Positions 1 to 64,000 of a stretch of 64,000 nt of DNA are shown piece by piece (the first letter of the stretch is position 1; each line of letters begins with the position of its first letter). Both the position numbers and the translations under genes were made by a program. The stretch comes from Punctularia strigosozonata HHB-11173 SS5. Its lineage: Eukaryota > Basidiomycota > Agaricomycetes > Corticiales > Punctulariaceae. Location: the NCBI RefSeq assembly GCF_000264995.1, contig NW_006767435.1, positions 2,227,756-2,291,755 of the forward strand. The letters run 5' to 3'. Under the pieces are notes generated by a model. That model ran no database searches, was not told the origin of the DNA, and saw only the letters and a program-made list of their open reading frames with translations.

Positions 1-1109
<1,109 letters not shown>

Positions 1110-1315
1110 ACTATCCGTGTCGTTTGTACCTAGGGAATGCATCACATTTATTTTCCTTCCCTCCGGCGCGGTTTAGCTACCGCTACCTTAAAGCTGCACA
1201 AAACAACACCGGACAATAATATGATTTATAACATAATGATACATTCTGTCGAGCACAGCCCCCCCCCCCCCAATGGTACACTACAAAATACAAGGAGCAA
1301 GGTGGTGAAGTCTAT

Positions 1316-3208
1316 TCAGGTAGTATTGTGGTGGCCGAGTCGAAGTGTCACTGGGCTCAAACTGGACACGACCTCGACGTGCCCCTGACCGCGCCCCCTA
1401 GCCCGCTTCTCCCAACCCGTCCAGCCGATTATGCGTGAGGTGACATAGTGGTCATACTCGTACAAGATTCTCGGCGCCCGGGTTGCTCGCCCGTTCACGG
1501 CAGCTTCCACGCGAAACGGCGTTCGGAGAGTCGTGGACCCTTCTAGTACATGTGCGGTGGCGAATTTTGTCTGGGAATCGAACGTTCCCTGATAGAGATC
1601 ATCGAGGGTGACGTTTACAGGAGCGAGGTTGTTCTGCATCTTCGCCTTGAGGTGAGACGGTCGGGAGAGAGAATGGTGGCCTAATGAGACCGAGAGATCG
1701 CCGTTGAAGGTAGCGAAGGACACGTCGAAGTCGGGGGGAAAGTCTCCCGTGTGGCCTCCGTGCGCAAGGAGGGTGACGTTGGCATCGATAGCACTGGCGT
1801 AGGAAGTCAATTGGGTGTGACAATAGATAAGCATGTATGATGCACCTGTTGCCTGTGGAGATCTGCATGCGCGTCATACGTTGGAAATCGCTACTCCGAT
1901 CGTTGGCTAAGAGGACATTCGCCTTCACAGCACTACCGAAGAGGGCGAGTGAATATCCGTCGAGGGGTCGATGCGAGAGATACGTACGCGGAAGTTGTAT
2001 CAAGGTCAAGGAACTCGGACACGTTGAATGATCCAGATATCTCTGCCATGGACGTCTTGATGGTCAGTTTTGACGCTTGTATAGACTAAATAAATCACAT
2101 TTCGTCAAATTGAATCGTAGGGACCGCATCAGGAACTTACGTCAACAGTGACCGGAGAAAGAGGCCCTTCCAAGTAAACTCGGTCGAACCGAGCGAACGC
2201 ATCCAGATCACCCAGTTTCTGCGTAACCAGAGGGAGGTACGTCCTGAATTCGCCAAACGACGCGGGCGAACCAGAATGATACGGGAGCAGGACCTTCATG
2301 TCGAAGATCACAGGATGTACCTGGGTCACATCGCCTGGCATCTGTTACGCACTGGTAAGATTCCGGGAGGACGAAGAAGCGACGTTGAGCACGTACGACG
2401 ATCCTGATACCTCGACTGCCGCCTATGTCCACTAGACACACGCTGACTTGCTTCAAGGAAACCTCGTTGGCATACGACAGCCCGAACGAAAAGACAGTAT
2501 CGTGAATTTTGGTATCCGGATTGATACCAACTTGGAGAGTCCCCTTAACAAGCTGTTGCCATTCGTCGCCCTCCGAGACATTGGAATGGAAGAAGATAGA
2601 GCCATTGCGAGGGAGCGTGTATTCCATGCTGGCGGTCGCCGATGATGGCGAATTGCGCCACGGGTTGCATGCTAGGACGGTTGTTGCTGCTCGTACGAGA
2701 TGGACGTGGTTGGCGGTCTTGACGTCCTCTACATGGTACCGACTAAATGCAATGGGTATATGCTTATGGCTCGAGGATTGGCGTGCCTTCTATGAGTGTG
2801 AGATAAACGTGAGCGCCCGCAGCTGAAAATAATGTGGGCGTGTGCCTTCCTCACCCAAACAAGGAGCGGCGCGGCCAGTACCACGGAAAGCGCAATATAT
2901 ATCCCCAGGGCGTAAAGAGTTGCCCGCCATATCCGGTGGTCCAGCTGCGTGCGTTTCCGTTCTGGGTGCGGGACGTATTCGAGGGTGGTGTAAGCAGGAG
3001 GGGCGGGGTCGGAGATGAAGGCGGGAGGTGGAGGGGACAGCGTCGACGTGCTGGGATGTTGTCGGTGCCGTTGCTTGAGGACCTCATTGTCGACCTCGTC
3101 GAGGAGGATCATGGCGACGGCCAGAGGACATCGTACGGCGGGCTTGGTCGTTGGATATTCGACTGCCTGAATTGGGGCCCCATCACCAGCGTGGGAACAG
3201 TCCATCAC
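1316..3208 (-). CDS. Single-pass membrane protein of a basidiomycete-specific family
   Basis: The product has a cytosolic N-terminus with Pro-rich stretches (STLSPPPPAFISDPAPPAY), a basic patch PHPERKRTQLDHRIWR, one strong membrane helix (YALGIYIALSVVLAAPLLVW), then a long beta-rich, probably lumenal or extracellular part. The C-terminal blocks NNLAPVNVTLDDLYQGTF, YEYDHYVTSRIIGWTGW and EVVSSLSPVTLRLG resemble a repeated domain I recall from many uncharacterised agaricomycete proteins. At least five exons are needed; the first ends at 2855, the second probably runs 2726-2448, and others cover parts of 2345-2141, 2085-1992 and 1955-1316. One junction near 2340 could not be resolved by eye, so a small error or lesion there is possible. 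No enzymatic motif is visible and the function is unknown. The start at 3208 is the first ATG before the Pro-rich region. Confidence 0.75.
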
Positions 3209-3316
3209 CTCCCTTCAACCCGCCCTTCAGGCCGCGCTCAACATCCGCCTCTGTTCTTGCCTTCCACCTCAACTCATCGTCCGCTACGTTCGCCGCCAGG
3301 GACGTCGGCGACAACA

Positions 3317-5811
3317 ATGTCGACGGACAGCACGAAGCTGTATACCGACTGCGCCGTTCAAGCTGGAACCCCGCGCGTTCATCAGGCCTTGCACAGCCCT
3401 ACGCCAGACAACGGTTTTCGCGATGATTGCCATAAAGGATCTGACGCCGGCCATGTTGGAACTCTGGGACAAGCGCCCGCGCAAACCTCCAACAAGTCTA
3501 TCGCATCTCGCCAAATCAAACCTCCACAACTTCCTGCACAACGACCGCCCCGTTCGTATATTCGTACGGAAAGGCTGGCGTCTATGCCCGACGATCGGCC
3601 TATCGACCTGATCAAGCGCTCTTCTCCTCGGGTCGTTTCCATGCCTCAGCGTGTACGACCGACTGCTGCCTTCCCATCCAGTCCGGTCTCGCGCGTCGTG
3701 GATTATGGATGCTATGACTATTCTCGGTTATCGTTAACACCTGAACGGCGTTCTTCTCGCGCTCGCGCTTCTACTCTGGGCTCTGAACGACCTTACACTC
3801 CGTCTCCTCCATCGTCTCCTGAATCTGTCTTGTTCATCTCGGCCACCCCTCAGATAGCGACAAACTTTCTAAGGATCAAATCTCCCAAGAACAAAGTACC
3901 TCGTACTGACAAAGAAGGTGATTCGGGTACCCACTCTCGTCGCAATTGGTCTCACCCGAGTTACCAGGGTGGATCAGCTGGGCAGATTCCCCGCCCAAGC
4001 CAATTCCTGCACTCCATGGCCCACTCTCGCTTCCTTACGCGCGTTGTCCAAGGTCAGTAGTTGCATATGCCGCACAACCGGTTGGGTCATCTTCCTCATT
4101 CTAGCGGAGCGGAAGGGACCGTGATTGAAGAACAGGGAGACCTGCCCCGAATCATCTGGGGGCTTCACACAGAGGTGTTACCAGCTGACGTTTCTGACGC
4201 CCGCCCGACTGGTAAGGTAAGACTGACGGAAGATCATGGTCGTCAAGTGCAGAACACCATTCTACGAGAAGCGCCACCCCAGCCTCCCGGCATCCTGAGG
4301 CAGCTCTACCCTCGTTCTGATTCCCAGGTCTTTGCTCAGGCTGGTCTTCCTGGTGCTGTCTTGCCTACCCGGGCTGAACCGGTAGCTGCTCGTGCACTGC
4401 CCAACGTCTCCTCTGGAAACCGTCGTAGCGACGTGCATCTCCCTTCCAATCCAGGCACGCATCTACGGAACCAATCCCCTACAATCGATCAGCCCTCTAT
4501 ATTTCCGAATGAACAGTGTATCGATATACATCGCCATTTGCCGATCCAGGCTCCCGCAGATGCCTCTCGTCAAGCGCAGAAAGATTTCGACTTCAACATG
4601 TATCTGCGTCATGCGGTCGAATATGAGCCGACCTCCAAGAATAACGCGCCATCTGGTGCTTTACCTCCTATAGTTCTTGGTCCTCCAGTGGGACAGTCTG
4701 GTCAACCTCCGAGTCATCTTCCGGTGCCAATCGGCGACCAGCATAGAAAGCTCCAGCCGGCGCGGCTGCCTCCAAGGATGCTTCTGCCGACTCCGCCGAG
4801 CTCTACTTCACCTGTCTGGGCGTCGACCTTCTCCCCGTATATGGAACCAATAGGATTGTTAGGACCTGGCTACGCGAACGGCAGATCCCCGACGGCTCGA
4901 TCGACCTGGTACTCTCCGCCTGTCGTCAGCAACGCAACTCGTCAACCGAATCCTATAATTCAGAACGAGTTCCCGGATCCCCGAGGTCTCAACTTTGCGC
5001 ACCCTCACCTGAACGCGGTCCTCTACAGCACCGCTCGCGTTAACCATGTCACTGATCCCGCGATTGTCCGCGCGGTTCCTAAGGTCGTAAACAACCCACT
5101 GTCGACACCTGGTGCTTCTCCTGTGCCTGGGTCTCCTTCAGCTGAACCTCTTCCGCCCGTCCCTGTATCTTCGCCGATGATTGGAATAAGAAAACGAAGC
5201 CTGACCTACCAAGCGCCTAAGTCTATACCTCTGGCGAAGCTCGTCGAACGACGCCTAGCTTCTGTTCCGGAGCTTCCCGAGGACGTCGAGCGTGCGGCCA
5301 GCTCCGAGAGGGGCCCGGTCCGTCGATTCGGGCTTGGCGGCGGCGAGATGGGCAAGTACAAACCGTACTTTGCGTCGAATGCTGCTGGTGACCAAGGCGA
5401 CTTGTCGAAGAGGATGACATCTCCAAAAGCGTCCACGGTAGGTATGTCACCAGGACCACGGCGGCCGTCTGGACCGAGCATTGGCCTGAAGATGGGGAGC
5501 TCGTTTTTGGACAGGCGATCGCTGTCGAACTCGAGCGCTGTCTACTCTAAGCCGAAGGATGCACAGCCGTCTGCGCCGTTGAGCTCCCCGTTCAAGCGTG
5601 CAGACAATAATACGCAGAGGGCTCCTGTCGTCGATGAGGTGATTGTCTTGTCCTGATACGGAGTGTATGTTGACAAGTTTTGTTAAAGGTCAGCAAACCT
5701 ACGAAAGACCTTGCCCAGGTCTCCAAGGCGAACAAGAGAAAGACGCGATGGAAGAAGAAGGTTGCGGCCACCAAAGCGGAACCTATCCAAGCTACCGCGG
5801 AAGTCGCTTGA
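3317..5811 (+). CDS. Ser/Pro-rich low-complexity protein, unknown function
   Basis: This is a long open region of about 780 codons rich in Ser, Pro, Arg and Gln, without a domain I recognise. It contains several SP/TP sites (RPYTPSPPSSPES, LMPTPPSS-like runs) that could be phosphorylated by proline-directed kinases, and looks largely disordered. Three exons are proposed: 3317-4052, 4173-5638 and 5689-5811. The last intron (5639-5688) is well supported, because skipping it replaces an early stop with a strongly basic tail, ANKRKTRWKKKVAATKAEP. The first intron (4053-4172) keeps the frame but its acceptor is a choice among several. The ATG at 3317 was preferred over in-frame codons up to 2834, because those lie antisense to the neighbouring gene. 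It is divergent from that neighbour with only about 110 bases between start codons, so the two may share a promoter. Confidence 0.7.
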
Positions 5812-6034
5812 CACATCAATATACATACCACTTCCGTTGATCACGCCTGGATACCTCGTTCCCTCATATACGCGCATAGCGTCCGTCTCGGCTTTATGCG
5901 TCCGCAGAAAACTATAATCCTGACTTATTGTTATTATTGTTATGGGATGTTATGCCAGGTTATGTCCCGTTTCCCTGTTGTAACTCAATGTCATGTACTC
6001 TACATTTGAATCAAGACTGTGTTTTGACCGATAT

Positions 6035-8005
6035 TCATGGCTTGACGAAGAGATCGGTGAACTTGTCGACGGGCAGCTTCCAAAGCGATTGAGCGTCGTT
6101 AACAGTGTCGAGAATCCTAGAAGAAATGTTATTTCTGTGTTTACAGGGAAAGGTCAAAAAAACATACTTTTGTTGGTGAGCGGCATCGAAGTGGGGGGCG
6201 ATGTGAGTCTTGAACTTGTTCAAGAGCAAGGGAGTGCCTTCTTCGCGTCGACGCTTGTGGCCAACCGGGAACTCTACGACGACCTCGTCAAGGACGGTAC
6301 CGTCGTTCAGCGTAACCTTGAGCGCGTTTGAGATGAAGCGCTTCTCCGGATCATGGTAGTCGACCGAGAATTGCTCGTCGTGCACACAGGTGATCTTTGC
6401 GCGGAGGGCGTCGATGCGGGGATCGGCGGCGGCGGCGTCCGTATAGGACTCGGACGTGAGCCGGCCGAAAATAAGCGGGTAGGCGACCATGTAGTTGATA
6501 TCGTGGTCCCGATCGGCGAAATTGTGCAACGGTCCCTTCTTATTTATAATCCGGAGCGCGGCCTCCTGCGTGCGGATAGTGATGCTCTGGATGTCGTCCG
6601 AGGACTTGCCGAGCGACTTCAGCTTATCATGGAGGATGTGCGCGGCTTCGACGGCGGTTTGGGCGTGGAACTCAGCGGGGTAGGAGATCTTGAAGAGGAC
6701 GTTCTCCATGATGTAGGAACCGTAGGGCCTCTGGAACTCGAAGGGTTTGCCCTGTGAGACGCAATGAGTCTGAGTACCGTAGCAGGCATCTCGGGGTAAC
6801 ACAGGCTTGTTACCTTGAAAAGGACATCGTAGAAGCCCCATGTCTTTGCGGTGAGCACTGATGGCATGCCGACCTGACCCTTCTGCACGAGAAGGGCGAG
6901 GTTTACTGCCCGCGAGCAGGCGTCACCTGCGGCCCAGGATTTGCGGGGACCGGTGTTGGGGGCATGTCGGTAGGTGCGCAACGATTGACCATCGACCCAG
7001 GCATGCGAGATCGCGTCGATAGTTTGTTCTCGAGTCAGACCGCTATAGCATGTATTCAGATATTGTCACCGATGTCCTGGGGTAAGACGAACAGAAGCTT
7101 GGATACGACCGCGGTGGAGGCGACCTTGACGAGGACGACATGGTCGAGCCCGACGCGGTTGAACGAGTTCAGGAGCGCGAGGCCGCCCTGTATTTCGTGC
7201 GCCTTGATCATGGCCGTCAGAATGTCGCGCACGGTGAGCGATTCCCCTTTCCTGGCGAGGTGATCCGCCACGGCAAGGATGGCGCCCAAGTTGTCCGAGG
7301 GATGGCCCCCTGCATATCCAGGTTTGTCAACAAACACGATCAACCTCTAGAATAGCACGTACATTCGGCAGCCAGCCAGCAGTCGTTATAGTCCAGCCAG
7401 CGAATAATGGTGCCGATGTTGAAGGCTCCTCGAATGGGATCAAGTTGGTAATTCGTTCCAGGGACCTTTGTGCCTGAGATATGTTTGAGAGATATTCCAA
7501 ACAATGAGGCATGCGAGGTACCGACCATTGGGAACAATAGTGCCTTCAACGACCGGCCCAAGGAGCTTTGCGCACTCAGGGAACCGGAGACCTTCCTGCA
7601 TGACGCGCGGTTTCGATTCCGTTCAGCATTCTTCAGATTGATTTTGGACTTCACACATACCAGACCACATCCAATGGTGTCGATCAGACACAACCGAGCT
7701 GTCTCGTACGCAAGGTCCGAGGTGATCTCATAGTCATGCACGTAGTCCGCGATGTCCTTCAGTACCTGGTCGGGCTCCGGTCGAGCAGAATCTTCCGACG
7801 CAAAGTGTCCCATCTTCCGCACAAAAGAGCTGTCCCGGGCTGGATGTCTCGGCGAACGCGGGGCGAGGGAAGGAGATGTGGAGGATAAGGAGAGCTTCGG
7901 GCGCGTGGCAGCTGATGAGGAGATTGCCTTGCGCGAGGTCGATAGGAATGCGGCGGAGGTGGAGGTCGTGCGGATAGACAGACGGCTGCTCGCTCTGCTC
8001 AACAT
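6035..8005 (-). CDS. prpD: 2-methylcitrate dehydratase, MmgE/PrpD family, mitochondrial
   Basis: PrpD-family enzymes dehydrate 2-methylcitrate to methyl-aconitate in the methylcitrate cycle that clears propionyl-CoA. The N-terminus ([20 protein letters not shown]) is basic, Ser/Thr-rich and free of acidic residues, like a mitochondrial presequence. Family motifs follow in order: [112 protein letters not shown] and [19 protein letters not shown]. At least seven exons are present; one intron lies just after DTIGCGL and another just before the last exon ([14 protein letters not shown]). The C-terminus KFTDLFVKP ends at 6035. The ATG at 8044 is an alternative start 13 codons upstream. No lesion was seen. 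The prpD symbol is by family; activity on 2-methylcitrate is inferred. Confidence 0.93.
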
Positions 8006-11000
8006 GGTCCGTCTAGACGCGGTGTCTCCCGATGACCTTTGCAAAGGTTGTTCTTATGTCCTCGTCACGGTCGCTGGTTTCCCCACACTCGGCGATCCGG
8101 CAAGGTACGCCGACCGGTGGGTTCACGTGCAAATGTTTATCAGTATCAATGTCACTGTGGTGACTGCGTCAGCCGCTCTGCGAGTTTTGACGGCATTTGC
8201 ACTGTGCTGACGATCTTGCAAGGCCTGAACGCCTCCTCCATCTACTTCTGTTCCACTGCACGATAAATTATAAACTTCATGCCAGGTATCAACTTCAATG
8301 AAATCGGTCCTGGACGGCCGAGGCTACTGGTACCAGAAGATCAGCAAAATCATGACCGTCGCAGGCGGAAGTCGATAATGCCACTCTAACGTCGATTACC
8401 TTTGTCTGGACCTGATATGGACAAAGTCTCGTCCTATATTCTTCCTGTCCATCGGCAAGCGAAGACACCCGCAGGACCATCTCATGATAGTGATTTCACA
8501 ATGGACACCTTCTAACACCTTTGCTACGCCAAGGTCAAACAGATTGCGCATCGTCGGACCGTTCGCATCCACAATAAATGAAACACTGTCCTTGGGTCGC
8601 CCTGACCCCGGCGCTCGGGCCGTCTCCTGTGCTTGCTGTTCCTCTATTCCAGACACGCGACCGTCTTCAGGGACTTCAGACACGAAAATCTTCGCTGACA
8701 AGCCGTGGCTTATACCGTGGACCGTCACTTCAACCCGGACCCCTATCTACCCCGGCCCGTGGTGTATCCTCTGGCCGGTTCACCCGGGCCCCTGTTACAA
8801 GGCTCTACCAAACTTGCGCTTTGGCGGTCCAAAAATAGCGTGTGCAAAAAGTACGCCGGGAGGCCCTGGCGGCACTCGGTGATCTATCGATTTGAACCGC
8901 CGTTGGCCAGGCAGAGCCAGGAAGTGGGCGGCTAACGCTCGGTTTGGTCGACTCGACGCCTTCACCCAGACTTGGTGCCACGAGGGGAAAGATACCGTGG
9001 CGCGTCACCCGGCTTTCATGCTACTCATGTTGACCGAACCCGGGCGGGTACAGCCCAATTCGTACATTAAACTCGACGGCCTGCCAGTGGATGTGCTACC
9101 GGCGCTGGATGCCATGACTTTTGGACAAAGTGGTAGGCATCGAACGGTCCTCAAGCGCGACGATGTCGATGAGATGCTTACTACGCGGCTGACATCCGGC
9201 TCGCGGTCTCATGCCACATGGAGCCTCCCAACCCGCATTTTGCTTGCTTGCTTGCCCTCGGGCACTCTTGTGACGGCGACTCGGCTTAGTGTTTAGAACA
9301 CGAATTCTGCGGCGGGTGATACGGGATCGTTTTGGGAGCTGGGCGCTAGCTTCTCCTGTTTACCGGACGAAGGGCGGGTACGACCCGATATGGATAGACT
9401 CGGAGTCGGCTACCAGGAACTATGACGGGCTCGTTTCCGTCGGAGAACCCGGTTCCTCCCCCTCGATGGTGCAGTAACCAACGTGCAATACAAGAGAGGA
9501 CGGGGAGTCGCGTCGTGGCCTTTCTCCTGTAGAAGACCACAAGCATGATCATGCTTCTGATGAATTCTAGCCCGCCACGTGCCGTACTACTGGCCCAATA
9601 ACGGGAGCGTCTTATCCCATGTCCGTTGTACACCCCCATGCGGACAACATGTGCGATGGTTGGACTCCACACCATCAAGTATCATGCATCGCTGGCCTCG
9701 CTCTCGACCGGGGCCACGGAATGGTGGGCAATTTACATGCACGCTGCACTGTGCTTCCGCATCCGAGTCCCACGTCAATCCCGTACTCGCGCTTCTTTCT
9801 TTCCGGATCCGCTATCGGGCCTTATCAGAAACGCTCCCATCTCGGCTTTGGCGGCATTTCGTTCATGAAAGTCAGTATGATGATCGTCATTGCCTCGGGC
9901 GGCGGCAACGTTTACGAGAGATGAACATACCTCACCATCCCATCCAATCTAACCGACATCCAACATTCATTCCCAGTCGTCCGGATCCTCCATTCTTTTC
10001 TAATTATGCGCGTCTCCGTCTGGCGCGCGCATCAAAACATCACGATGCGTTTCCTCCGCGCAGGGGGATGCCGACTCTATGGCCCGGGGCATGGCAGTGC
10101 ATCCGCAGATGGCGAATGAATCGCCTCTGAGAGAGGTGTCCTAGGTGTCTAGATTGTCCAGCGATAGGCACCGCGCGCATCGGTACATGGCGTACCCCGT
10201 TCCGACATCATCGAGCCACCTACAACCAGGGTGCGGAGCACGGTTGGCGGGCAAACAGCATCGTTTCCGATGCATCCATGTTGGGCAAGGCTATATCTTG
10301 CAGGCTGCTCGACTGAAGTACTGTCACCTGGACGCATGAAGGGAATAAAGCGATAGCCGCTTCGCTACAAGCTCTTCGTACCGTCGTATACTTAGAAACG
10401 GTATAGGATGTGCCCCAGACAGCTGCCAGGGATGGCAGATTGCATCCTCCGAGATAGAGGATAACGTCATGCACGCTCACGCTACGACATTGTCAATTTC
10501 GTGAAGAAGTGGAGCGACCCCAAGTTCATCCCCATGATGCCTGTGTTGTTGAGGTATGAGCATGTCGAGTTCTGTATTGTATATGTTTGGCCCGACCATG
10601 TTCCGCCAGTGATCTCAATGCCAACAATAGATGCTGTTGTGTGCTGGTTCAGAACAGTGGCGTATCGTGCCATTTATATAGACAGAAGGTGCCCCGAGGC
10701 GCCAGCACCTTCGCCCCCGCGACGGTGGCAGTCTTAGCAATGATAAAGACGATCGCATTCGGACAAGACTTTGCTTTGTTTGTTGTGACACTTGTGTCGG
10801 CATTCTGTGAGTTCGCTGTTATTGAGTCGTTCGGGCGATGACGTGATGGGCAGAGACCCTCTTCGTCACCGCCGTTGCTCAGCTTGGCAGGAGCATTGTG
10901 AGCTGGGTGGCCGGATTGGTCGCCGGACGGCTGGTCGGTACCTCGAGGCAACAGGCTGATCGGTTCACCCCGCCGTCTCGGACGTCTGTCCGTGTCCCTC

Positions 11001-11545
11001 CTGTTTCGAATCTCGTCGTCGCGTTCTTGGTCTCACTTTTCGGGTGCCCTCCAGGTGCCCTCGGTGCCTTGGGCCCTTTGTGGCGCTGCTGCGCTGAGAC
11101 CTAGATGAGATCAGGAGAATCATTCATGGCAGCGAGATGGCGAGAACGAGACTCGGATGAAATATAATAGCAATATGATGGGGGTGGTGTAAACTTGTCA
11201 ACGCATACACACACACACAGCGGCGCCGCTTTGCCGACAGCGATAACCCCTTCGAAAATTTCCGTGATGCGAGCTCTTCGCAGTCGGTATGGACGACGGA
11301 CGGGAGCCACATCCGTCGTTTCGTGAGCTGGCGCATTTCCAGCGCACAGATCTGTAAAGAGAAAGGGTGCGTAAGAAGAAGTAAGCAGCAAATGAAAGAA
11401 TGGCAGGCCGCGATAGATGCGCGTGGGGACGGGACACAACGCGGCGCTAACCGTTCGAACGTTCTCTCCCTTCCTCGTCCACGACCCAACGTCCGATCGC
11501 CACACACTCGTTTTCTGATTTCTGATTAAATACCCAAACGTCTCA
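8006..11545. other. Gene-poor stretch of about 3.5 kb
   Basis: No convincing gene was found here. The longest open frames (8396-8728 minus, 8892-9296 plus, 9579-10130 plus) show no recognisable domain and no coherent exon chain. A minus-strand cluster at 10220-10951 is the most gene-like part: a TATATAA at about 10672-10678 precedes a frame with GGTWSGQTYTIQNSTCSYLN, followed by VHDVILYLGGCNLPSLAAVW in another frame. I could not build a full gene or identify a family from it. The last 440 bases before 11546 contain a CA repeat near 11209-11219 and CT-rich DNA, and probably form the promoter of the downstream gene. The first part (8006-8300) should hold the promoter of the prpD gene. Confidence 0.5.
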
Positions 11546-12688
11546 ATGGCCCACCGCAGGACCGCCTCCCAGCGCCGCCTCGACAACTTCAGCTTCCCCG
11601 CCCGCCAGTCCCCTACCCTCCCCGCCCTCCCGCGCACCCCGCCCGACGACGCCGACATGTTCCCTGCCCTCACCCGCTCGCCGTCCCCGCCCCCTTCTCC
11701 GCCCTTCCCGGTCTCCATGCTCTCCTCGGGCAAGGGCAGCAGCCCACGGCGCGTGCTCGACTCCCTCTCCACCAGCAAGCCCGCGCGGTGGCAATGGCAG
11801 CGGCCCGTCCAGCGCCGCACCACCGTCCTCGCCCTCCTCTCCCTCCTCGCCCTCTGCGCCTACGTTCTCCTCCTCTCCCAGCCGTCGCTCTCCCTCGCCG
11901 CCCTCCCCCTCGCGCGCGACCCGTCGACTGCGGGAGGGCCCCCGCCCACGACCGACGCCTGGCGCCTCGCGGCGCACAAGAAGCTCGACTGGAAGAAGCT
12001 AGCCGCGCTCCACCAAGCCGCGTCCGCACGCCCTGACCTGGTGCTCGACGCGCCGCACGAGCTCGCTGCGCTCTCGTCGTTCCTAGCCGCGCTTCCGGAG
12101 AACCATATCCCGGCCGGCGTCGACCCTGCCGCGCCGCTCGACCCGAGCCTCGTTCTGGACTTCGATACCCGTGGCGACAACGCGCGCGAGGAGCTTGAGG
12201 AGGTCGTTCACGACGTATGGACGCGGAATCCCGTCATCCTCTACGGCAAGGTCAGCTAGTTATACACTTTTCGGTGGCGCCTCTCCCAGGCGGTCAGCGC
12301 CCGATGTTAATCCCTCCCGTTCGCAGCTGCACTCCTCCGTCTCACGAGAGATCAAGGCGATGCTCTCCGACATGTATCTCAAGCCCGCGCCCACTATCTT
12401 TGACGTCGACATGCGCGGTAGGTCCCCATCAAAAACATGCTTATCTCTCTCCCCCTGCTCACGTCTATCTTTGCCACCCTCACAGCCGACGCGCCGGTGC
12501 TCGAGCCACTTCTGCTCCGGCTCACCGGGGCCTCTTCGCTTCCGGTGCTCATCGTCGGTGGCCACCCGATCACGGACCTCGACGTCGTCCGCAAGCTCAA
12601 CGCGGACGGCACGCTCAAGAAGATGGTCTCCACCGCCGGCGCCAAGATCGACGGCGCACGGAGGAAAAAGGGCGGCAGGCGGGCATAA
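11546..12688 (+). CDS. Type II membrane-anchored glutaredoxin-fold protein
   Basis: The product begins with a Ser/Pro-rich cytosolic tail, followed by one membrane helix at about residues 92-112 (TTVLALLSLLALCAYVLLLS) and a lumenal glutaredoxin-like domain. That domain has NPVILYGK at strand 1, then LHSSVSREIKAML, PTIFDVDMR and SSLPVLIVGGHPITDLDVV, the last being the usual glutathione-binding TVP-like turn and GG motif. The redox Cys expected just after strand 1 is absent; the site reads LHSSVS. Yeast Grx6/Grx7 are secretory-pathway glutaredoxins with similar topology, so the fold and location are inferred by analogy, but catalysis as a thiol reductase is doubtful. Exons are 11546-12250, 12327-12417 and 12486-12688, all with clean frames. 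The C-terminus is basic (RRKKGGRRA). Third-position G/C is very high in exon 1. Confidence 0.85.
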
Positions 12689-13155
12689 CGCTCTTCCTCT
12701 CGCTCGTCCGTTCCCTGCTCTTTCTCGTCCCTTGCTGGTGGAACCTATCTTATCTCTCTCGCTCGATATACATATCCTTATTTGACACGACCCCGTCACG
12801 ACGCACAATGCACGTAGTAGACGGCATCTGGCACACGGACCTTCTCCCCCCTTTCCCGGGCCTCTGGGGTGATATAGACGAAGAAGAAGAAACAGAACAG
12901 TCGGCTTTTTTGCTTTTTTTCCCCTATTCTCTCCCGCTACCTGTCTTTGTGCTCTCTCTAAGCAGTAGGGTATATAGTCCACTTTTTCCAAAGTGTTTAA
13001 TTCACAGCGTCTGCATGCATGTTCGCGACGGTATATGCATGGACAATCAATTCACCTCGATGTAGTACCTAAAGCATAGTCTAGCCATTCCGTGCGAGTG
13101 TCCGCATCGCCCCCCTCGTAGGCCCCCCGGTTCCGTTGGATCGCCGGCGGGTCTA
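12689..13155. other. Convergent 3' intergenic region
   Basis: This region lies between the 3' ends of the glutaredoxin-like gene and palC. It is pyrimidine-rich on the plus strand, with T and C runs around 12901-12935, consistent with 3' untranslated and polyadenylation sequence. No gene was seen. Confidence 0.5.
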
Positions 13156-14817
13156 TCAGAAATACGACCCTTCTCCAGCGTACGATCTCCCGCTCGCAGC
13201 GTTCGGTCCCGCCGCGTCGGGCGCCGCGTCGACCAGGGCGAGCTCCTCCGCCTGCCGCGCAGCGTACGCCGCCGAGCCGGGTCCGAACGCCGGCGCGGGC
13301 GGTGCGAACGGCTTCGGCGCGACCGCCGCGCGCCCGGCCGGGATCCGCCCCTGAAGCTCGCCCTGCGCCGGGACGGGTTGGAAATTGAGCTGATCGATTC
13401 GTGTCCGTCAGCCAAACCGAGCCTAACCAGCATATCGCTAGAACACACCCACCGAGTCGTTCATGTTCTTGTAGTACTTGAAGAACACGCCCGCGCTCGC
13501 CGCCTCCTCCGCCACGCGCTCCTTCCGCCGCTTGCGCATGTCGTCCTCTCGCGAGCCGCCGCCGACGCTCACCCCGCGCCCGCCGAGCTCGTCCAGCTCG
13601 CGTTTCGCCCACGCCAGAAATGCGACCGCCTCGCCCGCCCGCGCGCCGCCCGGCGCTTCGCCCGCGTCGACGCCGAGCCACTTGTGCGCCAGCGCCGCGT
13701 GCAGCGCGTGTTCGTCCGCCAAATACCTTCTCAGTTCGCTCGCGACTCCGCCCCCTCCGGCGCCGTCATCGTCCGCGTCTTTCTTCCCAAGTCCGAAAGG
13801 ATGTTTCGGTTTGTGCGACGCGCCGGGCGTCTTGGCAAGCGCGCGCGCGGAGGCGTAGGTCTCTGCGCACTCGAGGTGCAGCTTTGCCACGAGCGCCGGC
13901 GATGGGTGCGATTTCGGGAGCGGCGGGCCCGGCGAGAACGCGCTCTCGGCCGTCGCCTTCGTGAGCAGCTTGCGGATCGCGAGCGTCTGCGCGTCCATGA
14001 GCGCCATCCTGTGGGAACGTGTGAGCCTCTTTGCTGGTAACAGTCCAGATGTAGGGAATAGCACGCACTTGGAGAGGGCGGTGGTGACCTCCCTATTCAG
14101 CTCGGGAGGGCGGGCGATCCCTGGCTTGCCGGAGACCCCCCGCTCCCACTGCGGAAGCACGGTCTCAGACACGTACGCGAACACGCCGCTCGCGCGGCAT
14201 AGCAACGTGACGGCGAAGTTGAGCTTGTCGTCCTTCGCCCTCCGCTCCTGCTCGGAGAGGGCACGCGAGCGCTCATAGGCACCTAGGGCAGCGGCAGTTG
14301 CACGAGCGAGATTAGAGAGCGCAAAGGCATAGGTGAGGAGCGCGAAGGCAAGGTCGGCGTGCAGCGTCGGCACGGAGAGGCGTGGGGAGTTGTTGAGTAG
14401 TGTGGAAGCGAGGGTCGTGCGCCAGCTGAAGACTGGAGGGCGGATCAACGATCGTGATCAACTGCAGTAGACGATTTAGCATAGGCTACTTACCTGGTTC
14501 GCTCTTCAGCACGAGCTCTCCGGCTCCGACGCAGGCGATGATGGCACACAGATGCGGGAGATAGTCATCTAGGACCTATACATAGAAGCTAAGCCCAAGC
14601 CGGTCATAAGTATAGACATGGCCCTGAGTACCTTCACCAATCGAAGGTGGTCCTTCTCGCCATCGGCGCGCTTGCTCTCCTTGAGCGCGACGCGGAGGTT
14701 GGCCCTCGCCTGTGTAGCGTTCGCTAGCTGCGTCGTGTACGAGCCCGTCGGGTCGTGGCAAAAGTCGGCAAAGGACACCGCGCCGGTCGTAGGTAGCTCA
14801 TACAGATAGCTGCTCAT
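13156..14817 (-). CDS. palC: pH-response regulator PalC (BRO1-domain protein)
   Basis: PalC links the plasma-membrane pH sensor complex to ESCRT-III in the Pal/RIM alkaline pH pathway. The protein starts MSSYLYELPTTGAVSF and continues with a BRO1-like helical domain: ADLAFALLTYAFALSNLARA, KLNFAVTLLCRASGVFAYV, MALMDAQTLAIRKLL, PLPKSHPSPALVAKLHLECA and HAALAHKWLGVDAGE. The C-terminus has FKYYKNMND and then a Pro/Ala tail with PAGRAAVAPKPFAPP and PAFGPGSAAYA. Exons are 14817-14632, 14575-14494, 14432-14069, 14008-13453 and 13389-13156; every junction keeps the frame with GT-AG signals. Part of its first exon and upstream DNA is copied elsewhere in the window (19660-19837), within the kinase array that begins immediately upstream. 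This full-length copy looks intact. The family assignment rests on recalled PalC sequences. Confidence 0.9.
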
Positions 14818-15086
14818 GGTCGAGGCCAAACCGAGTGAGCCGGGGTATATGAGAGCAAGGAGTGAGTAGTACTTGGGCTGTGGATCGTGATCAGACTGGG
14901 CCGGTACTAGTGCTGTTACCGTTGCGTTGGTCCCATGGTTTTTCACTCCTACCGTCACGATTATCAACAACAGGATTTACGTACAGGAAATGCGTGCAAC
15001 GGAGCTTGTGACAAGTCGTCTCCAACTACGTATCCGAGCTGCGAACTCAAGCTTCAAGGCCAGGGGGATCGAGATAATCACCACAT
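14818..15086 (-). promoter_or_regulatory. palC upstream region, repeated in the kinase array
   Basis: This 270-base gap between the palC start and the stop of kinase copy A should hold the palC promoter. Recognisably similar DNA recurs at about 16760-16850, 19838-19960 and 21420-21460, with shared blocks such as GATCAGACT followed by a GCTGTTACCG block. The same promoter segment therefore appears to have been copied along with the kinase genes. No TATA box is obvious. The role as palC promoter is inferred from position only. Confidence 0.5.
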
Positions 15087-16478
15087 TCAGAGGTTGAACC
15101 ACCTGTGGTGGACGACTTCCTCTATGGTAGCCCTTTCCTCTGGTCGATACTTCGACATCCTCTCCAACAGATCAGAGAGCAATGCTACTTCCTCCTCCGA
15201 CAGCCTGACCCCGGACATCTCTAGCATCGCGCCGTCGTACACGGACGGCTGTTGATCGACGTCGCCTATGGAGCGCACCTTCGCTACAATCGGAGTTTTG
15301 CGAGCCGGTATCGAGACCCCCGCCTGCTTTTGTACCAACATGTCCTTTGGTTCACCATCGTTGTCGAACCAGCGAGCCCCATTCCGAAAGGCGGCCCACC
15401 AAGGATATGGTAACCGTCCAAGGGTTTGGGCAATTTGCCTCAGTATATCGTTGGCGTTTCCGAAGAGCGCTTCAAAGAGAGGATATCCCGCTCGGATTTC
15501 GAAGATAGCGCATCCGAGCAACCAAATATTAGCCTCGATGCCTATACGCCCATCAAAGCGCATCTCCGGCGACTGGTAATGCATCGTTGTGGCGGGTTCA
15601 TAGTCCTTTGGGGGATTGCGGGTGAAGTAGGATTGGCCGAAGTCGATGATCGTAACACATTCTTGGAGAATCGATAAATCTGCCAACCGGGAAAGCTTTT
15701 CGATTCCACGAGCTTGGTGGCTGCATGCGGCCCCGGAGGTGATCCGTCACACGTTCTGAGGTGAACCTAGGTACGCATACACCTCATCATCTGTCCAATC
15801 GACAACAGGCTTCGCCACACGGAATAAGATGTTTGACGTCGTAAGGTCTGCGTAATCATATGAGCGGAGTACATCTCATGAACGTGTCTCTTGCTCACCA
15901 CCGTGAACGATTCCCGCAAAATGCATGCGCCTGATCGCCATCGCTGTCTGCTTTGCAACTGTTCGCGCCAGATCCCCGCGTAAACGACGGCTAGCAGCAA
16001 TTCTGCCTGGTGCGAATACTATATGACGAACGCTGGGGCCAGCAAGTGGATAAACCAGAACGCGACGACATCCATTCGGGCCTTGCACGAGGAAGTGATG
16101 GTCCACGGTGTGGTAATCGCCAGAGCCCGCGATCGCTTATTAGAGCGCCTCCGAGCGGACCAACTCGGGCATCTTCTCTACGGCTGTAGTTGAAACGTCG
16201 ACGCCTATGATCTATGGAGCAAACAATCTGCTGCGAGGATCATTCTGCTGGTAGTCGCGGGCTAGCCAGACGGTCGAAGAGCCTCCAAAGCCGAGCTTGT
16301 GGAGGATTCTGTAACGACCGTTGGCATCAACGTCGCCGAAGGCCACCGGGTGGAAGCCTCCGGGAATATAATCCTCGGCATTTTCGACATCGTACAAACG
16401 AGAAGGGATGAACAGCATTTTTATCCGTGAGTAAGCGTCGGGGCAGGGGACCATAACAATCTCCGCATGCATGTCCAC
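15087..16478 (-). pseudogene. SRPK-like kinase copy A, degenerate
   Basis: This copy aligns by eye along the whole length of the two intact kinases nearby. It keeps the glycine-rich loop LHKLGFGGSSTVWLARD, the HGG/intron/DLTTSNILF catalytic loop, IIDFGQSYF and a PEMRFDG activation-segment end. However, the region after YQQNDPRSRLF runs into a stop where the ATP-binding VALK strand should be. Two adjacent stop codons follow at the position after PELVRSEAL, and another TGA with a local deletion follows AYLGSPQ. A stretch near the C-terminus (VQKQAGVSIPARKTP) is extra compared with the other copies. The intron position (just after HGG) is conserved. It is a host gene copy that lost function after tandem duplication, since the lesions cannot be spliced out with the conserved exon structure. 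Confidence 0.8.
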
Positions 16479-16760
16479 CTGGACCTACTCCAGTCCCTGC
16501 CGACTCAATCCTCTGAGATGCAATCCGCACCCTATCTTCCACGCCTGGTGATGTGCTGGTGGTTGCTCTGTGCAAACCAGTCCTGAAAACGATAACGCGC
16601 AGCATCGGCCAGGAACTCGCAGCCCTTGTTCATCCTTGATTGCGGAACGCGTCGCAAGGTCGTACACATCGATACACAAATTCACACGTCATCTATCCAC
16701 GGATTATGCGAGAAAGCAGGCCACCGTGCACGCAATCGAGGGTGCCAGGGTATACGACCA
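16479..16760. repeat. Kinase-upstream repeat, copy 1
   Basis: DNA upstream of kinase copy A matches the DNA upstream of kinase copy B (19430-19667) closely over about 230 bases. Shared blocks include AGATGCAATCCGCACCCTAT, CAGCATCGGCCAGGAACT and ATTGCGGAACGCGTCGCAAG. Both copies end at CCGTGCACGCAATCGA. In copy 2 this is joined directly to palC exon-1 sequence; here it runs into palC-promoter-like sequence instead. It marks the edge of the duplicated unit. Confidence 0.8.
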
Positions 16761-16854
16761 AGAAGTGAGTAATAGTACTTGAGCTGTACCGTGGTTATGA
16801 TCAGACTCCCGGTGTCGGCAGCGCTGTTACCGCCCCATCGGTCCGAGCCTTCCG

Positions 16855-17915
16855 TGGATATCTTACAGCCGTTTTCAAAAATCATGAGCGCGGCACCAGA
16901 AACAAGATGCGCGTCGTGAATGACCCCAAAGCTGGGTTTGCCGCCAGCACATCGTGTTCGACGACGAACTCTACGATGATGCGCCCTAGGATAGCATGGA
17001 AATGATCAAAATACGCGTGAGGAGCTCAGAGGAAGATTCTGAGGAGTGGTAAACATGATATTCAAAGGAATTAACGAGCAATTTCCCAGTAGCAGGCAAG
17101 GATAGTGTCAGCGAATGTAAACCATGATTATGGACGCTACGTCCAGCAAATCTGGACACAGTCCAGCCTCTGTATGATCAAATATGTGTCCCAGGAGTCT
17201 ACCGATGTATTCGACAACGAGATGTTTGGGAACTCATCGTCGACTCGTCATTGGGGAGCATTGGGTAAGACCCTTATATTAGGGTTACTGCCAGGCTCAC
17301 TGAGGGGCAACCATTGTAAGGTAGCTGTCATGCAAATCTAGACCGATGTCACATGATATGATCGACTGCTTGAAGGCCCTTCTCCTCCTGCAGATCAAGC
17401 ACGATCACCAATGCGCGACCTATATTGTCTAGATACAGTTCATTAGTAGGGATCATAGGTTACGACTCCGACGAAAGAGTAAAACTGCAAGAGCAGATGA
17501 AATTTGAAGCCATTTTTGGCAGCCACGTGATATCGGTCAGGATTTGCATGGCAGCTACCTTACAAGTGTACTGCTCCAAATCAAGGTGTAGCCCGCTATC
17601 AAGAAGATCCCATAGGCGAGTGGAAGTTGACAGAATGGGTGAAAGACAATCCGCCGGGACCATCAAGTTGAGGGAACCAGAAACCCCCAGAAACATTGCA
17701 CATCGTATCTCGAGCTCAAAATCGGGCTAAACCTTGGCTCCCTTATGCTCGGGCATTCCTCAGACAACAACAGCAATACGATCCCGTCGAGATGCCTGAG
17801 CTGGCTGACCTCCTGAGCTGGCGGTGACCCCACTTTAGGGTCGCTCACGATGCGCGTCTCGTTTCTGGTGCCGCGCTCATGATTTTTGAAAACGGCTGTA
17901 TGAATACCGACGGTG
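16855..17915. repeat. Inverted-repeat structure, about 1.06 kb, inside the kinase array
   Basis: The outer arms are about 95 bases each (about 16855-16948 and 17820-17915) and are reverse complements with a core containing CCGTTTTCAAAAATCATGAG and GCGCGGCACCAGAAAC. An inner inverted pair lies at about 17305-17355 and 17524-17573 (core TTGTAAGGTAGCTG, CATGCAAATC). The DNA between the arm pairs is less alike. When read inward, both arms encode similar peptide fragments (TAVFKNHERGTRN and CKVA-MQI), so it looks like two degenerate copies of one unknown gene fragment in opposite orientation rather than a transposon with a transposase. It separates kinase copy B from the upstream DNA of copy A, and explains why that spacing is about 1 kb longer than in the next unit. 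I could not see target-site duplications. Confidence 0.65.
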
Positions 17916-18004
17916 ACATGAACTCCATTATCCTACACTGAACGTTAACGATATTATCATAACAACAACGCTGACGGTCCTACATAGAAATGCAGTCATT
18001 GCTT

Positions 18005-19338
18005 TCAGAGCCTAAACCACCTGTGCTCGACGACCTCCTTCATAGTAGCCCTCTCCTCTGGCCGATATCTCAACATTCTCCCCGACAGGTCCACCAATAG
18101 TTCCACTTCCTCATTCGATAACCTAACCCCGCATTTCTCTATCATCGGGCCCTCGTCCACGGATGACGGCACATCGTCGGTGCCTATGGAGCGCAGCAAG
18201 TCTGCGATAGAAATCTGGGAATCGGGGTTCTTTGGCTGACCGTCGTCCTCGAACCACACGGTCCGCTCCTCGAAGGCCTGCCACCAGGGATCTGGTAACC
18301 GCCCAAGGGTCGCGACGGTTTGTCTCAGTATGCTCGTGGTGGTTGGAAAGAAAGGATCAAAGAGGGGATACCCCACTCGAATCTCGAAAATAGCGCATGC
18401 GAGTGCCCACACGTCAGCCTCGGGGCCTGCACGCCCCTCGAAGCGCATCTCTGGTGGCTTGTAGTGTATGGTTGTGGCAGGCTCATAGTTCTTGGGCGGG
18501 TGGGATATCATGTAGGACTGGCCGAAGTCGATGAGGAGAATGCGTTCTTGCAAAAGCGACAAGTCTGCTAGTCGAGCAAGATTCGCCGGTTCAATGATCT
18601 TAGCGGGTGCATGCGGCTCGCTAGGTGAACCGTCAAGAGTTCTGACGGTCTCACGGCGAGGTTTTCCTAAATACGCATACAACTCCTCATCCGTCCAGTC
18701 AACGACAGGCGCCGCCACACGGAATAAGATGTTGGATGCGGTCAGATCTACGGAAATATGCGGCATGTAAGCGGACGTCGCCTGGCTGACATCACCTCGT
18801 GCTCACCTCCATGAACGATGCCTGAGAGATGCATGCACCATATCGCCAACGCGGTCTGCTTCGCTACCTTCCTCGCCAAATCGCCGCGTAATCGTCGACT
18901 ACCAGCTGGTCTGCCTTCGCAGAGCGCGATAGTATGGACGCTGGGGCCTGCTAACGGACAGGCGAGGAATCGATGACATCCGTTCGGACCTTGTACGAGG
19001 AAGTGATAGTCCACGATCTGGAAATCGAAAGGGCTAGCGATCCTACGGAGCGCGTCCGAAATGACCAACTCGGGTATCTTGTCTACGGCCGCACTTGAGT
19101 CATCGGCGCGCATGGCCTTCAATGCTACCAGTCTGCCATGCGGGTGGTTTTGCTGGTAGTCGCGGGCTAGCCAGACAGTAGAACTTCCCCCGTGGCCGAG
19201 CTTGTGAAGAACTCGATAACGTCCATTGGCGTAACAGTCACCGATGGCTATCGGATGAAACCCTCCCGGTCTGTACTCCTCAGTGTTTTCAACAGCGTCG
19301 AGAGAGGACGGGACGAATCTCCTGTGTGCCCAGTCCAT
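18005..19338 (-). CDS. SRPK-like serine/threonine protein kinase, copy B
   Basis: This is a complete kinase domain of the fungal SRPK-like group, a family that in animals and yeast phosphorylates Arg/Ser-rich proteins. It carries GGFHPIAIGDCYANGRYRVL, the glycine-rich loop LGHGGSSTVWLARD, catalytic Lys in LVALKAM, HGDLTASNILF (catalytic Asp, with Gly in place of Arg of HRD), metal-binding DFGQS, KPPEMRFEG, EADVWALACAIFEI and the C-lobe RMLRYRPEERATMKEVVEHRWF. Exons are 19338-18817 and 18747-18005; the 69-base intron splits the HGD triplet and restores frame exactly. All key catalytic residues are present and no lesion was seen. The substrate is unknown. It lies in a tandem array with copies A, C and D on the same strand. 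Confidence 0.9.
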
Positions 19339-19429
19339 CGCGAGGAAGTTGCTAGTAGAACCAGGAGGCTAACGACTCGAGACCATGACAATCTCCACAT
19401 GATCTCCATGCATGACCACCTTCAACCCC

Positions 19430-19667
19430 TTAAGATGCAATCCGCACCCTATCTTCCCCGCCTGGTGATGTCCTGGTGTTCCCTGTGCAAATCAGGTCTG
19501 CAAACGATAACGGGCAGCATCGGCCAGGAACTTGCAGCCCTTGTTCATGCATTCATGCGATTGCGGAACGCGTCGCAAGGTCGTCTGCACATCGATACAC
19601 AAATTTACACGTTAGCATCTACCTCCGGGTTATGCGAGAAGACAGGTCGCCGTGCACGCAATCGAAG
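19430..19667. repeat. Kinase-upstream repeat, copy 2
   Basis: This is the partner of the repeat at 16479-16760. It begins about 90 bases upstream of the kinase B start codon and runs up to the palC exon-1 fragment. Small indels distinguish it, for example an added ATGCATTC near 19549. It probably contains the promoter of kinase B, so copy A and copy B would have started with the same regulatory DNA. Confidence 0.75.
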
Positions 19668-19837
19668 GTGGTCCTTCTCGCCATCGGCGCGCTTGCTCTC
19701 CTTGAGCGCGACGCGGAGGTTGGCCCTCGCCCGTGTAGCGTCCGCTACCCGGGTCGTGTACGAGCCCGTCGGTGGTGGCAGAAGTCGGCAAAAGATATTG
19801 CGCCTGTCGTAGGTAGCTCATACAGATAGCTACTCAT
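19660..19837 (-). pseudogene. Fragment of palC exon 1
   Basis: About 180 bases match palC exon 1 (14639-14817) at high identity, including the start codon and MSSYLYELPTTGA, and the match continues into the upstream region to about 19885. It lacks everything 3' of a point 8 bases inside the exon end, carries small indels that break the palC frame after ISFADFCHH, and is joined to kinase-upstream DNA. It is therefore a non-functional relic carried along in the duplication that made the kinase array, and it shows that the breakpoint lay inside palC exon 1. Confidence 0.88.
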
Positions 19838-20060
19838 GGTCGAAGCCAAACCGAGTGAGCCGGGGTATGTGAGCAAGGAGAGAGTACAAGTCTTGAGCCC
19901 GAGTGGTTATGAACGGCCTACAGCCGTCGATATCGGAACCGCTGTCACCGCGGTGCCCGTTGTACGTTCCGCAGGAGGTTCAATATCTGAACACCGATCT
20001 GAACACGCATCCCCTCCAAGATGGTTGAAGCAAGATTCTACAGAAATATGCACAGCGCTT

Positions 20061-21389
20061 TCATAACTTGAACCACCTGTGCTCGAGGACCTCCTCCATC
20101 GTAGCCCTCTCCTCTGGCCGATACTTCAGCATCCTTAACAGCAGATCAGACAGTAGTTCTACTTCCTCCTCCGACGGCCTAACCCCGCACTTCTCTATCA
20201 TCGGACCCTCGTCCATGGACGGCGGTTCATCCTCAGTTCCTATAAAGCTCACCAACTCCGGAATAGAAATCTTCAAATCAGGGTCCTTCGGCTCTCCATC
20301 TTCCTCGAACCACTCAGTCCTCGGCTCGAAGGAGCGCCACCAAGGATCTGGTAACCTCCCGAGCATGGTAACAATTTCTCTCATAACGGTTGCATTGTCC
20401 GCCATGAACGATTCAAACAGGGAACAGCCCGCCCGAATCTCATAGATAGCGCAGGCGAGTGCCCATACGTCAGCCTCGGGACCCGTACGCCCCTCGAAGC
20501 GCATCTCTGGGGGCTTGTAGTGTATCGCCGTGGCAGGCCGATAATCCCTTGGTGGATCGGAAATCACATAAGACTGGCCGAAGTCGATGAGGATGATGCG
20601 TTCTTGGAGAAGCGATAGATCTGCCAGTCGAGACAGATTCACCGAGTCGAAGAGGTGGGCGGGTGCATGAGGGCCGCGAGGTGAACCGTCGATCGTCTTA
20701 ACTTCGTCAAAGCGAGGTCTTCCCAGATGAGCGTAAACCTCGTCATCGGTCCAGTCAAAGACCGGCTCCGCCACGCGGAATAGGATGTTTGATGAGGTTA
20801 GATCTTGTTGCATTTGTCAGCGGAGGTCGTCTCTACCATAAACCTCTTCAAGCTGACCTCCATGAACTATTCCTGCAAGATGCATGCGCATTATCGCCAT
20901 CGTTGTCTGCTTCGCAACCTTCCTCGCTAAATCCCCGCGCAAACGTCGACTTCCAGTTATTCTTCCTGGGCAGTTTGTGATGGCGAGAATGCTAGGGCCA
21001 GCAAACGCGGAGACAAGGACTTGATGGCATCCGTTCGGGCCCTGCACGAGGAAGTGATCGTCCACAGTCTGAAAGTCGCAAGAGCCAGTGATCGCACGGA
21101 GGGCCTTCGAGACGATCAACTCGGGCATCTCGTCTCCTGCCGTGCTGGACATGTCGGCGCGCATGACTTTCAAAGCCACCAGTTTGCCACGAGGGCGGTT
21201 TTGCTGATAGTCGCGTGCTAGCCAAACAGTAGAAGAGCCCCCAAAGCCAAGCTTGTGGAGGACACGGTAACGGCCATCGGCATAACAGTCGCCGATTGTT
21301 ATGGGGTGGAAGCCTCCCGGTCTGTATCTCTCGATGGATTCGACATCGTCGAACGAAGAAGGGATGAATCTCCTGGACGGGGGTTCCAT
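20061..21389 (-). CDS. SRPK-like serine/threonine protein kinase, copy C
   Basis: This is the second intact copy, with the same architecture as copy B: GGFHPITIGDCYADGRYRVL, LGFGGSSTVWLARD, LVALKVM, HGDLTSSNILF, IDFGQSYV, KPPEMRFEG, EADVWALACAIYEI and RMLKYRPEERATMEEVLEHRWF. The start at 21389 aligns with that of copy B; an in-frame ATG 11 codons upstream (21422) is an alternative. Exons are 21389-20858 and 20803-20061. The frame across the intron is exact, but the donor is GTCAGC and the acceptor ACAAG, weaker than the equivalents in copy B, so splicing efficiency may be reduced. The catalytic residues are all present. Divergence from copy B at many conserved-type positions suggests the duplication is not very recent. 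Confidence 0.87.
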
Positions 21390-21568
21390 CGAGAGGTAAG
21401 CAGCGCGGCCGCTGGACTGCAATTATTATCAGACTCCGGCAATGCTGTTACCGCTTCCTCGCCTTTCGCCTACATCAGCTTCCGCAAGAGTACTACTTAT
21501 CTGAACACGCATCCCGTCAAGAGATTGTTACAGCAATAGTACAGAACTATGATCATCGCTCTCATAGC

Positions 21569-21866
21569 TTGAACACTGTGCTCGAGGACTTCCTCCATCG
21601 TAGCCCTCTCGTCGGGCCGATACTTCAGCATTTTCGACAGCAGATTGGACAGTAGTTCGACTTCCTCCTCCGACGCGCGCGCCAGCCGGAGAGTAGAAGA
21701 GCCCCCAAAAGCCGAGCTTGCGGAAAATGCGGTAGCGTCCGTCGGCATAGCTATCGCCAATGGCTATTGCGTGATAGCCTCCTTATTTGTATTCCTAGAT
21801 GCACTCCACATCGTCAAAATTGGAAGGAATGAACTTCCTGGGCGGCCATCCTTGGCCATAATCCAT
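21569..21866 (-). pseudogene. SRPK-like kinase copy D, internally deleted stub
   Basis: Only the two ends of the kinase gene remain. The C-terminal block (LLSKMLKYRPDERATMEEVLEH) is fused directly to the N-terminal glycine-rich-loop region (reading SSTLRLA with YADGRYRIF-like sequence upstream), and the whole catalytic core between them is gone. The downstream end lacks the terminal HRWF and has runs out of frame. The upstream end near 21866 still matches the start-codon region of the other copies. It is the oldest-looking member of the array. Confidence 0.8.
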
Positions 21867-22044
21867 CGTTAGCGATGTGGCGAGTAAGCTGCCAATTGAT
21901 TACGCGATGACCTTATTGGTTAAGGGAATATGCAGTCCGGAACTTGACTATCCTATGTATTCCAGGCCTTGGCAACAGACAGGTTATTGATATACGGAGC
22001 AATGCACTGTCAAAAGTCGTCTCGAATGTGCAGAGGGGGTAATC
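21867..22044. other. Spacer between kinase array and TVP38 gene
   Basis: Short spacer without visible genes. It marks the distal edge of the duplicated kinase region; no similarity to the palC or kinase-upstream repeats was noticed beyond 21870. Confidence 0.4.
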
Positions 22045-23461
22045 CTAATATCTCAGTGTCCTTGCATGTGTGTATGTCCTTAAGAGGCACTGAGATGCTG
22101 CCCTGCTTGCCTGGATCATCAGATCGGGACAGGAATCCACCCTCCGGGTCGAATGGGGTTCCAGTCTTTGTTTGTCTGGTATAGGCCTCAGATCGCGCAG
22201 GAAATCAAAGTCAATGTGATTATTACAGCACCTCATTGTACGCCGTTCATGAATAACCCCATCCTTCACTCGATTCATCTGCCGCACGATATACCAACCC
22301 GCGACCACCGTGACTAACGTGGTGGCCAACACGATGAAGAAGCTAATGAGACTCGCTTTCGTGGACACGCCATGCCCTAGGATTTCTCGTTGTAGCGAGG
22401 TAGATGACATCTTCGATGAACAAACTCGCCTTTATCTGAGTCTTCCACCAGTACGCCGATGTAGATAAGCATGAATTGCTTCGGAAGGGATAGGAAGGCT
22501 GCCGCAGTGAACAAGCCTGCGCCGAGTCCGCATGTCGAATATACCGCGGTCGTTACTTGAAGAGTAGGTGATCAGGATATGAAAGGATGCACGAGCCAAT
22601 TGCTCACAATGACCGGGAAGGATGCTGTATCTCGTGATTAGCGCAATCTTGAATCCGCCTTCTCTGACAATCTTAGTGAAGCACGCATATAGGATGGTAT
22701 TCTTTTCCATCTTGGCAGCTCGCGAACGACAGCAATATCTAAAAGCACTAGGAATTGTCAGGTGAAGATTCACCAATGTGAAACAGCAAGGCCTCACTAG
22801 AAGTTTCCAAGCTCGCCAATCAACGTTCCAGCAGCGACGATTCCGAAACCGATGCCCAGTCCCCAAACAAGTCCACACAGAATGGCGACGATTTCATGAC
22901 CGAGAAGCTGTTACCATTAGAAGGGTATTCCCTCTCGCAGTCCAGTGCTTACCGGAGGAAACGATATTACGAACAACACCCCGATGGGTATTAACCACCC
23001 GTATTTCTTACTGTTGAGAATGAATAAAAGCCCCCGCTGTTCTGTCCGATTCACTCACTCTCTCATCCACGTCGCGATTGGCCTCAATGCATGGACAATG
23101 CTTCTCTCATAGTGCGAGAACAACGTGACGAGCACGATGACAATGACGGCCGCGAGGTAATGCCCTGGTACAAATACTGAGCAAATGGACGATAGAACCG
23201 CAAGATAATCTCCATACATGCGAGCTCCCGCCTCAGCCAAAACGCTCGCGTGCGCAGTCTCGACCAGTTGATAACGCTTTTTCGCGAAAGATAAGCATTT
23301 TCGCTTGGGGTAGGACTTGGTGTGCGTGTCAGCAGTCGCGGGTCAAGGTCTCCCTGTGGCAGGATCGGATCTCCACGCTCGCCCTCTGCAGAATCCAATC
23401 GAGGTAGCTCCAGGACGTCGTCGACAGTCGGCTCCCTGCCATGCGTATGTCTTGAATGCAT
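22045..23461 (-). CDS. TVP38/TMEM64-family Golgi membrane protein, C-terminal frame broken
   Basis: TVP38-family (SNARE-associated/VTT domain) proteins are multi-pass membrane proteins of the Golgi and may act in lipid scrambling or vesicle traffic. Exons 23461-23218, 23164-23059, 23010-22953, 22907-22798, 22747-22608 and from 22555 join in frame. They give a soluble N-terminus with TRTPSPTPSE, helix LAAVIVIVLVTLF, the family block KYGWLIPIGVLFVISFPP, GHEIVAILCGLVWGLGIGFG, GELGNFYAFRYCC, FTKIVREGGFKIALITR and AAAFLSLPKQFMLIYIGVLVEDS. After EDSDKGE the frame stops within 15 codons (TAG at 22379-22377), while the expected last helix (ISFFIVLATTLVTVVAGWYI, then MNRVKDGVIHERR) lies in another frame. 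No normal-length intron bridges them. Either one indel (real or sequencing error) or a shortened protein is the cause. Confidence 0.85.
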
Positions 23462-24379
23462 ACTATAGCCTGAGCGAAAGCGGGAGGATCTGAGCGTGGA
23501 AGAGGGTAGCTGCGACCTCCCCGCGCGCTAAGCCGGCATGCCTCCTGGATGCAGCCTTATGTCCCGTTTATCATCTCCACGGTACACCCGTCGCGGTTCC
23601 AAAACCGACAGTCGCGTAACGAGGTTTCGTCAGCTTCGTAGACGAGCAACAGCGCCAGGGCCGGCAGACGCACGGCAAGGCCTAATCTTGTTCCGAGATG
23701 AAGCATATGAAGCCTACTAGAGCATGGGTGGGAGCGTACGGATTCTTGCCGCACCAGACTCGCGCCTACTCCCCGCAAAACGCACGGAAGGACATGGGGT
23801 CGCTGGAGGATAGGCGCATGCATGTCGCCAAAAGTGGGGAAGAAGACCGCGTTTCCATCGCTGGCCCCCGAACATGAACCAGGCACCCAGTGGTCTGCTG
23901 AGTGGCGCTTTACAACCACAGCAGACCGCGTAGGCCGGCGAACCTGACCGCGTCTTGAACACGTACCCCGGACGCAGCACCTATGCCATGCTCGATCGAC
24001 GCATTCCCGATGTTTATCGGTCGCACGAGAGCGTTCCTTCGCTGTCGTCCATATTCTGCGTGGTGCGCGATTGCAGTGGCCATCGGGCGGCGAACAGTTC
24101 AGGACACGGCGTTTGTGGGCTTGCTTGTTCGGTTCCAGATCGGGGTGGTAGATACGCTCTATGTCCAATAAATAGTGGGCTTCGTCCTTCGCAGACTCGG
24201 ATCTTCGACAGAGGATGAGAATAGACTCGTAATATCAGCAAGGTTGAACGTTGAAGCCAACAGCAGTCATCTTCTCACGCATTCCTGACACTCACAATGG
24301 GCGTGATAATGCAGGTGAGATGTTTCGATTCAATTATATGCTACATGTACAGTCCGTATTGTCGATAATCATCATAATC
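23462..24379. other. Intergenic region upstream of TVP38
   Basis: No gene is recognised in about 920 bases. Open frames on both strands (23557-24168 minus; 23955-24218 plus) are Arg/Cys-rich and lack any domain or consistent exon chain. The part near 23462 should hold the TVP38 promoter, and the part near 24380 the 3' end of the DUF1295 gene, with TATA- and AT-rich DNA around 24330-24390. Confidence 0.45.
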
Positions 24380-25533
24380 TTACAATATACCAGGCTTCAT
24401 TGTGCTCCTCAAGATCTTCTCGGCAGCGACGCCGATCGCGCCGGCACCAAGAACAGCCCACGTCCATAAATTGCCGACTTCCTTTGGGCTCGGCCAGAAT
24501 GAGTTCTTTGAGGCGCGATACTCGCTGAGCTGCGCATCCTTCTTCGGATTAAACTGGGAGTAACGTTCCTCCTGGAACGCCTCCGTGTCCTTGTCGCCGC
24601 CGACGAACCTGAGGAAGATGTAGTTTGCAAGCGGGCCGAGGAAGATGACGGGGTGGAAGGAAGTGGTGTTGGCGGCGAGGAGAGCGAAGGATAGGTGCGT
24701 GAGCGCGTCCGCGAGATAGCTGAAAATAGAGAGTCAGGATTGCTGTACACTTGCAGCATATGCGGACATACTTCGGGTGCCTGACGATGGACCAAACGCC
24801 AGAGCGAACGAGGCCAGATTCGCCGTTCTTCTTGGCAGTAGCGAGTTGCGCGTCCGCAATGGTTTCGAGGGTCAGGCCGGACGTGAAAAGACCGACGGCG
24901 GCAATATCTGTCCAACCCCATGGGATGAGGGCAACATTGGTTGCGCGGAAGGGTGCGGTAAACGGCAAACAGATGATCGTCTGGAAAAGGGCCTCCGGAA
25001 TGAATTGCTTGAAGAGAGATTCAAGCCAGAATGACGGCTGCAGCTTCGACTTGGTGTAACGGAAATCGTCGTGACCTTGCTTAACTGCGCGCGAAGTGAT
25101 GCGGTATGCAAGACGCAGCCCCCAAAGGGTGACGCCGCCCAACTAGAAACACAATTTGTTCCAGCGTACGCGCATTGGATCACTGCATTACAACCTACCA
25201 GAAGAGCTTGCCTATACGTGAGACCTTTCAAGGCAATGCTCAGAGGAAGACCGTAACGGAGGACAGGGATGCCAATCGCCTGATACCACGCGTCTGCGAC
25301 CTATGCAGTACAAATGAACACCGTGTCATCCCGGAAACGATGTCAACACATACCATGCCGGTCGGCCACAGGATGTCCTTCACGTCTGCCCTGTCGGTCG
25401 ACGCGCCGATGAGCCATGTGCCGACAGAAAGTCCGGTATGGACGAGAAATGATGTTCCGACCGGGCGCTGGAGGGCGCGTATACTGATGCGACCTGGATT
25501 TTGCGGGGTCGTTGCAAGATACGGAGACGACAT
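24380..25533 (-). CDS. DUF1295 / steroid-oxidoreductase-like membrane protein
   Basis: DUF1295 proteins are multi-pass membrane proteins related to 3-oxo-5-alpha-steroid 4-dehydrogenases and isoprenylcysteine methyltransferases; their substrates in fungi are mostly unknown. The protein has hydrophobic segments GLPLSIALKGLTY, LGGVTLWGLRLAYRI, PEALFQTIICLPFTA, WTDIAAVGLFTSGLTLETIAD, and the signature GVWSIVRHPNYLADALTHLS followed by HPVIFLGPLANYIFLRFVGG. The block DTEAFQEERYSQF is the conserved cytosolic C-terminal turn. Exons are 25533-25354, 25300-25199, 25142-24772 and 24719-24380; all junctions keep frame. The tail ends KILRSTMKPGIL. It is divergent from MDP1, with 619 bases between the start codons. 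No lesions were seen. The reductase role is inferred from family similarity. Confidence 0.88.
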
Positions 25534-26152
25534 CTTGGCGTTTGAGATGGAGCACCGATGTCGGGCGCCCTATAAACGCTGGGCGGGGCAAGTGACATCA
25601 TGGAGTGACGAAAGGGAAGGCGAGCGTGGCTGTGTGGCGCCGACGTGGTTCCAGAGGCTTGAAGCGGGCACCGACTCCACGACGGCCAAGATCTTGCAAT
25701 GCATGTGTCGATGCTTCAGCAGCATTCATGGCAATAACTACGTCCCGCTCATGAATTGCATCAATCGCATCGGAGAAAAGCCGGCAGAGCAACCGCGAAA
25801 GACATGATTACGCTTCCGACCTCATAGCACATTACGTATCTGTATGCCGGTGGTTGGGGATGAGTGGAATGCGAGGAGAGCTTGCTTAAGCTCGAGTATT
25901 GACGTTTCTTCGGAGCCAATCATGCCCCGGACATGTTTCCTGATGTCTGCTCTTCACACCCACGGTACGCTCGTTCGCATCAGCCGACCACGGCCATTGA
26001 TTCGACCAAACCAAAGTTCTTTCTGCACCGCGCCATCGCAAACAGCCAAATGCCGACAACGTGGCTATGCCCTACATCAGAGCACCATCCTATCGACACG
26101 TATATGAGTTGAGCTCGCTTTAGCTGTTATGTAGCGACCGAAACCTCGCGCC
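25534..26152. promoter_or_regulatory. Divergent promoter region, DUF1295 gene and MDP1
   Basis: This region separates two start codons facing away from each other and therefore should contain both promoters. No clear TATA box or repeated element was found. Open frames crossing it are antisense shadows of exon 1 of the DUF1295 gene. Confidence 0.5.
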
Positions 26153-27905
26153 ATGTACCCAAAACTTGTCGCTTTAGACACGGAGTCGGTTCTTCGCTCT
26201 ACCTCTACTAAGATGGCATACTTACGGGCTATGATAGCTGGACCATTTTCTCAGGCTGGCTCAACTCCAACGAATGGGGCAAGGGTCCTAACGCAACGCC
26301 TCTCATTCAAAACAACATACTAAAAGTCACCGAATGGGAGGTCCGCGATCAGTCGTATGTCTGTCGTTGACGATGTTGCGGACGGATGCTCAGCATTTGA
26401 GTCGATCTTAGCAACTACGATCTGGTATGCATCATGTACGCGGACATTCCGCGTATCATCCAGGATATCAAGAAACATGGAGCAAAGCTCGCTATTGTCT
26501 CCCGCAACACAAGCAAAGAATTGTGAGCCATTTGCAATCCTCAGTCAATCAAAGACAATCGCTCATCTCCATAGGTGTGACCGAGCGCTGTGGTACTTCT
26601 ATGCCTATGACGCTCACGGAAACAAGCGATCTCTTATCGACCTTGTCGACTTTGACGAAATATATGACGGTGAGTGAGTGAACGCATTGTTGCCAATGTG
26701 TAGCGGGTTGTGAACCTCGAACACAGAGGACAAAGTGAATCACTTCCGCAAGATCAAAGGCTGGACGAACTTTCACTACTCTGACATGGTGCGCAGCCGA
26801 TCTTCAGTACGCCATATGTCGCTGCGCTCAACGGAACTCGTACAGGTTCTGTACGATGACGAGGCTATCAATAATACTGTGGAGATGATCCTCGGTATGC
26901 TTCGTACGTTAGAACACTCATTGTTCTCGAGCCTCATTGTATGCCTAGGTGTAACATTCCAGGTCTCACGCGACCAGCGAGGTTTGACCTGGGACAACTA
27001 CCAAGACGGGCTCGCCATGTGGCGTCGCAATAGGGGAATTCATAGTCCATGGCGCGGACTCGACGTTCACCTATACCCCAAACGTAAACTCATCGGATAC
27101 TCCGCAATGGACTTGGACACCATCAAACTACTTGAAGCTGGAGGCCGACGACAGGACCGCACAGAAGGTGCGCGATGGGGCTACGCAATGTACGTCACTG
27201 ACAATCCCACAATGTGAGTTTCAATGGTGTCTCGTTTGCAATCGGTGTTGTAATTCAGACACAGCGCAAAGTTTTTCTCCGAATGGATCAAGAAGACGAC
27301 TTTCGGGCCCCAAGCCTCGACGATGGTCTGCGCAATATATGCCAGAGATAGCGACATATTTCATCGTATGAACAAGGTCGAGAATTCGTCTTTCAGGTTT
27401 TACGCAGGAAATCTCTTACACCTCCTCTTAGATATGGATGCCGAATGAGAAATCTCACCAAATCGAGGTGAAGACTGCCAACGCTTTCCAAATCGCTTGG
27501 AGCCAGGAGGACCGAGACCGTCAGGTGGCAGTCTGGGGAGTGCAAAAACCGTACATTCTGTTCGCAAGGCACGAAAACGACAACAGTCCCAGAAGATGGA
27601 GCGAGATGGTCGTATACGGCCAAGTTCAGGAGAACCTGATTCTGACTGTTCGCATGTCGGACCAAGAGCTGAATCATGCCATCGAGAATCTGGACAGCTC
27701 TCACATAGGGTACACCCGGAAATTCAAAGCTTGGAATATTACGGTGCCAGAAGAGACTCGACAAGATTTCCGTCAGCACGGCGAAAGATATTCATTGTCT
27801 TGTGAGCCTGATCCATCGTGCGCATGGCTTCGTCCTATTCACGGCGTTATGCCACAGAAGACCATCATGTCCGGGACAATAATGCCTCTGGTCGGACACG
27901 AATAA
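26153..27905 (+). CDS. Magnesium-dependent phosphatase-1 type HAD phosphatase with C-terminal extension
   Basis: The N-terminal half is an MDP-1-type haloacid dehalogenase phosphatase. The nucleophile motif is split by an intron and reads LVALDTDWTIF after joining 26153-26184 to an exon from 26238. Further motifs are KHGAKLAIVSRNT (motif II), CDRALWYF, FRKIKGWTNFHYSDM, LYDDEAINNTVEM (acidic motif IV) and GVTFQVSRDQRGLTWDNY. About eight introns of 50-90 bases are needed. Downstream exons add about 200 residues: SPWRGLDVHLYPKRKLIGYS, ARWGYAMYVTDNPTM, FFSEWIKKTTFGPQASTM, AFQIAWSQEDRDRQVAVWG and KAWNITVPEETRQDF. I recall such extensions in agaricomycete homologues, but they are not part of animal MDP-1. 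The substrate is unknown; animal MDP-1 acts on fructosamine-6-phosphates and protein phosphotyrosine. The exact 3' end after QHGERYS may involve one more intron. Confidence 0.85.
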
Positions 27906-28134
27906 GGAGCCGAGGATGTTTGCATAGGTGGTCACAGTTACAGTAAGATAACGTTATAGGGAATGTACATAATCCTCTTCGTTCACTCGATAACGTACAC
28001 AGTAATGCTGTTCCTTCATGCGAGAGTGTTCGCGGTCGCATCGGCCGCCTCAGGAGCTTCAGTCATCTTCAGCCACAGCCCACCCTCTGCAAGAGCACAA
28101 GTTAACAGCCGCATTGGGAAGCCAATTTCAATGC
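27906..28134. other. Convergent 3' spacer
   Basis: This spacer lies between the 3' ends of the phosphatase and P450 genes. It is AT-richer than its surroundings (AATGTACATAAT near 27961). No gene is seen. Confidence 0.4.
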
Positions 28135-30285
28135 TCAACGATACGTACTAGCATGCATGGTTAGATGCGACTTCGGCCAGAACCTTTCGTACGCCTTGCG
28201 ACCTTCTGCTTGTTTCCAGTGTTCCGGGGGCCGGGAGTCAGGGGGTTGAGCGCAGGGGTCGAGATCGATGCCGGAGAAATGTTGGAGAAGCCGGATGATC
28301 ATGAACGAGACCTCATTGTAGGCGAACTACAAGAGGGGGTTAGCCACCATGTTTCACGTGGACAGAACCAGGAACTTGCCTGTTGACCTAGACAGATGCG
28401 CGGACCCGCGTTGAACGGCTAGACGGCGCATAAGGCGAGTCAACAACATTGCGACGCAGGCAGAAACAAACGAAACCCACCAGGAAGATGAAAGGATTTG
28501 GTGCCAGATATTTGTGCAGTCTCTCATCGATGAAGCGGTCTGGATCGAACGTTTCCGCTGTAGATATCAAGTCAGAAGAGTGCACAATCATGTAATGCAG
28601 ACGGCTCACCATCCGGGCCCCACAAATCCTTGCGGCGGTGCATGAGCAAGACTGAGTAGATGATACTGAACGCGTCTAGGGTTAATAACGGCAACATCGT
28701 AGGTTTAGCGAACACGTACTCCGTCCTCGGAGGAATATACAAGGGGCGCGGATCCACCTCCGGGTTCAAGGACTTCCAAGTTGACGGTCCGATGGATTGT
28801 CTGAAGCTCGAGTTAGTGGTTAGGCTGGTAGGTGACGAATGAAACGAACCTGATGTTGAAGGGGACGGCGGGGAACAACCGCAACGTCTCGTTGATGAAC
28901 GCACGAAGATACTTCATAGCGCGGATATCATCGTAGGTCGGCGGCCGGGCGGATCCGACATGCGTCATAATCTCATCGCGAAGCTTGGAAAGCACATCAG
29001 GATTGGTGGCGAGGAGATAGACAGAGCACATGAGCGTGTTCGCGGTGGTATCACGTCCAGCGATCATCATCGACAGGATCTCGTCCTTCAACACGACCGG
29101 ATCTGGGCGCAGATGGAATTAATACCTGGCAGCTACAGCCTCACAGGGAGGGATGCCGCACCGTTTGTCTGCTGGACGAGATGATCAAGGAGCGTTTCAT
29201 TCTCTCCTATGTCCTGCTTGTCTCCCGCGGCCAGAAGCGGAGCGTCGGCTTTATGCTTCTGGATAGCTTCCTTCAGGATAGGCTCGATGAAATTATTGAC
29301 GATTTTCATCGGTTCTTCCGTTTTGTCCTTCGTCAACTCAAGGAACCTCCACAACTTGCCGACGACAGCCCGCATAGAGATCGTCTCCTGTGCTTGAGCA
29401 AACGCGACCGCAAACCTCTGCCCGTGGCTCATCTGTGCCGCAGTTCCTTGGGCGATCGGCGCGTTATGCGGATACGGAAGTCCGCTCTCCAAACTGTTAA
29501 CGCATTTGCCAAACAAAAATTCCGTCGCGGAGTCCAACGTGAACTTCGCTACGAGATCTTGGAAGTCCAGGGCGTAGCCCTCCCGGAACCGGTCTTTCAT
29601 GCGGGCAATAGCAGCCTGCGCGTGATGCTCGTAGATCTCGAAATCGGAAATGCGGTCACGAGAGAAGAATGGCCGCGTCATGGAGCGATGGAACTTCCAA
29701 AGATCGCCGTCGGCGTTGAAGACGCCCGTACCAAGGACTGAGGCCATCTGAGCCTTGAAGCGACGCCCCTTCTCGTAGTTCTGGAAGTTGGTCGCGAGGA
29801 CCTCCTTTATATACTCGGGCTCCGAGGTGAAGATGACGGTGTCCCACAAGACGTTCATATTGAACGTCGGCCCGGGACTTATAGCGACCTTCTGTTCGGT
29901 CATGACATCGCCTACATAAAGACATCAATTCACGAACACCCGCCGAGAGTTTGTTTCGCAGCTTACCAGTGTACTGCTCCCAGTTCTTCAGGGCGGTGAC
30001 GAGGAGATCGAAATTACCGGGCCATCGTCCCTTCGCACGCGTAACGACACGAGCCCCTCGTTTGGAGGCTTCGCGTGCGTCCTTCAGCTGTCTGAAGACA
30101 ACGCGCAAGGCCGAGAGCAGCGGAAGCGACAGGACATAGGTAGTGACGAATACAGCGTTCGATATCGTTACCCCGTTCTGCTGCAGGATGTCGCGTGCAA
30201 CCCAGAGGAATCCCAAAGGAGCAAGCAAAGCAACGCCGAGAACGAGTAGCAACGAGGCTCCTGGCGGTAGCTTACGGGGCAGCAT
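28135..30285 (-). CDS. Cytochrome P450, CYP63-like
   Basis: This is a membrane-anchored monooxygenase. The N-terminus has a hydrophobic leader ([19 protein letters not shown]) and a second hydrophobic stretch [17 protein letters not shown], typical of the CYP63 group I recall from white-rot fungi, where members oxidise alkanes, fatty acids and xenobiotics. Conserved parts are [44 protein letters not shown], the oxygen-binding I-helix [12 protein letters not shown], the K-helix [32 protein letters not shown] and the haem-binding loop [13 protein letters not shown]. About eight exons are present. The intron directly after the haem loop (28327-28379) starts with GC rather than GT, and the frame resumes [15 protein letters not shown]. 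The protein ends [11 protein letters not shown] at 28135. No break was seen. The precise subfamily needs a search. Confidence 0.92.
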
Positions 30286-30364
30286 GATGTCCTCCGATCA
30301 AGCGTACACACCAGAGGGGAGGAAAGTCAAGAACGTCCGTGCTCTGCTGCGCATACGGGATCGC

Positions 30365-30371
30365 ACTATAT
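30365..30371 (-). promoter_or_regulatory. Possible TATA box of the P450 gene
   Basis: A TATATAG motif (minus strand) lies about 80 bases upstream of the P450 start codon, a usual distance in fungal genes for a start site some 30 bases downstream and a short leader. The assignment is by motif and position only. Confidence 0.4.
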
Positions 30372-30608
30372 AGCGTGAGCCGAAGCGCGGTCAGCTGAGT
30401 ATTTGTTGCGTTCGCTGCCGATGAAATCCTGTTGCACGGTGCATATGAAAACCAACGTTGATCTATGGTGGAGTGACAGCAGCCAATCCGCGTACGAGGA
30501 AGGTGAGAGAGAAGCTGATCATTTTGCAGGTGATTGAGCTTAATTGAAGTTTGTTGGGGGGAATATAAAAGAGCTGGTTGAATAGCTTTGAAACGTGAAC
30601 GTCGACAA
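30372..30608. other. P450 upstream region and tRNA 5' flank
   Basis: No gene is visible. A TATAAA-like motif (GAATATAAAAG near 30562-30572, plus strand) lies about 40 bases upstream of the tRNA gene; upstream TATA elements can assist Pol III initiation, but this link is speculative. Confidence 0.35.
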
Positions 30609-30694
30609 GGGTCGGTGGCGTAGTTGGTTATCGCATCTGTCTAACAGCAACACCTGCTCACAGAAGGTCCTCAGTTCGAACCTGGGCCGACTCA
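30609..30694 (+). tRNA. tRNA-Val (anticodon AAC) with a canonical intron
   Basis: A full cloverleaf can be drawn. The acceptor stem GGGTCGG pairs with CCGACTC (one G-T wobble). The D-arm GCG-TAGTTGGTTA-CGC matches the A box, and the anticodon stem TCTGT pairs with ACAGA. The T-arm CTCAG-TTCGAAC-CTGGG contains the B box, and the discriminator base is A. The anticodon loop CTAACA gives anticodon AAC (valine, read with A34 as inosine). A short intron of about 12-13 bases (GCAACACCTGCT) lies after position 37, the standard site for eukaryotic tRNA introns. CCA is not encoded. Confidence 0.93.
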
Positions 30695-30696
30695 TG

Positions 30697-30701
30697 TTTT
30701 T
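30697..30701 (+). terminator. RNA polymerase III terminator
   Basis: A run of five T residues starts two bases after the tRNA discriminator, the usual Pol III stop signal. Confidence 0.85.
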
Positions 30702-30926
30702 CCCACATGACATTGAGGCGGCAACGTACGACATTTTGCGACAGTAAGGTCAATGGATGGTACCGAAGAAATTGAGCCTTAAAAGGCATCAAAGTTTTAT
30801 TCATCATTGCTAGGGTGAAGGGGCTGAGAGTGGCGTGATGTCATGCGTGCTCTGGCCGACGCGGCGCACCAGTACGGTGCGCGACCTTGCTTCAGACGAC
30901 AACCACACCTCTCAAAGGCGATAAGG

Positions 30927-31792
30927 ATGAGAAAGACATCCTATGTTGTGACCTTCTGTGCCGTTATTCTGACGGTCTTGATGGTAACGCCAGTCAAGTC
31001 CACCGCGCATTTCGCTCAACTGACCGCTCCGAGTAGAACATCTTGTCTGCGAGGAGCCAGACCTGGTGCGACTCAACTCCTGCGATGCTCGTACGGGACT
31101 CTGATCAGAAGGCGGAATAGGCTTGTCACCCAATCTCCCGAAATATTCCACACGAAGACAGTAGTTCGCTATGGCCTCATGGAGCGTTGTGAGCGGACCA
31201 TCACGGATATTTCGGATGGGGAGGGCGGCGGAATCAAGAAGTACGGCCCGTATAAATGCCGTCCCTTCCCCGCGCGCGTCGCGGACGAGTGCGAGACTGA
31301 GTTCCATACGTTCTGCGCCTCATGGACAACCGCCGGATATGTCGTGGAACTCGGTATTGGATTCGGCGCCACCGCCCTGCTCGCGATTGTATTTGGCGTG
31401 TCGACGCACTCGAGGAGACGGAGGATCTGGAAGGCTGTGGCTTGGCTGGTTGCGTTCCATGGTGAGTGATTCCTCCCCTCGTTTCGGTTTCAGAAGGAAA
31501 CTGAGACTGGTGCTGAAGCTCTGTGCCAAATCATCGCCTTCGGGATCATTACCGAACTGTACAGTACTGCCGCTTTCCCAACGTTCGAGCGCGCTCGCCC
31601 TGGTGAGCATCAGCGTCACGTCTTTTCTGCATCCCGAATCACCTCGTCACAGGTTTGGGCTATGTCTTGAATACCATCTCCTGGGTATCCGCGATCGCCG
31701 TCGTTTTCGGTGTCGTTACGACGGGCTTGTCCGCGGATGCGGGCCATCGCTGGGCTGCGGGCAATCGCGCCTACCGTCCTATCGAAGGATAA
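30927..31792 (+). CDS. Four-helix membrane protein, uncharacterised basidiomycete family
   Basis: The protein begins with a hydrophobic segment (VVTFCAVILTVLMV), followed by an exposed loop with spaced Cys (YGLMERCERTIT, KCRPFPARVADECETEFHTFC), then helices VVELGIGFGATALLAIVFGV, AWLVAFH..LCQIIAFGIIT and YVLNTISWVSAIAVVFGVVT. The tail AGHRWAAGNRAYRPIEG is one I recall from a common agaricomycete family of SUR7/PalI-like tetraspan proteins. The topology (helix, Cys-loop, three helices) suggests a plasma-membrane location. The middle and last exons join through introns at about 31462-31520 and 31600-31652; the first junction (about 30980-31125) was not fixed precisely. The TAA is at 31790-31792. 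The start codon is uncertain by one or two in-frame ATGs. Its function is unknown. Confidence 0.75.
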
Positions 31793-32001
31793 ACGCTACG
31801 GGCGATATCGTTCGTTTTCCCTATTCCTTATGTTTCGGATCATCTCGCATTCGCCTACACCCTTGCATTACGTCATGTCATTACGATTCTGACTACGAAA
31901 ATCGCGAGAAAATACAAGATGGTAGTAGCACGAATGCTCGCGATGTACGCTCTATAGCCATTCAAGCCCTGACCATTCTGATTGGGTTGTTATCTATCCA
32001 C

Positions 32002-34293
32002 TCATGGAATCTGGATACCTTCAACCACGTGCGGATATGTTTGAGCAATCATCTGCAGGCGAAGTTAGCGAGTCTGAGCGAGAAGCAGACAAGGCTGAGA
32101 GCGTACGCCGAACAGTTCGGGAGCCCTGATAGCGAGAACTTGGGGATCCTCTGCCAAACCAACGAATCTGGAAAAAGAGATGATGAGTAACGTGTTTGTA
32201 ATGACGGCGAACGGGGGCGTCCATACATCGTAGATACACCAGCTTGGATGGCCGATCCGAGGGTAAGCACTGTCGACATGTCAGCGATGAGGTCAACGGA
32301 TAATGGCGGTTCACTCGTACAGCATGAGGTACCAATGAGGAACGCAAACAGTACAACGGGAGCCGTATACTGGCCATTGTCATTGTAGGCGGGGTGCGTG
32401 TCTAGGAAGGGCCAGTCAGTACGATCGCAGGACTGGTTACTTTCTGCAGATCGCACGTACAGCGGAGATAGAGATACGCAAACAGCGAACAGAGGATGCC
32501 AACGACGTATGATCCCCATGTCAACGTGATGTTAACCAAGGAGTCATTAATGAGAGCGTCAATTCCGCGATCCTTGAACAATCGCCATGTATCCTTTGCA
32601 GCTAAGGTGGGAATAAGTATCCGCACATACTATTTTCTAGCGATGTACGAACCTTGAATGTATGGTTTGCCATAGAGAGCTGGATGATAGCCAATGAGCA
32701 TGACAAGTGCGGATTTCGGCGATCCGCTTACCTATCTCGATGTAGGCGTAGCTGGAGGAGACAAATCCTGGTTAGACCGTTTTCCACGCGATCAAGCCTG
32801 AATGCACACGCACCGGTTAAAGTACTCCACGGCGCCTTCGATGCATGAAATGCAGCACTCTGCAATGCAAGCCACAATGGCCAGAGCGGCTGCAAGACAC
32901 GCAGAGTCAGGTAACGCACGCAACACTGCAGTAATGTCACTTACGATTTCCGTCTTCTTGCGCCGAATTCCTCGCAGCGTTCAAAATCATGCGAATGACC
33001 TCCAAAAGCGTCACGATCAGCGACCCAAACGCGATTGAACCAAGAGACAGCGTCGATGCCCTGACGAAGGCGGACGTCGTGGGATGGTTCGGCATCTGCC
33101 CTTGCTCGCGCGGACCAAAGTAGTACCACGAGCCGAACGGACCGCCGGCCAGGGTCGCGAGAGCGACGTTACCGATGACCTGCGAAATCCAGAGGAACGC
33201 AAAGGTCTCGAAGAATATAAGGCCGGCAACCTTGCCCGATGAGCATGATGAGTCGTTCTCGCAGGACGGGTTGCCTGGCGTCCATTTGGCGTACGTCGCG
33301 ATGGCAGTGAAGGTGAACCATCTGAAGGAACGTCAGCGAAACATAATATATTAAGGAAATGAGGAACATTACACGGAGAGAGCTGCTTGGATGATTAGGG
33401 TGGCGAACGCTACTACGTATACGCTCATGTGATGTTTCGAAACGTCCATGACGACTTGGAGGAGGAGCGAGGAGAGCGGGATGCGAGAACGCATTGCCCA
33501 GTACGACAGGACAGAGAGGAGCGCTATCACCGTGAAGATAATCGCTCCGGCTGTAGGCATCGAACGTGAGATATCGCCTATTCTCCAATCTGGAGAGACG
33601 TACAATAGTACTTCGTGACCCAATAATATGCGCATATTCCGCTACACGTGGGGTCTGAGTAGATAATCTAGACTGGCCAACGTTGCGGTTGACTTACATG
33701 TTGAGGAGAATGGAAAGCACGAGAGTTATGTGCATGATCGCTCGCGTGAAGAATCGGGTGAGCATAAGCCACGCCGTTGAGAGGAGCAGACCCGCTGCCG
33801 TAACCAGGAGAAGTAACCATACAGTATGCCTGCATGCGATATCAACCGGATGGTCGACGAGAAGGACTGGATCCACGAACTGGTTCAATGTAACAGAGGT
33901 GCCTGTGTTCCCGTCGCCCAAACCACCACCGAGTCCGCCGTCTTTCACCCATTCATCAAGCACTATTCCAGAGAGCGCCGCGAATCCGAGGAACTGGTTG
34001 GCGGCGTGACGAATACACCCCTTTGCGACCAACGCATGAGACTTACAGTCAAGATATACAGTATCAAGAAGAACACGTCGTTCACGCGTTTCTTGGGTTT
34101 GAAGCGCTCATTCTCGTAGGGGTTCTTTTGGTCGGCGGTCCAGCCAGCACCGTACCCCTGTGGTGGACCTTGTGGAGGGGCATATTGAGGCGCGTAGGGC
34201 TGGGATTCAGGGCCGGGATGGACCATGGGTTGGTAGCCTTGATTGGGCTGCCCGCCCCATTGCTCGTTCGTGTTTGTGTTCCAATGGGACATG
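32002..34293 (-). CDS. PNS1: Choline-transporter-like protein (PNS1/CTL family)
   Basis: PNS1/CTL proteins are plasma-membrane proteins with about ten helices, related to animal choline transporter-like proteins; yeast PNS1 itself has no proven choline transport. The N-terminus is Gln/Pro/Tyr-rich (PQYAPPQGPPQGYGAG) and ends in the family block RFKPKKRVNDVFFLILY. Helices follow: GFAALSGIVLDEW, VWLLLLVTAAGLLLSTAWLM, IIFTVIALLSVLSYWAM, VYVVAFATLIIQAALSV and WFTFTAIATYAKWTPG. Next comes the conserved region FFETFAFLWISQVIGNVALA, then GGPFGSWYYFGP, STLSLGSIAFGSLIVTLLE, AALAIVACIAECCISCIEG, EYFNRYAYIEIALYGK and the C-terminal SVDLIADMSTVLTLGS. The last exon is short, MIAQTYPHVVEGIQIP with TGA at 32004-32002. 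Around ten introns were crossed without a frame problem, though not all junctions were fixed to the base. Confidence 0.92.
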
Positions 34294-35093
34294 ATGTGTC
34301 GTGAAGGGGAAAGTTGTAAAAGAGAAGAGATGGCCAGCCGTCCTTGGGGGCATTTAGGAGGCACAGGGGTGCACAGATATGCGGTCGGGACGCGCAGGAA
34401 CCGCCTTTCACTGCCTCAGGTGAGCGCGGGCATGCGATGGAGGGCAGGAAGCGATCAAGGCGATGTTTCACTTACTGCATTCAAACCTATGTACGTCATC
34501 GCACAGGATCCACACTCGCGCAACATCCAGGTCCTCTCCGTGCGGATCCGGACGTACTACAGATATACTGTAATACCACAACCGCTCGTTTAATACTTTT
34601 GCCAGCTTTTCTCCTGACTTCGAAACGACCCGTCGTTTCGACGACCAGTGATACAGTTTGGTGCGATCATCGCCACTCATCCACATATCCGCGAGAATCA
34701 TGCATCTGGCGTACGCGTATATACCAGTGCACACCGTGCATCCAACAAATATACTCGTACTGCACTCTGAGGTGCCCCGATCCTCTCGGCGAGATCCTCA
34801 ACCGAGTCGCAACCAACTCCAGACCATATGTTCATTCTATGTATTGCAACGTCCGAATCACGTCTTAATACAGAGACCTCTGGACCTGCCACGGAGCCGA
34901 CGACCATGACCCGCTTTGTTCTCAGCGTCTCACGATGCACGCGGACAGAAAGGAGACATCGGTTGCTGCATTTCATGCCACTCCTACGACACCGGCGACT
35001 GAGATGGCCGTCACATGTTTTGGCACGTTTCGCCGTCCTTTATTGCGATACTAGCAGAAAGCGCATCTCGCACATGACAGTGATAAACCAAGC
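34294..35093. other. Intergenic region upstream of PNS1
   Basis: About 800 bases between the PNS1 start and the PAC2 stop, both on the minus strand. It should contain the PNS1 promoter. A pyrimidine-rich minus-strand stretch just upstream of 34293 may be the leader. No other gene, repeat or RNA was recognised. Confidence 0.45.
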
Positions 35094-36173
35094 TCATCCG
35101 TAGAGCGTCTGATCGTGAGGTGTGCCGAACAGTCCTTGACGCCAGCTCGTCGGCTCCTTGAAGCCCCCCTGTGCTTTCACAATTTCTTCCGCTGCTCCTC
35201 CCAATACACGAGTGGCGGCAGTGGCCATCAAGCCGGCATCGAACCTATTGTCTCCTTCGAGAACAAACTGTACCAGCGCAGCAACGGGCGTGCTCCACGC
35301 TGGCGTATCCGAGGTCGATGCCTTCGAGATGGACGACAGGATGCGCCTAGAAAGTCCGCCGCCGGGCATGAAAGGCACGTCGTCCGCAGATGACGCAGAC
35401 GGTGCTTGTGTTTCCTTGGAAGAATGAGATGTCGTAGAGGGCGTCGTATACGCAGGAATTTGGAGCGCTTTGATCGTTGAGAGTGGACTACCTTCAAGGG
35501 CGGGGGTGTTTGTGGGCTGAATGTGGAAGATCGGAGTCCTGGGATTCTCGCAATCGGTTATGGTATAGAAGAAGAAGAATATGCATGCATACATCATTTG
35601 TGCATCCGTGCGGTTGCTCATGTCCACGCCACACATGAACAAAACGGCCCTGAAATTGGATGACCTGATGAACTCCAAGATTGAGTCCACGAAATTTTGT
35701 TTTCGTGACTAACGGTCGTCATGAGTTTTCACATGGTAACAAGAAATAGAACCTGTACGCACCTTCAACGCGGGTGACCTTTGCTGGAGAATAACGACAT
35801 CAAAATTGTCCTTGCCGTACACTGTTTCATATTTATCCATAAGTATCGGTGGAATCACGCCAAGGACCAGAACGGCATACACTCCAGCGGTAAGGTCAAG
35901 CCAGGTTCGCCATCTTCCCTCGCTCCGACCACTGGTATAACATCGCGCGGGTCAAACAGCCCGATGCGCTTGAGAGCGAAGGTCGCAATGAGGAGGTCAG
36001 CCGCGAGTTGAGGCAAGTTCGCGACGGTCACGACAGGCTTGCTTGAGATTCTGTGAGTGTATCTCCTCACTCCCTGGAATTAGGCGCGCACAACGATAAG
36101 AGTCTTGCCTTCGAGTCTCGTGCTCGTCGTCGGGCAATAGAAAGGCGCGTCTGTGGACCCCATGATTGCGGTC
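35094..36173 (-). CDS. Proteasome assembly chaperone 2 (PAC2/Add66 family)
   Basis: PAC2 pairs with PAC1 to guide assembly of the 20S proteasome alpha ring. The first exon encodes MGSTDAPFYCPT and ends LEGKTLIV; the next begins PVVTVANLPQLAADLLIATF and ALKRIGLFDPRDVIPVVGA, the family core. Then come VYGKDNFDVVILQQRSPALK, SILEFIRSSNFRAVLFMCGV, DMSNRTDAQMM, and a C-terminal part with FMPGGGLSRRILSS, WSTPVAALVQFVLEGDNR and DAGLMATAATRVL. About five exons join in frame, e.g. an intron from about 36106 to the acceptor near 36045 and one from about 35879. It is divergent from the small membrane protein at 36511. The length is as expected and no lesions were seen. Confidence 0.9.
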
Positions 36174-36510
36174 GTCGTTGTTTGCGTTCAAGAGGCTTGA
36201 GCTCGGGAATCGGGATGTGGCGCGAGCCAGCGGGCCCGACCCACTGTGATATCTGAGCTGCTGCCCCTTGCGCAACGCGCCCCCTATGCCTCCGTTGATC
36301 TCCCCATAAATTACGATTAACGAGGCGCCTGTACCTCAAGTTCCCAAGACTTCATCCATAAATCCTGCACACGCGCTCTAAGCATTCCAAGCTTCCGCGT
36401 GTCGTCGTCAGACTGCACCCCTGTAGGTTAACCCAGTCTCACGCGGGACGGGAGCGTATGGTACGACTGCGCGTTCGCCCTCCAGGACTCGGAAACTCGC
36501 AGCAGGAGCC
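36174..36510. promoter_or_regulatory. Divergent promoter, PAC2 gene and single-pass protein gene
   Basis: This 337-base region lies between two start codons pointing outward. The stretch CCATAAATTACGATTAACG near 36303-36321 is AT-richer than the rest. No defined element was recognised. Confidence 0.45.
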
Positions 36511-37119
36511 ATGTCCCCAAGCCCCTCGTTCAGCCCAACGCTCTCGCTGCAGGATGATCATGCCGTCTCGTCCTCCGAGGCCGCCGCGCTGCACGGGTGA
36601 GTACCGCCGGCCTACCACACACGAACGTTGCTGGACCTCGTCCTTAGTCACAAAGCAAAGACACCCATGATCGCCGGAATCATCTCCGGAGGAGCTGTAG
36701 CCCTCGGTTGGGCCGTGGCGTTCGTATTGTTTCTCTACAAACGTCAGAAACGCCGCAAGCGAGCCCGGCGCGAAGGTCTCAAGTCTCACCGCGACCTTGA
36801 GGTTAAGGGACTTCCGCACCCCGAAATGAAGTACATTATCCCTCCAGATCCGGCCATCGTCGGCGGCATGCGTGCGCCCGGTGATTCTGCTGCGGGAACA
36901 GGGAACACTTCCTGCACTTCTTCGGCACCATCTGTGTTCACAGGAGGAGAAACAGACAAGGGAAAAGCACCCGCGATGTCCATAATCCCGGAGAAACATC
37001 TTGGAGCGGGATTTGCGGCTGCACGAGAGCCCATACCCTTGGAAGGCACTTCTTCATCAGCGACATCTTCATCATCCGAACCCGGACTGGCTTCGTCCAC
37101 TACCAGACTACCCACATGA
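36511..37119 (+). CDS. Small single-pass membrane protein, basidiomycete family
   Basis: Two exons (36511-36597 and about 36648-37119) give a protein of about 185 residues: a short Ser-rich N-terminus (MSPSPSFSPTLSLQDD), one membrane helix MIAGIISGGAVALGWAVAFV with LFLY, a very basic stop-transfer stretch KRQKRRKRARREG, then a cytosolic tail with YIIPPDPAIVGGM and Ser-rich repeats. The helix-plus-basic-cluster followed by a PPDPAVV-type motif recurs in many agaricomycete proteins I recall, none with a known role. The intron signals are GTGAGT and CCTTAG and the frame is restored. The N-terminal part before the helix is too short to be a receptor domain, unless further exons lie upstream. Confidence 0.72.
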
Positions 37120-37809
37120 CGATTGCGGCGTTTTATTCTGTACCTTTGCTCTGACTTATTCTATTCAGCACTATCTTCTAGTTTCGTGAATCCATTTCGC
37201 ATAAGTATAGCCATTATCGTCACTTCGTGGGACTGGATTACACGAGCCCACGCACGAAGTTCCGGAGGTTCACAACGGCCGTTTGGACAGTGAATGCATT
37301 CTACGTGTATAAAGGAATGCGATGGACGACACTAGCTAGTCGAAATTCCAGTCCTCCCTCCGTACCGGACGCTCAAAGGCTTGGTCGACTCGACCAGATC
37401 AAGCGTCCTCCTTGTTTCATTCGGCGAGACGCCAATTTCGGGAACAGAATTCGAGCTCAGGCTTGCTCCTTATGATTCGCAGAGTAAAATGATGGCCAAC
37501 ATGCATATGGTCGAGTCAAGCTGATGCATAGGCCCTGGGAGCTGTGAATAGTATACGTAAATATCGGGTTGTGTTGTTGAAGCATGAATTTTTGAGAGCT
37601 TTGGGTGTGCACTGTGAAGGGGGTTGGTTCCGTTTCTGGCCTCTTTTTACCCACGACACTACTCTGCTTCTCCGAGTCCCATGGAGGACGGTCGACGTCG
37701 CACGACAGCGCTCAAGATGCTCAGGTGGTCGCTATCTGAGAACGGAGGCTTCGGTAGGCACACTCCTACTGATAAAGGTCGGACTTCGGTCTGGCACCCT
37801 ACTTGAACC
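37120..37809. other. Intergenic region upstream of the monooxygenase
   Basis: About 690 bases with no recognised gene. It holds the 3' region of the single-pass protein gene and the promoter of the monooxygenase gene. Short open frames (37227-37475, 37544-37888) have no known domain. Confidence 0.45.
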
Positions 37810-39683
37810 ATGGCCATGCCCAGATTTCGCGTTGCAATTTGGTACGGAGTTGAGCAGTCTGCGCGCGATTCATCATAGACTAACTTAGATTATCACAGTG
37901 GAGGAGGCATAGGCGGACTGTGTCTCGCCGTAGCCCTGTCCAAATATCCCGATATTCGAGTCGATATATATGAAGCCGCAGAACGGTTCAAAGAGATCGG
38001 TGTTCGTGATCGCACTGCCGCTGCAATCGAGCTACCTGTTCATCGAATTACAGGCCGGTGTGATGATATGGTCAAGGACTTGGAGGATTCTCCAACTACT
38101 TTGTCTAGCGGATCAGTTCTCCGCGGTTGCCCACGCTCCGCCTGATGGATCTTTGGGCAAGTGCGACAACTTGTCGTCATTCGCCGTCGCTCTGATGTGC
38201 GGGTGTGTATTCTCTCAGGTGTCGGCTTTGACTATCGTCGCTCAGACCAGCCGGAAGACGGGTTTCGTTTTCGCCTGATGGAGATGCCTTGCGAGTAAAT
38301 TGTTCACGATTGGAATTCAGTGCCGCTAAGATTCCCATTAGATGGCTGTATCCGGTTCCACCGGGCGCACTTCCTCGATGTCTTTGTGGACAACCTGCCG
38401 CCCGACGTTGCTCACTTCGGCAAACGGGTGACCTTTTACTGCGAATCCCCCTCTACATCTCCCTATTCGGCGATCGAGCTCACATTTTCGGACGGTACCC
38501 GGGCCACGTGCGACGTTCTCATTGGATGTGACGGCATCAAGTCCTTGGTGCGGAAGCAAATGTACGAACAGCATGCCGTGAGCGATCCTCGATTGCTGGG
38601 GTTCATCGATCCAGTATGGAGTGGTACCATCGCGTATCGTGGTTTGATACCGAAGGAAGAACTCTCGACATCACACCGTGCCATCGACCGACCAATGATG
38701 GTAAGTATTCTTTCTAGCTTACCGGCTCCCTGATTTATTGACAGGATACCGGGCGTATAGTACTGCGGCAAGAGCAAGGTCCCTATAATTTTTGCCCCTC
38801 ACGGATAAGCCCAAATTTCTGATCCGCAACGCTTCCTAGCACGTCGTTGGTTATTCGATTGCGGCAGGAAGCATCGTCAACGTTATCACGTTCGCAAGTG
38901 ATCTTAACAAAGAACACACTCCCTACGACGACGTATGGGTCAAGGAGTGCCCTAAGGAAGAACTCCTCGACTGCTACAAAGGTTGGGAGGCCGACGTGCA
39001 GGAATTGCTGACAGCGAGTCTTCATCGAACACCTCGATGAACTACCGCCGATCGTTGAATTTGCATCTGTAGAAGATAGAAGCCCCGACGAAATGGGCGT
39101 TGCACGCATTGAGGCCGCTTCCTTTCTACGTGTCTGGGCGTGTTGCCCTTCTGGGGGATGCGGTAAGAAATCCGTTTCTGGGCATCGGTTACCCGGACTT
39201 ATCGTCATGCCTCAGGCTCACGCGATGCTACCTCATCAAGGTGCTGGTGCTGGGCAAGCCATTGACGTATGTTCTACCGATCATATCGACACCTGGCAGA
39301 CAGACCAATCCGATCACAACAGGATGCATACTTGCTTGCTTCTATCCTGGGCAACAGATCGACCACTATATCCACCCTTCCTGCTGCATTACAAGCCTAT
39401 CAAACCATCCGACTGCCCATGGCAAACCACGTCCTAGAACAGTCGCGGGTGTCAGGCATGATGTATGCTTTTATAACTAGTCCGCTCTCGTGGTGATTGT
39501 GTTCGTGTCTGACAAGTTGCCAGGTATGAGTTCAATGATGATAGATATGGAGACGACTATGCGCGGCTTGGTCCGGCAATCGAGAATCAATGGCATTGGG
39601 TCAACGCAACGTCTCCGGAGCAAGATGTCATCGCGGCGGAACATCACCTCCACGATCTGCTCGCGACCAGAGCAAGGCCGTGA
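37810..39683 (+). CDS. FAD-dependent monooxygenase, salicylate hydroxylase-like
   Basis: This is a flavoprotein hydroxylase of the FAD_binding_3 group (NAD(P)H-dependent aromatic ring hydroxylases). The FAD-binding fold appears across the first intron as RFRVAICGGGIGGLCLAVAL, then KYPDIRVDIYEAAERFKEIG, AGVMIWSRTWRIL, FHRAHFLDVFVDNLP, the second nucleotide motif CDVLIGCDGIKSLVRK and GTIAYRGLIP. Next is the late FAD motif SGRVALLGDAAHAMLPHQG with AGAGQAIDDAYLLASIL. The C-terminus ENQWHWVNATSPEQDV ends in TGA at 39681-39683. About nine exons are needed. One intron (38157-38218) begins with GC. Another near 38297-38332 would be only about 36 bases, unusually short, so that junction deserves care. 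Salicylate as substrate is a guess from the family. Confidence 0.85.
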
Positions 39684-40158
39684 CACTTCGCCTGTATTAA
39701 TTATGATCCTTATAATGCGAACCGATGCATGTTCCTGCGCCTGCGTGCACTTGTTATCGTAGCCAGTGGTTGCGAAGTATTTGATTCATTGGACCTACCA
39801 CGAAAGAGTGGCGTTTCGGCGGATGAGTAGAGCGCGCCATCTGCAACTTGACCTGTCGCGGTTTAGGCACGGAGCTTCTTGGACGCAATGTTTTACTGGC
39901 GAAGTTCAAACGAGTGGGGATCAGGGATCATCGTGATGATGTATATTCCGGCATCATCTCTGAGTGCAACCCCATGTGAATCTGTACCTGATACGCTATA
40001 CACGTATTACACTGTTGGCTGTTCGCCCTTTCTGCGCAAAGTGAGTCCATGTCATGAATGCGACGGTGACTCCGGAGCAAAAATTCGAAACGTGGAGGAG
40101 CGTACTCGAACGTTTCGCAGAGTTACCATAAGAGGCATCGGCGTCTCGGTCGAACCTG
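39684..40158. promoter_or_regulatory. Upstream region of SPT23-like gene, with a possible uORF
   Basis: About 475 bases before the SPT23-like coding region. A 25-codon open frame at 40054-40131 (MNATVTPEQKFETWRSVLER and a short tail, then TAA) ends 27 bases before the first in-frame ATG of the main gene and is in the same frame. It could be an upstream ORF that tunes translation, or an exon missed because the splicing is not obvious. Confidence 0.4.
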
Positions 40159-43100
40159 ATGCGCGCGGCAGCTGGAGCGCTCCCTCTCCCCGCTTTCCTC
40201 ATGGACCCAGTATTCGCCCAGTCATCCTCCTCGGCCACGACGAGCTCGCGCTCGCCATCGCCAGCGACACCAGAGCCGTATGATACACTTGAACAAGTCA
40301 CTATCGCCGACCTGTCGTGGCCTTCAGGGAAGGGCTTCCATCCTGTGCATCATATACCCACCAAGACCGACGGCGAGGACATCCTTGAGTTCCACGACCT
40401 CATCAGGGAGGGCACGTACGACCACGACGCGCCCTATGAATGTAGCTTGATGACGCCTCTCTTCGCGGCCAACTATCGTTCCAACACGAACGAGTCACTG
40501 CCATCAGGTAGCAGCCCTACGGCATCCGACACTCCTCCCAATTCAACCGTCACAAAGGGGTCGAAGCAGCGCCAACGAAGACGAGAATTGCCGTCACAGA
40601 ACCCTCCCAATGTCGTGACTCCCCCCAAGGAGGCTTGCGAGGGGTAAGCGGATGCGCAAGGGTTCACTGGACTCATCTGATTTTGCTCGTATATAGGCTC
40701 GCCATCGTCCTGCCAAACATCCCTGCGACTGGGACCAAGTCACGAGTAGAGACCCAGATTCGTGTCACTATGGAACTGGCCAACGCACATGCTTCCGCGC
40801 TGGATCCACTGCGGTACGACTTAGTAGGCTCGTGGAAGTACCTCCGGCTACCCAAAGGGACTGCAACCAAGCGTAGGCCGAGGAAAGACGGGAGAATTGG
40901 TACGTGCCTTCCGCTTAGAACTCACGTATCGCTAAACGATGAGCAGATCCTAAACCTGAAGACACTCTTTATCTCCGATTCGAGGTGACATGCGCCTCTC
41001 CACCTAATGTTCCTGTTGTAAGCTGTGCAAGCTGTCGTTCCCGCGAGGTGAGGACGCTCCGCTTCATAACAACTTCATCTCACGACATATCGTGCTAGGC
41101 AAAACGCTCTGCGCGCAAGCTTCAGATGCGGGTCAGACCTGTACGCTCGGACTCCGACTCGGGTGAAGAAGGCGGGCCAGGATTGCCTCGTCAAACTGAA
41201 GACACGACGAGCGTTGTACAGTTTAATTGCCCGGAAGTTCTCGAGTTTTCGTCTGGTACCACGATTCTTCCTGTCCGCATGACGTGCTACTGCCGCCATC
41301 ATCGGGAGAAGGTTGGGTTCTTGGTCAGATTCTCTCTACTGGACCACCAAGGCAGACTGATCGGCTCTGGGACCACGCCACCTATAATGATCACGGACGA
41401 CCACAAAACGACGAGTGCATCGGCTGCCAAGCAAGCCAGCCCGCTTGTCCCGTCGTCAAATGCACCGTGGTCTACACCTCCGGAAGATAGTCCCGCCCCT
41501 CCTGCAAAGCGCAAGGCAACTACCAAAGGCAACGCGGAAACCAAGAAACGGGCCAAGCCGTATGATCGCAACCTGAAGTCGAGAAAAGGCAGCGCATCTG
41601 GCCTAGCATCGCCCGCCAGCTTCACTTCGGAGCTGCCGGAAACTCGTTCGGGTAGCCCATCACAACTTGCTAACGTGCCAACGCCATTGTCCGGTGTCTG
41701 GCCTCAGCAGACGGCATCACCGAATGCTCTCCCATCAGTAGACCCTGCGTCGGCAGTCCTTCTCGCCACTCCGGATATGCTTAGCACAGTCTTGGAGAAT
41801 TTGGCTTCACCAACCGCATTCTTGCCTACCGCTCCTCCGTCGCCTGTACAACCATCGCTGGGCTTCCAACAGCAAATGACCATGTCTTCCACCGTAGCTC
41901 CATCATCGTCATTCCTTTATTTTGATCCTACTTCCAACCTGCAGAACTTGCCCCAACCCATCATCCATCGTCTCATTCCATCTTCTGGTCCCACTGCCGG
42001 AGGCATCGAGATCACCATCTTGGGCGCAAATTTCCATCCGAACATCCAGTTGAATTGCATGTTTGGTGATGTGGTAGCGAGCTCAACCCAGCGATGGAGT
42101 GACAACACACTCCTGTGCATCTTGCCTCCACGTATAACGTCCGGTGTAGTCGCGGTTTGGTTCGAGGGCATCGAGAAACTCGAGGATGGTAGTCCTCCCG
42201 TCCTTTTCACGTACATCGACGAGACCGACCGAGCGCTGTGAGTCTTCGTTACAGAATCCAGAAAATGAATCATACTGTGACTAACATGGTTTCATTCAGG
42301 ATGGAGCTCGCTTTGCAGGTTGTCGGGCTTAAGATGACTGGCAAACTCGAGGATGCGAAGAATGTAGCGCTCCGCATCGTTGGCACCGCCGGAGACCCAC
42401 AACAGGACAATGTCATGCAAGTCGATCCGACCACATCCGATCCTTCTCGGGCTGCTCAGGCGCTTCTCTTCAGGCGCGCCCGAGATGCGGAGGATTTCGA
42501 GACCCTTATGGTCGACTTCCTCTCCATCCTGGACACCCCAGTAGAGCATGCTACTTGTTCATCTTTGGCGTCAGCGATGTCTCACGCATCTGCGACTGGT
42601 CACACGCTTCTTCACTTAGCGTCTATGCGCGGATTTTCTCGCCTAACCGAGTTCCTTGTCAAGCATGACCTAGATCTTGATGCACGGGACAACAACGGGT
42701 TCACCGCTCTGCATTATGCTGCCTTGGTAGGCTGTGCTCCGTGTGCACAGATCCTCCTTCGCGTCGGCGCCGATCACGAGGTGGTAAATGCCAAGGGCAT
42801 GATCGCCGCTCAACTAGGCCCCGAAGGCTTTTTCGACGAAATATTAGTCGAAGTTGACGGTGAATTGCAGTGGGCGAGGGCCGAGGACGACGACGAGGAA
42901 GCGGACTGGGGCGATGGTGAAGAGGATGAGGAAGACATCGACCCTTCACCAGCAATGTTGCGTCAGCGGCGCTCATCTCGACGGAACCCGGAGAGTCATA
43001 TTCCGACAACCTTGACACCCACTTGCGAGGAAGTGCCTCCATCTACTTCCGTATCACAGTGTCCCGAGAAAAATTCGGAGGTGTCGGGCGCCAAACTCTC

Positions 43101-43878
43101 CTATGCCGATGTCATCCAACGTACCCTCATGCAGTGGCAACGTAACAAGGGTTTGATCGCCAACCTTCCTCAATTGCCACTACCGCCGTTACCTCAGCTC
43201 TCGGGGATGTCGAGTGTCCAGTGGTCGCAGCTGCCGCCTATGCCCATGGTTTTCCCTGTGGTCACGCCTTCCGCCAATTGGCCCACCTTCCTCAACGCGA
43301 ACACAGTCCAGAGGGGCAAGGGGAAGCAAACCCAGCCCACGCCTGAGAACGCTTCCACGGGCGAGCATCAGCAACGCCCAAACGTGAAGGAGTGGCTTGC
43401 TTTATGGGAGCAATGGATGGTACAGGCGATGACAGCTGCTGCTGCTGCCAGCACTGCCGGCCCTAAAGCGGAGGACGTGCCTCCGCCATACAGCCCTAGG
43501 ACGAAGCAACCTACCCAGGAGGCTTCAACTTCACAAGGCTTGACGCGCCGCGTAGGATATCGGGACGAACCTTTGCCCGAACAAGAAGTGGAGTCTTATG
43601 TGTACAAACGAGATGGAGGACGGACCAGCAAGATGCAGAAAAAAGGTATGTTTGCAACTTATTATACCTATACTCAACTGACACGGATGTACAGAGGATC
43701 GGATGCTCGTCATATTCTGGATTCCTATGCTTTTCAGTGAGTCTCCGGTTGCATCACCTTGCCTTGTTTTAACGTGGATATTTCAGTTGGCTTTTGGTAT
43801 ACGTTCTTCATGGTGGTGCAGGTTGTTTTCAATGTATTGAAGACATTCCTGACCAATAGAACGGGTATACATATATAG
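40159..43878 (+). CDS. SPT23/MGA2-like membrane-anchored transcription regulator
   Basis: Yeast SPT23 and MGA2 sit in the ER membrane and are released by the proteasome to activate the OLE1 fatty-acid desaturase gene. The protein has an N-terminal regulatory region with LAIVLPNIPATGTKSRVETQ and SWKYLRLPKGTATKRR, a Cys-rich stretch CASCRSREAKRSARK, and NCPEVLEFSSGTTILPVRMT with CYCRHHREKVGF. An IPT/TIG domain follows (IIHRLIPSSGPTAGGIEITI, LGANF, DVVASSTQRWSDNTLLCILP), then ankyrin repeats (GHTLLHLASMRGFSRLTEFL; NGFTALHYAALVGCAPCAQI), an acidic segment and a C-terminal helix (MLVIFWIPMLFIGFWYTFFM) for membrane anchoring. Exon joins near 40645, 40900, 41037, 42240, 43645 and 43738 all keep frame, ending TAG at 43876-43878. 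The start could instead be 40201, 14 codons further in. The order of domains matches the family fully. Confidence 0.92.
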
Positions 43879-44503
43879 ATAGGACCTACTATTTTGCGAT
43901 ATGTACATGAATCGACTATGTACTACGATAAGCTGCGGATCAAAGTTACTACGATGTGCTTCGGAGGTACTGCTAGCTAAGATCAATAGTGCATGTCTCC
44001 TTCACCATGGCCACTTCCTAAAGCAAACCTCAGGGACGACTTCTCGCAGGGCTTCCAACTCCCCGTCTCAATTCCCGAGCAGCATGGTTCTAGATATTCC
44101 AATCTTGCTGTTTCACTGGGCGTGTCCATGTCCCGCCTTGCAATCTCTGCACGACAGAGACTAACCAGCAATACGCGGTCGACTGGACATCGCTGTAGCC
44201 ATAGATGCTGAGTGATGTCAGATTGGGAGCGTCGAGTAGGGATGCCCTTCCATTGCCGATTTGTGGATTGCTTGTAGGACGGATGTGATCGAAGTCTTGT
44301 GATTCTGTAGTGATGGTAAACCGCACTGACGTATGGCGGGAAAGCAGATTCGTGTCTGTCAGTATATGCATGGGGGGGACATGGACTGCATCGCTGGCTT
44401 GAGTTCTCAGTTGGACCCAGATAAACGCTGGCCAGTGTGACAATGCATTGATGGATGAGAGACACAAGCGAATATGATCACATCGGAGTACAACAAAGGT
44501 ATT
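43879..44503. other. Convergent intergenic region
   Basis: This region of 625 bases lies between the 3' ends of the SPT23-like and SmD3 genes. Minus-strand open frames here (43983-44467) contain no known domain. No repeat or RNA was recognised. Confidence 0.45.
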
Positions 44504-45138
44504 TTACCGCCGGATTCCACGAGGCGCAGGCACACCGCGACCACGACGAGCTGTAAGGCGAATTTCAATCAGGTGCAAGTTCTTCCGAATCTATCACTAT
44601 AAACGTACCGTTGGCTGCAAAAGACGGATATTGAGTAAGGACATTTGGTCACGAATATAGCCTAACATACCGCGCATGATGGTCGCTCGTCCACGAGCCG
44701 TGCCAATACCTCTTCCTCTCATGGCATTCGGGCCCACGCGTTTGAACCTGATTGATAAAGTCCGTGTAAGATCGCCTTCCCATTCCAAATGAAGCCGATG
44801 TGGCACTCACATGGGGGCGTTCTGCAACATATCGGGCACGATGAAAAACCTGACCATACTGCCACGGATGTAGACCTGATCCAACTGAGACACACGTCCG
44901 TCACGTCCAGTGACTGTTATGTCTTTCAAGGAGATGTTCAGGTTATCCTCGGCTGCGAGACAGAGGCAAGAGAGGTAAGAGATGGGCTCGCGCGCTATAG
45001 GCAGGTTCGACCGCGAGGAAGCAGACCTTCAGCAAGTTTGCCACGGTAGAGCTGGCCCGTCTTGAGCTCAACCGTTATAATGTGACCTAAAGATTCGTGG
45101 AGGAGCTTGACGGGGATACCGAGTCCTTCTTGAGGCAT
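44504..45138 (-). CDS. Small nuclear ribonucleoprotein SmD3
   Basis: SmD3 is one of seven Sm proteins that form the ring on U1, U2, U4 and U5 snRNAs. The Sm1 motif is [20 protein letters not shown] with [17 protein letters not shown], and Sm2 is [20 protein letters not shown]; the tail [20 protein letters not shown] is Arg/Gly-rich, the usual target of symmetric arginine dimethylation. Exons are 45138-45027, 44952-44811, 44747-44671, a 6-base exon 44615-44610 and 44550-44504. The micro-exon (CCAACG) lies between a TTTTGCAG acceptor and a GTACGT donor and makes the tail read [20 protein letters not shown]. Skipping it also keeps the frame (IMRARRGRG). The protein is about 127 residues, normal for SmD3. 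The ATG at 45138 is the one that starts MPQEGLGIP, matching the family. Confidence 0.95.
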
Positions 45139-45397
45139 GGCGACTCGAGTTGAAACGCGACTCGCGTTTGCCTGCAGCCTCAAATCACGGTGGCTGAGCG
45201 CTTCCGCATCTGGACGCTTGACCCTGCCGCGATACCTACCTGCCGGAAATATACCTACCTACCTACTTGTGAACTTGCTGTGAATACTAAGTTACTACAC
45301 GATGATAGCCATATTCTACGTTCCGCTGTCCATGTCCATTGCAACCTAAAGCATGTAGTAAATACAGTTTTTTGACATGTGTTGGCTGTACTCTACA
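45139..45397. promoter_or_regulatory. SmD3 upstream region
   Basis: This 259-base spacer lies between the SmD3 start and the CLC stop, both on the minus strand, and should hold the SmD3 promoter. A short TACC tandem (ATACCTACCTACCTAC near 45249-45264, plus strand) is present. No gene is seen. Confidence 0.4.
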
Positions 45398-48300
45398 TCA
45401 ATGTTTCCTCTCCTCCAACTCCGTTACGAAGTGCAACCACGTCTTCTTATCGATAACGCCCTCATCTGGTACGGCGTCAAGCGCTGCAAAAGGCAGGAAC
45501 AGTACTGACTTACAGCATCCATCCGTATCGGTAACCATTACATGGCGTGTTCCGAGTTTGACGAAGAATTCTTGTATGAGTTCAAGCGGGGCATTGGACT
45601 GGACGGTGAGCGGCGCCTGCATGGAAACAGTTCAATATTTGGCGATGAAAGGAGTACACCAATCACGACTCACTTGGTCCATGTACACGCTGAAGTCGAA
45701 GGGATCGCCAGCAGCGTATATGCTCGTTTCGGCCAGTGAAGATATCGACGAAGAGGTAATATCACCATGTTGATGAGCCTGAGTGACGCGGAATGAAACT
45801 GGGCTATCCGCTTCATCGGCGACGATGCCTATCGGAACAAGGCGTTGACCACAAAGCCCGCGAGGCTGAGGAGGGTCCACGTACTGAGGGCGTGCTCTAG
45901 TTCACTCGCACCGATGTACCCTATCATCCTCATACCACCGCCGTCTTTACGGTCGTCCGGTCTGAGAATCGGGAAGCCAGAATCATCTGTGCCCGAGGAC
46001 AACAGCTGCTGCAGCTGATCGCAAAGGGACTTGACAGTATTTTCTCGGTCCACTCGGATGACCTCGACGTCGCGGTTCACCTACGCGATGTAGTCCCATC
46101 AGCGTTGCGCCAACTTCGACTCGGTGTACTCACCACATCGCTGATTTGTAGGTCGCCCCACAAGGGATCGTGCTTGCCGTCAAGGTACGGCAACTGGTTC
46201 AGGCTGACAAACACCGTCAAACGTGGAGATGGTACGTGTCGGTTCATACTTACTCGATAACGAGATCATATATGCCCTTCGGTTCTAGCGCATCCGCGAC
46301 GGTCTTTGCGACTAAGACGGATAGCATCACAGGCACCGCATAAGTGAGAGTGTCCGTGAGCTCGAACATGATCACGGCCAGAGACACTGTAGTACGCTGG
46401 GAGGCATGGTCAGAACAGTACAAGCGAGGCGGACGTAACTTACTGTAACTCCGGATAGCGCCGCAGCTGCGCCGACCATGGCATATAACCCAGGAACTAC
46501 GCAGTCAAGGTCACCTCTGCAATATTTGAACCAGATACCGCTGTCCGGGTACTTCCACTGCCCCCATTGTACGAGTATGCCCATGATACGGCCCGCGCAC
46601 GCCCCAACTCCCAGAGTAGGGATGAAGATGCCAGCGGGGAGTTTGATTCCAAAGGTGACGATGGTGAGAGCACCTTTGACCAATAGCGCGATGAAGATGG
46701 CTCTTATCACCGGCACGGCTTGTGTGGGAGGGTCCAGGACGCAAAGCCCGTAGTGGGTGTTGCCAGATCCAGCACGGCACTCAGCGAAGAGGTTGTAGAC
46801 CAGCTCTGTACCACCCATGCGGGTGTAAGGGTTCAAGAAGGAGCCGAGAGCAGTGATGAGCGTGATCTAGCGATGAGGTTGGTGTACCATCTCGACATGA
46901 CGACGACAGCTGACATACCAGCAAAACTTCAAAAACAGGATGGGTCTTCATCCATGTCCTGTTTCGTACGTCGCGACTCCAGCGGAAGTTGAGCTTGGAG
47001 AAGTACGCCCCGTATATACCCTGTGTTCCGATGGCTCAGATCCTGCACTATTGATACGACCGCGGTTCGCTTACCCCAAGGATACCAAGGAGCAGGAAAA
47101 AGACAAGTTCATAGGCGTGCCAGTCCTGTGAGGAGATTAGCCTGGGAGTGGTTATAATTGTTTGAAACCTACCTTATCGTATGTCACCTGGAACAGTACA
47201 AGCTTGCCAGTGCCAAATGGATCCAGGAACCGAAGGGTGATGGCGGCAATCATAGCGCAGAAGAAACTGAAGTCGATGCATTGATTTATGAACAGCGATT
47301 GTCAGTGAATCAGGCAGCTCCCACCTTCTCCACATAACCTGTGAAGATGGGGCAAAATGAGGACGAAGGAGCCTCATTCGGCGAAACGCCAAACATACCT
47401 TCGGCGGGAAGAAATATGAGACTTCCTCTAAACTGAATAAGACGCCGCCTATTGGCGCACCGAATGCAACCGCCACACCTGCAGCAGACGCTGCGCTGAG
47501 TATCTCACGTCTCTTAGCTATGAAACGATCTCAGGATAGGACAACGCAAGGGCGAGCAGAACCGACCTTCGTTGTTCTCGTACTTGTTGAAGAAGCGACT
47601 GACTATATTACCAATGCAGCTCGCTATGTGGACGAACGGCCCTTCCTTGCCTAGGAATATATTGGTCAGCCACGACCTAAGAACGGTCAACGGCAGAAGA
47701 ACCTAGCGAAAGTCCGGAGGCCACGCTCAAAGCTAAGCCTACCGATTTCGTGAAGAGAGTGCGAGCGCCAAGGTAGCCGTGGATGACAAAACCTGAGAGG
47801 ATAGTCTTGATCTCTGGTATTCCGCTTCCGGCTGCCTGTGATAGTGAATAAGTTAGTACATACTCATTTAGACGTGCCCAAATCCGACTTACATAGTACA
47901 TGACTTTCCTCCTAGGGTCGGGTGCGTCTGATTGCGCCGGCTTTGGCTTGTCATTATCGTTTTCTGGAAAGTCTGGAGCGAGCACGCCGGAATCTTTGCG
48001 AGTGATGAACGACGTTGAGGCAGTAAGATGGATTGTCAAAAGTGTTGAAATCAAAGCAAGTACGAGCTGGACTGGGTCAGGACTTCGAAGGGGGGCGGAT
48101 CAAGCACGACAAGACCTACAGCAACAACAGTGTAGGTTACGTATTCGACCATTTCAGCTTCAAGTTTCAGCCACGATCCTTCTCCGTGATGCCTAGGGTC
48201 AAATAGATCGGACCATACGCGCCAGGCAGCGCATGGCTCGTCACCCTCAGGTTGCGTTACGAACAGCGGAGATGCCCATTGCCTCGCAATGATGACGTCC

Positions 48301-49127
48301 TCATCCACCGTCGGACAACAAAACCTGCGAGCTTTCCACCAGCCTGCAGTACAGTACCCTTCCTTCCAGTCGAACAGGACCTGTTCGGATCGTGCGATGA
48401 GAAACGCAGAGATGGCCGTGAGGATGCCTTCGGAAAACGACACGTGTCGGTGAGAAACAGAACGTCAGGTATGACAGAGATGCTCACCAACAATGGTCAC
48501 GATGATCCAGCCAATGCTCCGATCGACAGCCAACCTTATCTTCCCGCGCACGGATTTCCGACGGTGGAGTCTCGACCGGCGCACGGAATCCTTGATGGCG
48601 TCGTGCAACCAGTCGATGCTCGTGAAGCTCGAGTACCAAACCCGTATTCCGTTGCTGCGCGCTGCGGAGTCGCCGTCGGTCTCCGCGTCGCGCTGAGCGG
48701 TCAGGTCCTTGACCAGGTTCGAATCGTACGCGGAGATGGGCCTCTGTCGGAAGTAGGTCTGAGAGTCCCGGATGTCACGGAACGAGAATGACATGGGCGT
48801 CCGCGGTGAGGTCGGGTTAGATGCGGACGCCGCGCCATGGGGCAGATCGAGGTGGGGGAGTGCCGGCAGCCGATGACGGGAACGGAAGCCACGTCGAGTT
48901 GCGCTCGGGCTGGGGACCGTATTGTTGGGCGGGATGGATCCATATTCGGTGCTGTCCCTGCCGAGTGTAGTCGTTTCGTCCGGCGAGGCGGGGATCGCCG
49001 ATCCGCCCTGTCCAATCGCCAGAAGGCGCTGTCGCCGCCAGGTGGTGGATGACGGTCCGCTGAGCATTCTCGAAGGCCCGGCGTCGTCCGGAATCGCAGC
49101 GACCGATCGGCTCTTGCGCAAGGACAT
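45398..49127 (-). CDS. CLC-type voltage-gated chloride channel/antiporter
   Basis: CLC proteins move chloride in endosomal or Golgi membranes, often in exchange for protons; yeast Gef1 is the reference. The long N-terminus is soluble and Ser/Pro/Arg-rich. The channel core shows the three selectivity regions: [28 protein letters not shown] (with the gating glutamate of the CLC antiporter/channel family) and [38 protein letters not shown] and [19 protein letters not shown] lie between or beside them. C-terminal CBS-domain parts are [20 protein letters not shown] and [20 protein letters not shown] with [10 protein letters not shown]. About eighteen exons span the region; the ends of most were placed only roughly. 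The start 49127 ([13 protein letters not shown]) is preferred to the ATG 14 codons upstream. No stops or shifts were evident in the conserved parts. Confidence 0.93.
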
Positions 49128-49435
49128 CGTCGAGGGGCTGGTGCTGTGGCGCCGCACGTCGGTATGCACCTACGAGAGACCTCGTCTGCCTCAGACTAGT
49201 CTGTCGCCGTGGCCGCCTATGTTTAGGCCCCTCGCAGTCGCAGCCACTCATGTCGGGAGAAGAGCACGGTCAGGTGACCGGGCGGCACTTGGCCCATAGC
49301 CGGGCACTGGCGGTCAAAGTTGCACAAACGGATATAAGTAAAGCCACTGGCTTTGCTAGCGCAATCGGGACCACCAGATCGCATACAGGTAACGTAGAAA
49401 GAAGCAAATAACGAGCAAGGATGCTCTGAGCCCAG
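49128..49435. promoter_or_regulatory. CLC upstream region
   Basis: About 310 bases upstream of the CLC start, extending to the 3' end of the hemerythrin gene (same strand). A GATATAAGTAAAG motif near 49331-49343 is AT-richer than its surroundings. No gene was recognised. Confidence 0.4.
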
Positions 49436-50524
49436 TCAGACGCCAAGACGATCCACCTCCTCCAATTTCCAGTACTTCTTCATGTTTTCGCCGCTCAAGT
49501 CCGCAACCTTCTCATGCGATCAGTCGTCAATGTCACTGCGATCGTTCCCGAACATGCACCCACCTCCTCATCCAGGTGTCTGAATAGGACATCCCTCCAG
49601 CTATCCAAGCACGCCCGCATCTCCTCGGGTGAGTACGTCGACGGCTCTTCGTTCCATTTCTTGATCAAGGCTGCGAGGTCATCGAGACCTGTAACGTTGT
49701 CAGCCTACTCGTTAAATTTCGACCAAGCTCAATGTGGACCTTTGTGGATTGCCCTGCACCGACACCGCATCAGCCAAAGCAAAACCCCAGACTGAACGGC
49801 AGACGTGCACGTACTTGTGAGACTTGATATGATCACCGTCCTTGTCCTTGGCAAATGCCGGCATCCGTTTCGCCAGCTTGGGGAAGAAATACGTCTCCTC
49901 GATCGTGTGGTGTGCGGTCAAGTCTATTCGTGGGCCGACACATGCCTTCATTAAAGCGTGATAACACGCAGCGAAGCGGTAGACCTCACGTTGGTTCAGA
50001 CCATGCGCAAGCCTGAGATAAGCTTTCAGGGGCATTCCCCGCTTACTGAACGAGCCATCCGCAAGCTACAGCAGATTGTGAATTGGTGACCGTTCGGCAT
50101 GAGAAACTCGAAGAATATGATTGGCCCACTTCGTAGAGATCATTGACTGGTGATCGCATGTTCGTCGTATAAGTGGGACGTTCATAGGACGCTAGAACCT
50201 ACGCTACTTACAATCTCTCTTGAACCTGTATCAGCGCACAACTTCAATTTAGATGCCGAACATGATCCTGGAATGGGTCACGGTGAGCACTAGGAAGTCC
50301 GGAGATGCGACGCTTACGCACGAGATTCGGGAGACCTCACATGTCATGGAAATAACGCATTTCATCTGCCAACTGTTGAGACGGCGACAATCGATGAGCA
50401 CTCATACGGCGGATGAAACGGTAACCTGCTCTCGCAGCATTGCTGTGATCCTCGGGACCGGATAACTATCGCCTCTGCTTACACGGTTCCAACGGCGCTC
50501 AGTCTTTCCATCTACGGATGCCAT
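49436..50524 (-). CDS. Hemerythrin-like (HHE) protein with micro-exons
   Basis: Hemerythrin-like domains bind a di-iron centre through His and Glu/Asp residues. The protein reads MASVDGKTERRWNR / LADEMRYFHDM / FKRDF / NDLYE / LADGSFSKRGMPLKAYLRLA / HLTAHHTIEETYFFPKLAKR, then GDHIKSHKYVH, LDDLAALIKKWNEEPSTYSP, ACLDSWRDVLFRHLDEEV and the end YWKLEEVDRLGV. Ligand candidates are the His in RYFHDMF, HLTAHHTIEE, HIKSHKYVH and FRHLDEE. Exons 50524-50483, 50372-50341, 50225-50212 (14 bases), 50146-50130 (17 bases), 50065-49990 and from 49923 onward join exactly in phase. Read without these micro-exons the N-terminal half would look broken. One later junction near 49815-49690 was not resolved to the base. 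The role could be oxygen or iron sensing or binding; no direct evidence is visible. Confidence 0.85.
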
Positions 50525-50939
50525 GGTAGTGGTGAATGGTCTGTAAAGCTGTCTCGTGTCGAGAGGGAGGAAAGAAGCCAAATCCGGTGGGGCGGTACGC
50601 GCGAGCTTTATCGGGAGCAACTTCCAGCGCTGAATCATACCCAAATGTCCTGCGAAGAAGCCATGACGAGAGCGGTGATCCAGATACGATGGGAAAGGAG
50701 TCGCAGTAGACCAGCACGGTGCAGCCACAAATCAGAACAGTACACGCCCGTCGAATCCGGGAAGCCAATTGCAGTAGCAACTCGTAACGAGACTCGAACG
50801 AGTACGAGAGCACGTCATAGTGATTACGTCGACAAAGTCGCCATGCATGGATTACAGAACTGTAGAAGGTATGTAGACAACCTCATGTAGTCCACCACGA
50901 TAGCGGGCGGGGCAAAAATCGCGTAGACGATTGTCTCCA
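50525..50939. promoter_or_regulatory. Region upstream of hemerythrin gene
   Basis: About 415 bases between the hemerythrin start and the SDHAF4 stop (both minus strand). It is presumed to carry the hemerythrin promoter. A long minus-strand frame reads into it from the gene, but no homology or splice support extends the protein there. Nothing else was seen. Confidence 0.4.
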
Positions 50940-51353
50940 TCAGAAATCCGACACCCTACCCTTGAAACTCCAATCCCCTTCGTCCTCCCTCCACCTGTGC
51001 ACCGGCTCGTTCTTCGGCCCTCCCTGCTCGCCCGTCACCGGGTTCACGTCTCCTATGAACTCGGGGGCCACGGGGCGTCGCGCGTCGGGATGCAGCGCGA
51101 GGTCGGCCTCGGCTGAGACTGCGGTCGTAGAAGCGGGAGCAGAAGAGGGGGCAACTAGGGGCGTCTGTGCTTTGCGCACGAGCTCCTCAAACTCCCGCTG
51201 GTCTTCTTGAGGCAGGGGCGGCGGCGACGGTCGGTCATAGGGCCTATCGCTGAGCACTTTGGGATGCGTAGAGAACTTGGGGGCGGCGAGGAGGCTGCGG
51301 CTGGAGGCCGGCGCGCTACGCCTTACGCCCGCTTTGAGCGATCGCGCTAGCAT
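50940..51353 (-). CDS. Succinate dehydrogenase assembly factor 4 (SDHAF4/Sdh8)
   Basis: SDHAF4 binds flavinylated SDHA in the mitochondrial matrix and aids its pairing with SDHB. The single-exon frame codes 137 residues. The N-terminus (MLARSLKAGVRRSAPASSRS) is a typical basic presequence, the middle is Pro/Ala-rich and variable, and the C-terminus carries the diagnostic block EFIGDVNPVTGEQGGPKNEP followed by VHRWREDEGDWSFKGRVSDF, ending the protein exactly as in yeast and human homologues. The linker is longer than in yeast but the conserved part is complete. No intron is needed. Confidence 0.93.
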   Translation of the reverse strand: MLARSLKAGVRRSAPASSRSLLAAPKFSTHPKVLSDRPYDRPSPPPLPQEDQREFEELVRKAQTPLVAPSSAPASTTAVSAEADLALHPDARRPVAPEFIGDVNPVTGEQGGPKNEPVHRWREDEGDWSFKGRVSDF

Positions 51354-52129
51354 GAGGCAGAGATGAAGAACCTGTGCGCGAAGGGCGCGATCAAGAACAA
51401 TTTTGGTATGGGCCGCGGGAGACGGAGGGTGAAAAGCGGAACAGGAGCGTGGGTATGGTGTGTGTCATTCGGGGGGGCACAGCCACGCGGCGGTCAGCTA
51501 TGCAAAGAGGTCGGCCGGCGCAGCCGTCGAGCCAGGGGCGAGACCCGTACTTCATCCCATCCGATCGTCGTGTGTGCGCTTGGGACAGCTTGCTTGACCG
51601 GCTAGCGGCTGGCCCACCCAGACATACTTGCCGATTCGACGAAAACTTGCTCCCAAAACACGAGACTCGTATCGTTGCGTACAGCACGAAGGACATCGAT
51701 CCCCATACAGAAGCAGTTACAATTGTAGCGATCGCAGGGTCATGATCGTAAGCCGGTCAGGTCCGAGTACGCTTCAGTGTAAAGACGACATGCCTGGGGC
51801 ACTTCGGACGTCCGAGCTCGAGCTTCTCGATTTTTATTGGAGCCAGGGCCGCAGGTCTGATGCAGATTATTCGCGGATGTTGCTCTGATCGCCGGGAAAA
51901 CAGTCACCAGGGGAATGGATACTGAACCTGCTTAGATCACGTGCGCCAGAACGCACTCGTCCGCAGCAGGAAGCGAGTGTCTAAGTCCTGTGTTCGTCCT
52001 TTGTCCGTCAAGCGCACGAGTCGGATCCACGCCAGATCCCAGCGCTCTATAACCCTCCGCCGCCCACCGCCTACTCGCCTGTTTCTCTTTGCCACACACC
52101 CCGTCTCCACGCCCGCGCCTTGCACTTCC
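51354..52129. promoter_or_regulatory. Divergent promoter region, SDHAF4 and Zn2Cys6 regulator
   Basis: These 776 bases separate two outward-facing start codons. Both ends are pyrimidine-rich on their coding strands near the start codons. Open frames in the middle (51391-51888) have no domain and are probably chance. Nothing else was recognised. Confidence 0.45.
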
Positions 52130-55100
52130 ATGCAAGCCGCAGACCCGTATCCGCCATCCTCCGCCTATGCTTCAGCCACCACCATCCAGCTCAGCGACCA
52201 TTCGGACACGGGCCTCCCCGACGTTCCTAAGACGGAGGACGATGTGAACTACCATGACCTCAGTCTCTCCGCGGCCGAGATATCCGCGTCACAGAAACGC
52301 AAGATCGAACGCGCCTGCGACTTCTGTCGCAGAAGAAAGACTAAATGCGACGGTCCGAAGATGCCTAATCACATCTGCACCAATTGCATACAGAACCGCA
52401 AGTCCTGCACATATGTGTACGTCCGCCCCTGAAACGCTCTATTCACGCTTCCGCGCGAATTCACCCACGCTTCTACAGAGAGGCGTCAAAGCCAAGAGGT
52501 CCTCCGAAAGCGTAAGTTTTCTCCCATGGGACCGTCTTTGGTTCGAGGGTTGATCGACGCCCAACCAGGTATGTCACCGCTTTAGAAGACAGGATTGAGA
52601 AGATCGACGTGTTATTGAAGCGAGTAAGTTCGACCGATCGGCTCGTATACCCGCGCAACAAGGCGCTCATCGCCGCCGTCACAGCTACGCCCGAACGAGG
52701 ATTTTACCGACGAACTTGGACCGCCGATCGTCCGAGGCTCTTGGAAAAACGACCCTCCTCACAAACGCTCCACTTCCGCGCAGTCCCGGGGGGAGACGTC
52801 GAAGACACGCGCGCAGACGACGTCGCAGATCCAGTCCTTGTCTCCTCCATCAAGTTCTTTCGGTTCTGCACCTCTACCCCATCTTCGATCTAATCCGAAC
52901 AGCCCCGTCGTCAGGGAGGCAGCCGCCAAGGGAAAGTCCCCATCGGGCTCGAGCAAAAGGGAGGACGACGGCAACGACGAGAGCTCATCGGATGACGTGT
53001 CGTCTGATGTCGAGGAGCTTGGCGAGCTCAGTCTGACTCGGGGGGTCAAGCGGTTGACGTTCCGCGGACTCGAACCAGCCGGCGAGCCAGCCCCGCACTC
53101 GGAGAATCAGCTGCGTTACCATGGGAAGAGCAGCTCGTACAAGCTCGTCGGGATGACGCGTAGGCTCCGGGAGGAGCATAGGGCCGAGCTGAGGAAGACT
53201 GAGACGGAGGCAGAGGCTGATGAATCCGTGGCAGCATCTCCCGAAGATGACCGATCTAACATGCGAGATGAATTTTGGACTATGCCCGAGGTGGGTCGCA
53301 ATTCTTCTGTGGGAGTGTTCGACACAATGACCGTCAACACCGTTGTTTCGTCCGCAGTGGGAAGCGATATACGACGGACTTCAGATTGATTCGCCCGCAG
53401 GCATCCCCGGCCTCGAGGAACACTTCCCTCCCCCCGATCTCGCGAGGACGTTGATTGATCTGTACTTTGCCCATGTCAACAGCCAGTTTCCGTTGTTGCA
53501 CCGTCCGACATTCGAGAAATCCTGGATGAGCGGACTTCACCAACGTGATGTCTGGTTTGCTTGCCTCTGCATGTCGATATTCGCCGTCGCGTCTCGCTGG
53601 TCGGACGATCCGCGCGTTTTGACAGAAAGAGCTCCAGGCAGTTCTCCCGAAAACGCAGAGGCAGCTCGACAGAGGTGGCTTCTAGCTGGCTGGAAGTATA
53701 TGGAAGTTGCGATCCGTATGTGCTGCGAAAATTCATTCCATACCCGAAAAACTGACTATCCGAGCGTTACACAGGGGTACATATGATCAAACGTAGCGTC
53801 ATACGTCCAGCTTGCCTTGCTGAAGTGCAGACACATACAGTGAGATTTCCGCTTCGCGCTTCACGGCATGCCTAAAACATGCTGTAGCTTCTGGCCATGT
53901 TCCTCCGAATGAGTAAATGGGGTCCGGTGAGCTGGCTTTTGATTGCTGTCGGTCTACGGAAGGCCGAGGATGTGGGCGCACATCGGAAAAAGGTGTACAG
54001 TTCGCGGCCAACTGTGGATGAAGAACTGTGGAAACGCGCGTACTGGACATTGGTCGTGCAGGACCGTATCGGCAGTGCCGCCCTGGGCCGAACATGTTGC
54101 TCCAGAGAAGAAGAGTACGTGACTGCGTCATTTGTTGATACGCATATTCTCATAAGTGTATAGTTTCGACCTTGATATGCCGCTGGAGGTCGACGACGAA
54201 TATTGGGAACACGAGAACCCCGACAAGGCGTTTAAGCAACCGCCAGGCAAACCATGTACTGTAACCGCATTTGTTCTCTTCATCAAGATCACTCAAATCC
54301 AAGCATTCGCCCTTCGTACAATCGTGCGTAATCATCCTCGTCAATACTGTCCTCCGATTGACTGGATCAACGTTACACCTAGTACGCTATCGATAAATCC
54401 AAAGTTCTGCTCGGATTAGTCGGGCCCCGGTGGCCAGAACGTATTATTTCTGAGCTTAACACTGCCCTCACAGAGTGGGGAGAAGCCGTGCCACCCTATC
54501 GTTCGTTATCTGATGTCTCTCTCAGAACTATCCTCGCTGACAATGCCTCGTAGTTCGCTGGTCGTCTACCATGGAAAACCAACTCTTTGCCAATCAAGCT
54601 ACAACGCTGTATACATCCTATTACCTCACTCAAATCCTCATATACCGACCATTTATACGCCCGCATATTATCGTCGATCCTTACCATTCCAGCGACACGC
54701 TTCCCGCCCTCGCCATCTGTGCCAGTGCAGCAAAGTCGTGCGCCCGCATCCTCGAGATTCAGCTCCCACGGGGCCTATCCAACATCCCGCTTCTCATCGC
54801 TGTCTCACACCTTTGCGCAGCCATACTCATATTGAACGTATGGCACGCCAAGGCGAGGGAGCGCGCGGCTCTCATGGAAGATATTAAACCACTACGCTTG
54901 GATGCGCCGGCCCCGTCACAGGTTGATGCGCTCATGACGGACGTCAATGCTTTTTTGAAGGCTTTGGAATGGGTGGAGCCCAGATGGGAGTTTGCCGGCA
55001 TTTGCCTGTGAGCTTTTTCCCTGCCACCTGTGCCTGTGTCAGCCCCTTTTAAATCGTGGCGCAGGAGAGAGTTACGAAAATCACTGCCGCCGCCCAAAAC

Positions 55101-55970
55101 GGAAGTGCAAATGACCTTGCAACCTCCACAAGTCTCGTCCCGTTCGACCCCTCAATATACGCAGAACCACCATCAGCCTCGCGCATACAGTCAGTCCCAA
55201 CCTCCTCCCAGGCCAACCTACGAACATGCACGATACTATTCACAACCGGAGTTGACATTTAACGATTACACTGAACCCTCGACCGCATCGTACGCTATGC
55301 AGATGCACTCTGCAAACGACTGGCAATGGTTCTCTTCCTCCGATGCCGGAACCAGCTCCTCCTCATACGCAGGCTACGGTGGTTACGATGACGTGGCTGG
55401 ATCCAACGCACCGGTCTGGACCGGTCCCGATCCGACGCAGATGCCTCGCGGCAGGCAAGGCGCACCCTCGCAGGCGCACAACTCCTACGCATGGAACTCG
55501 CACAATCAACCACATTCGGAGTATCGGACCACCCCACAAGCCTCAACGTCCACCTTGCCTGTTCATCTGCCAACTACGGATCGACCAGTTATGTCAATCA
55601 GTCGTCTGCAGCGACGAGCGTCGAGCTTGCGCAGTTCGAGGACTGGAGATGATCTGTATGCTCAGGCTGGACAGGGCTATGGCATTGACTATACCCGGTA
55701 CGATGTCGACGACGGTATGGGTATGGGGAGTAGCATGGGCGTCGATCCCAAGATGTTGCAGCAACGGCGTTCCGGCCCAGCGCCAGGAGCAATGATGGAA
55801 GGAACTGGATACGGAGCAAATGAAGGCTATGGGTATGTACTGACCGTTCTCATCCAGACAGTCTGCTAACCTGGAAACAGGACTACAAGAGCTGCGGGCG
55901 GCTGGAACGCATACGCACCTGCTCGGGATTACTCGCCGGCATATCGCCAATATTCTGGCTATCCTCCATG
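52130..55970 (+). CDS. Zn2Cys6 fungal transcription factor with fungal_trans domain
   Basis: This is a nuclear DNA-binding regulator. The N-terminal binuclear zinc cluster reads CDFCRRRKTKCDG...CTNCIQNRKSC, with spacing C-x2-C-x6-C-x9-C-x2-C-x6-C. It is followed across two introns by the linker ASKPRGPPKAYVTALEDRIE and a short coiled-coil (KIDVLLKR), much as in XlnR-like regulators. The middle has an acidic Ser-rich section (SSSDDVSSDVEELGEL). The fungal_trans ligand-type domain runs from QWEAIYDGLQIDSPAG through LARTLIDLYFAHVNSQFPLL, HRPTFEKSW, DVWFACLCMSIFAVASRWS, LWKRAYWTLVVQDR and LLIAVSHLCAAILILNVWHA. The C-terminus is Gln/Tyr/Pro/Gly-rich, a likely activation or low-complexity region, ending at TGA 55968-55970. 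About ten introns are present; several middle junctions were not fixed. Its target genes are unknown. Confidence 0.9.
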
Positions 55971-56315
55971 AAAACAGCACGGACTGTCCATTTGGCATAC
56001 CCCACACACGCATAGATCAAACCAGCATTGTATTTGTAGTTTCCGCCATCCCGTAGATTACCTTATCAAGCCTATATCGGCATAGCGAGACTTTAGCTCA
56101 GGACAATGTATTTCTACGTTCAGTGGTTTATCATATCGACAATCATTCTTATTCCTTGTGCAGGTCAAGGGTTGGAAGTGTGGTGAATGGGATGATCTTC
56201 ACTCTCAGGAACGCGATATTCCGAATGTTTATGCGTGTTGCGTGGATTGATGTTGCATGGCGCAATACAGAACATAGCATACAAGAGTCGAAAGAGGATG
56301 CAGCGAGACTGGGCT
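55971..56315. other. Convergent 3' spacer
   Basis: This region of 345 bases lies between the regulator and ribosomal protein 3' ends. It contains AT-rich parts consistent with polyadenylation sites (TTGTATTTGTAG near 56028). No gene was recognised. Confidence 0.4.
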
Positions 56316-56997
56316 CTACGAGCGAGGCTTCTCCTGCAGCGCAAGAGTGAGACAGTGTGTTGTGATTGATATTAGGGAAACGAACCTTCTTCTCCTTCCA
56401 AAGAGCGAGAAGACCAACACCCGACACCTTCACGACCTTGAACCGCACACCGGGGATATCACCCTTTGCCTTACCGCGGCGACCGAAACCGGAGATAAGG
56501 ACTTCATCGTTCTCGTCGACGAAGTTCAGGCAACCATCGTTCTATATGAACAACGCGCGATCAATAACACTCGAGCTAGGGTAGGTATTCCTACTCACCG
56601 GCACGAAAGCGGTAACCTTCTTGCCGTTCTTGATGAGCTGTACACGCACACACTTGCGGATGGCGGAGTTGGGTTGCTTGGCCTCAACGCCGACTTTTTC
56701 GAGTACGATGCCCTTTGCGTGGGACGAACCACCAGTGGGTGATGTCTTGTAAACGTTGCCCAGGGCGCGCTTTTTGTAGCTCTTATCCGCCTATAAGAGT
56801 GAAAAGTTGCAGGGAGGCTCCAGTTCAGTAACTCGTAGGCCGTGGGTAGCGATACGGCGACTGACCCAGCGGTTAACGCGGCGGTCCGTGCGGAGCTTAC
56901 GAGCTGCTTGAAGACCGCGAGGTTTGTTGGCTGCGATACGTGTTGTCCGTCAGCATTACGAGCGATTCATCCAGCAGCCAGACGACATACAGCCCAT
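56316..56997 (-). CDS. RPS23: 40S ribosomal protein uS12 (RPS23)
   Basis: uS12 sits at the decoding centre of the small ribosomal subunit. The protein reads [20 protein letters not shown], then [108 protein letters not shown] and ends EKPRS. Exons are 56997-56991 (7 bases, ATGGGCT), 56930-56866, 56790-56599, 56541-56386 and 56333-56316. A tiny first exon followed by a long regulatory intron is common in fungal ribosomal protein genes. All junctions keep frame. The proline of the PNDG loop, whose hydroxylation is known in other fungi, is split across the third intron. The gene is complete. Confidence 0.96.
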
Positions 56998-57518
56998 GCT
57001 TGCTTGAGGAGACCGGGATGGAAAGTATCGTGAGAATCAACTGTTACAGTTCTTCGACCATTGCCAGGTGACCGTGGGATTATGAAGAGTCGCATCGTAT
57101 TACTATGAAGGTCACAGTAAGTATGTCGCGTTCTCTGCGTCAAGAACTGTTCGCTCCGGGCTTCATGTATGATATAGTGCGGATGGATGCACATAGTCGA
57201 CGATATAGTTCTGTCTCGTCGCATATTGAAGTTGTAAGAGCACGGAACCGCCAGCTCTCGTCATTATCATAGGATGTGCTGCTAAATGGAATCAATGTCA
57301 CGGTTCTAGGTTCTGAGCGTCGATTATAACGCATCAGCACTACCAGTTTCTGCAAGACACAGAAGGACTACTTTGGAGCAAAAAAGTCATAACGCAAACG
57401 CAACGAGGCCTCCACAAGATGTTAAATGATCATCGCCAGTGGCTTTCAGGCGCCTTCGTTTCACATCGATCTACTTGGCGTCCTCTTTCCCACATGCACA
57501 TTTCGAATGGCTACGACA
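56998..57518. promoter_or_regulatory. RPS23 upstream region
   Basis: About 520 bases between the RPS23 start and the stop of the short DUF2786 gene. It is presumed to contain the RPS23 promoter. No TATA box or gene was recognised; some of the sequence may be decayed 3' part of the DUF2786 copy. Confidence 0.4.
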
Positions 57519-58282
57519 CTACATGAAGCGTTCGGTGGACGTGAGCGAAGCAATGTGATCAATGCCAATGACGTAGGACATGCCGGCGCGCTGGAGCTTT
57601 TCCGTGATGCTTTCACGAGCAATTTCTGCCTGGGTGACCCGCGAGAGGTTCTAGAAGTTCGGTGCGACAGCCAGTCCTACTTACGCTTTGCCATCAACTT
57701 GGCTGCTTGCCTGCGGGATCATCGTGCAGCGATGAGTCCTTCTATACCTCTACGAATCGTCGGAAGGTAGAGCAAGAACGTACCTCAATGCAGCTCTGGC
57801 TTCGTTCTCTCCTGTGCTAGGATGGCTGGCGAGGCAAAGCGCGCCCTTTATTCTTTCGAGAAATCCAGCACCGACTTTCCCAACTTTCCATGCGGTGCTT
57901 TCCTCAATGACCTTCGAGAGGCGCCGAGGGTATACACCAAATACTGATGTTTGACCTCACTCTCCTGCACGTCCTCGCTGCCGTCGATCGCAAGAGACCG
58001 GCAATGAACACTTTTGTTGCTGGCTGTTTTGGGGCCTTTTCCCTTCCAGTCCTCGGCTTTTTTGCACCCCTCTTCATCTGAAATAATGTCATCGTCAATT
58101 CACCTCCACCCTGGTACCGCACCCTGCAGCTGGCGCATCCCATGTCGAAGGGGAGGCTGACCAATAGATGCTTCATAGTCGGAGCGCTCCAGCTCGCTTT
58201 CGCTTCTGCCAGACGACTCACCACTGTCGGATTTACTGTCTTTACGAGAGGCCCAGGCGCGTTTGAGCTCGTTTGAGTGCAT
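57519..58282 (-). CDS. Short DUF2786-domain gene copy, probably truncated
   Basis: This is a shortened relative of the full DUF2786 gene 2.3 kb upstream. The diagnostic block reads KVGAGFLERIKGALCLASHP, STGENEARAALR, then RQAAKLMAKR, an intron, and VTQAEIARESITEKLQRAGM, in the same order and with the same intron positions as the larger gene. It stops soon after (TAG at 57521-57519), before the downstream domain that the larger gene has. The first exon (MHSNELKRAWASRKDSKSDS) is unlike the partner's N-terminus, and the frames between it and the DUF2786 block are interrupted, so a working full-length product is doubtful. It could be a pseudogene or a gene for a short protein. The shared exons indicate tandem duplication. 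Confidence 0.6.
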
Positions 58283-58576
58283 CGTTTCGGCGACTCGTGT
58301 CGCGCCGGTTTGACTTTTACTGCCGCGCGGTGTACCGGGTCAAGAGGTTTTATGTGCTTCTCTGATACGTATTCACTCTTGAAATTTACTTATACTGTAC
58401 GAATTCGAGAATGCCGAGGACTATACTCACACCCGGAGGCTTCCATCCAGTAGTCATCGGTGACATGCGCACAAATGATCATTGCGGACTCCACAATCTT
58501 GGCTCCGGAGGTTCCTATGTCGCGACACCCCCTGATGGAAATCACATTTGTAGCATAGGCTAGAACAATATCATCA

Positions 58577-60748
58577 TCAGGAATCATCTTCAGCGGCTTT
58601 CAGCCGCCTCCTCTTCACGTCAATCTTCTTCGCATCCTCCTCTCCATCCTTGTACATTCTCCGGGCATGCTGATCCTTGAACATGATCTTTGGTGTTTTA
58701 CGTTTCGTGGAGAGCTCAACACCGACGGAGGCGAGGTACTCATCTGCTACAGCAACGGATTGCGCGCGGAAGGTGGTCAGGGCACCCACTGAATTCCAAG
58801 GTGTTTCGTCAGGTTCTTCCTCTGCGATCGTGTCAACAAGTGTAGGGGGGTTCGGCTCCGGACCAGTTCCTAACAATCCTGGGGTAGCTCTGCTCAACTC
58901 TCCATCCAGCGCGGGTTCGGGACGGAGGCTCGGTAGATCATACTCTCCGTCCTCGTCCTCGTCATTTTCATGGAAATCCGCCTGTTGGAAATCTCCTGGA
59001 TCATATTCAAAGTCCGCGTGATCGATATCTGGGTAATGGTCAGTTCCATTTCCCGTGTTCATGCCGTTTGCCGGCTTGTTCTCGACAGTATCCTCGAGTG
59101 GCGCGGGATTCGTGGCCGTCTCCGCGTCTTCATCTTCGACATCTATGATCGTCACCTTCTTGTTCCCCTCAGCACGTGGCTCCGACTCCATCTTGACCTC
59201 AATTTTGATTGCAACCGAGGCATCGGTCGCAAGCCCTGGTTCCTTCAAGCCTTCCAGCGTGCTCTTGTCGTCCTCCTCCACCTTTACCGCGGCCAAGGCA
59301 CCATTCGCATGATTAGGCAGGTGGTCCGAACTAATCGTATCGTCCTCTTCCACCTTGATAGCGACCAGAGCATCATCTGCGATATCGGGCTGCTGGAGCC
59401 GCTCCAACCTCTTTTTGTCGTCCTCTTCTTCTTGTTTTCTCGCCGCTTCGAGAAGTAGCTTCTCCTTGCGCTCGGCATTTCTCTGCTCTTCGTTCTTCTC
59501 TCTGATTGCCACGTTCCAGAGACCGTCCGCCACTCCGCGTCGATAGGCACTACAACGGCAACGATCAGCGACACCGCACGAGTCTCGACGCGGCTCCATG
59601 ATTTTCGCGCACTTTTTTGCGTTCCTGCCTTTCGCTTCGGTTTTGTCCATCGACCAACGCATGATCTGGTTATAGACCTAAGTCGCAATCAGTCAACTAC
59701 AGTGTGTCTCGCTTGCTCGAATATCAGTAACCCCCTACCATCTCGTACGCATGAGCCGCAGCGACCGTTTGTTCAGCCAGACCTGGTATTACGATGTTTT
59801 AGCACTCGAAGAGGTGCTCCCTTTGGGCGTACCGTAGAAAGTATACGACACCCGATCAATCTGTTCAAAGGTTGTGGTATAGAATTTACAGTCGAAGAAC
59901 TTGGTGACGGCCGACGCCGCCCCGCTGGCCCAGGTTTCGCACATAACCTGAGTATCTTTGGTGCTTCTCACGATCACGACTCTGAACGAGGATGAGAATA
60001 CTGATTCGGCTGAGTGTCTGAGGTAGATAACGCACGACATGCCGGCACGCTTGAGTTTCTCCTGGCTGTTCTCGCGAGCAATGATCTCGGCCTGTGTGAC
60101 ACTGCGAACGTAGTCAACACATATATACTTAGCAATCGTTGCCCCCGTTTGTCGACTATGACGTACTTGTGCTTCGCCATCAACTTCGATGCTTGCCTGT
60201 GATCGCATTGTCCGTGAGACCCCCGGTGTTCATACAGCAATGGAAAGAAGGAGCTAACCTGAGAGCAGCCTTGGCCTCATTTTCGCCAGTACCCGGGTGA
60301 TTCGCGAGACGCAACGCTCCCTTGATCCTTTCAAGGATGTCATGTCCGACCTGGCCCACTTTTCGTCATGCGTCCTGGTGTTAGTCATTCTGCAACGCAA
60401 TGAAAACCATTTTACCAACATTTTGCTTCCCTTTCCTGAGCATCGACGTTGTCGTTGCCGTCGGTTGCAAGGTTTGCAATGGACGCTTTGGTCGGAGGCT
60501 CTTTCTCCTTCTTGACCCTTTGTCTTTTCGGAGCCTTCCGCTGTTAAGTAATGATGAGTACCAACGGAAAATCTTGTCGCAGGGCCATTCCAGGGACAAC
60601 TTTTCCAAGCACGCACCTTCGGGGCCTGAAATTCCTCGTCGCTATTGCTTGATTCACGAGAGAACATGCTCCCTTCCTCATCCGAGTCGGAATCGAGGTA
60701 CGCCGAGAGCCAGTTGCGTTTTCGCGCTGTCCGTTCAGGGCGGCCCAT
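58577..60748 (-). CDS. DUF2786 protein with SUMO-type motif repeats
   Basis: The protein starts MGRPERTARKRNWLSAYLDS with an acidic Ser-rich N-terminus, then a basic nuclear-localisation-like stretch (APKRQRVKKEKEPPTK). The DUF2786 motif follows: VGHDILERIKGALRLANHPG and TGENEAKAALR with QASKLMAKHK, then VTQAEIIARENSQEKLKRAG. A second conserved domain contains ASAVTKFFDCKFYTTTFEQI and DRVSYTFYGTP. The C-terminal half is coiled and acidic (EEQRNAERKEKLLLEAARKQ), contains a run of psi-K-x-E motifs and VTIIDVEDEDAE, and ends KIDVKRRRLKAAEDDS. About nine exons join in frame as far as could be checked. I recall this DUF2786-plus-second-domain layout in agaricomycetes; its function is unknown, but the basic motifs and SUMO-type sites suggest a nuclear role. 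Confidence 0.78.
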
Positions 60749-62530
60749 AGTTCACAACTTCGGTGCGAATCCGAGGCGAGACAAGGTGTTTGTGGTATCG
60801 CCAAAGGCTGACGCGAACACGCGAAGGAGCGCGAAACGCGTAGGCTCACATGTCGCCGGACGGAGCACAGCTTTTGGGGTAAGCATTTAGTCTACACGGA
60901 ACTACCGTCAGCTTTCGGCGGGGAACTGAATCCAGTCGTTCTCAGTTTGTACAGGCTCAATAGTGGGATGAACGGACATAATCCATACATTCAATATTGG
61001 CGAGGGGCTGGACCAATTGCAAGGGATATGCAGTCAGTCGGGGGATCAACAAGCACATCGTACATGACGACACCGCCTATCCGTCGGACGCAAGCCTAGT
61101 TCAACGTAGACACTTCCTTCGAGAAGAGCACATGGGACCCCTTTCGAGCCCCGACGGCTCCGCCTTCGTTTGATTATGGGATGCGGGACCATATCAGATA
61201 TACCCGGGGCCCACCCGTGTACGCGAACGATGAAAGGAGTCCATGCCGGGGAGCTTCGTCCAGACTTGCCCGTTTCCGGAATCTTGCTGCCCATCATTTC
61301 ATTGAGTCAACAAACGAGGCTTGAGGTTTGTCGATACGCCAGGCATCCGCATGCATCCTGCAAACAACTGCCAATGTGCAAAGGTCGCCGTTGTCGCAGA
61401 TTCACGCTCTTCGTGCTCATGCACAAGGACGGAAGCAAAACGCGTTGCTCTGCTATACGAACAACTCGACAGCAGCTTTGGCGCTGGATCGATCAGCGTG
61501 GTCGCCATCCTCGTTTGCAATCCTCGCGTTCCTCCACCACGCTCAAGCGTCCGACAGGCCGGGATGAGATGATATGGTTCACAAGCTAGGGCGTAGTCGA
61601 ATCCGGAGGGTTCTTCAAGGGATCGCAGAGCCACGCCTCATATCAGCGAGAAACGTCCGGTGAATCAGTCCTCGTTGCCCTGTAGGGCCTGGCTTCGTCC
61701 TGTCTGTCCTTGTTCCTTCCTACCACGACGATCTTCAGCGAAGTCGCCGAGCGTTGGTTCCACCGAGTCCAGGTGCTGTCTCTCGAACGGCAGGCCGGGC
61801 GGCGACCTTGGAGCCGCTACGTATCGATCAAGCGCGCGGGATGGTGGATAAATCTCCTGACCTCTCTTGTTCCTGCTGGCCGTCCGCAAACCTTGGGCAC
61901 ATCTGAAGGAACAAATTCGAAGGCGTTCTTGTGAGAGCGATGATATTTTAGAGGCAACTCACCCCGCATCTGAATCTCTCAGGCACAAACCCTCGTCAGT
62001 GCAGGACGTATTCTCGATCGCACCCCGTCTTCCTCGAGATGCCAGCGCAGCAGCAACGTTTCCAAAGGGTTGGACCTCCACCTCGCCGTGGTGTGGCAAG
62101 CCAGTCGCGTTTCGTCGTCGTCCGCACCCCACAGCCACCGGCACGCGATGACGTCGATCCCGAACGCGATTTTCCTATCTGGGCCAAGGCGGTCAGTTTC
62201 CTCAACCTCCGCGTCGGATTGATGCGATGCCCTGGCCGCGTTCCCATCGGCTTGATGTTCGAACGCGGTTTTTTTGGACCCCGAAATCCACGCTGGCTCG
62301 CAACAGACGCCAGCCCGACGGATGCGGCGGCCAGGACGAATGAGCGGCGCCGCTCCACTCGGAAGGCGCTGCCACCCCATGCGCCGCTCGAACCAGGGTC
62401 CTTTTCTTTCCACCTCGCCGTTGCACCCATCCACCCGTGCTTCTGGCTCCACATCTACATATCTCGACCCAGTGTAGCTTGACGCTGCACCACCACCACC
62501 ATCCACCCAGCTACTGAACGCTAGCCCTCC
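60749..62530. other. Intergenic region of about 1.8 kb
   Basis: No convincing gene was seen between the divergent DUF2786 and F-box genes. Open frames at 61170-61589 (plus), 61299-61634 (minus) and 62039-62482 (plus) lack domains and splice support. Both promoters must lie here. The last 100 bases before 62531 are rich in CCACC repeats (CACCACCACCACCATCCACC near 62488-62507), a likely leader of the F-box gene. Confidence 0.45.
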
Positions 62531-63584
62531 ATGGCCGTCGCCACCACGACCTCCTCGAGCCAATGTTTCTTCGACTTCCCGTCCGAGCTCCTGCGCGACA
62601 TTTTCGAGCTCGCCGCTGCCGACGACAAGCGGACGTCGCTCAGCCTCGCCCTCGTCTCCTCCTGGTCGCGCCACTGGACTCTCCGTACGTGCCTCTTGGC
62701 CTCGCCCCCGATACGTATTGCTCACTATTTCTCGTAGACATCCTCTACCACACCGTGCTCCTCGAGTCCGCGCGTTCCTTGAAGTCCTTCGCCGCCGCCC
62801 TCTCGACATCTCCGCTTCTCGCGCCCCTCGTGCAGCACCTCGGCATCTTCACCCCCGGTCCCGCGAGCACCATACAGAACGTCATCTCGGCCTGTCCGAG
62901 CGTCAAATCTCTCGCGTGCGGTTTCACTCCCGCCCAAATAGCGCCCTCGCGTTCGCCCACTCCGCCGCTACAAGCCCTGCCTCCCTCCCCGCACACAAAA
63001 GAGCAACACCTGCTCGGCCTCGCCTGCCGCAGCCTCCATCCCTCCGCGCTCGCCCCGGGGCTCGCCCGCCTGCGCTTACACCTCCCGGACGCCTCCACCC
63101 AGACGCTCGCCCTCCTCCCGAGCCTCCCCGCCTCGCTCACCCACCTCGCCCTCGTCCTGCGCTCCGCCTCCTCCACCCCCGACCTCGCCGGCGCACTGCA
63201 CGCCCTCCTGGACGCGCGCCCAGCACTCCGCGTTGTCCTCGTCCAGCTCGTCGGACGCGCCGCCGACGCGCGTCCCGCCGTTGACGACCTCAATCGCACC
63301 GCCAAGGCCCCGGCCGCGCCTGCGCCACGTCGCCGCCTCGTCGCCGAGCACGCGCCCCTCTCCGTCGTCGCCCAGTGGGAGACCGCCGCACGCCGCGGAG
63401 GCAGCGTCTGGGACCGCGCCGAGCAGGAGCTCCGCGAACGTAGACGCCGCTGGTCCGAGCCTGCCTCTGGCAAGGTAAGCGTCGAATCGACTATATGCGC
63501 GAGTGTTCAATTTCTGAAGCGATTGCCCGGTTTTTGCAGCAGGATTCCGACCGCGCGTTGTTCCGTCAAACATACCATTCGTGA
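62531..63584 (+). CDS. F-box-like protein
   Basis: F-box proteins recruit substrates to SCF ubiquitin ligases. The N-terminus has CFFDFPSELLRDIFELAAAD and DKRTSLSLALVSSWSRHWTL, the F-box core (FPSELLRDIF...LALVSSW), and continues after an intron (about 62683-62738) with HILYHTVLLESARSLKSFAA. The rest is Leu-rich with loosely repeated segments (LAPGLARLRLHLPDAST, LALLPSLPASLTHLALVL) like the leucine-rich or variable substrate domain of agaricomycete F-box proteins. The exons are 62531-62682, 62739-63474 and about 63540-63584; the final short exon adds QDSDRALFRQTYHS. The G/C content at third positions is very high. The substrate is unknown. Confidence 0.8.
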
Positions 63585-63836
63585 TACACATAGACGATAC
63601 AATACCCATGACTGCGTCGCGGCAGCATTCCATGCGACCTCCCCATTTTGCATCAGATACGCATGTATAAATTCATCCTTGTCATCATCAACAATGCGAT
63701 CATGCATTCCCTCCACTCATGCTGCGATGCCATGCCATATTATTAGAAGGTCATGCATGATATAATACCTCACAAGCACGGATAGCATAATACGATCAAG
63801 TTTTTGTTGTGTTGCCTCCCAATCCCTCTATCTTCT
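63585..63836. other. Convergent 3' spacer
   Basis: AT-rich spacer (for example GCATGATATAATACC near 63753-63767) between two convergent genes; a likely polyadenylation region for both. No gene is seen. Confidence 0.4.
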
Positions 63837-64000
63837 TCACCGCCGCCTCGACGCAGCCTCAGTCAACAGCTTCCGCACCTCGATACCCTGACCCTCGAGA
63901 TATCGCTTCAGGTCGCCCATCAGCTCGAGCTGCTCCTCGACTGTTAACCCGCTGACGATCATCTGCAGCAAGCTTCCGACCGACACCCCGCTCTCCCTGA
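63837..64000 (-). CDS. C-terminal part of an unidentified gene
   Basis: An open frame enters from the right edge and ends at TGA 63839-63837. It codes RESGVSVGSLLQMIVSGLTV, EEQLELMGDLKRYLEGQGIE and VRKLLTEAASRRR. The amphipathic, Leu- and Glu-rich composition with evenly spaced hydrophobics suggests alpha helix and looks coding; the frame has no stop over the 164 visible bases. The family cannot be named from this much sequence. Confidence 0.6.
   Translation of the reverse strand, partial: RESGVSVGSLLQMIVSGLTVEEQLELMGDLKRYLEGQGIEVRKLLTEAASRRR

Follow-up and report, generated by a model that had tools for sequence, protein, structure and literature searches.

The palC gene of Punctularia strigosozonata HHB-11173 SS5 lies next to an array of kinase genes. 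The locus was analysed within a window of 64,000 nucleotides on contig NW_006767435.1 (hereafter C3), and whole-genome searches covered the 33.6 Mb of this fungal genome in its 32 contigs. A laccase of this fungus matches eight solved laccases at E 1e-60 or better (best 1.1e-66), none of which is identical to it in the alignment shown. Comparison of the window with itself, together with its repeat families, revealed four SRPK-like kinase copies (A to D), all on the minus strand and upstream of palC. Along that strand the order is D, P_D, C, P_C, E1', U_B, B, P_B with two MITEs, U_A, A, P_A and palC, and the features are as follows.

13156-14817, minus strand: palC, 473 aa with a BRO1 domain, five exons (14817-14632, 14575-14494, 14432-14069, 14008-13453, 13389-13156)
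14638-14868, minus strand: 5' flank and exon 1 of palC without the final 6 exon bases, which recur as a copy in the array (sequence comparison)
14869-15086, minus strand: P_A, diverged shared segment between kinase A and palC (segment comparison)
15087-16418, minus strand: kinase copy A, broken by four in-frame stops, intron 15898-15848 (gene model)
16440-16745, minus strand: U_A, kinase-upstream segment whose far edge retains 11 of the 12 bases of the palC exon 1 end
16745-16865, minus strand: P_B, portion past the MITE (segment comparison)
16866-17898, no strand: outer MITE with inverted ends and a TA target duplication, containing the inner MITE
17319-17560, no strand: inner MITE, 242 bp, TA target duplication
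17901-18004, minus strand: P_B, portion adjoining kinase B (segment comparison)
18005-19338, minus strand: kinase copy B, intact, 424 aa, intron 18806-18748 (gene model)
19360-19671, minus strand: U_B, the segment upstream of kinase B, adjoining the palC exon copy
19659-19886, minus strand: E1', dead copy of palC exon 1 and 5' flank (self-comparison, genome search)
19887-20060, minus strand: P_C, diverged shared segment (segment comparison)
20061-21389, minus strand: kinase copy C, intact, 424 aa, intron 20857-20804 (gene model)
21400-21566, minus strand: P_D, between D and C (segment comparison)
21566-21866, minus strand: kinase copy D, a stub in which an internal deletion has brought the N- and C-terminal ends together; its N-terminal part contains stops
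58396-58515, plus strand: isolated N-terminal relic of the array kinase family (71.3% to A, E 2e-9)

The initial annotation had described four same-strand kinase copies, one broken, two intact and one a stub, and had proposed a self dot-plot of the region. Gene models and self-comparison confirm the copies, and the latter shows the direct repeats as described, with shared upstream DNA present between them in the form of a palC exon-1/5' flank piece and a kinase-upstream segment. Kinase A with its U segment (15086-16744) is 69.9% identical to B with its own (18004-19670) over 1714 columns, B and C share 75.6% and A and C 69.1%, and the stub D matches C at 84.0% over 181 columns; the E-values of the self-comparison exclude chance for these repeats. 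The P segments, which form the 3' flank of each kinase, are also homologous, as five of the six pairs beat all 500 shuffles. P_A against P_C alone is not significant, its score being reached in 56 of 500 shuffles.

The palC protein contains a BRO1 domain (PF03097, 65.7 bits against a cut-off of 35.1, residues 28-423 of 473), which is its sole Pfam match at E 0.1. PalC is characterised in passages of PMC2171039 by Pro439 and Arg442 of conserved region I and by C-terminal di-aromatic residues, and basidiomycete Rim23/PalC is described for Cryptococcus and Ustilago in parts of PMC4393102. The translation contains a PxxR motif (IPAGR) and a C-terminal di-aromatic SYF, the positions of both being judged by eye. 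Domain, motif and C-terminus agree with the name palC given earlier, behind which there is no PalC-specific model, and make the identification well supported. A partial query lacking exons 4 and 5 matched no PDB chain up to E 1. The genome holds eight BRO1 matches in four places. The BRO1 piece on contig C1 matches ALIX over 234 residues, past the start of the V region (E 4e-13), that on C15 matches ALIX weakly (E 6e-4), and the fourth place is C3:1104424 with 22.9 bits.

Kinase copies and their relatives

The reading frames of B and C are uninterrupted and encode 424 aa each; a single short GT-AG intron sits at the same position in both, with GTGAGC as donor in B and GTCAGC in C, and both proteins match Pfam Pkinase. 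D retains about 44-49 N-terminal and 34 C-terminal codons. The best PDB match of B is 1how (E 1.6e-23), and the first 13 of the 60 matches listed are all Sky1, SRPK1 or SRPK2, ahead of CLK and others. Five full-length copies were aligned (A, B, C and two on contig C20, described below). All five have HGDLT.SN as their catalytic loop, so that the lysine two places past the catalytic-loop aspartate is a threonine in each; the canonical SRPK of the same genome, on contig C13, keeps HTDLKPEN. The array kinases are named SRPK-like here because their catalytic loop departs from the H-T-D-x-K-P-E-N of the family. Given this change of lysine to threonine, the statement that two copies keep all catalytic residues was slightly too strong. 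SRPK family members are described in PMC5293202 as having a long spacer that splits the kinase core; the array kinases have an insert of about 55 residues between the catalytic loop and DFG, which is shorter than the large spacer described there. Expansions of SRPK and SRPK-like genes, with possible pseudokinases among them and little understood functions, are reported for A. nidulans, N. crassa, dermatophytes and Fusarium in sections of PMC3591445 and PMC6001611, and the excerpted passages of PMC12394161 make no mention of SRPK. Their family makes dispensable SR-type protein kinases the most likely identity of the array kinases.

A whole-genome search with C found a tandem kinase pair on contig C20 (318931-320277 and 320745-322082) and matched the canonical SRPK on C13 weakly. 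It scored 13 candidates and missed the relic at 58.4 kb, so small relics elsewhere may have been missed too; the relic is hit by tblastn at E 2e-4 to 8e-4 with four of the five queries and not with C. A general kinase search scored 123 of 441 candidates, and as the array copies are absent from its list it is uninformative on family size. Each member of the C20 pair is open after removal of one intron, and their coding DNA agrees at 89.5%. The identity of A to this pair is 79-80%, against 71-72% to B and C. At 193 sites that divide the five sequences two against three, counted over columns free of gaps in all five (A, B, C and the C20 pair), 93 split B and C from A and the C20 pair, whereas 12 group A with B and 12 A with C. 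An 11-residue insertion is common to A and the C20 pair, and the protein tree joins them with a bootstrap of 75 of 100, rooted on a rough and very distant outgroup. The nearest relatives of A are thus the C20 kinases rather than B and C, and the array is not a closed kinase family. No match to P, U or palC was found in the region 313500-329000 of C20. Because A sits within array-specific flanks and the C20 copies are without them, the direction was probably from C3 to C20, that is, the array exported an A-type kinase; that it received one is less likely.

The pairwise dN/dS between B and C, which the initial annotation had suggested calculating, is 0.23-0.26 and indicates constraint; that of the C20 pair is 0.19-0.26, and pairs with A give 0.20-0.31, low values which suggest that A died late. 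Private changes fall on the three codon positions of A almost evenly (23/19/21, p 0.83 against an even distribution), and unevenly on those of B (26/14/37, p 0.006) and C (24/15/43, p 0.0006), although the direct contrast of A against B and C together reaches p 0.046 only. Private synonymous and non-synonymous changes number 19 and 43 in A, 34 and 43 in B, and 43 and 39 in C. Together these patterns point to B and C as probably working genes under purifying selection, and A shows neutral decay. Duplicates and pseudogenes of differing age thus stand beside constrained survivors, with A carrying four stops, B and C constrained and D a stub, which upholds the earlier view of copies at different stages of decay. 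In this respect the array looks like ordinary birth-and-death evolution, well preserved.

The spacer between A and B consists mostly of the 1033-bp outer MITE, which holds the 242-bp inner one, and TA duplications flank both. The inner site is empty in all three other outer copies aligned. Among the larger pieces, relatives of the outer MITE comprise closer copies at 86 to 96% and others at 68-77%, and those of the inner MITE are 91 to 99% identical. From their place inside P_B, both MITEs would have arrived later than the array. Neither they nor the C20 pair, the shared P segments and the relic at 58.4 kb figured in the initial annotation.

The palC junction and its divergence

The 5' end of palC (14638-14868) matches 19659-19886 at 91.8% over 231 columns (E 3e-89), with 16 substitutions and three gap columns in E1', including one frame-shifting coding deletion. 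This palC segment occurs in two places in the genome, and a whole-genome DNA search found no third. Another whole-genome DNA search places the junction/U segment in four places, all within the array, and genome searches with the DNA of U and with its 43-aa translation matched array copies only. U lies upstream of A and B; none was found beside C or at the C20 kinases. The junction at which CTTCGATTG meets CGTGCACGG falls within palC exon 1, six bases from its end, is whole between C and B, and is eroded between B and A, where the palC exon is nearly all lost and 11 of the 12 last copied bases remain at the same U edge. Between D and C both the palC exon and U are missing. This remnant of the breakpoint at the B-A junction argues that palC exon 1 was probably part of the repeat unit, as had been claimed, even if 11 of 12 matching bases could also be microhomology.

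The age of the junction is a different matter. Three methods give kinase dS values of 0.73-0.80 for B and C, 0.88-0.96 for A and B and 0.93-1.00 for A and C. A dead exon copy as old as the kinases would be expected to show 65-70% identity if palC were frozen, and 46-53% if both copies were free to change, against 92% observed. U_A and U_B are 89% identical in a 230-base core and 83% over all 289 aligned bases, and identity drops sharply to about 62% at the kinase start. On the palC side it drops to about half past 14868. The junction DNA is therefore several-fold less diverged on both sides than the kinase genes. The break inside palC exon 1 is upheld by the shared breakpoint, but the junction has diverged too little to be read as a plain and untouched record of the original break.

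Since the exon copy stands at 92% where 65-70% would be expected, and the U core at 89% beside kinases at about 70%, the junction DNA appears to have been copied or converted later, and later conversion is the best reading. We infer gene conversion here from identity alone, within one genome. At the junction, 73 bases in a row are identical, for which random placement gives p 0.010. Mismatches in U form no gradient away from the junction (p 0.83), and for this reason no tract centred on the break is claimed. Between palC and its copy there are 13 coding substitutions, seven of them synonymous (six of eight before the frame-shifting deletion and one of five after it). This exceeds what a purely neutral dead copy would give, and part of the divergence may therefore stem from the working palC.

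Three other accounts of the likeness were set aside. No conversion tract stands out in the kinase coding sequence (50-codon windows in 40-codon steps, eight pairs), which argues against homogenisation of whole units. A recent tandem duplication of U, A, P and the palC exon is rejected, since the exon copy adjoins a kinase and a P segment of C type, not of A type. An assembly duplicate of the exon is unlikely, given the 8% difference and the frame-shifting deletion.

Origin of the array

It is proposed, with a probability of roughly 0.6, that a tandem duplication of U, kinase, P and palC exon 1 was followed by losses, refreshing of the junctions, divergence of the kinases and the copying of an A-type kinase to C20. 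A unit composed of U, an SRPK-like kinase, P and the first exon of palC would have been duplicated in tandem, its two breaks falling at the edge of U and within palC exon 1, six bases from the exon's end; at least four units would have resulted from successive rounds. Deletions would then have cost the D-C spacer its palC exon and its U, stripped the B-A spacer of most of its palC exon and cut out the middle of D. Refreshing at a later stage may have re-copied the dead exon from palC, or the reverse, and copied U between units while the kinases kept diverging. B and C would have been retained as genes, with A dying by point mutation and D by deletion, and an A-type kinase without flanks would have been copied to another contig and doubled there.

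The main rival to conversion of the junction DNA, and a rather unlikely one, is that the palC piece came late. Here template-switching repair would have copied 14638-14868 into an existing array by way of a 9-12 base match at the U edge and shared P sequence at the other end, and the B-A junction would never have held the exon. Such an insertion accounts for a palC copy that at 92% is far above the kinases and P, for its upstream border inside P, and for the match of 11 of 12 bases at the U edge. It must, however, treat as chance the same match to palC exon 1 at the right spot of the B-A junction, and as U is also young it requires a second event.

It is improbable that U is alike in A and B as a regulatory element under purifying selection, with no conversion involved. 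Its place directly upstream of each kinase start and its 89% core would fit this, but no U turned up beside C or at the C20 kinases, A is a dead gene, and the palC copy is left unexplained. Very improbable, too, is a plain history of one duplication through palC exon 1 with unequal crossing-over and clock-like decay, free of later copying. The element order and the shared breakpoint agree with it; the exon copy, expected at no more than 65-70% from the kinase dS, and the U core do not.

GCCARG is a PacC-type motif. A capture of palC-type promoters by the kinases, with co-regulation alongside pH signalling, is barely credible, for although B has a copy of the palC 5' flank upstream of it in matching orientation and three GCCARG sites occur in the 1001 bp upstream of A (about 1.2 expected), the P segments are only about half identical past the 5' UTR, A is a pseudogene, the C20 kinases are without such a flank, and the motif shows no clear enrichment upstream of A, B, C and palC against the window, with one site in 722 bp upstream of B, none in 177 bp upstream of C and one in 269 bp upstream of palC at a window rate of 1.22 per kb.

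Within the preferred history of tandem duplication and junction refreshing, a tentative extension may be entertained, in which conversion from the living palC keeps the palC-exon/U junctions alike while the kinases diverge freely, so that the array would be held together by its scars. If true, this would be concerted evolution of spacers within the birth and death of genes, and palC would be exposed to back-conversion from its frame-shifted copy. The locus clearly illustrates a tandem array with part of a neighbouring gene inside it. It also warns against placing the original break from junction sequences alone, since these can be far younger than the duplications whose borders they form. In addition, a small fungal SRPK-like family is seen at a second locus while members at the first decay.

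Comparison with known systems

PalC/Rim23 of the pH-signalling pathway and the palC of this locus share BRO1 as the only Pfam match, PxxR and the C-terminal di-aromatic residues. The gene in the window is itself ordinary, and the part duplicated is exon 1 with its 5' flank only.

The array kinases resemble Sky1, SRPK1 and SRPK2, the best PDB matches of B, in their GGFHP...GD N-terminal start and in the kinase signature up to the catalytic loop. They differ in the threonine that replaces the catalytic-loop lysine and in having only some 55 residues from that loop to DFG. Like the fungal SRPK and SRPKL genes (A. nidulans SrpkB-G, Fusarium SRPKL), they are extra SRPK-type genes beside one canonical SRPK, a likeness drawn from published descriptions. 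What sets them apart from these is the tandem array tied to a neighbour's exon, together with the HGDLT loop.

Tandem families under birth-and-death evolution, such as the fungal hydrophobins (PMC2253510), likewise combine tandem copies, pseudogenes at several stages and constrained survivors. The palC-kinase array differs from them in that its junction DNA is younger than its genes and in that one lineage appears to have moved to another contig.

Coding changes between palC and its dead copy

Over 14711-14812, palC and the dead copy of its first exon and 5' flank (19659-19886) differ unequally on the two sides of the coding-frame deletion carried by the copy. Upstream of the deletion 6 of the 8 coding differences are synonymous, whereas 4 of the 5 downstream are non-synonymous. 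This split, small as the numbers are, hints that the donor or the palC lineage was a working gene.

Kinase relatives outside the array

Further loci carry the kinase family of the array:

L012 5432-8583 (C20:318931-322082, another contig of the same genome), second tandem kinase pair, both intact
58396-58515, + strand, lone N-terminal relic, 37 kb from the array

The closest array copy to the C20 pair is the broken A, and no palC sequence, kinase-upstream segment (U) or diverged post-kinase segment (P) is present at the pair. Self-comparison of the window also revealed two pairs of short direct repeats (span 57429-60100) surrounding the relic:

57429-57485 / 58583-58639, 79%
57568-57638 / 60027-60100, 74%

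Nested MITEs between copies A and B

16866-17898, outer MITE at a TA site, enclosing the second
17319-17560, inner MITE, also at a TA site

The outer family has complete copies on several contigs of the same genome, together with an additional, more diverged group (68-77% identity).
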